Shown: positions 1 through 64,000 of the stretch, one piece after another | How positions within the stretch are numbered: position 1 is the first letter of the stretch | Layout: each line of letters starts with the position of its first letter | DNA from: Cucumis sativus | Lineage: Eukaryota > Streptophyta > Magnoliopsida > Cucurbitales > Cucurbitaceae | Assembly (NCBI RefSeq): GCF_000004075.3 | Contig: NC_026659.2 | Span: forward strand, 1,860,001 to 1,924,000 | Length of the DNA: 64,000 nucleotides | Reading direction: 5' to 3' | Notes under the pieces: generated by a model | Databases searched by the model: none | What the model was told of the DNA's origin: nothing | Seen by the model: the letters and a program-made list of their open reading frames with translations, nothing else | Program-made: the position numbers and the translations under genes

Positions 1-460
1 ATCTGAAGCACTTAAATTCATACGATATCCAAATATGTGGAACAATAATTGCGATCCTCAGCGTCTTTAGAGTTTCTTGGTCATGTAGTCCCAAAAACAT
101 AGACCAGCACATGATATAAAGTTGGAAAATGTGTTTTAACTCTTTACTCATATTCTCAGCTAATTCGGAATCTTTGAGAATTGTGAAGTGCAAGGAGAAA
201 GGGAACAGAAACAGCAGAATACAAATTTGTTCATATTTCATTGTTGATTAGTGATTCAAAGGCACTCCGATTAAAGCTACTATCATATTGGATACTTTTG
301 GTGGTAGGAGTTATACAAGCTACTCTAGGATTGAACATGTACAAGGAACTTAGAAACTTAAGGAGAAAAAAAAAATCAAGAAAAGGGTTAAAAAAAAAAA
401 GAAGAAAATGAGAGTTTTACAACCTTTCTATATGTCAAATTGTATGTATACCTTCCACTT
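1..460. other. 3' flank of the LRR pseudokinase gene
   Basis: This stretch lies downstream of the stop codon of the minus-strand receptor-like gene and probably includes its 3' UTR. It holds short A-runs near 366-405. I see no coding exon or recognisable repeat in it. Confidence 0.5.
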
Positions 461-3400
461 CTATGAGAGTGCAAGCTCTGCCCATGCCAAAGAAGAAGCC
501 TTAAACTCAATGGCAACAGAGGTATCAATTCTAGTTTCTAACATGGCGCAGAGCTCCTTCATTGATACCGGTTTTGTTGGCTGCTGACGGATGCAAAGGT
601 TCGCCACCTCGCATATTACCTCAAGGTCTTCATATCTAAAATGCTTCAGTTGAGGATCAACAAGGTACGACATCACTTCTGGCATTTCGATATAGTCCTT
701 GGCCTGTATCAGAAAGGCTTTTAGTTCCAAAGAGGTACACTTAACAATCCACAACAGGTTTATCATGGAAGATCGTTAATTCTTACCCAATCTACCAAGT
801 TTCCTTTGTCTTTACAGTACAGAGGCCTCCCACTGATTATTTCGAGTAGAAGGACACCGAATGCATAGATGTTACCTTGCACATCGAGATGTCGTGCTTC
901 TAGAGAGTTTGGAAGAACACATATTGCACCTTGGCTGGCTATAGATCCCGAGTTCTTTTCCGATCGTGAAAGAATAGTCTTCCAACTTTCGAAGTCTATT
1001 AGCTGATATCCAATAGAACTTCCATCTCAGATAACTTTTCCGTTTGAACAATAATGCAAACAATGACTTGTTTAGAGAGATTTACCTTCGGAAAAAAATC
1101 ATCTGTGAGATATACAGCATTGGAATTCAGCTCGGATATGGTGAATGGAGGTTGGAGTTCTGTGTGAAGATAGTTAAGTCCCCGAGCAATGCCTAAAATA
1201 ATCTTCATGCGCCTTGTCCAAGATAATTGACATGCTTCTCCATCTGCAATCATTGCAAAACAATAAACATCAAGAACTATGAAAAAAATTAAGAACAAAA
1301 GTCAGAAAAGAGAATTAAATGTTGGCTTACAATGTAGATGCTCATATAATGTGCCATTTGATGCATACTCAAAAACTAGCATCCTTGTAAATGGAGTACT
1401 CTCTCTGCAATAACCCAGTAATTTCCCCGTATTCTCGTGGTTAATTCGTGACAAATCTGCTACCTAAATAGATATTTGTAACAAAATCTATTCAATTAAT
1501 ATCTGTCTAAAAATAGAGTTCAAGGGAAATCATTTCCTCCGTCATTGATTAAAAAGAAGAAAGCAACAGTACCTCTGTCTGAAAATAGAGTTCAAGGTAT
1601 CCTGTCCATTGCTCTTCTTTCATGCTCATTGAGATAACCGCGATCTCAGGTCCAGTTTTCATGGTGCCCTTGTATACCAAACTGTCTCGAGAGGAGCCAA
1701 TTATGTTGCTGAAGTCTTCACAAGCTAATTCAAGTTCTTGTCGACTAAATCTTGTTACATTCTTTAAAATCTCAGGATCTGCACAAAAGATCACATGAAT
1801 ATTGCTCTCTTTCTTCCTAAAAACACAGTATCAATGAATAAGGTGCTCCTCGACATTATATGTATATAGGAGGACACACTTCCTACATTCACCTTCCTTT
1901 TCAAGCAATATGGTAAGCAAAAGAAGGGGGTAACGAACCTACATATACTGGAGCGTAGTACTTTCTACTTCCAGCTTTCTTCCATGGCAATATCATGGAG
2001 GACTTTCGATTGAACTTCTGGACTGCAGTGAGAACAGCAACAAGGAAGAGAGAACCCACCAGAGTTCCTGTTACTATCTCAAGGGCCAAAAGCCAGATAG
2101 GTTTTGACGTTGTTTGATGATGGTTCTGCTCATTGGTTCCCGGATGGCTCTTAGTCACAGCAGGTTCTAAGAATCAAAAGAATTGCAATCAGTATTAGTT
2201 ATAGAAAAACCTAGGAAAGAACAAGTTTTTCCACCTATAAGTTACTGAGCATTTCAAAACAGATGTTAGTTTTCCCTTTAGTTACAACAAAACTACGCAA
2301 CTACAAGGAATAACACGCACCACATTGTGCTGAAGGACGTTGTTTGGAGTTAATTTTATGGAGGCAATTCCCTTGGAAACTTGACCTGCAGGAAGTAGAT
2401 TAGAGGAGGAAAAGAATTATCAATTCCAGAACAAGAAAGAGAACTAAGAAGATACCCCGGAAGATGCTCCAAACACTTTGGTATGCTCCCAACAAAAAAG
2501 TTATACGAAAAGTCGGCAACTCTTAGCTGAGATGAGCCACAGAACCCAGTCAAGTTCGTTTTTGTCGCATACCTGAAACATTAGTAGAACATAAGATATT
2601 AAAACCTGAAAGGAGTTTGAAGGAAGAAAGTATAAAAATAAGTCTTTAGCATGCACATTTAGTAACTCATCTAGTTCCACTTCTTCCACTTTTTTAAAAA
2701 GTTCCCTCCTACATTTCACTTTTGAGACAACATAGAACAAGAAATAATTATACAATTATTAACGAGAAAAAGAAACAAGAATCTTACCAAATGATTTTAT
2801 AATTCCATGTTTCCTACAATATAATAAACTAAACAAAAATACTAAATTCTGACATCCAGCAGTTAGCCCAAGATAGTGGAACATTGCAACATAGAATTTG
2901 AAGATCCAAGGAAATCATATTAACTAAAAAATTTTGTCCATGAAACTTTAAACAAAAATATCAAGTTTATAGAAACAATACAATCTCAGAGCATAAGATT
3001 ATAAGAAAAAACTGACTTAGTTCTTCAAGGTATGGTCTGAATGTCCACTTACAGTTCAGTATGATCTGAATGGCCAACAGTTCCTCCAAGCTTATTTCTA
3101 TCCAGCCTTAGTTCCTCAAGGCATCTCAAATTTCCCAACTCAGGAGGCAGCTTACCAGTGAACTCATTAGACTGTAGGTTTCTGCCACCACAGCAAAGGA
3201 ATAAATAAAAAAAGAAACCAAAAGAAAATCCATTTATGAAAACCTCTGAGGAAGAGAAGTTACTTTACATTTTCACAAGTTTGGTTAAATTCCCAAATTC
3301 TGAAGGAATTGGACCTGTTAATTGATTCATCCCCAAGTCCAAGATTCTGAGGTTTTTTAAGTAGCCTAACTCCTTGGGAACTGGACCATGCAGCTTATTC

Positions 3401-4388
3401 CCATGCACAATTCTACATCCCCATCACATAAAAATTGCACTTATAATGATTGATACAGAAAGAAAATTTTCAAAAGAAGCTAAACTCTTTAGCGTTTTCA
3501 ATTTTGAATGAGGTGGAAAATGGCTTACAATTCTTCCAAGAAGCTAAGTTGACCCAAATCTCCTGAAAGAAACCCTTTTATTGCAGAATATGAAATGTTA
3601 CTGCAAAAGAAGAGTTCCCAAACATAAGCCTGTGATATTTCTATGAAAGAAATTGTCAAGAAATTGGAAATTTCAAAGGAGATGAAGCCATATCTAACAT
3701 CTTTATAACATGGTCTCTAGTTGGAGAACATGAAATGCCAGACCATAAGCAAGGATCTGGTTGAAGGCTGTTCCAGTTGGAGAAGACTTGATATGGATCT
3801 TCAAATACTTCTGACCTGAAGGCCCCAAGAACCATGACTGAACAAAATCAAGAAAAAGGAATTTTTAGTCAGGGAATTCATTTAAACTACTTTTTGTTCC
3901 TCAAAAGATCTGAAAGTTTAAGCCAAGCAAAATCCTAATTCCAATTTTACCTAGATATAGTTCTACACAAATCCTTGATAGAGAAAAAAATTAAATTACA
4001 AGTAGCTTAGACTGAAATTCAAAAGTTACTAAGAATGTCAGGAAAATAATGAATTTTTTCATCCCAAACATTTAGGGAAACAAGAACAGTGGAAAAATAG
4101 AGAGCCCACTTCAGCATTGCCAAAAAAAATTACCAAATCTTGCCACAACACAACAATCTGTACTCCAAATGTCTAACCAAATTTTAACAGTTTAACTTCC
4201 TTTTTTCCAGAACTACCATTTTCTTTACAAAGTAAAAGAATATAAAGACACAAGATCTAAGAAAGGAAAAGATTGTGGGTACAAAGGAAAAAACGCATAC
4301 CTTCATTGGAAGAAATAGAATCACACGCCTCAAAAAGAACCCCCAAAATCAAACTGAGAAACACCACAAGAGAAGTAAAAGATTCCAT
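461..4388 (-). CDS. LRR receptor-like protein with a degenerate kinase domain (At1g63430-like, LRR-VI type)
   Basis: Thirteen exons, 5' to 3': 4301-4388, 3699-3837, 3529-3600, 3269-3412, 3053-3181, 2456-2572, 2321-2385, 1939-2166, 1573-1778, 1331-1463, 1086-1243, 787-1002, 461-703. All introns are GT..AG and the phases close into 645 residues. The start at 4388 opens a signal peptide (MESFTSLVVFLSLILGVLFE). An LRR N-terminal cap with WNSLQPDPCLWSGISC follows, then about four leucine-rich repeats to residue 190. A membrane segment lies near 275-298, followed by a basic stop-transfer stretch and a kinase-like domain at about 345-630. The kinase lacks key residues: the beta-3 lysine is gone (EIAVISM), the HRD region reads FTISELNSNAVYL, and DFG reads DFE. 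It is therefore probably a pseudokinase acting as a plasma-membrane scaffold or co-receptor. The family includes MRH1-like proteins. Ligand and partners are unknown. Confidence 0.93.
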
Positions 4389-4880
4389 CTTCTTCACTCA
4401 GTTTCCACAAGAAAACCAAGTTCCAGTGACAGTTCACATTCAAAAGAGCAAGAATGAAACAAACCCAGAAACAAAAAACTGAGAGCCAAAAAGAAAATTC
4501 AAACAAGTTGAAGACTTGGGTTCTGTGGAAAAGAGTGAAAGAAGAAGAAGCAATAACTCCAGTTCAGTGGTTTGGTACAGATTACAGAGAGGAAAAGAGG
4601 GAAATTAAGTGATATTATGAAGTTAATATTTGATTCCAAAGTACCCAAAAGAGAAGAAACAGACGAAAATTTAAAGATAGAGAAAAAAAACCCAAGAACG
4701 AGAACAGGAAAAAAAAAAGGGAAAATGAGAAGAACCCAAAAGAGAAGAGATGTTGAAGAAGCTTTGGATTGAGAAGAAAAACAGAGAAAAAGGGATTCTA
4801 AAGAAATGGATAGAAAAAAGGAAAGCAAAAATGTGAGTGACAGATAGATGGGAACAGAGAATGTTTCATTTCCTTTCATT
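4389..4880 (-). promoter_or_regulatory. Probable 5' UTR and core promoter of the LRR pseudokinase gene
   Basis: Immediately upstream of the start codon the minus strand reads as a long CT-rich leader (GAGA/AAGAA on the plus strand, about 4389-4860), which is common in plant 5' UTRs. A TATA-repeat tract at about 4914-4927 lies beyond it. The short ORFs on both strands here are low-complexity artefacts. The exact transcription start cannot be seen. Confidence 0.4.
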
Positions 4881-6369
4881 TTTCAGCGCTTAAACTTTCT
4901 TGGATTTTTTTAAATATATATATATATGTATGTATATAATTATTATTTATTGAATTAATGAAGTTTTTTCATTGCCAATTATTTTAAATCAAACACCTCT
5001 CCAATTGGATAATTATATTATTGGTGGATATTTTTTCTAAAAAAATTAAATTAAATAATTTTATCTATTTTTATTTTTAATTAATTTTCATTCACATAAA
5101 TATTAATTTGAATTTAAAAGCAAATGATGTAATTCAATCAAGACATTATTATTTTTGTAGTGAAATGATGTTTGTTAATCGTTAGCATTATCAAATCCTT
5201 ATCAATCTATGTCAAACCAATTTCTCTTATAGATTCAATCAATCAACACCAGTTTTAATGTAATTTTGTATAGAATAAAAAAGTGAATAATATGTACAAA
5301 TAGTCGAAGTATCTTTTTATTTTATATATAAAATTTAGTAAAAGAATAGAGGAGATGTATTTTCTTTTAATCGAGCATAAATGTAACTTAGTTAGCTATA
5401 AGCTAGCTAATCACGTACAAGGATACATATAGAATATGATTTAGATTGAATGAAAACTATTTTATCATGTGTGGGTTCTACTTTATATTTTCTTATTCTT
5501 GTTTTAATTCAACTTTTTCCTTTTGTTGGTTCTCATTGTTTCCAACAAAGAAAATTTAATTAAAAATACACACATACACAAGAAAATAAGAGAAACAAAC
5601 AATTGAGGTGTTGACATTTTATTGAATATTCTTATATGTCCATCACTTATCCAACATTTACCACATAAAATTAAAGGTTAATTAATAGACATTTCAATGA
5701 AATTAAAGAATATCAATCAACCAAACATAATGAAAATATCACTAATGTAGACCTAAAACTAATAATAAAAACTATTAACTTAAATATTGCAATGTTTTTA
5801 AATATTTTCTAAAATTATTGCAATGCCTACAGAAATTTCCAAAATTAAATTGGTTCTTTCGTACATTAAAAAAGTAATTTGAAAAAAAAAATTACAATTC
5901 CATTTTGATTCCTATGAAAAAGAAAAGCAATTTATTCCTTCCATGCATTTGATTCTTTTTTCTTAAAAAAATATGGAAAAGACAAAAAATAACAAAAATA
6001 ACAAAATTGATGGATGAAAAGGAAAAATTGGACCATCAAACAAAAGTTTATATTTTTCACTTTTGATTTATTAGAACAGATTTAAAGTAATTTTCATAGG
6101 CAACAAAGAAATAAATGAGTTAGAGAAGTGTCTCCATCTTATACTAAAAAATTTATACTTTACTATTAACAAATCTCTCCCTTTCATAGTCTATCAAGTT
6201 AGACCTAAAAACAAAGACTTCTAAGTCTTTCCTTAGTCCAAATACAAATTAAACTAAAAAGGAAAAACAGAGAAAAGAAGATTTAGGTCTTCCTCTTCCC
6301 TTCCACGTAAATTCACAAAATTATTGTAATAAGTTTCGAAAGAATAAATTTTTATATATCAAATAACAC

Positions 6370-6456
6370 ATCATACCAATACTAATACATCGAATTTCAT
6401 CATAATTACTTTAAAGTTGAGCATATTTGGATGAGAGTAGTATTCAGATGGTCAAT
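6370..6456 (+). pseudogene. Degenerate 5S rRNA-like sequence, copy 1
   Basis: The stretch aligns without large gaps to about nucleotides 8-92 of plant 5S rRNA: ATCATACC, ACTAAT, CATCA, an AGTTGAGCAT box-A-like segment, and GAGAGTAGTATTCAGATGG over the box C region. Most differences are C to T or G to A, as expected from decay of methylated DNA. The copy breaks off at the GATGG block, just before copy 2. It could be an rDNA-derived pseudogene or the 5S-like part of a Cassandra-type TRIM retroelement. The alignment rests on my memory of the 5S sequence. Confidence 0.72.
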
Positions 6457-6460
6457 GATA

Positions 6461-6574
6461 TATCATGTTAACACTAATGCACTGAATTTCATAAGAACTT
6501 TGCAGTTAAGTGTGATTGTACACGATAGTAGTACTAATTAAATTGGGTAACTACTTGAAAATTTCTTGTGTTGT
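6461..6574 (+). pseudogene. Degenerate 5S rRNA-like sequence, copy 2
   Basis: It begins about 5 bp after copy 1 in the same orientation and covers nearly the whole 5S rRNA. It retains ACTAATGCACTGAATTTCAT, AGAACTTTGCAGTTAAGTGT, ATAGTAGTACTAA, TTGGGTAAC and the terminal TTCTTGTGTTGTA. The box A equivalent is better kept than in copy 1. C-to-T and G-to-A changes dominate again. The near-zero spacing is unlike a normal 5S array, where spacers run to hundreds of base pairs. No second long terminal repeat is evident nearby. Confidence 0.75.
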
Positions 6575-6776
6575 ATCCATTTTTAAAATATTCAAGATAT
6601 CATAAAAAGTTTAACTTAATTGACATATATATACTAAGAACTAAAAAGTTTCAGGTAACCCTCAACTTATACTAAAAATGGATTGGAAAGCGTTTTTTTC
6701 TTTCAACTTTAAAGTCAAAGGCTCAATCTCTCATCTATATACGGGATACATACAAAACTAAACGGAAAGATAAATA

Positions 6777-6800
6777 TAGAGAGAGAGAGAGGAGAGGAGG
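6777..6800. repeat. GA microsatellite
   Basis: Imperfect (GA)n ending in GGAGAGGAGG, within the intergenic tract. No gene is attached to it. Confidence 0.7.
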
Positions 6801-8860
6801 CTCCATATTTATTATTCACATTATTTGGAAGCAATACACACACACGAGGGTTCCTTTAATTTCTTTTATTTCTGTTTTTCATTTCTTTTAATAACTGTTT
6901 CATAAATTACCATATAATATATTATTCTATACACATATGTTTATCAACATCTATATATATATATAGTACTAGCCAACCACTTACTAGTAAAATGAAATTG
7001 TAATGTAACGCAATCTAAAGTTCCTGTATGCATTTCTAATCTTTTTTAATTTTAAATAATTATCCAAATAATTATGAATTGGGTTTGATTATTTTGTGAA
7101 CTTTTAATTTATTTTCGTAAATAGAAGGTGTGTTGTGGGCCAAAATATTGATATATATTTATAAGAGTCAATAAACATCATTCAAAAAAAAAAAAGGAAA
7201 AATAAATAATGTTCTAAAGAAAAAGAGAAAAGAGAAAAAGGAATAAAGAAGTACAATTAATTAATTAATTATCAAACAAAACTTAACCAAAGTGTGTGCA
7301 TATGATGACACATACAATTATGTTGTTTCCCCACTATAAATGACATATGCTTTAATTCAAAACTAAGTACCAAATAAGTTGAAATTTATAGGTTGGATTG
7401 GGAAATATTCTCAAAATATAGAACCATAGTAATAATTAGTTTAAGTGAGATTAAGTTATTTATTATTTAATTAATTTTACAGCTTGTTGTGAATTTTAGT
7501 TTTAAATTAATACTTTTATTTAAGTAAGTAAGTAAAAGAGGGGAAAAAAAGTCAATAGTTTTGGTAGATAGAGAAGACTAAGTTGGAACTATGTGACTAA
7601 TCTTAACCAATACATTGTTTAATTTTAATTAGTTTGGTAAGATGGAAACTTTGGTTAATTTATTGATTTAATTTTAATATTAAGAAAAATTAGAATAGGA
7701 AGCTTCTTCTTGTTTTCTTTCCTTCATCTTCAGTCATTTTTTTAATCATAGAAAGGAAGATTTGTATGAACATGTGACAAAACACAATAATAATTTTTTT
7801 TTGTACTTATTCCAATATTTTTAAAATTAAAATAAAAACTAAAGTTGATTTATTCATAATTTAATTATGGAAGATAATTTGTAGGATTTTTTCTTTACAC
7901 AAAAATATAAGAGTGAGAGCTTCGAATAAAAATGAATACATAAATCATTCCAATTATACAATAATTTCACCATCTCAAAATTTTAATTTAAGAGACCAAA
8001 CTTTTACTAAGTTTATATGAAAAGAGAATATATATATATATATCTCTTTTTAATCACCGCTTAGAGAAATTTTGAGGTCCACTTTTTTCCTTCTTGTTGT
8101 CAAAAAGTTTTGTGTAATAAATTGGTGCATTAAATATTTTTGGTGTAGCTTCATCCTCCAAATTTTGTCCTTTCTAGTTCTAAACTCTTTTTTTTTTTTT
8201 CATTCTCTTGTTTAATAAATAAAAGAAAAAAAAATCATTGCTATTTCCATTATAGACACTTCATTAAATCTTATTCTTCATTAAATTTAGAGTTTAGGAG
8301 GGAATATAATCAATTTAACTTCTTAAGGATATGTTTGTGGCAACCACATAGCATAGTACATAATGGGGAGGTCCATATCATTTTAATGGGAGTATGATTT
8401 TTTGAATTGATTTTTTTTTTTACAAAAAGAAATTATTCATTGATAAATACAACTTTTGATCATAAAGTAATTAATCCATATACTTTTATTTTATGTATGA
8501 GGATGTTGATTTACATAATTGATGATTAACTTAGAAATTGGTATAAGCATTAGTTAATATCAATTAATTTAGTATTAGTTTAATAGATGGATTATATATT
8601 AAATCATAGTAATTGTAGTATTAAATATCTCTTTGCTATTATGTAACTTTGTTTTTCCTTCTAAAAAATGTTACATCAAGAGCAACCTTTCATTTTTTTT
8701 TTTTTTTTTTGTATTGGACACATAAATTTAGGTTCCATGGGCTAAGGTCCATTCATAATTTATAGTTTTCAACCAGAGGGATGGCCCATTGGACTTCCCT
8801 TCTCTTATCTCATTGAAGTCCAACAAAAAGAAAAGTTTTTTAGAAATAATTTTAAAACAT

Positions 8861-9349
8861 GTCTCATTTAATAACTATTTGGTTTTTAGCTTATAAAAAT
8901 TAAGTCTATAAATACTTTTTTTTACTTTTAAATTTCTTGTTTTGTTATCTAGCTTGTACTAGTTATTGAAAAATCAATCTAAATTCTCAAAACTAAAAAA
9001 ATATATATATTATACTTGATTTTAGAATTTAACTACAAATCTACCTTTTACTTGAAAAGACACATAAACTAGTAAGTTTTAAAAGTGAAATAAAATGAAC
9101 TTCGTTTTCAAAAACCAAAAGTAAATTTAAAGTCCCGTTTTTGTTTTTTGTTTTTTTGTTTATTAAAAGCAAAAACTATGTTTGATATCTGACTTAAAAA
9201 CAATTATTTTTTTAGTTTTCTTCCCTAATTTAAAAGGGCATCTTTTAAAAAAAAACAAAAAGTGAATTAGTAAGCAAACACTTACATTCTTCAGAAATAA
9301 AAAAATCAAAAACCAATAAACAAAAAATGAATGAGTTACCAAACGAGTC
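8861..9349. mobile_element. MITE with about 20-bp terminal inverted repeats (family A, copy 1)
   Basis: The left end reads GTCTCATTTAATAACTATTT. The right end, read on the other strand, is GACTCGTTTGGTAACTCATT, so the ends are imperfect inverted repeats. The interior is T-rich at the left and A-rich at the right, with mirrored blocks such as TTTGGTTTTTAG near the left end and ATCAAAAACCAATAAAC near the right. Length is about 490 bp and no transposase is present, which fits a non-autonomous DNA element. A related copy lies at about 54787-55030. I could not identify a convincing target-site duplication, so the superfamily is undecided. Confidence 0.68.
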
Positions 9350-9685
9350 TTAGAAATTGATAAACCAACTTAAGCTAGGTGGATATGGAACGTTGAAACA
9401 TATTCTCTTAACTTTCAATTATTTTATGAATTTTACATTAAAAACCGAGTAGAATTAATCATAAGAAATTAAGTCAAATTTAGATGAATAATAATTCAAA
9501 CATCATGATTTTTTTTTTTAAAAAAAAAACATATACATTTCTTTAACAGAAAGTATACAAATAAAATAAACAACTACTAAGTTTAAAATTCCATGAAATA
9601 ATCAAATTGATGCCAAAGTAACTTTGGCTGTTTCTATTTCAAAAAAAAAAAAAGAGTGGAAAAAAGAAAAGCATATATTTAAGGT

Positions 9686-12600
9686 TTAATTTTGAATCCA
9701 AAAATGATTTTCCCACTTCTCCACTTGGCTTATTAGATTAGCATTTCTTCTATAAAGCCTTTGGAGAGAAGGGGTATCAAATGGTGGTGGCATGGAGCAA
9801 GGGATTGTGAGAGAGGGAGTTTTCACCATGGATTCCTTCATGAACTTCTTCTCTGGCCCGTCCCTCGGACAAGCCATTGTCTCGGAGCAGACTTCCATTG
9901 CGCCCGTCGGGATTTCAGGTTGAAACCGAAGGAGCTTCGCGTAGTGGTTGAGGAGATGAAACATGTAGTCATACACATTTTCCATCCTTAACTCTTGTTG
10001 GATGAAGTTACTTGCTGTTTTTCCTATATCTTGTGCCTATAAAAACACTATATTAAACAAAATATAGAGAGTTTTTTTTTCTTGTATGAAGAATGACGAT
10101 TAGATTTCTAAATTTATCATTCTAAATTTTAATAAGGGAATCAATTTAGACTTTTGTTATTTTCTTTTAAAATTTGTCAATTTTATTTTGAATAAATCTC
10201 TAATACAGTAGGGTATGAATCAATAAATTAACAATTTTATTAACTCTCTCTTGTCAAATTTAATTAATCTCTCTTGTCAGGTCATTCTTTTTTTTTTCTT
10301 TTTCGATCAAAATTAAAAAAAAAAAAATGTAGAATGGTCAAGCCAAAATTTTCACTCCTATTACTTTTTGAATCAGCATTTTTCCTAATTTTTTAAAGAC
10401 CTACCTCATCTTTCTAAATAACCCAAATAATTACTAGTATATTGATTTGCTTGTGACGATTTAGAACTTTATTATAAGTCATTTCTCATGACATCTTCAA
10501 AATAAATTCTAAACATATATGCTACTTAGAATTTGAAGTTTTGAAATAGAGGTTTCAAGATTCATTTAAAATAGATTCTAGGGTTAGGATTGTTATACAT
10601 ATATGTATATATATGTTATTTACCTTTTGTTTGTGGGAATTGCCCCAATGGACAGCAAACTTGATGGATTTGCACTTATGGTCATCACTAAGAGGCCAAT
10701 AATGGTGAAGTGGCTCCAAAGATCTACTGAAGAAATCATAGAAATTGGGCTTTACAAGCAATGTCATTGAATCACATGCCAATATATACTTTTCACTCAC
10801 TGACCATCCATATCCTTCTATGTAGATTTTGTACCTATATGTTTCCACCAAAAAAATCAAATAATTACATTTGTTAACGCAGATTTCTACGTCCCTTAAC
10901 TTATTCAAACAAATTATACATAGAGGATGCTGAGAGAAACAATCTTTACCTTTAACTTTACTTTTACAATTACTATGTAAAGCTCAAGTTTATGGGTAGT
11001 AAAATACATTACCTATAAGTGCACTGGTTTGCCAACTTTGATTGCTTATAACCTTGTTGAGACTCTTGAATCCAATCCTGAAAAATAATTTATTATAGGA
11101 TAACTATTTCATTTTTTTTTAGGGTTACTAAATCAAATCAAAATTGACTTACTACAGTAACAAACAAATTTAACTTAATAACAATGTTAGTTAAAAATAA
11201 TCAAAATGTTTTATGGTTAAAAATACAAAAACAACCATGATAATAGGAACAAAAGTTTAGGAACCTGAATATAGAGACGAGCATTCCAATCATTTTGAAG
11301 GGAGAGGTTGCATTTGAGAAGATCTTGTCTTGTGTCAGCCACATAAGGATTCCCTTTCCAATATGCAAAAGCTTCCCTTTTCATCCATTTCCTCTTCTCA
11401 TTCCCTTTTTTCAATTCCTTCAACAAATTCTCCCATGGCCTTATGTTTATCTCTGCCCTAATATTTTATTTAATTACCCAACATTTCCAAATTTAATTAA
11501 TTAAACAATAACAACATTTTTTTATTGAAACAACTTTTAAAGATATATATATATTAATCGACAAAACATGAATTTATTTTTTAGATTATATCAATTTAAA
11601 CCCCAAGCTAATAACTATATCAAATTAGATTTAGTATTTTCACAAACGCATTCAAGCGGGAGTTTAAATCCTTACATTTATAAAAATTCAATGTCTAATT
11701 TGATATAACAATTAGTTTAGGATGATAATTATATATATATATATTGAAAAAATACAAACATGTAAAAAAATAATAATAAGACAACATGTTTCATGCCATG
11801 TCATGCAATCTATTTTTTTTTTTTTTTTTTGGAAATAAACAAATTTATTTTCCCGAAGTAAAGGAAGGCAGAAAAATAATATAGTTTTTGTCTTTATAAA
11901 ATAAATTATAAAGAAATGAATGGAACACGGCGATCTACCCGGACAGGTTTGAATTAAAAAGGAAAAACAAACCATTAGGTATAGATAACGCCAGCTGTCG
12001 AACGTGGCAAAATCTAGGTGGTCTCCTCTTGCCATCTGGCAATAAAACCTCACGTCAACAAACCGGTCCTACCGCCAACTAAGTGTGTTTCCTTCTTCTC
12101 CAATATTATTTTAACACGTGTGCCCCACTAAATTGAAATTATAAGGTCTTTAAAAATTCCAAGAATTAAAATATTATTTTCGCCACAGTACTTTTTCAAA
12201 TCTCCAATTATATTCCTTATCATTTTTTTAACCTAATATTTACTAGCGTTGATTTTTATTATATTTTTAACTTTAAAAACTAAATGATATTTGAATGAAA
12301 TTTAAATTATTAAAAAAAAAATGAGAAGAAAAGAGAAGTTACCATCCCCAGAAGGACCAATCCGGGAACACAATATCCAAGGTCTCCTCATCTCCGCAAT
12401 ACCGGAACACCGGCGGTGCCTCCACCGTATCCACTCCCGCATTCCGGTAGTCGGCTGATTTAACGACCGGCCGGTCGTCACAGTCAAACATCAGCTCCAA
12501 ATCAGGGATTTGCCCTGGGTATCTTCTCAAAAGCTGCAAAATCCCCCAAATTGTAAACAAATCTCTCGTTTGAATCGACTTCTTGTAGTGCTCCACGTAG

Positions 12601-13153
12601 ACAATCCCGCGGACCACCGCCAGCCGGAAATGCGCCGTTGCCTTCCCTTTCTCCACCATCTCTCTCGTGATTCCCCCCGCCGCCCACGGCTTCAGATCCT
12701 CGTGGATCCATCGGAAGTACTCCGGGCAAACGGACCGACCCGATGGGCCGATTGATTCGGGTTCGTAAAGGGTCGGGTAGTCTTTACGGCAAGTGAAATG
12801 CTGGGTTTGGTTTGTGGTGGAAGATGAAGAACAGTTAAGTGGGTAATATTTGATTGATTTTTTGGGGATTTTTTCTGTTTGGTTGCCGAGAAAGTTAGTG
12901 TGAAACAGAGTCTGCAGAACAGAGCAAGCAGATTAAAAATGTGTACAAACAAAGAAGCTTAGAAAAGCGTTTAGTTGGAGTTTGGTGTGAAGCTTACGAA
13001 TTGGAGGCGAGTGGAGGAAATGAGGACGGCAGCGAGGAAGAAGATGGCGGCGGCCGGAACTGCGACGGCGGCGGAGCGTTTTCGAAGAGATAATTCCCAA
13101 ATGGGTCTCCGGGAAGGTGGAAAAATTGAAGTTGAAATTGGAAATCTCTGCAT
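9686..13153 (-). CDS. GT90 / DUF821 (CAP10-like, rumi-type) O-glycosyltransferase, type II membrane protein
   Basis: Six exons, 5' to 3': 12998-13153, 12343-12911, 11265-11457, 11013-11077, 10624-10834, 9686-10036. Splice sites are GT..AG and the phases close to 514 residues. Residues 1-30 are a short basic cytosolic tail, followed by a hydrophobic anchor at about 32-50 (VAVPAAAIFFLAAVLISS), so the enzyme is probably Golgi or ER lumenal. A cysteine-bearing stem comes next. The CAP10/GT90 domain spans about 100-480, with DLELMFDCDDRPVV, PDWSFWGWAEINIRPW, YWKGNP and YKIYIEGYGWSVSEKYILA. In animals Rumi adds glucose or xylose to EGF repeats. The plant substrate is not evident from sequence and may be a wall or secreted glycan. 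Intron 2 (11458-12342) is long and holds a CACGTG and a 21-22 bp poly-T. Arabidopsis At1g63420 is a likely counterpart. Confidence 0.93.
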
Positions 13154-14002
13154 TTGGATGCTGTGGGATCTTACGAATCTGAAAGAAAAATTCGGAAGTG
13201 ATTATTTTTTGCTTTGTGTAGGTAATTGCCGTTGACTATTCTGTTCTTGAATGTTTTATTATATATATTTTTTTTAATTAAAAATACATCAACAAATTTT
13301 TCATTTTTAATTTTTTGTTCTTTGAACATTGAATTGGTTAAGAGAGTTAGTCTTTAGGAGTTGTTCATGGGAGATAATTGATGCAATTGATCGTAAAGCT
13401 AGAGGATTATTGGTAAATCACTTAGAAAAATTTTCTCTAACTTGATTTCAAGTGTTTCTCAAAATAAGCTTTTTTAACATTTTTCTTTAATTGGTAAAGA
13501 AAAACTACTTTTTATTCTTGCAACTCTTGTTTTTTCATTTTTCTTTATCATTCTCATTCCTAATTTTCTCCATTTCGCTTTTACTCTCTATCTAAATAGA
13601 AAAAGGAAAAAAAAGTGAGAGTGAAATGAAACAAAAAGAGAAAAAATGGAATCAATTAAAATTCTATTAATCAACCAAATTAAGGCATTATGGGCCAAAC
13701 CCACTTTTCATGGCCGGATCATATGCCTCATTCAATACTACCTTTTTTTTTTTCTTTTCTTTTCCTTTCAATTCATTCTAAGAATTCCAACTTTTTATTT
13801 ATGATTTCATTAGTTGAATAACATTAGGTTAACACCAAATTTAATATTATCATTAACATTGATGATGGTTTAAGTGACTATCTTTTTATTTGTCACATTT
13901 GTTAAATTGTTGAGATGAAGGATTCAATCATCTAAATTCTAACTTTTAAATATTAATTCGTTTTTGTTTCCTTAGTTTGAAAATGTTTAATATTTTACCC
14001 GT

Positions 14003-14146
14003 GTATTTTAAATTTTGTTCATTTTGGTCCATATATTTGAACCACAATCATTTTAGTCTTTTATTTTTCTTGTTGCTTCATCTTCATTTTCAAGAGACCA
14101 AAATTTAAAAGTTTAATGACTAAAATGAACCAAAGTTTAAAATATG
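14003..14146. mobile_element. Fold-back (inverted-repeat) element
   Basis: The left arm at about 14003-14029 (TTTTGTTCATTTTGGTC core) pairs with the right arm at about 14118-14146 (GACTAAAATGAACCAAAG core) over roughly 27 bp with few mismatches. The loop between is about 90 bp. It resembles small palindromic elements of plant intergenic DNA whose arms carry the ATTTTGGTCC / GGACCAAAAT motif. No coding capacity is present. Confidence 0.6.
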
Positions 14147-16025
14147 AAAATTAAAATGAACTAAAACAAAAAATACACAAACTTTTCTTTTATCTTAAAA
14201 AAGTGAGTACGTAAAAACGTACTCTCTAAAGGAGGAAAGAAAGTATGAATCCATCAAACTAAAAAAAGATATTGTTAGCAGTTATGGACTTGATTTCAAA
14301 ATACAAGATCTATGAAATGGAAGGTAAGGAATTGAAAATATAGGAATACTGAGTTAAAGAATCGATCTAAACTTCCATTTTAGGTTTTCTAGAGATTCTA
14401 ACTTTCTCAATTAAACTTCTTTCTTCTTTTCTACTTTTCTAATTGAACTAACAATCGCAAACATAACTCATTACCATAAATATCTCTAAACTGTTACTTT
14501 GAAATCATTTATTGTATAAATCTGCTGGCTTAAAGATCTTGTACGTGTTTGAGTTGCTCATTCCTTGTTAGAGCTCCTCTTATCTAGGATCTTCCGTCGG
14601 TGTGACATTGAGTTGAATATACTTCGTTATCAAAGTGAGTACTCAAGTGTTCAAAGATTGATTGAGCACACAGAGAACATTGCTAACTCATTGACAAAAA
14701 ACATTAATTATCAACTCCTCGAAGTGGCAGAATAAAACTATTTATAAAATCTAGATTGACGTCCATTCAGGACACGTACAATATCAACAACTTCCAAAGA
14801 CAATGCCTTATACAATCCATCTACGGTTTAGATAAATAAATCTATTTTCTTAAATGGTAAAAGAAAAACATAATGAAAACCTTTAACTTCCCCCCCAGAA
14901 TATCCAATATATAACTTTCGATTGGCAGAAAGTGGGTTTGGCAATTAAGTTAATGAGCCATTGCTTTAATTTAGAAAAGGATAAACCAAACTATGATATA
15001 ATCATTTTATTGATATTTTAAACATTGGAAACTGACACATCAAAAAGAAGTATTGCTGAATCAGCGCATACCAATGGCTAAGAATCCCAACAAAAAGGGT
15101 AAGTGGGAGATGATGTCACCAACCCCACTTCTAAATCATATATACTTTCAACTTTATATTTAAATTACACACTCACTACTACCTTAATATTATTTGAATC
15201 TCATTCATTTCACATACCATTTTCTCTTTATTGGGTATTCTTTTATTCCCCTTCACTACTTTTCTTTTCCTTCTCCATCTTAACCAAACAAAACAAACAT
15301 ACCCCATATGTTACATTCTATATTCTATTCAACCATATAAAACAAATTTATATATTTTTCATCATCATTTTCCTTTGGATATACTCTTTACACCTATTTA
15401 TGTGTCCATTCTCACTAAACCTATACATCCTATTTCTTTTGTTGCACGTCCTTTTCTATTCTTTTTCTCATACACGTGTTTCGATCTCTTTTAACTATCA
15501 TCCTTCGTTTAAAGTTATAATCTAAAAGTATCGTTATTATTAAATGTTTTAGACACTCCATAGCCAATGAGAATGGATTGAAAGGAGGCATTAATAAGTT
15601 GCATAGAATAGTTATGGATAGTTGTGAAGCCCGTAGGGTGCTTGGGAAAAGGTATAGGTGAGCGCATGAGTCTAAAAGGGAAATGTCAATGCCTTGAGGT
15701 TTGGATCGACCAATCTAGTAGGTATCAATTGCTAATTGAAAAAAAAAAAAACTTAGCTAAACCTTTATTGGTACCATGCAACCTCAAGTGTCAGAGGAAG
15801 GGCCTCTAAATAGCCTCACTTGACTGCCCCAAATAAGATACAACTTTGATTTTCTTACATGCTTAGCTGAACTAAATACTCTATAAATATCAGAGTGTAG
15901 TAGTCTCGACAATAACACTTGTGCAATGATCTCTCATGTAGGCCAACTAGGAATAATTGGAGATTGACTATGAAATGAAGAAGTCAACCAAAGGTCAAGC
16001 TCATGAGGTTATACAATAAATATCA

Positions 16026-16134
16026 GAGTTGGTTTGTTTGTTTTTTATACGACACAAGTGAAGACATGCAGATTTGAACATCCGACTTTAAGAGAATTCA
16101 TGCATGCCAATTACCATTGAGTTTAGTCACTTAA
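16026..16134 (-). mobile_element. tRNA-derived SINE (minus strand)
   Basis: Read on the minus strand, the element starts with an A-box-like ACTCAATGGTAATTGG. It continues through a GCATGCATGAATTC spacer to a B-box-like GGATGTTCAAATCTGC (consensus GGTTCGANNCC). It then runs CTTCACTTGTGTCGTATAAA and ends in a short A-rich tail with AAACAAACAAACC. The layout (A box, B box about 30 bp on, A-rich 3' end) is that of a plant tRNA-related SINE. Decay of the B box suggests it is old. Confidence 0.65.
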
Positions 16135-18660
16135 TTACTAAATGTTACTTTGTTTAACATTGAATATGGAATCTCATAAGAAAAAGTGATTTTTAGCTAT
16201 CTTTCGCACCAATGTGTGTATATATATATATATAAATATATATTCAAAAAGTATCTTTGATTCGTTCATTCATTCATAAGAATTTGGTCATAATCTTTGA
16301 TTCATTCCATCCAAGTAATTATTGAACCACATAAAGTATAAATTACTATTTAAATAGATATTAATAATTATAGATAGGTACATTAGAAATGTCATGATCA
16401 AATAATAGTTATAATAGTGATAAGTACTTGCTATACACATTTGCACTCACCATCCCTTCGCTCCAAATACAAATTCCAACCTACTATCAACACTAAATTC
16501 TTACAATTTCCCTCTACAAACATTTTCTTTTTCAATTATCCTTTTTACTAATTTCCAATTCTAAAAATGTGTGTTTTTTCTAATATAAAACTTAATAATA
16601 ATAAAAAAAAGCTTCTAAACTATATATGAAAATACTTTTAAAATATAATAAAACGTGTGAATTATTATTGCTAAATAAATTAAACAATTAGTCAATATTT
16701 TGAATACTTCTTATTCAAATATTTATTTGTGATTAGAAAAAAAAAACTCTCAACCACGTTCTAATTAAAATAAAAATTGAAGTTTTATGAATGACAAAAA
16801 AAATTATATCAGAATATTAAAATTTTAATTCCTAACATTTTCATCGAATATTCTACATTTTTATGAATCACATAAAAAAAGAAATCAATATTCTCATTAT
16901 ATCATAAAAAAATCTATTAGATATTATAAATAAATAACAAACACGTTAACTTAAAATTGCCTATTCATTAATTTTAATTTTTTAAAATTATCTATCGACA
17001 TCAACACAACTTATTAATATTATCATTGACCATCAAAATTCACATTTTAAACCTTAATTATATTTGAGCAAAATATCGACTCGAAGATCCCAATCACACT
17101 TCTTTACTAATAATCATGTTTTGACTTGAAGAATATTTCACAACCAAAGAAACTAATGATCATAATAATACAATTTATACACACACATGCATTATTATTA
17201 TACATTTAAATAAGTTATGATTCTATTCCATAATTAACTACAAAAATACATATTTAAACAAACATAATATTCTTGAAAAAGCCTTTTCCACGTGTGTTCT
17301 CTTTCCACCAAAAAAAAGAGAGAAAATAATAGTTTTGAAGGATTTGGGGAGCATGTGAGATCCACATTAATATTTGAATATTAGAGAGGAATATTTATGA
17401 TACAAATGGAAGTATTTTAAGGGGAAAAAAAGCTAAAAATATCATGAGAAGTTAATGAAAGAGAGATGAAATAGTGAAATTGGTTGAAAGGGAATGGAAG
17501 ACATAATGATAAATGAGAAAGGTGACAGATTGTATAAAGGTAAGACAAAACATGTTGAGCATATTAGACCACATAAGTTGGGAAATAAATGGACATAACA
17601 TGACCCATTAGAAATTATTGTAGGGTCAATTTTGTCCATGGAAAATAACTAAACATTATTTTTCTTCATAATGAAATGTTCTTATATATTGGAACACTTG
17701 TATTTATTATATCGTGGGAATGTCTCTTCATCCTAATTTCCTTTTTCTCCTTCTTCCATTTATATTTTATAATTAAATATCTAGATATTGTTTATGATTA
17801 ATTCATGCCCTTTTACTTCTAAATAAAGACTTGTGAAAATGCTATTATATTGCATTTATTGTGTAAAGTGAAAATAGTTTATCATTTTTATCTTTTTGTA
17901 ATTTTCTATAAAAAAAAAGTAATTATAATCGTTAATTAAGTTAAAAAATAATTGCAATACAAATATATAATAAAGTTTTTCAATAATACAATTTTATATT
18001 AATTTAATTTTAATCCCTAAATCTATACAAGTTTTTCAAGAAAACATCATGACTTCTCATAAAAACTTATTAGAACAACACGTAAAATATTCTCTATGTG
18101 TTTAATATATTTTGAGAGGGTTACTCATCAATCCGATTGAAATCGATAAAAGAAACAACCATGAAATTGTGGGTTTGAAATTAAAGAGTTGGACATTTGA
18201 TTTGACTTATATGTTTTAATAATTACACAAATTGATTTGATGAGAAACAAAATGATATATGTCTTTCTCTTAATACACACTTTGGTCGACCCTACAACAC
18301 ATATAACACACAAAGTCAACTAGGGTTTTTGTCAAGGCATTAAGACCACATTTGGCTGCTAATTAACTTAACCCCATTAATTATTTTTTAATCCCTTTAA
18401 TTAATTACCCATTATCATATATATATAATATAAAAACCAACCTCTTTTTGGGTTGATCAATTAAATAACTTTTTTACCACAAAAAGGTTCAATATTAATA
18501 TAATTAGTGGGTTGTACACTTTTAAGGTGATGACTAATGGATTAAACCCATTTTAAAAAGATAAAAACTTTAGGATTAGTTTGAAAATGGAAGGAAGAAA
18601 TGGACAAAATAGCTTAGACCCCATGTATGACTGATTTAGGGTTTTCCAAATTGTCCTTTT

Positions 18661-18683
18661 ATATATATATATATATATATATA
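18661..18683. repeat. TA microsatellite
   Basis: An uninterrupted AT dinucleotide run of about 23 bp in intergenic DNA. Length is likely to vary between individuals. Confidence 0.85.
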
Positions 18684-21600
18684 GAAGCACATTTAATTTG
18701 GTGGGGGGAGTTTATTTAGTTAAATTAATGGTATTAATTGTCATTAGCAAAGTAGAATTGGACCAAAGATAATATTAGTTAATAGAAACACCAACATTGT
18801 TAGGCCATGCCATTATTAATTAGAGGACCATATGATTAATTTAAGGAAGATGATAATGGCTAACTAACCCTACTTTTGCATGCAATTGCCTCCCACTAAG
18901 CCCTTCATTTATTTACATGTTTAATTAGAAAAAATAAAATATAATTAATTATCTCCCACTTTAATTTTGATAATTATATACCATATTCAAATTAATAAAC
19001 CATTATCCTCATATTGTGTGTTTGTGGGACTAAGTCTTTAACTTACTCTTATATATTTTTCTTTTATAGCATTTTCATCTTAGTGCTTACACCAATGACC
19101 TAAATTCAATAATGTTATATACATATAAATATCCTTTATCATAATCATTTAATAATTAATCTTTAATATTAATTTATTAATTATTTGTTTGACTGCTCAA
19201 TCTAAAGAAGTTCCATTTTCTAATGAAATCTAGTTGATATATTTAAAAAAGTTAAAAAGTACCATACATTGTGTAATAAACAAAAATTTCAAATTAAATT
19301 TTAGTAATAGTTTTAGATTACAAATTTCTTAACCCCTATACACACGATTGAACTCTATATAAAAGCTCATCTTTTAAATTAAAAGTATTATTTCGAATTA
19401 TAAACCCTAAAACTATAATTAAGTTCAAAATCTAAGTTTAATATATATCTATACTTCATCCTTTGGAATGATTCAAAAGACCCTAAAACTATAATTATTT
19501 TTAAATCAATAAACACCCTTTTGAATGATGCAAATGACAATGTTATTTGTAAATTGATGAACACATATATGGCTACGTACTACTTAGTACTTAATTGTAA
19601 CAAATAATCTCCACTTCAAATTTAATAAAAAAATTCACTTTTAGGTGTTAATTAATAAATTTAATGTGTTAACTATAGGTTAGGTGGAACAATTTTTTTC
19701 TGTTATAATATTATTTATTTTGAATTGGCTATGCTACGTGATTGTTTACATCAACTTTGATTTGTCATCTTAAATTTGGTTATTAATATTTTCTTCAATT
19801 ATTTATTATTACATCACAAGAGATAACAATAAATAACATAAAAACAATAACTTAATTAGTTTATCATATCTCTATCAAAATCATATTATAAAGAAATTAG
19901 TTATCTTCCTCTAAAATAGCCCATAGTTTTAGAACTCAAAAAAAAAAATGTCAAATTATTATAAATCAAACTCGTCTTCATCTCCAACTCATTAAAGTTG
20001 AACTAAACTATAATTTCTACGCCGAATTCTTCACATTTCTCCACATCATTCATTGTCTTATTGTTTAAAACTTGATTATAATTATATACTTTTGCAATTA
20101 ATTAAAGAGACTTTCATTAATTAAATACATGCATTAATTATGCTTAAATTAGGGGAGTTGTTTGCATTTAGAAATAGAATTAGATAAACAAAGTAGGGAT
20201 TATCGTAAGTACGTAGATTATAAAGTATATATAAAAATAGTTCATAAAGTTACAAGAGATGATCAATTCAAACTTAGCTCAAAATTAACAATTAATAATG
20301 TTATTAAAGTATTAATATAAGGAGAAAAGGCAAAAAAAGTACTTAGACAAAGAGAAATGGTTGGCTTGAACTCACTTCTTCTATTCCAACGTGTTTGTCA
20401 CTCTTCAATTAGGTGAAAAGCTCATATCTCTCTATCAATACGAGCACGAAAAGTGATTTTTTAAGAAAAATATAAAAGTAAAATGAAAAATCAACCTTTA
20501 AATTGATAGTATAAATATGGTTAGTTTAATTTAGAGATGAATGGAATATAACTAATATTGATTGATATAAAGAATGAGAATTTTTAAAAAAAATATTCAT
20601 TAATCTAGCTCTATATTTTCATCTAATTAGGTTTTTATGTAAAAGAATAAAACTTTTAATAAAATAGTGTCGATTAAGCTATGTTTATTTTAGGGTGATG
20701 ATCAAATCTTTTTGGCTAAAGATTTAAAGAAAGAAAGAAAAAAAAAAAAAGAATTATAGTATTAGAAAGAAGAGGGTGATGAAGAATTAAGAAAGAGGAT
20801 TGAAGAAAAGTGGAGAAAATGTAAAAAGAAAAAGAAAAGGTATAAAATGAATTGTAAAATTAAAAGGGCAGAAAGGTTAGTGGCAATCGACGTAACACTA
20901 ACAACCAAACCGAGTGGAAAGAGGAAGAAGAAAAGGAAAAAATTAAACCACATTAAATTAAAATATTCAACAATTTCTTTAAAATATAATATATATATAT
21001 ATAAAAAAAGAAGAAGACATCATTCCAATCAAATTCTTAAACTATTCATATGTAATCATTTAATTTTTATTTTGGTATTTTAACTATAAGATACTATAGT
21101 TCCTAAATTTTATAAATATTTTTGTACTTGGCATGGCAATTATTATTAGATTAAAAAAACTTGCAAATATGGTCTAATTTTTAAACCCAACTAAAAAAAC
21201 AGAAAAAAGTCAAATTGGAAATTAAAAACCATCAAAATATATTATCTTTTTTTCTAAAAAACATAAATTTAATGTATGACTTTTCTTTTTTCTTTCTTCT
21301 TATTATTTATTTAATATGATAATGTATTTATTAGAAAGGAGTTTGTTTAAAAATAGAATAAAAAACTAGGTGAATGACAAAATTGTATTTTTATATGAAT
21401 TATAAATATTTTGACCATTTATCTATTTTTGACGATTTTTCGATAATAAATAACAAAATTATTCTACTTTCAATTTATATTTTATATTTGTTTGTGATAA
21501 TTAAATTTTAACTAATCAGTTAGAATAAATTTTGAGAAGTATTTATTATCTAAAGGGTTAGAGTGTTGATAGAATTTTGGTTAATAGTATGAAATTTGTA

Positions 21601-21803
21601 AGTTAGGAAGAAAGAAAGCACATTTAAATTTTATATATTAAAGACATAGACACCATCCTAATCTCCATACAATTATATATATTAGTATATGGTTTAATTA
21701 TTAATTAATTGTGTTTTGGGTTTCCACACATTTCTCATTTTTTAAAATATTTCACTAAAGAAGAAAGAAAAAAAGGAATTCCTAAAAAGAGAAAAGGCCT
21801 CCC

Positions 21804-21810
21804 TATAAAT
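21804..21810 (+). promoter_or_regulatory. TATA box of the first LOR gene
   Basis: TATAAAT lies about 80 bp upstream of the ATG at 21884. It is followed by a CT-rich leader (TTCTTCTCTCTCTCTTACC), the usual arrangement for a plant core promoter plus short 5' UTR. Confidence 0.6.
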
Positions 21811-21883
21811 TCTCCTCTTTCTCAATTCTTCCTTCTTCATCAAACTTTCAAACCTTCTTCTCTCTCTCTTACCTTCAATCTCA

Positions 21884-22733
21884 ATGGCCAAAGTGTACCC
21901 TCAAACAGCGCTGTCGCCGTCGCCGTCGTCCTCGTCGTCTCCATCCTCTTCATCTCTCTGTTCCGAAACAGAAACCGAAACCTTCACTATTTGGATGAAA
22001 TCTCTAATTTACCACACAAATGGCTGCACAATCTTTGATTCTAATGGAGACATCGTTTATAGAGTTGATAACTACGACAGAAAATGCAGTAGCGAAGTAT
22101 TTCTCATGGATCTCAGAGGCAAAGTTCTCTTCACCATCAGAAAAAAGGTAAGCCGAGCGAGCGTTTTCTTTTCTTTTCTTTTCCTTTTGATTTTGATGTG
22201 AAGAAATCATTTGGTTCTGTGTTGGATATATTAATGATAGATTTGAATGAAAATTGAACAGAAATTCTCGATTCTTGGTGGATGGGAAGGATACCGATGG
22301 ATGGAATCAGAGAGAAGTAAGAAGCCTAGTTTTGGAGTGAAGAAATTGTATAGATCGGGATCGAGGAAGAGAAATCAATCGGCGGTTTGTGAAATTAATG
22401 TAGGATTTGAGAGATTTTCATTGGTGAAAATGGATGGAAAATTGGCTTTCAGAATAATCAACATCAATGGAGAAGTAGTTGCAGAGGTAATGAATTGAAT
22501 CCTTAAAACTAAATCTAAATCTGAATCTGAATCTGAATCTGAATCTCATGGTTTTTGAAATGGATTATTGATTGTTTTTTGTAAATTATTATTGGCAGGC
22601 TAAAAGAAAAGTATCATGGAACGGAATATTGTTGGGAGATGATGTGTTGAGTTTGAATGCAAATTCTCAGATCGAAACATCTTTGGTTATGGCTTTGGTT
22701 ACTGTTTATGGATTAATCCGTCGCCAAATGTAA
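21884..22733 (+). CDS. LURP-one-related protein (DUF567), LOR8/LOR11-like
   Basis: Three exons, 21884-22147, 22262-22486 and 22599-22733, encode 207 residues with GT..AG introns. The N-terminus has a Ser/Pro run (residues about 9-25) from a CCGTCG-type repeat. The Tubby-like LURP-one fold follows: ETFTIWMKSLIYHTNGCTIF, DIVYRVDNYD, EVFLMDLRGKVLFTIRKK, then FRIININGEVVAEAKRK and GDDVLSLNANSQIETSLVMA. The family is named after Arabidopsis LURP1, needed for basal defence against an oomycete; the fold resembles scramblases and Tubby, which bind membranes. The biochemical role of this member is unknown. A second LOR gene with identical intron positions lies 6.6 kb downstream in the same orientation. 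Intron 2 carries a hexanucleotide repeat. Confidence 0.93.
22512..22546. repeat. Hexanucleotide repeat AATCTG in LOR intron 2
   Basis: About five to six tandem AATCTG/AATCTA units lie shortly after the splice donor of the second intron of the first LOR gene. Confidence 0.8.
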
Positions 22734-23785
22734 AACTAAATTAGAAGAGCGGAAAGAGAAAGAAAAAAAAGAGTTGATACGAATTTTAGTTTTGTTTTCT
22801 TATTTGGAGGATTTTGTTGTGATGTTGTATAGAACTTTACAGATTTTGGTTTTCTTGTAAAGGATTTAATGTAGATTGTTACGAAGGAATACATATATAA
22901 ATTTCATTAATTCATTCTTCTTTTCTTTCTTTTCATTTTCCTTTCATACAATAATTTTATTAATCAACCTAACTAACAACTATATATCAACTCCTCATTT
23001 ACAACCGCTAACACCTAATTATCCTAACTCGATTTTCAATAGGCTTCATATCATCATCGAGGACTCTAGATCTCTCACCCTAACCATTGTTGCTCATAAT
23101 CGAAGACTCTAGATCTCTCACTTTACCATTGTTGCTCATTGAAGAAAAAAAAAAACTAAGACGAACAACACAAGCAAGATTATGGTTTATTTGGTCTATT
23201 TTTCGATATGTTTGGTACAAAATGATAAATAAATAAAAATTGCTTGTAATCAGATCTAAGGATGTCGTACTTTAGAGAGTTAAACCAACAGATAAAATTG
23301 ATTTTAACTCCTCAATCATCAAGATTAACTCAAATATTTACTAAATTGATTATAGTTTGTTTGATACAGTGGTTAGAAAGCCAACTCCACCAACCAATGA
23401 TCAGTTAAATCAAAAATATTCGTTTTACTCTTTAACTGGAAAATTTTTAGTTACTATAGGAAAGATTAAGATAAATATGGATTTTATTACGGTTTTAATT
23501 ATCATCTTAAAACGATATTATTTATGTTATTGTGTATTATGTATATGATATCACATATGCCTTCCTAACATTTACATTTACATTTACATGTAAGTCGTTT
23601 TGCATGAATTTCTTACATGTTTTAGGTAGAAAATGATGTTTTTTTCTCTTTGATAATATCTACTTTGGGTGGGAATCATATAAGGTTGATATTTTAAGTT
23701 GATCATCTCTTGAAGTTATATGCTTACGTTGGCTAGAAGATACTTATATCATGATTTCTATTTTATTTAATTAATTAAGTTTTTT

Positions 23786-23963
23786 TTAAATATAGAATTA
23801 AAATATTTATAAATACAACAAAATATCACATTGTATCTAAACGACGACGATTATGACGCATAGACACAAATAATCGTCTATTTTATCGCAATAGCTATGC
23901 TGTAATATTTTATTATATGTGGAAGTATTTTCTCCACTTTTGTCATTTAAACAATTTTCTATT
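23786..23963. mobile_element. GATA/TATC-type palindromic MITE (family B, copy 1)
   Basis: The left side has TATTTATAAATACAACAAAA and then ATATCACATTGTATC. The right side, read in reverse, has ACATATAATAAAATATTACA and ends with AAATTGTTTAAATGACAAAA. The middle alternates CGACGACGATTATGACGC and ATCGTCTATTTTATCG, so it can fold on itself. The layout matches the element at 40844-41068. It is a non-autonomous DNA element by inference. Confidence 0.55.
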
Positions 23964-25372
23964 TAATTTATATCTTTTGAACAATTTTCAAAGTTTCAAG
24001 TAAAAGTGAAATATTTTTAGAGTCTAGACATTTCACTATGTGTAAAGATGTATTGTTTTGTATCATTTAACCTAATCCAACGAAACATCAAAAGTGTTCG
24101 TAAATTTTTTCTTCTGTGTTCTAGCTTTGCAATTTGAATTCCAAAACATGATTTGAAATGAATGACGAACATGCTTTGCTAACTTAACTAAGCATATTTC
24201 TTGGCACTTTGTATGTCCCTATATCATAATGTCAACTTTTAGTGTGTTGAAAGAAGGTCTCGATCGTGTCATTAAATTATATGATTATTAAAGAACAAAG
24301 TAGATTGAAAATTCAATATTTAGGTTTGAACTTTAATAAACTTTATTTTTAGATGATAATTAAACAAAATTTACTAATACCTTAATCATTTAGTTCAAAT
24401 TAAAAATAGTTAGTTTATACAAAATTAAGTGAAAAATAATTAGCTCTTATCAAATCAAATAATTAACATAACTAATTGACACATGGCAGTCTATGAATTT
24501 GACATTTATTTAAAATAACAAAGATGCAACTCAAAATAGCAACTCAATATGGAAGAAGAAAGCAAATCATGCAAAGGTAAAGCCAAAATAAGAACAGTTA
24601 TTTAAAATAAATAAAAGACAAAATACTTGATGGTCATGTTGTTATTATCTACTTCTTCTTTTTTAAAAAAAAAAAAAAAAAGCTAAATTAATGTATCTAA
24701 TATTCTCTTAAATAAGATTAAGGATCAATATAAGAGAAGTTATCCTTACATCTAAAATTAAATTAAACTAAACTAAAGAAGTTATACTTATCTAGGAAAG
24801 GGTAATTTAGAAGACAACTACTATAGTTAGTTTTTAATTAATCTTTGATATTGATATTAACTTAACTTTTATAATACTATCATTGTTACAATTATCTTAA
24901 TCTATTTCACTTTACTTTTGTCTTTTTACAACTAAAGTTTTAGAATCTAACAATTTAGGTTTTGTATTTTAACTTTTTTACGATAGTTTTAAGGTTTATC
25001 ATATATGAATAATAATTTAATAATTAATTTAATTAAGTATTAGTTTTTATTGTACAATGTTGTTATATTTAACTATTTTGAATTTTAGCAATATATAATA
25101 TTTTATGCTATTAAGATGAAAATGTTAAGAACAAAGTATTATAAAATAATTAAATTGTGCATAAATGTTTGTGAGTTGATTTATATATTAGGATTATTAT
25201 TGACAGATAAATATATATAAAAAAAAAAATAAGTGGGCATGTTGATGAATAATTTTATTTTATTATTAATGTGTTATACAATGATCATATGAATATTTAA
25301 AAAAACTATTCTTTAGTATAAAGTAATAGAAGTTTTATGTTAGCTTAAACTTTAACATCATTCAACATTAGA

Positions 25373-25406
<34 letters not shown>
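25373..25406. repeat. Compound AC/AT microsatellite
   Basis: (AC)8 passes directly into (AT)9 in intergenic DNA. Confidence 0.85.
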
Positions 25407-28129
25407 TATTTAATCAATTGTGATAAATCCTATCATCAAACCGTCCCTAAATTATTTTATAAGAAAATAAGATGGAGTTAGAAAAATCCAATGAATGAGA
25501 GATTCAAAATCCCAAGTCAATTTACTTACTTAAAAAAACATCAATTCAACGTGACAATCATATGTATATATATATCAATTGTCAATTGTCAAATACATAT
25601 TTTCAAATCTCTAATAATTTCTACTTTAATCATCTATTCTACTTTTTTTTTTTATTTACTGAGGTTAACAATTTGGTGATTCAAATTTTTTATATTTAAG
25701 AAGTTATAAATACATCCGTCCTATGTTTGAATTGATTATACTTAAATTATGAACTTGATTTCTTTTGCAGTGATTTTCTCTTTAATATATATATGATATT
25801 TATTTGAGAAAATATAGTTATATATTTATAATTATTTTTAAGTAGTTGTCCATTTAAAACCTCCGTTCCCTATATTTTTTTCAACCAATTGTATATATAG
25901 TTGTGTTCTTAATTTCTAAAAAATCTAATTAAGTTGAAGTTGTATATAAGTGCAAAGATAGAACCACGTCCCAATCGATATGGGTGTTATCCTCCATGCT
26001 TAACTAGTAACACACAATTAGTCAGGATACTTTGGTGGTGGTGGAGGAGAAGTTGTCTCCCTATATAACACCTTCTTAGACATTACTTTTGGAGTTATAT
26101 AGTATCAATCAGGTGTACTCAGGGTAGGTTTGATATAATCAATCGGTCAGTTCGAAATTTCTTATCCTTTTACGTAGATGAAGTTAACTTGTATGGTGCC
26201 ACCGCATTTTTTCCCTTTAGAGAAATGTAGATGTGACCCATGGGCCCTTTTAGGCATTGTCTTATGATCATATAACATATTCCATGTGCTTTCTTCAAGG
26301 AGATCATGTGTATGGTTTCTTCCGTTCCTAGTTTTCCTCTTAGCATTACTTTTTTCCAATTGAATTAGGTAATGTGATTGTCATGTTGCTGATTTTCTTC
26401 TTTTTTTTTCTTTGCATGACGATGGTAAGATCTAATCGTTAGAAGAAGAAAAACTCGAGCACAACCCATGCATGATGCAACCCCTTTTAATTTTATTTAT
26501 GTATGTAAAGAAAAGGCAAAAAATTGATCGTAATCGTATTAAAATACATCGAAATTAAATTTTATATTTGATTATTGGTTATACAGTGTAAGATATAGGG
26601 ATAAAATGAAAATTTAAGAGTAAAGTAAAGTAAGGGTATTGTTTGAAGCTAATTTTAATTTGTCAAATCAATAAGTATATGCTATTGGACAAAAACGTGA
26701 GGTGCCGGGCGGTATTTTGAAGACCTTAGAACAAAAAGGAGGAAATTTTAGAGTTATAAAGTTAAAGCAAAAAGCTATATAAATGCATGCATGTTACTAA
26801 ATTCTATCTTTTTCTTCTCAAAAGTCCAAACAAATAACCTAGAGGTTCTCTTTTTGACTTCACTATTTTCTTAATTGTTTTATTACTATTATTGATGCTA
26901 AATAATCAATGGAGAGACTTAAACTTAAATTTAGTACTTTATCATCTAACACTCTCACGTTTTATATTTTGTAGAAGACTTAAAAGAGTAGAATTTAAGA
27001 TTAATATAGGGAAGAAAGCAAGATTTCTAGATCACCATCTACTCTAAAACTTAGTATCGTTAGATTATTAATTTAATACTAAATGGGCCGTGGTCGAGTG
27101 TAGCTTATCTCCCTACAACTTCTTCGTTTATCATATGACAATAAAATAATAATTAACAGTTTTTAAAAAGTCAAAATATATTGCTACATAACCGTTTTAA
27201 TTAGACAATCAATAGATTATATTAAAACAGGTGTAGATGTACTATTTATATTAAATAATATACCTAAACCAATCATCGTTAGATTTTGTCGTTGTTATTA
27301 GTTTTTGTTGTTGCTTCTTAATGGGTAAAAGAGTTGTGATGGAGTAAATGAGGTATGGAATTTAATTAGAGATGAATGTTTTTGTAAGTGTGAAAGTAGA
27401 AACTATAAATGTAGATATTAGCCAAAGACCTCTGAAGTACAAATTGATTTTGATAGAATTTTGTATTAAATGTGTTTTATTTGGAAAAGTTTGAAAGAAT
27501 GGGATTTTAAAACAAATTGAAAAAAGTTGTAAAGATGAGTTAATGAATTGGATGTGTCCTAAATATAGTTGAAATTGATGTTTTGATTCTCTTAGAGTTA
27601 TTAGAATTGTTAGGATTATGTTTAGCATTATTATAGAATTTTGTTTTTTATTTTTTAAATGTGGACGCAAGGTGTAGCAGTATTGAATTTGGAATTTTCT
27701 TTTTAGATTTTTTTATTTTTAAATACTCGTTGTTATATATACACAAAAAATTTAATTTAACTACTATGTATTTGTTAGACCTTATATACTTTTCAAAGAA
27801 AAGTATTTTCTTTTTACAACTTATTTTTTAAAAATATCCTTAGAATCCTAGTCAAACATTTTATATCTTTAAAAAGTCAGTTGAAAATTCCCGTTGAAAG
27901 GTTAAGATTTTAGAAAGCATTTCCTACCGGCATAATATCTCAATCCTCTTTCATGTAATTGTAATACTATATATATATACATATATGAAAATGAGAACAG
28001 TTCAATGTTACCAACCAAAAGTTCATAAAAAAATTTCATCCCTACTGTGCTAAAAAAGACTTAGATTTTCTATTTTCTTCCTTATTTGGCATTTCAAATT
28101 AAGCTGGATTGAATTTAAATTCTAGTAAA

Positions 28130-28350
28130 ACACATATTAAATTATGAATTTAGTCTCCAACTTTGAAGTTTTTTAACTTGATCCAATCTCTCAAATTTTG
28201 ATTTTTTTAAAAAAAATCACAAACATACTCAGCACAAAATCAAAAGCTTAGAGTTACATTAAACATAAAATCCAAAATTATAACTTAAATAAGTTGATTA
28301 GAAGTTTATTAGACACAATATTGCAAGTTTAAGGATGAACTAGATACGAG
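28130..28350. repeat. Possible dispersed MITE-like repeat
   Basis: Blocks such as TTTAGTCTCCAACTTTGAAG at the left and TTATTAGACACAATATTGCA followed by AGTTTAAGGATGAACTAG at the right resemble fragments of a common plant repeat with TTTAGTCCCTAAACTTT ends. The ends are too decayed to define a terminal repeat. Confidence 0.35.
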
Positions 28351-29222
28351 TGAAAGCTTATAGCAATTAAAAAAAAAAGTTTATTCTTTTAATTTTTTCT
28401 AAATTTGTGTAAAGTTCAATACCCTCCAAATTAGAATCATGACATGGGACCTAAAGGAAAGCACGACATGGTGGCAAGAAGGTTTATAATGTGATTTAAA
28501 AACACTTGAGATATGAAAGAGAATTAAAGCAACTTAAAAGTCCAACTAATAAATTTAAAACTGAAATAATTGAAAGTCCAACCAATGGCAACACTTTGCT
28601 ATCTTAATTATCAATTATAATTTCTAAATAATAATAATAGACAGCATAGCCAAAATTCAGTCGCAAAAAGCAAGTTTTGTTCCGAACCAGCAAGCAATCA
28701 ACTTTTATAATGAAAGAAAAGTAAAATAGGAGATATTGTTCTTTTATAAATATTATATGAAAAAAATAAGTACTTTCATTTACTATTAAGAAAATAAATA
28801 AAAATAAAGAAATGTATTTGGGTGCAAGTACCCTATAACAAATTGACACGTGATGGAAAAACAATATTATCTTTTATATAAAAGAATAGTAAGTGTAATC
28901 TAAGTTACTCCTGATAACAATAATTTGATTTTTTATTAAAATATATTTATCTTTGAAAATTTTAATTTGGTAACTATATACTACACAAATTTAAGTGTAA
29001 TCGAGCCCATATTCGAGTTTTTTTCCTTATCTTTTTCTCCTCATTCATAATTAAAGGGGATGCATGGATATGAGTGGGTAGAACCCCACTGCACCAAAAT
29101 ATTACTTAAAAATAAATAATTTCTTCATCATAATGTAAGACAATGAAATCATATAATTTTCATTAAACAAATATATCTATCTGGCGTCATGCATGATAAA
29201 CATGTTGAATTCCATACATAAT

Positions 29223-29232
29223 TATATAAATA
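29223..29232 (+). promoter_or_regulatory. TATA box of the second LOR gene
   Basis: TATATAAATA lies about 113-122 bp upstream of the ATG at 29345. No other strong TATA lies nearer the start. Confidence 0.55.
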
Positions 29233-29344
29233 AAAACTCAACTCCATGTTTTGTTTTGTGTTTCTTCTCATATATTAAAGTTTCAAGTCTCTGACTTGGA
29301 TAGTTTTATTTTAAAACATAAAACTAAGATACTGTAATAGAGAG

Positions 29345-30305
29345 ATGATCATGGAGGCCCATAAAGTTTTTGGGAAAGAAGACGGAATCTTCTGTCCTAA
29401 ATGGCTAAATGTTTCATTTTCACCGATTTCTCTTTTCTTTGGTGGTGAAGCTGCTTGTTTTCCTTGTATGACAGCTGATTCAAAGGCAGAAACTTTCACT
29501 CTATGGATGAAGTCTCTTATCATGCAAGGAAATGGTCTAACAGTTTTCAATGAAAATGGTCAGATTGTTTTTCGCATCGACAATTATGATGAGAAGAGCA
29601 GCAGGGAGGTTTCTTTGATGGATCTTGGAGGGAGACTTCTCTTCACGCTACGTCGAAAGGTGGGTTTCCATGAATAAGGACTGAATCTTATTGTGTACCT
29701 ATTGTTGTATTGGTTTCCCTCATTGATTATTTTTGGTTTCATTTGGCAGAGTATATGGTTTGTGTGTGATTGGGAAGGATTTAAAGAGGATGGTAATGTA
29801 AATAATGAGGAAAGAAAACCATTCTTTAGAGTGAAAAAGGTTCTCGGATTTTTCAGTAAAAAGTTAAGCTGTGATGTAAAATTTTATGGAGATGAATCTC
29901 CGGCAAGTTTGTGCTATAGGTTCGAAGGGTTGTGGGGCAAAACAACTTTCAGAATATTAGACAATCGTGGAGGTGTTGTCGCAGAGGTAAGTCCTTTTGT
30001 TTTTCGCTAAAATTACACAGCTTTTGATATCCATATCATGCATTAGTATGATATTATCCACTTTTTTACTTAAATCTATAGTTTTTCCCACTCATCAAAG
30101 TTTTTATTGGAGAAAAGAAGCGGTGAAAAGTGATGAAATGAAGTAACTGGCATTTGGGTTTGTGCAGGCAAAGAGAAAGCAATCATCTATAGGGGTTCTA
30201 TTGGGAGAAGATGTTTTGAGTTTGGTCCTAGTACAGACTAATTTAGACCATTCCCTTCTCATGGCTCTTGTGACTGTTTACCTATTGATTCAACACAGAA
30301 TATGA
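29345..30305 (+). CDS. LURP-one-related protein (DUF567), LOR4-like
   Basis: Three exons, 29345-29659, 29750-29986 and 30168-30305, encode 229 residues. The introns fall at the same places as in the first LOR gene: after the FTLRRK strand and after VVAE. Core motifs are ETFTLWMKSLIMQGNGLTVF, QIVFRIDNYDEKSSREVSLM, a TTFRILDNRGGVVAEAKRK strand and GEDVLSLVLVQTNLDHSLLM. The N-terminus is about 20 residues longer than that of its neighbour and lacks the Ser/Pro run. A second ATG at 29351 is an alternative start. The protein is probably cytosolic or membrane-associated, with no catalytic motif. Position next to GT90, LRR and NT-C2 genes suggests correspondence to Arabidopsis At1g63410. The gene converges on the minus-strand NT-C2 gene, leaving 790 bp between stop codons. 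Confidence 0.93.
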
Positions 30306-31095
30306 TTCATTTATTTCAAAAGAGTAAACAAGGAGACAAACCTGGGAACAATGCATGAAAGAATCTGATGATTCTTTGCTTCACGCAGCCAAAATTGCAA
30401 ATTGGACCCAAAATATCCAGCTTCTTGACCAATCCAACCCAACGCTTTTTGTCCTTTTCTCCCTTCAATTCTTTCAAGAGAATTAGGAGCAGCCATCGAA
30501 AAGTATGCAATTGAATTCAGAAATATTGTATATGAATACTTTTACACTGTATTGTTAGTGGATTTCTTCTGTCTGATAAGATATGGGTTGTTGGTTACTG
30601 ACCACCTTCAGGTTCTTCAATTATGAGGCTTGGTGCCTGGTGGGATGAGAATTTTATGCAAAAATCCATCTGCCTGCAATAGACTCAGTTACAAGAAATT
30701 TCCTGCAAAAGTAAAAGAGTTTAACCATAGGAGATGCGCTTTTAATTTCACAAGTAGAGGTCCCTTTCCCTTCTTCCTATCCCTGAAGTGTTGACTGAAA
30801 TAATAAAAGAATAAGAAACCTCCTGTATTCCATGGCAAGCTATGAAAGATAATTACATCATTTAAAAATAAATATAGAGAAGTTCAATGGACCAAAAAAA
30901 CATTTGACTAAATCGGACAGATAATGTCAGATGTGGCTTTCTTTTTGCTTTTACATTTTTTTCTTCCTTTTTTTCTTTTTTTTGGTGGGGAGGGGGCTAT
31001 ATAATATACAAACAAATTATTTATTCACTCTAAGAGAATGTGTGGTATCACGCTACTTCAAGTTACGTTTTCTATATAATTCTAAGAAATAATTA
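30306..31095. other. Convergent 3' intergenic region
   Basis: This segment separates the stop codons of the second LOR gene (plus) and the NT-C2 coiled-coil gene (minus) and must hold both 3' UTRs. It includes a T-rich tract near 30955-30985. The short minus-strand ORFs at 30311-30510 show no family features. Confidence 0.5.
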
Positions 31096-34000
31096 CTAAA
31101 TCTTCTTGTAATTTTTAAGACTGCGTAGAGTCATTACAAGCTGCTGTCTTTCACCTTCTACCTCTGCAAACTTGAGACTTATCTCTGAATATCTTTCTTG
31201 CATTTCCTTTAGTTCACTCTCCATTAATTTGTTTTTTTCCCTCAATAATGCTAATTCTGTCGAAAAATTGTCGCAATTGTTGTCACTGTCGTCAAGTTTG
31301 CAGGCTTTCAATTCTGTCTCTGCTGAAATTCTGTCATTCCTGCGGGAGAATAGAATAAGGACGAGGATCGTGGAATTGATTCAATTAATTGGACGTACGA
31401 AATCGGAAACTGAGCAAGAACTTTGAAGAGATGGAGAGGTTATTATCTGCTTTTTAACATACCTTTCAACTGACACCGTATTGCCACATTCTACGGATGA
31501 TGAAGAAATTGGGTTTTGGCCTTGGTTCACCACTGTATCGTTGGGTGAATCACCGGTCCTTTCGACGCTGCTTGGATAGATATTTACCTGCTTCCAATTC
31601 AGCAATCAGACGTTATTTTAACGACATATACATTATAAGCACGAACATGAGAAAGATTGCCGATATTATATTGACAAGGGAAATTCAGACACCAAAAATA
31701 TTACATGGTGAATCATTGATAATTATGTTCATAAATACCTATGAAATCCGTAAAGTTTGTGTTTGTTAATGAAAAGAAATATTCCTTTTGACACAACTAT
31801 GGAGGTTAGAATCTGCATCCTTCAAATAATGCATATTTCCTACCTCTTGGAATGAGCTAGTAGGAGCAACTTCTTCCAATTTGCACTCTAGCTCTTCAAT
31901 TGTGTGCTGAAAATCCACTGCCTTTTCTGAAATTCTACTAGCTAGAGTTTCAATGGCGTCTTCTTTCAAACTTATCTGTCTCTGGAAAGAAAAGTAGGAT
32001 CCACAAAATGAATAATATGATTGAACTACAAGTTTACCAATTACAAAAAATTTGAAAAAAAATTGATTCTTGGCTTGGAAGCATATGCAATCATGCATCT
32101 CCCATGCAAGATTCTTCATTTTGACACTGCATCTTTAGATTGAAATTCCTCTTTAATGTCAGTAGGGTACCTCAAGCAATTCAATTTTCTCCCTTAGAGC
32201 TGCGACTTCCTTTGAACTACTTTGGCATGGAGTGGACTTGTTACTTTCCTTAATAGCTTCAGTTCCATCACAAGCTGACGTTTGTTCCTCACTATACCAG
32301 AGCATGTCAACACCGTTGAATTCCTTCGCCTTCTTTAAGTCATCATTTAGCTGAAAGACCTGGTGTCTGAGTTTATCTTTCTCTATCTCTCCTTCTACTA
32401 AAGAATGTTTTAAGTCACTGTAGTGATCTCTAAGCACCTCCAACTCTGTTTGCAGACATCCCATTGATATCTCATGTTCATCCTTCTGATGCCTTATTCT
32501 ATTTATCTCGATCTGAAACTTCTCACCTGCTTTCATAATCAAAGCAATGGTTGTTACCAGGTCATTTCTTTCCATGTTTTCGTTCTGAATCAAGCTCTCG
32601 CTTTCTTTGAGAAACCTATTCTCTGTCGTGAGCCTTTCAACTTCATACTTGAGCAACAAAATCTCCCGAGAGAGAGATTCAAAAACCTCCTTTTGAATTT
32701 CTTGTTGATCAAGCAGCTTGGATTTCGTATGAAGTTCTAAAAACATGTGTTCTATCTGACTTGTTTGCAAATCTACTACATTTTTTAGTTCACAGAGCTT
32801 AGCCTCATGCTCCCTCTTAACTGATTGGAGGTCTTTATTAGCAGACGCAAGTTTTTCATCTAATTGAATTTTCTGCAGTTGCAGCTCGATAGATTCTGCC
32901 ACAGCTTTAGCAGCTACCTTCTCATTTGCATTAAACGTCGAGGCTATCTGCATCGAAAGCCGCTTCAGTTCTTCTTGAAGCCTCTCGGCTGTATTTGCAT
33001 TTCTCCACCTTGTCTTTCTCAAGTCCTCCTCTGCTAGGATGGCTCTTCGCTCCTGCTCAATTTTGGCCCGTGTCATATCTTCTAGATCACCTATGAATTT
33101 TTCAGCTTGCTGCTCCAGTTCTTCTTCCAAGGCCTGGATATGGGATTCAAGCTCTTTTATGGTGCTCAAAGAATCAGAGAAGTCCTTGGACCGCTGCTTA
33201 AGTTCCCTATCCAAGTGCTCTATGTGCGTTTCCAGCTCTACTATGGTAGCCGAGGACGTGCATTCTTCTTTCATATCAAGTTTCTCCTGTAGTTCACATT
33301 GCTCCAGTTTATATGACATGCCATGATTTTCTTGTTTCAGTATTTCATAGTCAAGTGCTAGTTGTTCCATATGCATTTCTAATTCATCCTTTTCTCTCTT
33401 GTAGAACTCTACTTCACTATATAGGTCAACAACCTTTTGTTCCAGAAGAAATGTTTCATTTGCATTACTATGCTGCTTAACCAGCTTTTCCAACGCCTTC
33501 TGCTCCTCATCATCCTCAGATTCACACTTCGAGATGGAATTATAGAACTCTTCAGCATTCTCAGAAAATCTTGATCTGTCGTAGAGACGGAGTCTGTCAC
33601 CATTTTTTTGCTCTAACATTTCCTCTAGGTCTCGCATTGCAAGAATCAACTCATCATTAGATTTCTGAGTCTTCTGAAGTTGTAGTCGAAGATTGCTATT
33701 TAATTCCTTTTCTTTGTTTAGTTCTTCCTTCATTTCTTCTAGAAGAGCCTCTATTTCCTTATCCTCGAACTCCACGTTGTTTTTCGATTTGGCCTTGAGT
33801 TTCTCATATTCCGCCCTAAGTGAATCTCTCTCCTCTTTCAAGATGACAATTTCTTTTGACAAATCCTGACCCCTTTTACTTTCTTTGACAATTTGCTTTC
33901 GAAGCGTCTGTAGTTCCAATTCTGAAACTTCTGCCTGCCTGGAAAAGCCAACTAGCTCAGCCTTGAGCTTTTCAATCTCAATGTCAGCAACTTTTTCAGA

Positions 34001-35813
34001 CGTCGTAACCAGTCCAGACCTTTTTATAGGAGGCATATCATCTGACGATTCATCTATGCTTACTCCGTGATCAGAACCAAGGGACCACATTGATTGTGAT
34101 CTATGATTCTCCTTATTAGTGGATGTTGAAAGGAATGCTTCTGGTTTGTGAGGTTGTGATGATAAGGTAACAAGTTGAAGATGATTATTGTTTCTCGCAC
34201 TATGTTCTCGTGGAGTATCAAGTCCAGAGCTGCTCTCGGAACTTGACAATGTAATATCAGATCCACTTGATTCTCGACAGTCACCATTTAGTTCAAAATC
34301 ACGAGGGTTCTTGCCAATCTGTTCATCCTATTTACATAAAGAAAAGGAAAGAATTAGAGCAACAAAAACAATAGCTGTTAAAAAAACTCATTGAATTGTT
34401 TATTCTACAGTGATTTTTTAACCGAAAAAAAAAAAAAAAAAAAAAAAACTGCAGTCCACAAGTTAGAATGATAGAAAACTTCATGAAATCTCTGGAAAAA
34501 AAAAGGAAAAGAGAAAGTTGGAAATGGAGCCTTACTTCCGTGCAATTGTTTTTAGTGCTCTCATCTAATTCACCATTGCTCAAGTACGATTTCAAGTTCG
34601 TCTCCTGGGATTTAACACTGACATTGTCAAAATCTTCTACCTCTCTGTAAAAATTTTCCATCAGGAGCAGAGCAAACCCTCAGCTAAACATTAGCAAGAT
34701 AACCTCTAGAAAATTTGCAAGTAGAATGGAAAAATACTTTGAAACCGTAGATTCACACCTTGGCTCAATTTTAGCCTGCAGCTTCTGTATCAAAACCTAT
34801 GAAACAACAGAAAAAAAAAATTAGTAAATACTGGATGATGAATTTTCAGTATTCAATACAGTTCCTAATATTCAAATCCAAAGACCACTCAAACACGACT
34901 GATTCACACACAATTAGGTAACAGTTGGAAATACTCACGTGCAAAACCGCATCAGAATTTGAATTCTTTAGGGGAAGAGAGACAGAAGAAGATTTTGTAG
35001 CATCGGCATAATCAGCTAAGTTGATAGAAACCTCCCCAAACACCTTGGATTTTGCTCGTCCCTTCATGAACACCAAAGTTAAACTCCATATGTAATGTGC
35101 ATTTTCATTTTTCGCATACAACAAAAACACAATAAAATCTAGAATCTCCATACATAGACACATACCATCGATACGAGGAAATAATAGATTTTCTCATTGA
35201 TCTTCCCAGATTTCGTGTCTCGCGCGAACTTGACCGTTTCATAAACCGGCGTTTCCCATTTGCAACTTCCATCACGAACTGTAACTTTATCCAATCTTGC
35301 AGTTGGCTTTCCCACATCTCCAGGTACAACGGATAACGTCAATGCATCCACCACTGACTGTGACACCTGAGATCAAATTGCAATTACAAACTTAACAATC
35401 AAGCCAAGTAACTAAATGCAATCCAAACAACATTTCCCTGTTTGCAGTGAAGAAAACAAAAAAACTAAAAAGTTTCACGGGCATAGATGAATTGATCCGT
35501 TTCTATTCCACACATTCACATCACCAGAAAAGTTTCAAAATCCATTAATGCACTAATTTCTCACCTCTAACTACAGAACATCAACAACTCAAACCAAACA
35601 CACTTCAGTCTCAAATTCCATTCACAAAAACTCAATCTAAAACCAGCTATACAACAACCAAACAGCTTCCAAAATCATGGTCAATGTAGAAGCCAGAAGT
35701 GAAAGAAGAAACAAAATCAATATTCCTAAAAATACCTTGGTGACGTAGAACTGCAACTTGAATTCCGCCTTAACCTTATTCTTCTCACTCCTCCATCTCG
35801 CCGACTTAAACAT
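31096..35813 (-). CDS. NT-C2 domain plus long coiled-coil protein (myosin heavy chain-related, At1g63300/At5g41140-like)
   Basis: Nine exons, 5' to 3': 35736-35813, 35166-35366, 34939-35061, 34759-34796, 34536-34644, 32171-34327, 31844-31981, 31463-31587, 31096-31339. Phases close to 1070 residues. Residues 1-140 form an EEIG1/EHBP1-type N-terminal C2 domain (MFKSARWRSEKNKVKAEFKL; LTLSVVPGDVGKPTARLD; KSKVFGEVSINLADYADA). A Ser-rich, probably disordered linker follows at about 180-270 (SSSESSSGLDTPREHS). Nearly continuous heptad-rich coiled coil then runs to the end, most of it in the 2157-bp sixth exon. The 3' exons are short and the last ends in a further coil. NT-C2 domains bind membranes or small GTPase-linked factors in animal homologues, so a role in tethering organelles or vesicles to the cytoskeleton is plausible. 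It is not a myosin, since no motor is present. The ATG at 35813 is the first in frame. Confidence 0.93.
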
Positions 35814-38800
35814 CTCCACCTATCTTCCCGCGCCGGAAACCGATTCAGAGAAGAAACTCAAGCAATGAACGGAACCTCATTGCTGCAGTAGAGTGAGAGA
35901 TGTAAGAGGAAGAAACGAAGAGAAGAAAGTGGATCAAAATGCAAGCGAGATGGAATCGATGAAGGCCATTGAAACTCATAGTATGAAAAGCTCGAGAAAG
36001 AACCTGAGATTGAAGGAAAATGGAGGAAGAAGATTATGACATGGAAGAATTGGGAGATCTGAAGGATTCTCTCACTGTCCTCTTTTGGGAAGAAAAATGA
36101 AAAATTAAAGTGGAAAACATAAAAAAAGAAAAAAAGAAAAAGGAGAAGCTTCCGAGTATTATATTTCTATTTTATAACCTAATTTAATTTATTTATTTTG
36201 GGTTTGGTTTGTGTTGAGTTGAATAATGAAAGAGAGAGAAGATAAAATTTGGTCTGACAATTTTGCCCTTGTGCCCTTCCAACTTCAAATATTCCTCTGT
36301 GATTTATGTTAAGGTCACGTGTCGTCCAGCTAAGATTTTTCATACTCACATATATGCTACAAAATCTATAAATATTTATGGTATTAAATTTGTATGTCAC
36401 ATGTCATCATTTTTAATCATATTAAATGGAAAATATTATGAAACATAAAATTAAAAATAACCCACAACCAAAATACTGTAGGAAATATATTAAGATTAAT
36501 AATTAATACTAACTAATAAATATATAATATGAGGCAAAAACAAATGTATTTAGTAAATATGGTAGTTTTTTATTATTATTATTTTTTGTGTTGATAAAGT
36601 GGTCCATACTCCATTACCAAAAGAGTAAAAAAGGAAAACTATCAATAACTTGGACATCAAGGGCAAAATAAGGAAACGTTGATGCATACAGCTTATCATT
36701 GAATTAGATTGTTTGGAAGTTGTTCAATTTTTGGTTAATAAAAGAGGAAGTCGTAAATAATATTAAAACGACAATTCTACGTAGAGTTTAAATCACTCAT
36801 TTTGTCACATCTCGATTGAAAAATAGTGTGTTATCGATGGAGTGATGAGAAGGACATTAGAGAAAATCTGCTTCTTGGATTGAAAGGTCAATTTTTTCCA
36901 TTTGTTAGAAATTTGTTGATATGACATGGCCTCGTTGTGTTTAAAATATGTCAATGTGTTTTCATTTGTAATTTAACTAGTGATAAAAGCTCTAATGATT
37001 TTAATAATTAAATCAAGATGTTTATTGGTTGTTTAATATAGTTTTTTTTTCTTTTTTACTTAAGCCAATTATATCCCAAAGTTAAAGTAATATAAAACAA
37101 TCCCACTACATAAGTTTCACTAAAAATTCTCAATAAATTATAGCCTTTACCAACCGTTAAATTGGTTGGCTAAAAATAGCACTACCTTAATTAGTTATTT
37201 ATGTAGCCATTTTATTTGACTAAATTAAATAATAGAATGAATGACATAAAATAACTATATATATGTATATGTATGTATATGTGTGTATATATAAATATAT
37301 ATCATAGGATTCCTTTTAATTGATATGATTAGGAGAGGCTACTTTCATTTCCTTGTCCCATGCGCAACCATATTTTTCTTCCTTTAATTTTACCTTTTTT
37401 ATCTTTCTTTTGACCCTATAAAAACAAACAAATAACATATAATAATTTAATCCAAAAGGAAAATATTTTTATTTTAACATTATACCATAGTCCATGAGAA
37501 AAAAATTGTTTTATTTTTGTCACTTCTATAAGTTTTTGTTTTGGTGGCTAAAATATGTATTGTATAAACACACTATTTTCACAATATTTTGTATATGGGC
37601 TAAAATGTGAATTTTGTATACAAAACATGTATGTTCTTACAACCAAATCTAAAAAACCTAGAATGGTGTTGGGTCCTAATTATTATTCAAAGTGACTGCA
37701 TATTATTTAAAATCTCAAATTTCATTCAGTAGATTACACAATTTATACATTACAAATTGTAAAAGAATAAGAATAAAGGTATTTTTGTAACTTAGCTAAC
37801 AAATAAACTATAGTCGAAAAATAATTTGAATGCAACTCTTGAATGGCAGCCTCAAGTATAATAGTAGAAAAAGGAGTAGGGGTATTCTAGTCCTTTCATA
37901 TTTTTTGTTTTTTTAGTTATTTGAGAAAAAGCTGATTTGCCGGAGGCCGATGGATGACGACACAAGCGACGTAACGTAAGGGGCCGATTTCCCAACGGTC
38001 GTATAATGAAATGAAATGAAAAAACATTGTTTTAAATATATATACACCTTTTGAAAATGAGAAAATTGAATTGAAGAATGAAGCATATGCAATTCCTCTT
38101 CTGCCCAACAAACTTCACATATTTGCAATTACATTACATCCTCCAAGAAAAATCAAATATTTCTTTTTCTTTGAAAATAAAATTGTTGGATTTACGAGGA
38201 AGAATGGTTAATGCTTCATTGGGAGCCAAAAACCAATCCACATACGTTGACCTTGGTTTCTTATATATATATATTAAAAAAAATCTGAAGAGGATTTGAA
38301 TTCTATAAATTATGTTAATAGTTATATTTGATATCAGTTGATATTTCTCTAATTTCCTACAAATCTTAGTATGAAAAATCTTGTATATTACATTTATTAA
38401 TTGTTCGTCACATTAATAGTATTGTATTTGGTGACAAATCAAATAATGATCAACGATAGCATGTCCTATGATTGTACTATATTCTTCAATGTCACTATGC
38501 CACTTTGATTCAACATTTTGTTTAGATCTTGTAATACTAATAGTATGCACTATGGAATTATCACTTTTTTTGTTTTTGTAAATGCATATATTTTGGCAAC
38601 AAAACAAAGCTAGAAAAAAATATGTATTGGTTTATGAAAATAGTATTCAATTTTACAAGCAATCTAATACCAAAAAGTTGATACAAAGGATTGTTAAGTG
38701 TCAAATTATAATTTTGAATTTGATGTTTGAGTATTTTTACCGTTGAAATTTTGTATTGTTATTTGTTTATTTAAGAAAATAATAACATAAAAAAACTACC

Positions 38801-39644
38801 TATATTGTTTACTTATATATGATTTTATAAGATTTGTTTTATTTGAATTAGATTAGATCTAAATATAAATACACATGGTAAAAATTTGTCTTTATACTAT
38901 CGCATTGAAGTGTGATATGGACGCTATACTTATCAATTGTGTAGACTTATATAAACTTCTTAGCACAAAATTGATGTAACCATATGATTTTCTAGATTGA
39001 AAGCAATGTTCTAGTTTATTTTATTAAATATATTTAATTATCTTGTTTTTTTTTAATAGAAAAACAATGCTATTTTTAAAAAAGGGATAATAAGGTTGTT
39101 TTTAGTTCCTAATCCATTATTATATATTGAATTAGGTATTAAATAAACATCAATCTAATCCCTCTCTTTTTCTAAAATAATAAACAAAAAGTTATTGAGT
39201 TTTCATCACTAACCTAATAAATACATTTGACTTATTTTTCAACTATTAATTATAATACAATTCAAATATTTACTTCTTAATTTAATTACTAAATTTGAAC
39301 AAAATTATACACCTTTAACTTTTATCGTTAGGTTACATTTTGAATGAAAAAAAAAAGATGAGAAAGAGAAAAAAATAATGTGTTTCAAAATCTGATCCTC
39401 CTATATACTTTAGTTAATTTATAAACATGAATCTTAATCAATCTATTAATATTGTCAATAAATGTTAATTAAGGTAATAGATAACTATGAAATTTGGAGA
39501 AGGATTTAGTCATTTATTTTAGTTAGGGTTTGAAGAAAATAATTGAAGGGAAAGGGAAAGAGAGGAGGAGGGATTTTTAGTTTAAAGACGAGTCATGAGA
39601 GGAGCGTGAATGAAAGTGTCAGCGTTTTGTAAATAAGGAGAAGT

Positions 39645-39683
39645 CCACGTGACACTAAGCCTGTCGGTAAGAGCTCCACGTCA
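39645..39683. promoter_or_regulatory. Paired G-box / ABRE-like sites in gene-free DNA
   Basis: TCCACGTGAC and TCCACGTCAC lie about 31 bp apart. Such CACGTG plus CACGTC pairs are typical bZIP (ABA or light) response modules. A CT-rich stretch on the minus strand follows at about 39540-39580, like a 5' leader. No protein gene starts nearby on either strand, so any transcript would be non-coding or unrecognised. Confidence 0.35.
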
Positions 39684-40843
39684 CCCACTCTTCACGGACT
39701 TTATTCCCATTTTTCTAATTTATGTCCCTATCAATATACCCTTTTCATTTCAACCTTTACCTTTCTAATTAAAATAAATTAGAAACATTTTTAAAAATAA
39801 TAAAATAAATTAAAATATTTACAAGTAAAATTTTAAATTTTATTCTTATTTTTATGATTTATAATCTACTAATTATAAAAAATAAGATTCTATCTAATTG
39901 TTTTTTTCTTAGGAAACAAAATTATTGAGAAAAGATTTAGAAAAATATATGAGAAGGTTAGTGGTAGAGAGAGAAACTCAAAATTGGGGATGGATATATA
40001 AGTTAATGCAAAAGGGACCTAGTGAGCAATATACCCCCAACGATAATGTCAATTTTAATTAAAAGCAATTGGTCCCTATGCTTTATATAATTGTACCATA
40101 GAAAAAATGTTGGCACATGCCCCTTTGTCACACACTATATAAATTTTGTTGGCCCCTTAGCTTCTTTAATTTCTCTTGTTCATTTATCATATCTAATCTA
40201 ACTCATGTGAATTCATTTACTTCCAATGAGATTTCCCTACACCAAATTTTACAAAAATTAAACTATATACATATACATACATATGTATAAATAAAGATGT
40301 TTTGATGATGCTTCCTAAGGAACATGAAATCATGGTCTTACTCCAAATTACGTCTCTCCAATTTCTTGTGAAGGGGTCCCTTTTAATTATTGTACACTAT
40401 AAAATTATATCCCATCCCACTCACCATAAGATAATAAAATATAATACATTCAAAACTGTCTGAGATTGTGTAAATTAAATCAAATTGTTTTAGGGTAGGG
40501 AAAGAAATGAGTCTTCAACTAATGTAAATTCAAAAGTCTATCTCGATTCAACATGGTGAGTCTAATTTATATGAACTTCATTTTGTTTTAACGATTTTTA
40601 ATGTAACTCTCTTTTTTACTGTTTTAACGTTTTACAATCTTATTTTCATTTTACACGATAACAATTTCAAATTTTCAACCTCTTAAACAATCTTAAGATT
40701 ATGCTATATCAACAATATATATGCTAGAGATATACATATTTTAATTAGAAATTACATCTTATATATCTAAAAACTATAATTTTAGTTGTGTAATTGCATT
40801 TACATTTATATGTTTCTAATTATGTTTAATTTAATTTAATTTA

Positions 40844-41068
40844 AGGTTGTTTTCAGATATAGCAAAATGAATCAAGATATCACTGTCTATCTATGACGTC
40901 TATCTACGATGGATTGCGGTAGACACAAGATAGCCTATTTATTATCTGTATTTGTCGGACTACTATTTGTATCTATATGTATTTTGGTCTATTATATTAT
41001 AGTCTATTCACACACACATAGTAATATTTTACTATATTTTTAAAAATATCGTTTAAAATAATTGCCTT
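40844..41068. mobile_element. GATA/TATC-type palindromic MITE (family B, copy 2)
   Basis: It opens with TTGTTTTCAGATATAGCAAA and TATCACTGTCTATC. It closes with ATAGTCTATTCAC, then TAATATTTTACTATATTTTT and a TTTAAAATAATTGCC end. The ends are imperfect inverted repeats (ATATAGCAAAAT against ATATAGTAAAAT). The centre is rich in CTATC/GATAG words. It shares its plan with the element at 23786-23963. I recall such elements as common in cucurbit DNA. Confidence 0.6.
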
Positions 41069-41821
41069 ATTTAATCAAAAGAATTCTTTGTATTAACTTG
41101 AGGTATCAAAAGAAATTAAAAATTAGCATGAGGATAAATGTGTCATTAATGTCTTAACCAACAAATTTGCAACAAAACTCATAGTAATTAATAGGGAAAT
41201 TAAACAATTATTTCGAATGATTAAATAAGTTAAATATATATATGAAAGTACACTAAATTAAATGAAAGGCCATGATTTAACTATTCATTCATAGGATTTA
41301 GTCTCACTAATTTTACGATCAACAAAAATGACATAAGATTATATTTTTGACTTGTTATTAATCATGTGAATGATAAATCAATTTCCACTTTATCTCTTTT
41401 TGTGTAATGTGACAAGATAGATTTTCTCTCTTTTAATAAAGTGTTTCCAATGTGATTATTTTAGCTTCTCCAAGCAAAAAGATCCCAAGAAGTACTTTTA
41501 TTATTTTATTTATTTATTTTATATTTTTGTCATTTCTTACCTTCATTATTATTTATTTTATCCCCCACCTCCATCTATACATCCAAGGTTTTGGAAGCTT
41601 TTGTCTCACCGATACCAATTCTCTTCAACACTCGCATGATTTTGGTTAGCTTTTGCCTTTCCACATTGCTCTCTTCTTCTTTCCTTTTTTTCCCCCTTTT
41701 GATTAAATTATGAATTATTAAAAACATTCTCTACTTAAGACAATAAAAAGCTTACCTATATTAATTTTGAGACAATAATAAAAGAACTTACATTATTGAT
41801 TTTACACTACACTATATATAA

Positions 41822-41825
<4 letters not shown>

Positions 41826-41871
<46 letters not shown>
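41826..41871. repeat. Long TA microsatellite, (AT)23
   Basis: A perfect AT run of 46 bp flanked by GTGC and GCATG, the longest simple repeat in the window. Confidence 0.95.
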
Positions 41872-41874
<3 letters not shown>

Positions 41875-44800
41875 TGTTATTAACTTCCAAGCATACATTA
41901 CATAAAATTCATACCTTTGAGTGGAAATATATTATGATAAAAGAGCTTGAAATGTATACTTTGTTTGATGTTGAGATGTCTAACTGACCCAATTGTGTTA
42001 GAGGGTTTGGTATGATTTCCCCTCCTTTTTATCATTTATTTCCTCACCATGTGACAAATCATCCCACAAAGCTTCATAAAGTGCTTCCCACTATTTTTGA
42101 CATTTGCACAAAGAAAATGCTTCAACCTATGAATCATTAAAGGTTAGAAAATATATATATAAGTGCTTTTTTTTCTTCCAAAGAGACTGTAGAAACTATT
42201 TATTAATCTATCAATTATTGCAAAATTGCAAATTCTAGTCTCTAACTAATAACTAACCTTCCTTCTATACATTTTGAAAAGAAAATGACTTTTTTTTAAA
42301 ATTAAAATGCCATTTTAAACTTATATTTAATGGAGCATTTAAAAAAAATTAAAATATTTATAAACGAGAATTTAATGATAAAAACATATAGACTTTTGCT
42401 TTATCCATATGACTGATAGGAATATATGAATGTCTATCAAATGTTTGTTAATGATAGAATTTAAAATTTTATTATAACTTGTTTTAACCATTTTTCTATT
42501 TAATTTGATTGATTTATTTAAGAAAGTTTTTGTAATCTTCTAGTATAGTCATTAAAATTATAATAATTTTTTTTATCCAATGCAACAATAAAATTTAACC
42601 TTTTTAGAAACTAAATTTAATATTTATTAAAAATCAAAATGATAATTAAACCAAATCTATATTATTGTTTTACCCAATTTTATAAACATTAACCACTAAA
42701 TTTAATAATCATAGAAAGCATATATGGTTAAAATTATTAAAAATACGTTCAAAGTTCTCTACCCATTAGATAAGAGAATTGTCGTAAATATACAAATGAG
42801 TAGAATTATTGTAATTAGTACGACACATATAATACAGTTTATTCAAATGGGTCCTGTTTTAATTATTGGAGAAGAGAGACAAGAGAAAGTGTTCACGTGA
42901 AGGTGTTCGGACCCCATTTTTCCCAACCATTTTGGCCATTAGGGTTTAATAGAGCTTCCAAAAGTGGCATCACCCACACCAATTCCCTTTTATTTCCCCA
43001 AACTAATTTCTCTTCGTTCTAAAGAAAAAAAATGTCAAATGGAATAAATTACCCCAAAGTTCTTCTTTAGAAGACGAAAAAAAAAAAAGTAATACATTGC
43101 TTCATGCACCAATTTATCCATATATTGCTCGAATCCTTCTCGTGGGTATATATTCTTTGCTTTTTAAAAACCATCTAAAATCACTTCAATTCCGAAACTT
43201 TCTTTCAAGTAATTATTTCTCTTTTTTACTCTTATAGTTTATTACAAGATCAGTTTTTTTTCTTATCATGAACTGGATGGATGAAAAATTGTGAATTGTA
43301 AATTAAATTCAACTAATCACGTTGTTTTTAATTTTGTAGCATAATCACACAGAAATCTAAGAAAAGGTGTATTCTAAGTTCTTCAAAATATTATATATTC
43401 TATATCTTTTGGAATTTGGATAGTATAGAATAAGTCAATTATACATTATACATTATGGTTGAGAAAAAAAAAGAGTCAACATTTATAGTTGGACAATTAA
43501 TAAATAGATTCCAAATCTACTTAAGTAGGTCTAGACAGAATCTTCATATAACTATTTATTTACATTTATGGCAGAAATTAACTACATTTTGCAATGGATG
43601 GACCAAATAATTAAATACTAGCTAGTAATTATGGTTTAGGCCCCATTTCTTAATTAATGTAAATTTCCCTTGTTAATTTGTTATTAATTAGCTTGTATAT
43701 AGATGTTAAAAAAAAACCATGAGACAAAAAAATATTGACCTATCCAACTCTACTTATACATTTTGGGGGTTGTAGTATTTATGTCTTTATTTATAAGCTA
43801 AATATATTAAATACAAATGAACAAAAACTATGTAAATTAGATTAGTTTAACTATCAAATTATTGATAGGAAATATTAATGTACCTTCATTTTGTTTAATT
43901 GGCCCATCAACAACATTTAATTCCCTAATTACAAAAATGAATCATTTAGTAATATTTAGCATTCTTATTTGTCCTTGTACACATTAAACACAAGTCCTTT
44001 TTTTAGTACACATTAAAAATAAGTAATTTGTTAGAAATAATTATAATAAATTGAAACGAGAATATATATTTTCTTTGTTTTATTTATGAATTTTATTTTC
44101 AAACAAATGATCGTAAATAATAAAATTACTTAACATATTTACCAAATATAATAAAATTTTAAATTCTATTAATATTTAAGATTGACGGGCTTTTATTTGT
44201 TTCTATTAATGTTATAGGTAAAATATTATAAGTGTTAATGTACGAGTAAGTAAACATTCTTTAAATTTATTTTAGTATGACAAATGCTAGGTGAACACTA
44301 ATTGTGCGAGTTATAAAAGAAGTTCGTACAAATCAAACATCTAAATTTGAAGCTGACGACGTAGATTTTATGCTATTATAGGTGTAAGTGATTTTTTTTT
44401 TTAAAGAAAAGAATAGTTTTGTTTTAAGCTGAAAGGAGTCATGGTATAAAGAAGTGCTCAAGGATCAATTTACACAAATGGCCCGAAGAAGCCCAATTTT
44501 TACAGGTTTACAGTTAGAGAGGTCTTAATGGGCCAATGGCCCAACTATTTGGCACTTGATCATAGCTATGTTTAATCTTATTTATAAATGTGTTTTAATT
44601 ATTCGTGATAAACCCTATTTGTTATATTTAAATGTTTTAGCCTAATTGCTACATTTATTTTTGAAATGCAGAAGAGATGTATTTTTTTTAATTATTATTC
44701 TTTTGAAATTTTAAGTATCAAATAAGGTTCAATTGCTCGACCATGTCCATCATCTACTCTCAAATGTTTAAACTTAATTGTGGTATTTAAAATTAGTCAT

Positions 44801-45081
44801 TGTAGCAATTTGATAAAAATAAGTTAATAATTACTATCCAATAAAAGACAACGTAGATCTATTTTCATTATGAAATTCAAAATTGATCAAATCTATAGAT
44901 ATCAAACGGAACATTTTAACTAAAATTAAAAAAACAAAAATTCAAATATGGACTTTCAAAAAATTGGAAACTCAACAAATTAATTAGTACATTTGTATAA
45001 CAATATATATTAACCCTTTCTAAGTCCACTTTTGTTAGTAATAATAGTAACTAACAAAAATTAATTACCCTATAAAAACTC

Positions 45082-45294
45082 TCAAGCAGAGAAGCAATTG
45101 AAAACCACATTGTCGGCGCCGGTGGCGGTGAACCGGAATAATCCAGTTTTTGCGGGAGCTTCTTTTTCCTTGTCGGAATTCCTCGGCCGTTGATCGGCGG
45201 GGTGTGGGTGCCTGGTCTTGACGGGGGCTTGGGCGGCGAGTTTTTTCTCGATGCGACGGCGAATGACGTAATCGTCGGGAATGAAGACATCCAT
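45082..45294 (-). CDS. Small uncharacterised plant protein, 70 residues, intronless
   Basis: A single exon encodes MDVFIPDDYVIRRRIEKKLA through to a DNVVFNCFSA C-terminus. The start at 45294 is chosen because a TATA box (45393-45400) lies about 100 bp upstream; the longer reading upstream would run into that promoter. The product is small, basic in the middle (KTRHPHPADQRPRNSDKEKE) and without signal peptide or membrane segment. Local GC is clearly higher than in the flanks, as expected of coding DNA. The FNCFSA ending with a cysteine near the C-terminus is distinctive, but I do not recognise the family. Function is unknown. Confidence 0.72.
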   Translation of the reverse strand: MDVFIPDDYVIRRRIEKKLAAQAPVKTRHPHPADQRPRNSDKEKEAPAKTGLFRFTATGADNVVFNCFSA

Positions 45295-45392
45295 AATTAG
45301 AAAGGAATGAAATGAAGAAATGAAAATTCCGGGGGAGGAGAGGAGGAAGAGATTAGAGGGGTGGTGGGGGGTGAAAAGTGTGATTAAGAGAG

Positions 45393-45400
45393 TATTTATA
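45393..45400 (-). promoter_or_regulatory. TATA box of the 70-residue gene
   Basis: On the minus strand CTATAAATAC lies about 100 bp upstream of the ATG at 45294. It supports transcription of the small gene from about 45365. Confidence 0.6.
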
Positions 45401-45559
45401 GAGTGATTAAAATTAGGAAAAGAAAGAAAAAGAGGGATATGATACCGTGGGCCAATGATCCCATGTTTTGGATTAAAAACAAGCAAAGGGTAGTGAAGAT
45501 TCATGCATGCTGCTGTACTCAGTTTTTTTTTTCTCTCTTCTTCTTCTTTATTTCTAACA

Positions 45560-45625
45560 AACCATGTGAGGGTTTTCCGTCTGTGTGGTTCGAACCCCTA
45601 ATCTTTATCGAGAATATAATGTCTT
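45560..45625 (-). repeat. tRNA-like B-box remnant
   Basis: On the minus strand the sequence reads AAAGATTAGGGGTTCGAACC, containing a perfect GGTTCGAACC B-box. No cloverleaf can be formed: the T-stem halves do not pair and no A box is clear. It is most likely part of an old SINE-like repeat rather than a tRNA gene. Confidence 0.4.
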
Positions 45626-45842
45626 AAACTATGTTTAGTTAAATATATATGTCTACATTGAAATATACATAAATACACTGATATCAAATATTAACGTTAC
45701 TTTAATTTTTGTACCCTTCAAATATGTTTTTCTAAAAGCCATTTTACAACAATATTAACAAATACTATTGTTACAAATACAATAAATTGATTAGCGTGAT
45801 TTTATAATATATTTATATTTATATCTAAAATAATTTATAATA

Positions 45843-46116
45843 TATAATACTACTGCAAGCAATAAGGTTTCGTTCGACGCATACATGTGTTAGCAAATTC
45901 ATCAAAACACGTATGAAATTATCTATTACAACACCAAAACCAACGTCGAGATTGGCACAACCGACGTGCAAACATGACGACGTCAGCAAAAACTTTTGTC
46001 CAACGAAAACTTCGCCCAACTCGCACGACATTTGAGAAAACCTCATCTGATGTACGGTCGAACCGTCGATAATAAGTATCTTGCCGACGTGTTTTGTACG
46101 TCGGAAAAACTTGTTT
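45843..46116. mobile_element. Possible CACTA-like non-autonomous element
   Basis: A 275-bp island of higher GC holds repeated CGACGT/ACGTCG words in both orientations, including the hairpin CCGACGT-7nt-ACGTCGG at about 46082-46103. The left edge (ACTACTGCAAGCAATAAGG) and the right edge read in reverse (ATTACAAACAAGTTTTTCC) loosely resemble CACTACAAGAAAA-type ends. Sub-terminal CCGACGT repeats are typical of CACTA elements. The ends are weak, so this is tentative. Confidence 0.4.
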
Positions 46117-46530
46117 GTAATATTTTTTAATATATTGTTATTTATTTATTTTCATCGTTGGAATCAAATTCGATTTAAATTCTAAACACAGTTAATGTAG
46201 AACTAATGAAAAATTATTAAAATATCAAATCAAAATTATATTACATTTAATTTAAATATTAAAAGAAGTACACAAGAAACTGTACATCATATTGCTATAA
46301 AAAAACGTGGGGATGGATTTCTATTAAGTTAAAAGGAATACATATAGTAAGTAAATGGATTTGGATGTGAATAATTTTTGTCACCATCTTGAAGTGAAAA
46401 TGACCTAAAGTTATTTTTAATGGTAGGAATAATAATAAACTATAAAACAAAATCTCCATAAAATTTATTTCCACTTCAAATGAGACAGAAAATCTCCACT
46501 TTAAATAGAATCATGAGAATGGAGGAAATG

Positions 46531-46556
46531 TATATATATATATATATATATATATA
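46531..46556. repeat. TA microsatellite
   Basis: A perfect TA run of about 26 bp in intergenic DNA. Confidence 0.85.
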
Positions 46557-48170
46557 ATAGAAGAATAAATTCCACTCTTGTCTTGATTTAATATTATTTT
46601 TCTATATATAAATACCATGTCCAAACTTTATTCTTTTTTATATGTTTTATTAAAGAGTTTTAATTTTTCCTTTTTTTAAAAAAAAAATAATAAAAACTCA
46701 CTCCATCATATCAATATTTAGAGATATATTGTTTTATGTTATGGAATGAGGCATGATTTTCTTTCATACTTGTATGATTAGAGAAATAAAAATACATTTA
46801 GAAATAAAGTGATGGGAAGAAAGGCAAGAATAATTCAAAGAAATGTAAACTTTCTTTCTCACCAACCATAGTTGTAGAATAGTTTAGAACTTGGGATTAA
46901 ATTTAATTCACACTAACAAAGAAATCAAAATAGTGGAAGAAAATTATTTATATATTTCTAAAATAATTAATGTCTAACAAATCTATAGCTAGCCTATACA
47001 AGAACTTTGGTTTATAATTATTATAACCTAGAAAATTTTATTTAAATGCATACAACTACCAAAGTAATATAATGTAATGTTACATATAATAATGTGTTAT
47101 TATATGGTCTACCTTTAATATCTAGGTCTAAACTATAATTGTAAATAAATAGACCATTCACCACAATTGAGGGAGAAAATAATATCAAACAATGGGTAAC
47201 TTTACAATGGGCTAACTTCATTATTTTTTTAAAACTTGGCCAATGTTATTGCAAAGTTTAGATTTTAATTAAGAAAATCTAATAATTTCTTTCATAATTA
47301 TACCTTTGACTAATATATTATAGTACTTCATGCGACCATAAAATTTAAGGGATTTTGTGGGCATTTTTTGAAAATATTATTAACCATTTTATTCTCAAAG
47401 GTTGGTTGGAAGTACTTTTCACTTTTTTTTTTTTTTTTTATACATTTTCTATTTTATTTCGTTCTTATTTTCCCATTAATAAAGGACTAGGAAAATAAAA
47501 CTTAAAATCATATAAATCCTTAAACAACTATTCAAATCCCTACACAAAATAACCATTCCCATACATTCTCTTTTGTTTCTTGCATTCTTTCATATAGCCA
47601 AGAGAGGGGGAGTTGCCACCTTTGGACCCAACTCTTCATTGGGCTCAACCTCGAAGTCCCCAAGTCGAGGATTCTAGTTGACCCAACTTTCTTTTCGACC
47701 ATGACTTCTAAAGCCAACGAGCTCATCTCGATCTTATGTAAACATATCTTCAAATCCAAAAACCATGTGTGAAAGGTCTAATAAAATCATCACATAATCA
47801 AATCTCAAAAGACAAGTGAAGGAAACCTATGCATGCCAACCTCTTCTACGAACATATCATTATAGCTTCAAACGAAATGACTCGAGACGAACTACATGCA
47901 CATGTACACGTTTGTATCAACCTAAAATATGTTTCTTTGCCATGAATATTTGAATTAAATTCCAATGGTTACAAATATATATATATATATATAATTGCAC
48001 CAAAAGAAAAGAAAAAATAATGGAAGGATTATGAAAAAGTAAGTAAGTATAATTTTATGAGGACCCAACTACCCATAAAAAGGAACTTTTCAATGTTCAC
48101 TCTCTCCAACAACTTCCTGCAGAAACAAAAGAGAGAAATTTACAGAAAAAAAGGGTTTCCATTCTTCTGT

Positions 48171-48216
48171 CTTTCTTTCTTTCTCCTTCTTTCTTCTTCT
48201 TCTTCTTCTTCTTCTT
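48171..48216. repeat. CTTT/TTC microsatellite in the remorin 5' leader
   Basis: (CTTT)n is followed by (TTC)8-9, ending about 56 bp before the remorin ATG. It therefore probably lies in the 5' UTR, where length variation could affect expression. Confidence 0.8.
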
Positions 48217-48271
48217 TACCAAATTCAGTTTGACAAAGACAGACATTGTGGCTAAGCTCAAGGAATACGTT

Positions 48272-50892
48272 ATGGCTGCCGATGACTCTGAACCTGACCA
48301 ACCACCCCCTCAAAACGACGTCGCTCCCATTTCTCTTCCTCACAGTACTATACTTTTACTTTCCCTCTCCTCTCCTGTCTTTTCTTTCTGTTTTTCCCGG
48401 AAAGTTTTTCTTTTTCTTGGGAAAATCTTTACTTTCCCGGAAATATAGTTTGCAAGTTAATGTACTTAGACTTCTTATTTAATTTTACGTTTTATAATAG
48501 AATTCATAATGTATGAATTTCCCATTGTTTATAAAAACGGACAAAAACATTCATCGTTTTACATATTCTTTACCTCCACTATTTTTCATTCACAAATAAT
48601 CAACTCTCTTTTTTTCTTCTTCTTGTGATTAAGTACATTTTATTTTATTTCAATTAAGTCATGTTTATATCACAAATTTTCTTTAATTCTTAATTTTATT
48701 TTATTTTCATACAAATTGACAACATTAAAAGTATAATATTTGATAATACCCTATAGATATTAATTTTTCTATATTTAAAAATATTATTATTTTTGTTTGT
48801 TTCCATGTGAAAGAAGCAAAATAATAAAGTTCATCTTTAAGTTTGAATTGTTTTTACATAATTTTCACAAATATACAAACCAATAATGTCTTTTTTACTT
48901 AAAAAGCATTATTCACAATTAAATGTTAACACAAAAAAAAATTGTTTAAAAACATTTCCCAAACAATGTTTCATCTGAAATTTGAATTATTGAATGAAAT
49001 TATTCAATTATTCAATTGCATCAAAATGTAAGAATTAATTATTAGAAAAAAGAAGAAGAAAAAAGCAGTTTTTGATTGTACTGTTAATACACTGCCATGA
49101 GTAATCAGAATCAGCTTTTTCTATATTTACAGCTTTATTGCCTTTTCTCTCTCCCTCAAATTTATTAGGCTTTAAATAATTATTTGAGCAAATTGTAAAA
49201 TAATAAACATAAATTGTAACTTTCTTATAAGTTTGAAGTTAAAAGTTTTTTGTTTTTGCAATTTACTCTTTTTTTATCTTTTGTCGAGACTTGTTTTATT
49301 TTAGTTTGAGTTTTATTTATTTATTTATTTATTTATTTATAAGCATGTAACTAATAATGAAGATTTTATTAAGATTTATTAAAATTGTATGATTTGAATT
49401 TAGATAATTAAAATTATAGGGATTTTTTTTTGGTTTTGTTTATGAAAGGTGTGATTGATGACATGATGCATCAATTTTCAAATTTCCTAAGAGAATGAAT
49501 TTGGAAAGAAAGTAATTTGAATTGATTTGTTTTCCCTTTATTTGTTGGGGACTTGTTTGGAAACAAACATGCAACAGTCATGAAAGCAATAATAATGGCA
49601 ATAACATTTAGAAAGAAATAAAGAAACAAACTTTATTTTACCATTTCGTTCTTACAAAATCACTTTGTTTTCTTTGGTTCATGTGATCTTTTCTTCTTAT
49701 TATTGGCTCATTTCTTCTCTGACAAAGACAAAATATAAAATGACAGAGATTTCAGATTCTTCTGAGAAAATTGATGCTGCAAAGGACAGAGGTAAGAGAG
49801 TAAAAAAAAACACCGTTCTCTTTTGATTTTCTTGTCAATCTAAACCTATAGAAGTGTATGGTAAAAGTAGAAAGGAAAACAAAGAAATTTTGATGAAATG
49901 AAGTTGAGGATACTGTTTCATGAGATTAGTTTTTCTCAGATATTGCATTGGCTCGGGTCGAATGGGAGAAGAAGATGGCATTGATAAAGGCATGGGAGGA
50001 GAGTGAAAAGATCAAAGCAGAGAACAAGTAAAATACAGAATTTTTCTCTATTGTTGAGTGTTTAGTTATTTATTTTTGTACCCTTGAATTTTTGTATTTG
50101 TTTCAAAAATACTCATGTACTTTTAAAAGTTAACGTTTTATCATTGGAGAAGAAGTTGTCTAGATTCTGAACGAAAGTGGCGTATGCTATGGTGTAGTAG
50201 GTGATGTAGAACGAAAATATGAACAACCACAGATCTAAGTTTTAGTTTTGAAAAATATGAAGAATTTATATTTCAATGGTAGTTTTAAAACGTTTATGAA
50301 AGTTGAGGGTATATTGAAGCTTTTGAAAGTAAAGAGTTAGGAAACAAAAGATTGAGTTCTTTTTAACATGTTTGAAATGTTTGGACAGGGCATACAAAAG
50401 GCTTTCTGCAGTTGAATCTTGGGAGAATACCAGAAAGGCTTCCATAGAAGCGCAACTGATGAAGATAGAGGTAAATTGGCTTTTGATCATGTATAGTTTA
50501 ATAATTCTCACTGATTATAGACTTAGATTTCTCGATCCACGTTTCAAAGCGTTTTGGTTTTTGTGAAATGACAGGAAAAAATGGAGAAGAAGAAAGCAGA
50601 GTATGCTGAGCAAATGAAGAACAAAATCGTTGGAATTCACAAGGAAGGTGAAGAGAAGAAGCAACCATTGAAGCAGAACGAAAAGAACATTGCCTCAAGG
50701 TTGAGGAAACGGCAGAAAAATATCGTACTTCAGGGTTCATACCAAAGACTCTACTCAAATGCTTCAGTGGTTGAAATGCTGAGGGGTTATAAAAACAGAT
50801 TCCTATCTCAGATTTGTACTTTGATTTTAGTCTTTGTTTGGTATTATATTGAATTAGGAGATGAACACTTTAGTGTTCTTTTTTATGTATAA
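48272..50892 (+). CDS. Remorin, with an apparent one-base frameshift before its C-terminal anchor
   Basis: Five exons: 48272-48344, 49747-49791, 49940-50027, 50389-50470 and 50575-50892. Splice sites are GT..AG and phases close to 201 residues as written. The conserved Remorin_C domain is plain: IALARVEWEKKMALIKAWEE, AYKRLSAVESWENTRKASIE, AQLMKIE, EKMEKKKAEYAEQMKNKI. Remorins are plasma-membrane nanodomain coiled-coil proteins. At about 50656-50666 the frame departs from the family. The open frame reads EEKKQPLKQNEKN and continues to 50892. The next frame carries the expected ending, IEAERKEHCLKVEETAEKYR and then a LLKCFSG terminus with a stop at 50772-50774. One base is therefore missing relative to the family. 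The anchor that would attach the protein to the membrane is lost in the written frame. The N-terminus (24 residues before intron 1) is short and Pro-rich. Confidence 0.88.
49311..49340. repeat. TTTA microsatellite in remorin intron 1
   Basis: About seven TTTA units in the long first intron (48345-49746) of the remorin gene. Confidence 0.8.
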
Positions 50893-51386
50893 AGATTGTA
50901 TCAGTTTGCTGTATTTTACCCAATGATCACTTATGTCATATGCACTGATTCAGTTAAAAATGGTAGTGTTAATCATTCTGGAGATTGGTTCAAAGAATCC
51001 AGTTTTGCTTGAAATAGGTTCTTTTCTTGCGTCGGATAGCAAGTCGAAACGATATATCATTTACCATTCGATAAAAGAGGGGGATTATACAGCAACTAAA
51101 TGAGGTTCTGGAAAAGTTTTCACGGTCAAGAATCAAGTCAGCATTCTGTGTAGGCAAATAATGGTTCATGGTCGAAATACAGTTCGATACCGGAATGAAT
51201 AGTAATCACTGTACTAGCAAAAGAACAAGCTTTTTACATACAAACATGGCTGGCTGCATATATTACACAAACTGAATGAGTTTTGCTAAAAAAAATTCTA
51301 CTTCCAACAGTTATCACTTACACAGCACAAGACAACTATGGTCCGATTCGATATTTAAGCAGTAGACCAAGCGCAACCGGTATTCA
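50893..51386. other. Convergent 3' region of remorin and tetraspanin genes
   Basis: It holds the 3' UTRs of two tail-to-tail genes. No further exon or repeat is seen. Confidence 0.5.
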
Positions 51387-54300
51387 CTAACCTTTAGATC
51401 GATTTCTAGCAGCTTTTCGCCTAGCGCAGCATCCGACTAAGTAGATTATCAGCTGTAAATACAAGTAAGAGATAAGAAATAAATGGTGGAAGATGAAACG
51501 AAAATGGAACCCTAGCTGAAAAGTGACTTACCAAGACAACAAATAGAATGACGTTGAAGATAGCAACCAATCGCCATTCAGTTTTCATGTACTGTGCGAC
51601 TCCGGCCCTGAATGATCAAACAATCAAATAATGATGAAAATTTTCACAGGGACTGCATCAGTGAATAGAGAATGGAAGAATAAGGTTATTAGTTATTTAC
51701 TTGCACGAATCACAATCGTAACACTTGACCGCCTTGGAATTCTTGTATACTTTGCAATCATGGTTTGAATTGACAGGATGAAAGCTCAAGTCATAGTATG
51801 ATGCATTAACAGCTGGATAACCACATCTGTTATTTGAATCACGAGGTCAAAAAGAACAAGAATTCATATTCACTTCTCAAATATCGTCGAAACAAAGTCG
51901 AGAGTTCACATGTCAATGTCATAAATCGCAAAAAGATTGTGGAGAATAAAAGATTATGGCATTATGGAAAAGACAAGGATTTGGTTTCTTCTTTTGTTTG
52001 TTTCAGTTTAAACATAGCAAAAAAACTATGAACTTGGAAGTTACACCTACTCGGATGGGGGTCTACAACAACCCGCTTCCATGGGCGTCAGCTTTGCCAA
52101 TTTGTACTGCTTGAGAGTCTGAAATTGTAAAAAAAAAATGGCTTCATGAGAAAGTGATGATAAAAATAATCAAATAGTCTGTTGTTCTAATGGACCGAGC
52201 TTAAAACAAGGACCTTGTATCTTTTTGAAAGGTTATTGCAATCCTCGGATTTGACTAGACAGCTTTTCAGACGCATCCAATTTTCAGTATTGTTAAGCTG
52301 TAACAGGAAAGCCAAAATCAGGATAATTGATAATCTCTCTCTTTCTCTCTTAGTAACAGGTAAAATTGTACTCACCTGTTTTAGAAACCACGTACTATAG
52401 TCTTGTAGTTGATACTCCTTATACCTCATCAAATGGGAAGAGAAGGGGAAAATATATCAGTCCATAGAAATGCCAGCTTATCAATGCACAAGCATCAAAA
52501 TCTGATAATCATGGGTTTAGGTTATTCTTATAAGCACAGATAGAAGATGAACCGTTTTCGCTCTTTCAGATTAAGTATCATCAAAACAAAATCACTTAAC
52601 AAGCACCTTTCTTTGAATGAATTAAATATATCCTCACCTCAAGCCAGCAACATCATGTCCCGATCCATTATTTGTAACAATAAACCTAAAATAAATTTGA
52701 ATAATTATGTTAGGTTCAAGAAAAGTACTACAATACAAATTACATACCAACTATGAAGCCAGCAAAGCCAGATTAAAAAGCATTCTCAAAGAGGAAGTGT
52801 ACGAGTCATGTATTGTTGCTAGCTAAAAGATGCCAACAACCATAGATGTCCACTTTGATACTTCCTTTTATATCTTGAAGGGGATCATGCGAAGATAATA
52901 AAAAGAAAAAGTAGTGTGGGCGAAAAATACATAGATAAGTGTACACAGATGAAAACAAATCCATGGTTAAGTATAATGTAATTATCATCTCATGGTGTTT
53001 TATTATAATTAGAGGATGTGATTCTGGCCTCTGCTCACATGGCTTAAAAGAAATCCAAGACATGTTCATACGAATCATGAATCCACTGCTTAAGGTATAA
53101 GAAGCTACTTTTGAAGACCTGTAACGAAAACTTTTCTGAACCACCTACTTTACCATAAAGCTACAAAATCAAATCACAAAGTCTAGACTACAACAGCATT
53201 CTTTGAATCATCTAGCATGAAAGATCCATCAACAACTAATGAGGAGTGAACTTAAAGGGGGGGGGGGGAAAGAAATTATTGTGGCCATCATGCTGGTTCC
53301 TACTTTTACTCATCTCAATTTTATATAGAAGTATATTGTCTTGCTTATATGCATTTTTGTTTGGTGTTTGGTGGATTTCTTAACCGTGCATTATCATAGA
53401 TTTGATAATTGAAATGCCTTAAGAAACATATACTCACGCCAACACTGTAAACACGAGAATCCCCACCAACGTAATGCACAACATGATCAGATACTATGTG
53501 CAGAAGGTCAAGGTCAAGCGAAATTTGGGAAGATTAACATCAACTGTTCAGATAAATTTTCATTTAAAAGGATACAATCCACAGCAATATCGAATTGTTC
53601 TTAAGGGCACCCAAGAAACCAACTATGGACCTGGATCAAAAACATTGATAACAACAATATTGGGTGAGTGAATCAGATTATACTCTATCAGATTATATTC
53701 CTAAAATGATAGAGAACTTACACCACAAAGATGAATCCACCAAGTCCCATGACAGGAAGAGTGAGAGATTTTCGACAACCGTCGTGGTGGGTGCCCATCC
53801 ATATCCCAAATATTATAACAAGAATAGCCAGAAACTGAAACATGTGGATACACAGTGATTCAAGAGCCCATTAATCTAGTTAAAGGCTTAGTAAAACTGA
53901 TGCTTATAGCCCTGCTCCAACAACTCATTCCCATGGTTATTTTAAGCCATCTTTAGGCCTATTTGTTTATAGAATCAACAACTTTTATTGAAGAAAAAAA
54001 GAAAAGAAAGAATACAAGCGCTTACAAAAAAGAAAAAAAAACATTAGAGAGAGAATTTCCGGCCAAGTAAGATGTTACCTACAAAATAATTTAATAACTT
54101 TGATACTAAAGCCCAAGGTTCTCATGGAATCTCATCAAGAACCAAACCTCACTAGAGTCCCTATCCACACCTTTGAACACTCTATAGTTACTCGCCCTCG
54201 AAACATCTTACAACAGAACACACACCCCATAGGCTGCAAGCAACGAACTTTCTTTCTTGAAGGCATATGAAGGAGGAAGTCCTCGATCATTGCACAAACA

Positions 54301-55388
54301 TCCCTCTGGTCAGCTACCTCAAAAACAAACTCTAGTAAGAAACAGCTCCACACAACCCCAAAGAAGGTGATCTGGGTCTTCGCTGTAGTTTTTGTTTCTT
54401 ATTTATGATAAGAGTAGGAAGGTGAAGATTGTTCGTAAATTTCATAGATGCATCTTTTTTGTAATTTTTTCCCTTTCTTGATTAATGAAAATAAAAAACA
54501 TCTTTATACCCTTGAGCTTACGAAGAGGTCTCATCTTCTTTCGCTTTAAAGCTAGATAAATTATTAGGTATGCACAAATAAACTCAAAAGAATTACAGCT
54601 CCTTTTTCATTGATTTATCAAATGTACTAAGACAACTATCTTTCATTTCCTAGGGACTGAACTATAAAGTATCAATCTTGAAACCATAAGGGATAGTGTA
54701 ATACATTCTCCAATGAGAACTAGATCGATTGATTCCAAACTATCTAAAACAGGAACGAAGAATTAGCTAACGTAAGACTCCATTAAAGAACTATTTAGTA
54801 TTTAGTTTTTGAAAATTGTTGTCTTTTCTCACCATTTCTTTACAGTAGTTTTTATCTTTACTACGAAAACATTTAATTTCACAGACAAATCCATAAACAA
54901 AAACAACTTTTTAAACTACTTTCATTTTGAAATTATGACTGAAGAGTAGACCAACAACCAAAGATATTCATAGATAGAAGTAGTGTTTCTAAGCTTAATT
55001 TTCAAGAACTAAAAACCAAATGCCATTTGATCCAATGTCAAAGACAACCCAACAAGAACCTCAAAAAGAAAAACAATGAAACTCATCGAACATATGAAAA
55101 TTTTCCAAGAACCAGTGGAGGCAAACCCCATCAAGCATACAAGAAACCTCATCAAACACACTGGCGAAACATAAACAGAACCATTTACACGACACTAAAA
55201 CAAAATCCAAAGACATAGGAGCAAAAAAAGAAAGAAAGAAAAAGAAAAAACAGAACAGAACAAATATCCAAAAAAGCAATGTAACATAAAAACATCATCT
55301 TACAGAGAAAAAAAACAATAGGAATCAAACATACCATGGTGAGAAAATTGATCCACCTTATGATAAATATGCTAGTTCCCATTCCCAT
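51387..55388 (-). CDS. TET10: Tetraspanin, TET10-like
   Basis: Eleven exons, 5' to 3': 55335-55388, 53722-53834, 53576-53630, 53438-53493, 52638-52685, 52376-52424, 52214-52297, 52051-52118, 51701-51826, 51532-51607, 51387-51452. All are GT..AG and phases close to 264 residues. The start gives MGMGTSIFIIRWINFLTM, the characteristic opening of this subgroup. TM1 lies near 9-32, TM2 and TM3 near 48-95, the large extracellular loop near 97-225 and TM4 near 228-250, ending in a short basic tail (CCARRKAARNRSKG). The loop carries the plant tetraspanin GCCRPPSEC motif (about 169-177) and further cysteines (KCYDCDSCK). Tetraspanins organise membrane microdomains and sit at the plasma membrane or endosomes. 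Intron 1 (53835-55334) contains a LINE fragment and a MITE. Arabidopsis TET10 is At1g63260 from memory. Confidence 0.93.
53960..54390 (-). mobile_element. 3' end of a LINE (L1-type) retroelement, frameshifted, in tetraspanin intron 1
   Basis: Read on the minus strand, successive frames give parts of the plant LINE ORF2 C-terminus: SEDPDHLLWGC near 54385-54345 (zinc-knuckle RVT tail), EVADQRDVCAMIEDFLLH, FRGRVT, then VDRDSSEVWFLMRFHENLG and finally NYFVGNILLGRKFSL with a stop at 54044-54046. At least two frame changes break the reading. A T-rich untranslated tail continues to about 53965 and ends in CAATAAAAGTTGTTGATTC. It is a 5'-truncated, dead copy that lies in the same orientation as the host gene. 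No target-site duplication was identified. Confidence 0.75.
54787..55030. mobile_element. MITE family A, copy 2, in tetraspanin intron 1
   Basis: The left end has AACTATTTAGTATTTAGTTT followed by TTGAAAATTG. The right end has TTAATTTTCAAGAACTAAAA and ACCAAATGCCATTTGATCC. The two ends are inverted relative to each other (AGTTTTTGAAAATT against AATTTTCAAGAACT), and the words match those in the 8861-9349 element. It is shorter, about 245 bp, and has no coding capacity. Confidence 0.6.
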
Positions 55389-57836
55389 TTTGCTCCTCTT
55401 CTCTTTTACCTCCTTATCCCCAATGCCACAGCCAGAAACAGAGGGAAATATATCAAGGGGGAGGGGGGTAAACAAGGGCAAAAAGAAATTACGGGTATGA
55501 GAGTTTGAGAAGAGAAGTGTAAAAGGGAAGAATGGAGTTTCTTCAGGGGTTAGCCATGGAAGTGGCACTTGCACTGCAAGCAAAGAGAACGGCTAGGCTA
55601 AGGAGGTGGGGTGAAGTGGGGATAATGCAGGAAGGGCAAGGGCATTTACGTCAAAGGAAAAAAAAAGTATCACATGGCTCCATGAATGAACCCTGAAGTT
55701 TTCCAGCAGACAGACAGAACACTATCCGACAATACACTCAAAAAACTGAAAACTGTAATTAAGGAGTTAAATCTATGCCAAGTTTGATTACTAATGTAGT
55801 TAATCTTAGTCTTTGTTGTTGATTGACCAATGTTTTCGCCTATAAAACAGCATTCAAGGTGGACCCTTGTCTCTTTTGTGCATCTTTTCTCTTTAATTAC
55901 TTTAATCAAATCTCTTTATTTCCCATCTGGGTTCCTTTTTTTCTTTCCCAAAATTTGACCTTTTTAGATTTTTTCTTTCTTCTTTATCTTTCTAAGTCAG
56001 CACATTGCCATACTCAAAAAAAGTTAGAATCTTTATCACTTCTCTGTAACAAAATGTTCCTTTGTTTCTTCTTCATCTTTTATGCTTTCAGTTTGAGATG
56101 GATTTTAGAGTTGAAACTATTTCGTTAGTAAAAACTTTTTTCCTCCAGTTTCATACAACTAATGATTTTCAATTAGTTTATCAATCTTTAGGGGTAAAAA
56201 AATGGATAAAATTACTAATATAGTTAATAATAAAAACTAAATTGTTACAAAATGGTAAAGTGCAATTATACTAAAGTTAATGTCTAAAAATTGTTACTTC
56301 CATAAAAGTTCAACGATTAGAAGTATTTTTTAACCAAACTATTATATTAAAGTTGAATCGAAAGTATGTATGATTAGATAGTCTAGTTCATTAACTTTTA
56401 AAAAAATGTCTCAATTTTTTTAGTGAAACATTTACAATAATACGGTAGATCAAACATCTACATTTAAAGGATAGAATATATACCGATATCAATTGTTACT
56501 AAATAAGCTTTCATTTTGCTCTAAACTTTCAATTAAATACTTAGTTAACCATTCTATTCAACTTTTTTTTGTTTGATAAAGTTAAAAAGAGAACACTTTT
56601 TTATTTTTCGAAACTTTCATTAAAATTAACTGTAGTCCTTGATTAATTTTTAATCAACCAATAAAATAAAGTTCTTCAAATCTAACACAATTCTTTCAAA
56701 AGTGTTACAAAAATCTAAATTACAAATACTAAATCAGTGTAAATCAAATATTAAAGTCTATATTACTAAGAAACTAAAAATATTAAAACCGAATTGTTAT
56801 AAGTTGATGTTGAAAGACCAAATGTCATGAAAAGTTCTTTTACCAAAGAGTAATGCTTAACCAAAGTGATAGCATTGGAGATGGATATGAAATGATGTGT
56901 GAGGTTTCAGAATTGAATCACTCATTAATAAAACTTGGGAACGTATCATAAGAACCATGTGAAAGAGATCATATCTTACCTTTGTGATAATTATTTATAC
57001 CAATCATCTAGAAAAATGGAATCATGTCACCTCACATTTCATATCAAATTTCAATAATGTTTTTTTAATCAAAATTCAACATTTTATCATTATATATTTA
57101 GCCACACTATGTATGAAAATAGAATTAAGATGATTAAGCTTTGGCAAAGAACTCTAATGTATTTATAACATTTGTCACTTAGTATTTTTCTAACTACTCA
57201 TCACATCACATCATATATGATAAGAACCTATTCCTATTAGGATTTCATCTTGGTTCGTAAACACATCCTAAGTATAAATTTATAATTTTTACTTTAGCAA
57301 CGAAACGAATGAGAAAAAATCCCTAAAACTTAGGTAAATCTTTCAAATGTAATTAATATTTTCACCAATACAGATTATGAAGCCCTCAGATGTGGAACCA
57401 GTGTCACTAAAGATACATCCATTCTTTTCACACTACAGAGACCAAAGTTCAACCATAAAGCATTTGCATCTGATCTTTTCAAAGGGATGTCTCACAAAAA
57501 GCGAAGATAATGTCTTGAATAGTTCCATTGCATTATCATAACTACACAATGAAAAAGATGTTGAATTTCTATTGAATGAAGAAAAATATCATGATGTGGT
57601 TTGATTTTAATAAACAGTAGCCAAGTTATTTCAACTTCCCACAAGAAAATTGGGCAATAAAGAAGAAGAAAAAAAAAAGGATAGGCTTTTCTTCTCACTA
57701 TTAAACAAATTGAAGGAGAACTATTTTTTCTATTCTTCTATTCATTAGATCAGTTCTAATATTGCTTGCTGTCATATGTACCTTTCACAATCAATTTTTC
57801 CTTCAAAGCACAAGCTTCAGAAACTCAAGAAACTGG
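55389..57836. other. Intergenic tract upstream of the tetraspanin gene
   Basis: The first 200 bp hold the tetraspanin leader and promoter, including a G-rich run at about 55457-55468. From 56160 to 56830 the sequence repeats words like AAATTGTTACAAAA and AAGTTCAACGATTA, which look like a decayed dispersed element. No supported gene is seen. Confidence 0.45.
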
Positions 57837-60800
57837 CTACTCTACTCTGTTGGTGCAAGTTAAGATGACTGATTTCATTGTTTCTTTATCCAAAGATGTC
57901 TCTACCATCAGCTGCAAAATATAATATCCAGATTTCAAATATCATTCTTGATTGCATACAAAATAAAATCACAAGATTACAAAGTTTATCGGTGAGGTGG
58001 TTAGGTCAGATGGCCCCTAAAATTGTAGAAGTATACGTCTTTTCGAAGTAGAGTTGTTGAATCTGTTTACTATCGGAAGATTAGAGAAGAAAAATGTTTT
58101 CAATTAACATAGGAAGTGTTTGGATAATGAGTCAAGCTTTTGTAATCTATGGTTAAGGAGTCAACTTATGCTTAGTTTACCAGGCTACATTTTGTTGATC
58201 TTGTAAGCTCCACGAACCTATGCTGTATGAACTTAAAACTTATAAAATCCGCAGACCAGTGTATAAATCCAGAGTTCTATAAGCTATTCCTTTGTACAAT
58301 TGACTTTCAATCCCAAGCTTCATCAGAATTTTAGAGACCTTTTGGCAATGTAAAAAGAGTAAGGTTTCTGAATATTTACCTCTTGTACTTTGTTTCCAGA
58401 TCGAGCAAGTAATTTGTACTGATTTTCATACATAGAAGCCATATATACCTGCATCAAGTGGAGAGTTAAATGGAAAATGATTTGTCACTTAGCTATGCAC
58501 AATACCATATAAACAAAAGGAACTAGATAATACTCATTCACCACATATACTATATATGGCATGAAAGCTCGGAATAAGATGGGAAGAATTTCCCTTTTCA
58601 TTTAGGTTTCAAATGTTAATCCTCGTGATCAACAAAGAAAGGAAAAAGGTTGCCATTTCACCTGAAAGGTTGGAGCCAAACCAGGGCTAAGGAAAAAACG
58701 CCCTTTGGATACAGCCTCAATACCTTCAATATTTTGCAGTTCCTTAACGAGAGATTCTACATCAGCCCACTACAAAATAGAAATTTTAATGAAAAACCAT
58801 TGAAAGAGTTCTAAAAGAATTCAAATGGGAGATGATTGCCATGTTCAGTTAAATCAGCTATGTTTCATCCAATCCACTGCATGCACATTATCAATCAAAG
58901 AAACAAATGCTATGAAGCAAAATTTATTTCCGAGTGAGCACAAGTTTCATGAAGATTCTTTGGCTTTCCAGATTTTATTAGAGAAGATGGAACCGACATG
59001 CTCCCTTGATGGTTGATTGGGAAGATAAATAACTCAAGTAGTGGGTGGGTTGATGTTCATTCTAGCACTGGCAGGCTTCACGCGTGGGTAAGAATGTTCG
59101 AGTTGTTTGAGCTAAATATGGTTAGATGGAGACATTTCTTAAAATTCTTCTCACATATGGTAAAAGAACTAGGCATAAAAGGTGATTGTTAGTTCTGATG
59201 ATAAAATTCAACATGCGATCATATATAAATTACGTCCATCAAATTTATAATTTTAACTAACAATTCATAAACACCTCGGTATCTATTTCGGTTGAATCTA
59301 ATCTTCCATCCATGGGATCATGATCACCAACCACAGACTCCAATGCTTCAGCTAGCGGGTCTGGCTGCATAAAGAAAACACGGTTTATACACACAAGATT
59401 TGCTAAAACTTTATGGAGATGTTTAATTTATAAAAATATCTTACTGTAATCTGCTTCAACGATAAGAATATGCGTTCCAGTGAAAAATCCAACTGATGAA
59501 CTTTTGCCTCAACAACCTACAAAAGAAAGATATGGAAACAGAATTAGACTTTAACCAAAAAGGAAAAAAGGAAAAAAAATTAAAATTTGAAATATGAGCT
59601 TCACATGGGAGAGTTCCCCAATCAATCTCTTCAACACGGTACGATCATGATCTTATCACAATATCGTCACATGGAACAAACTACACATTTCCTTGCCATA
59701 TGATCTTGTTAGATGATCTTTTAATGAAATTAATCATGATAGTAGTCAAATTTTCTGAAAGCCTTATGGTGATGAAATAGAAATTAGCATATTTAGCAAA
59801 GAATGATGGAAAATACCTGACCAATTTTAAAATATGATGCAGGGTTCAAATTAACATCCCAGGAAATCTCTGTCTGATGAATCAAAGCAGGCACTCCTTC
59901 GATCTATAGCGACGTGGTTGAGGAAAAAATCTCAAAATTTTAGAAGACATACATAAACATTAATACAAGTAAATATGTCTAAAATAACAACTTGAAACAA
60001 AGAATGTTCGTTCCCAATCAGAAAATGAACCACCTATTCCTTTATAAACTATAATTTCAAAAGTATGCACCATATCATGCTATCATACTATTTTAGTGAA
60101 GAAAACAAAAAGCTTTTCTACTTACCTCGACAAAGATACCAAAATAAGCAATCTTCTTAATGCAGCATTTGACAACGTCACCTACTTGCAGCGTCGTCTG
60201 GAAAAGCAATTAAATGAGTGCAAATTTTCTTTAAATAAGAGCACCACAAAGATTAAACATTTTATAGAAAACAAGAAATTTCTTCACTGCAGAATGTAAA
60301 AGGGCTTTGTGCCTCAAAACAAAAGCAACAAAGAAGATAGACTCAGAGAATAAGGAAAAAGGAAGCCTAAACCCAGACTTAAATTAAGTTGGTAGTACAA
60401 AGTTTTATTTTGGTTTATGCCCTAAATGAGCAGAAATTTAAGTTGGTGGCAAGAAATTTCAACTGCATAATTAAGGAATGTTGTAATGTATCAAAAGAGC
60501 AGTGCTCATCTTTATGCCTTTGTAGTAAAAAATACTTCTAAGCAAATCCCAACAATATCAGCAAAACTATCTTGAATGAGATGCTAGTAGCTAACCATTA
60601 AACTTCTTTTTTTCTTGACCAAGTCGTCCCTCTCTTTTGGCCTTATGGAAAATATAAGCTTCCTCGATTTTCTGTTGGCCAACACCACATTTACTTTGAT
60701 TTTCTGCAAGTTATACAGTCTATCAGTACCCTAACATGAATAGTTGGATTTTCTGAAATGAGTGAGGCTTCTATACCTGGCCAACAAATGATGACAAGAA

Positions 60801-63444
60801 TTTGATTTTCTCTTGATTGTAAATTTGGAGAAGATCCTCCAATTTCATATCAGGTGTAAGTTCTCCCCCATCTTTTACATCAATTTCTGAATCCGGCCTA
60901 GTACTGGCAAAGGCCTGGCTTCCACCATCACTACTTCCAATAGTTCCTAAGTTTTGCTTGTATATTGATGGATCCAAGCCTTTCTGTCTTAGCCATGACT
61001 CAAAAGCTAAGAACTTCCACTTCGCAGCAAGATTACGATATGGAATAAATCCTACTAGGGAACCAAATGATACCTTCACGAATCAAAGCAAGAGAGAAGT
61101 AACACCAAAAAAATGTTAACTTCAAATGCAAGTAGGAGAAAGTACATGTACTGACCATAATATACTTACAACAAAACCTCGAGTACTCGAGCTTATTACT
61201 TCCACATCAGCTCTATCTCCTGACTTAGCCAGATCCTCTGCTTTTGTCCAGTCAGCAAGTTCGTGCTCCTGCAAATTTATCAAGTACCTGGGACTTACAG
61301 TCTAGTGGTTGAAATAAATAGTTAAGTAAACAGTAGTATGCACAGCCTGACCTCCAAAGCAGGGATAGCAGAGAAGTTCTCTGTCTCAAAAGCACCATTG
61401 ACGTCTGTTTCAGGGGTGGATGTCTCTTCTCTATTGAGTTTTGGAGTTTCTTTAGAAGAATGATCTACTCTGTTCACAGTGCCATTCAACCAAGTTTATT
61501 TGGTTGCAAAAAGAAACAGAATATTACAGATCATAAGAGTGCAATAGCTACCTTCTTGGTTTACCCAATAAGGTAGCTTTTTTGGACGCTTCTATTGTTA
61601 AATCCAAAATATCACTGAATGATTCGCTCAGAGCTGCTGGGTTCTCAACATAATCTATATCACTTGGCTCATGTAGCTGCTGCAATCCTTCAGATGACCA
61701 AATACAAAATTGCATTTTCATAGTTTTAACACACACACACACACACAAACGTTTAACTTGAAATAAAGGGTTAGAGAAAAGAAAACATCTTTAACTTGCT
61801 ATAGAGTATTACCTATGGCAGAATAATCAATATCTTTCCCATTTTCATTTGTTGATGAGCCTACTTCAGTTTCTTCAGACACGCCCGACATCACATTTAA
61901 AGGCCTTTTTAAGATGTACAAGTCATCAATGCCGTTTTTCTCTTTAACATCAACCATATCACTTTCACTTTCAAGTCTTGTTTCGTCACCTCCTATTTCT
62001 GGCTTTTTAGAAAGAGTAAAATCATCAATTCGGTCACTTGTTGGTTCCTTACTGGCCCAATTTTCAATATTCTCAACATTATCAACATACCCATCACCAG
62101 AGAGCTTTTCCTCATCAATAACTTCATTTGAAGTCATTGGTTCTGGCTTCCTCAACAATGTCATATCACTATATTTCTCCTTTGTCGATACATTGCTCAT
62201 TTTCAACGATAAATTTGGCTTCATCCTTATCCGCGACGGCTTATCTTCAACATCATCCTCATTATAAGTAGTCGGTTTTCTCAAAATAACATTGGGAACC
62301 CTACCCTTAGGACTAACTGGTACCTTTCCAACAGCTTGACTTGGTTTCTTTATATCTGGTCCAGGTGGCTTATTGGCAGCCTTTAACTTCATTTCCTTCT
62401 TTAGCTGAGGTCTGACCAAATTCAAACCATCAAGAGAAAGTTCCTCTACCTCATTAGACTTACCCTTCTTTTGGTAAAACGATTTTTCAACTTCAAGATA
62501 AGAAGCATCCGGATTCATTTTTTTGCTCATTATCTGAATTATCAACACACACCAAAAATTTTAGACAAGAGTAGTAAGAATTCACCATCACAAATTATAC
62601 ATACACAAAACCATAATTTCAAGCCATGTGCATAAGTATGTTGTAACAAGCTGCTAAAACATTAAACGGTTCATCTTGCGAGCGAGATCGTAGCCAAATG
62701 GGCTTGTTTAATACGGGGGGTTTGAAGCCATGTGTGTGTGAACATTTTTCTTTTCTTCCTGGACATGGACATATAGAAATAAGAATCTCCTTAATCTTTA
62801 ATTCATATTTTTAACACTCACCTCGCTTGTCAACTTATAAACTAGTATAAAACCCAACAAACCAGAATAATGCAATCACCGATGGGCCAAAAGGCTTAAT
62901 AAACTTGACAAGTGAAAATCAATATTAATTGAGGAGAAAATGGAGTTTGAACACTAGACTTCCTCGATCACAAGCTGTTAAATCACCCATTGATAAAAGC
63001 CACTTAAGATCACGAGTGAGAGTAAATTTAATATTATATAATCTAACAATCAATATTAACAGAACGAAAAATAGCATTACATGAGTTCAAACACAAAACC
63101 TTTTGTGACAGTTAAAATTAAAATTATCGTATAACCGACAAGCTTAAGCAAATGGATTAAGCCCACTACTTATGATTCAATTTAGAATCTAGAAACCACT
63201 CTACAGAAATAAAAGAGACGCAAGAGACCTTAGCCAATGTTAATTTGGGGTCTTCCCCAATCAAGCGGCCAAATTTGAGCTCCATTTGGTCCCAACGGTC
63301 GAGTTCAGCCTCTTCTTTGGAAGAAAGAACCGAAAACTTACTGGGTCTGCCATTAAAACACAAATTTCTAACAGCTCTTCTTCTGGGTCGCAATAAATCA
63401 ATGGGAGTGAAGAAGGAAGAGGCCGTTAAAGCTCGACCGTCCAT
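57837..63444 (-). CDS. Plastid-type S1-domain RNA-binding protein (At1g12800/SDP-like)
   Basis: Fourteen exons, 5' to 3': 63229-63444, 61813-62533, 61552-61687, 61352-61469, 61170-61268, 60777-61073, 60596-60703, 60126-60197, 59817-59903, 59445-59516, 59275-59364, 58662-58769, 58380-58448, 57837-57911. Phases close to 755 residues. The N-terminus (MDGRALTASSFFTPIDLLRP, then RRRAVRN) is Ser/Arg-rich like a chloroplast transit peptide. Exon 2 encodes an acidic, Lys-rich linker with a recurring (I/L)L(R/K)KP motif. The first S1-like unit spans about 415-553 (SSSTRGFVVSFGSLVGFIPY to LANRKSRKLIFSIRPKE) with an insert. The second, more typical, spans about 568-641 (LQVGDVVKCCIKKIAYFGIF, ALIHQTEISWD, LERIFLSLKQI). 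It likely binds plastid RNA; related proteins assist rRNA processing. The match to At1g12800 is from memory. Confidence 0.9.
61729..61748. repeat. AC microsatellite in intron 2 of the S1 gene
   Basis: About nine AC units immediately upstream, in transcript sense, of the third exon. Confidence 0.85.
62860..63150 (-). repeat. Dispersed repeat remnant in intron 1 of the S1 gene
   Basis: On the minus strand the first intron (62534-63228) includes AGTCTAGTGTTCAAACTCC (a B-box-like word) and then TCAATTAATATTGATTTTCA and CTTGTCAAG. I recall this word order from a common plant dispersed repeat with TTTCCTCCCCAATTAATATT. Ends are not definable. Confidence 0.4.
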
Positions 63445-63830
63445 TTCTTGGAAAGAAAATTGTAGTGACAGTCAGAGTTGTTTGACAGTGATCGTTGTCA
63501 TAAAACTCAATGTAACTGAAGTGGGGAGAGATTGAATTTCGAAGATTGAGTGTAGGAGATTGAGCTATGGAGCATTTCTGAAACCGTGGGAGTATGAAGA
63601 AGACGATAGAAGGTGCTGAAGTTTGGGACCGTGGCGTTTATCCGCCAGAAATAAAATAAAAATAAAAGTTGAATTAGAAATGCAAAAATAAATTGGTAAT
63701 GAAAGCCTCCGTGATTTTAAATTATTATTATTTGTTACTAATACAACATCATATATTCTTATGATTATTTGTTATAGTTAGCTATGGACATTGCATAATT
63801 ATCGAGAGAATTTAAATACAACTTCTTAAT
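63445..63830 (-). promoter_or_regulatory. Leader and promoter region of the S1-domain gene
   Basis: The first 200 bp upstream of the ATG at 63444 are less AT-rich and probably include the 5' UTR. An AT-rich stretch at 63650-63830 follows. No clear TATA box stands out. Confidence 0.35.
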
Positions 63831-63871
63831 TGATTTCTTGTCCAAGGATGGGCTAGGCTTGGTCTTGGGCT

Positions 63872-63989
63872 TGGGCCTGGACTTGTATTGATTTGGCCCA
63901 AAGTACATTAAGACGCAAAATTACAATTCTTCTGAGCTAAAACTTCTGCGATCGTCTTCTTTCTTCAGCCTTCTCTCGTTAAACCCTAA
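63872..63989 (+). promoter_or_regulatory. Site II plus telo-box promoter of a plus-strand gene beyond the right edge
   Basis: TGGGCC at 63872-63877 and GGCCCA at 63895-63900 are site II elements. AAACCCTAA at 63981-63989 is a telo-box, preceded by a CT-rich TTCTTTCTTCAGCCTTCTCT leader. This combination marks promoters of ribosomal-protein and other growth-linked housekeeping genes in plants. The coding region lies past position 64000. Confidence 0.6.
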
Positions 63990-64000
63990 ACCCCACACTC

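Follow-up and report, generated by a model that had tools for sequence, protein, structure and literature searches.

The forward strand of the window analysed here, a 64,000-nucleotide stretch of Cucumis sativus DNA (C5:1860001-1924000 of a 226.6-Mb, 88-contig genome), carries a remorin gene whose reading frame is displaced in exon 5. As assembled, the C-terminal membrane anchor (REM-CA) shares no frame with the Remorin_C domain. The anchor sequence is still present at the locus, at 50664-50774, in the neighbouring frame. We lean towards a residual consensus error in the assembled exon 5, one base short or two long, to which we give slightly better than even chances; this preference falls short of a finding.

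The gene runs from 48272 to 50774 on the + strand and is predicted to have five exons, with good splice borders and a frame that stays open to about 50661. These exon borders are our own prediction from the sequence, made on AG/GT borders and frame. Exon 1 (48272-48344) supplies the ATG start and a variable N-terminus in an open frame that ends at a GT donor. Exon 2 (49756-49791), exon 3 (49940-50027) and exon 4 (50389-50470) each lie between a CAG acceptor and a GT donor and keep the frame, and the Remorin_C domain begins in exon 3 (domain match from residue 47). Exon 5 opens at 50575 after a CAG acceptor, in a phase that agrees with the 279 nt of preceding coding exons. Its segment still in the upstream frame, 50575-50661, putatively the family's coiled-coil region, completes the upstream part of the gene. 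The start and the splice borders are intact, and no second lesion was seen in the gene.

As written, the product scores 75.1 bits against Remorin_C (PF03763), above the Pfam cut-off of 29.7 bits, and it scores 11.9-13.0 bits against Remorin_N, for which the cut-off is 23.2. Only some remorins have a Remorin_N domain. Remorin_C is common to the cucumber gene, the solved chain 9rqu (REM1.1) and the remorin C-terminal fragments 9f1e-9f1g. Unlike 9rqu, the cucumber gene as assembled has its last 36 residues in the neighbouring frame, and the product as written lacks the anchor and carries an unrelated extension of 76 residues instead. The gene at this locus is an ordinary plant remorin, and a new protein architecture has no support.

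In the frame of the gene, exon 5 encodes EKMEKKKAEYAEQMKNKIVGIHKEGEEKK as far as 50661. From 50664 the neighbouring frame reads TIEAERKEHCLKVEETAEKYRTSGFIPKTLLKCFSG and ends in a normal-looking C-terminus, LLKCFSG, before a stop at 50772-50774. The remorin codons thus switch frame between 50661 and 50664, within a displacement site that we place at 50655-50666. The frame as written continues out of frame from 50662 to a stop at 50890-50892, adding 76 residues with a hydrophobic stretch, presumably from the 3' UTR, for a product of 198 aa. Scored alone against the Remorin_C profile, the upstream part earns 68.4 bits over positions 2-77, and the 36-aa downstream piece earns 20.0 bits (E 5.9e-4), under the curated cut-off of 29.7 bits, over positions 80-106, so that it picks up just past the point where the upstream part ends. 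When the two halves are joined by a single X, the score rises to 100.9 bits over positions 2-106, compared to the 75.1 bits of the protein as written (positions 2-103), to which the out-of-frame tail contributes 6.7 bits. Because the downstream match follows directly on the upstream one and the bridged protein reaches this score, the displacement is beyond what chance would give. The X-bridged protein aligns with residues 10-121 of PDB chain 9rqu without a gap over 112 residues (E 7.7e-37); since one residue suffices as the bridge, the assembled sequence lacks one nucleotide or has two extra. An earlier note on this sequence had described the displaced frame, the expected remorin end with LLKCFSG and its stop at 50774 in the neighbouring frame, and an open frame as written that runs to 50892. 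All of this is borne out, and the start of divergence that it gave, 50656-50666, is correct to within a few bases.

Identity to 9rqu is 50/77 before the break and 20/34 after it, so the two halves of the gene are similarly remorin-like; the tail as written matches 9rqu at only 0-2 of 34 residues at the three offsets tried. The seven distinct remorin loci compared (L001-L005, L007 and L008) are all unbroken at the break position, in a set made up of the eight top-scoring remorin matches (L006 is an exact copy of L005), where choice by score is biased towards intact genes. L012, a lower-scoring remorin pseudogene fragment from another array, contains both a stop and its own change of frame in the break region. 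Differences between the displaced half and its three closest paralogues (L001, L002 and L004) number 12/8/21, 10/10/21 and 15/11/22 at codon positions 1/2/3. The third position thus takes about half of them (21/41, 21/41 and 22/48), where one third would be expected without constraint; the underlying alignments were chosen by protein similarity, which somewhat favours such a pattern. For the upstream half the corresponding counts are 5/3/13, 6/7/12 and 6/5/11. Against four distant paralogues, the displaced half shows a weak third-position excess (22/20/25, 20/16/27, 22/15/26 and 20/17/25). These comparisons suggest a break that is either recent or not genuine.

The locus is single-copy, its other DNA matches being 70-79% identical, and none of 17 matches in the same assembly is a near-identical second copy that might show the frame unbroken. 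One exact gapped DNA pattern spanning the break was scanned in the genome contigs and in viral contigs, with 0 matches in each. About 20 remorin-matching places are listed in the genome, some of them pseudogenes. Separately, 14 fragments resembling a remorin exon, with 76-79% identity to window positions of about 50553-50627, lie on C3 (12 of them), C7 (1) and C1 (1), and L012-L016 are among them. They occur at C3:18.06-18.26 Mb, where several are spaced about 15.5 kb apart, at C7:2146986 and at C1:17397788. Two of the fragments, L013 and L016, are 99.97% identical across 3,080 bases, and the whole set resembles an array of remorin pseudogenes that was amplified recently. The remorin loci L005 (C5:8113309) and L006 (C5:8866659) lie on one strand, separated by 753 kb, and do not differ at any of the 3,189 bases compared; either a segment was duplicated very recently or the assembly contains it twice.

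From the observed displacement, and from the remorin end found in the next frame, we infer a sequence error as the cause. An indel left in the consensus of the long-read assembly would shorten exon 5 by one base, or add two, and the predicted protein would then exit the remorin frame just ahead of its membrane-anchoring end. The real product would retain the C-terminal anchor, and the hydrophobic tail would not exist. We lean this way because the gene is otherwise spotless: both halves are remorin-like, no other lesion is present, the alignment is gapless once bridged and seven paralogues are unbroken. Against an error, the locus is single-copy, so that polishing with Illumina reads should have been effective, and the site lies outside any long homopolymer. 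The assembly of the window fits that of cucumber 9930, v3.0. As described in passages of its publication, that assembly holds 226.2 Mb in 7 chromosomes and 85 super-scaffolds, built from 46-fold PacBio coverage and polished with Illumina data (PMC6582320). The same passages state that Pilon corrected 156,931 small indels and that 30,546 homozygous small indels remained, a residual rate that the authors put at 0.00014 per base (PMC6582320). The remorin case resembles these residual errors in being a single small indel in a gene otherwise intact, of a kind that the reported rate makes expected (PMC6582320); it differs in lying at a single-copy site away from any long homopolymer, and in that its cause is one we infer. 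The main importance lies in annotation, for which the assembled sequence would yield a wrong remorin model with a false hydrophobic tail.

Frameshifts elsewhere in the genome were surveyed among UGT genes, at 64 loci out of 86 listed matches, with two matches on C24 left out as apparent duplicates. Each locus was subjected to translated comparison with 20 long UGT frames of the same set, and the non-self matches together covered 87,197 distinct bases. Four loci were flagged, representing three candidate frameshift sites: L022, L079, and L039 together with L066, which are the same gene with break points within about 15 bases. Over the 87,197 bases, three sites amount to roughly one quarter of the published rate of 0.00014 per base; the sites may be errors or natural pseudogenes, which the count does not separate. 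The break in L022 adjoins a GA repeat, and that in L079 falls at a run of seven A, in a gene that may be damaged elsewhere too. Like the remorin gene, the UGT genes L039 (C4, near 22923706) and L022 (C7, near 4095690) show an apparent single frame change in a frame otherwise well kept. Two UGT matches on a small contig, at C24:96385-100374, have the same scores and spacing as two at C4:13487873-13491862, a pattern that a duplicated scaffold would produce. Reading 42 HSP70 and 41 tubulin matches by eye brought up no clear frameshift, a weak null, since three overlapping pairs (C7:14015404/14016096, C5:1169089/1169271 and C7:4790496/4790899) were simply presumed to be introns. Ten ORFs of the window were also scanned with Pfam for local frameshifts; three scored above cut-off (two with Glyco_transf_90, one with LOR), too few for a rate.

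The earlier note had offered an assembly error or a natural allele. Both alternatives find support and carry similar prior weight, with the lean to error already given. A real, recent frameshift allele in the sequenced cucumber line is a serious possibility, to which we give rather less than even chances. It would fit a single-copy locus in a polished assembly, and a UGT frameshift rate lower than the published error rate. Coding indels are also common among cucumber lines: passages of the pan-genome report count 1,388,197 small indels against 9930, with likely base errors filtered, and state that about 1.5% of small indels alter start or stop codons, splice sites, amino acids or frames (PMC8813957), which by our own arithmetic comes to about 20,800. 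Such an allele must be recent if real, because the gene shows no decay elsewhere; the lack of any second lesion, and a displaced frame that is still open and remorin-like, stand against it. Its transcript would encode a remorin with most of Remorin_C and without the C-terminal anchor. Such an anchorless product would presumably stay in the cytosol, in whole or in part, and lack function, or else disturb other remorins by oligomerising with them, and loss of function or such interference is what we would expect of a true allele. In the passages available from one study, the C-terminal anchor is needed for plasma-membrane localisation, and in StREM1.3 the positive charges of the anchor play a part in how the protein is targeted to the membrane, is organised in nanodomains and restricts virus movement (PMC5536944). 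It is very unlikely that a true recent allele makes an anchorless, oligomerising, hydrophobic-tailed remorin, dominant-negative or mislocalised, that alters the plasmodesmal or immune behaviour of the line. Should the frameshift prove genuine, the locus would offer a natural loss-of-anchor allele, moderately useful to cucurbit remorin researchers.

Other readings take the assembled bases as correct and look for a function or a remedy in them. It is very improbable that the 198-aa product with its extension works as a remorin variant whose lipid anchor is replaced by a new hydrophobic tail. The extension does keep 76 codons open past the break and includes a 19-residue stretch of mean hydropathy 1.75. 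However, when untranslated regions were simulated 20,000 times with matching first-order composition, the extension was as long in 5.2% and as hydrophobic in 6.0%, and a mean hydropathy of 1.6 was attained by 34% of those that ran for 60 aa or more; moreover, the remorin end persists in the other frame. Neither the length nor the hydropathy of the extension is more than mildly unusual, no function need be invoked, and the tail is probably untranslated sequence read as protein. Of the gain of a hydrophobic tail proposed earlier, the open frame and the hydrophobic stretch stand, but a real gain is weakly supported, the tail being the out-of-frame close of the coding exon followed, for most of its length, by presumed 3' UTR past the remorin stop, where the frame is open by chance. 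Restoration of the frame in mature mRNA through an overlooked intron or an alternative splice site, named in the earlier note as what would speak against a frameshift, was followed up by enumeration and is highly improbable. As many as 29 GT/GC-AG removals within exon 5 would formally reopen the frame, but the three that cost the fewest conserved residues are of 8, 11 and 14 nt, and plant introns are far longer than that. Removals of 23-56 nt are costlier in residues or leave some codons out of frame, and every removal of at least 60 nt cuts out conserved core that is present in the compared paralogues. An alternative acceptor that moves the whole of exon 5 was rejected because the displaced frame has two earlier stops within the exon. 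Programmed ribosomal frameshifting, by which a full remorin would be made from the sequence as assembled, has in its favour only that the two frames abut, and we give it hardly any credence: the seven compared paralogues carry the region in a single frame, and we know of no case in the remorin family.

In the titles and passages available from the cucumber remorin literature, neither a sequence nor a model of this gene was found, and the word 'remorin' is absent from PMC3145757. A literature search returned no v4.0 telomere-to-telomere assembly of 9930, and no stated frameshift or assembly errors. Passages of a paper on powdery mildew name two cucumber remorins of chromosome 5, Csa5G606540 and Csa5G606730. 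To judge from their gene numbers, these probably lie elsewhere on the chromosome. Within the window, a gene at 51390-52460 on the - strand is convergent with the remorin gene; two of its pieces, scanned with Pfam, gave no match above cut-off, and we take the pieces to resemble a plant tetraspanin.
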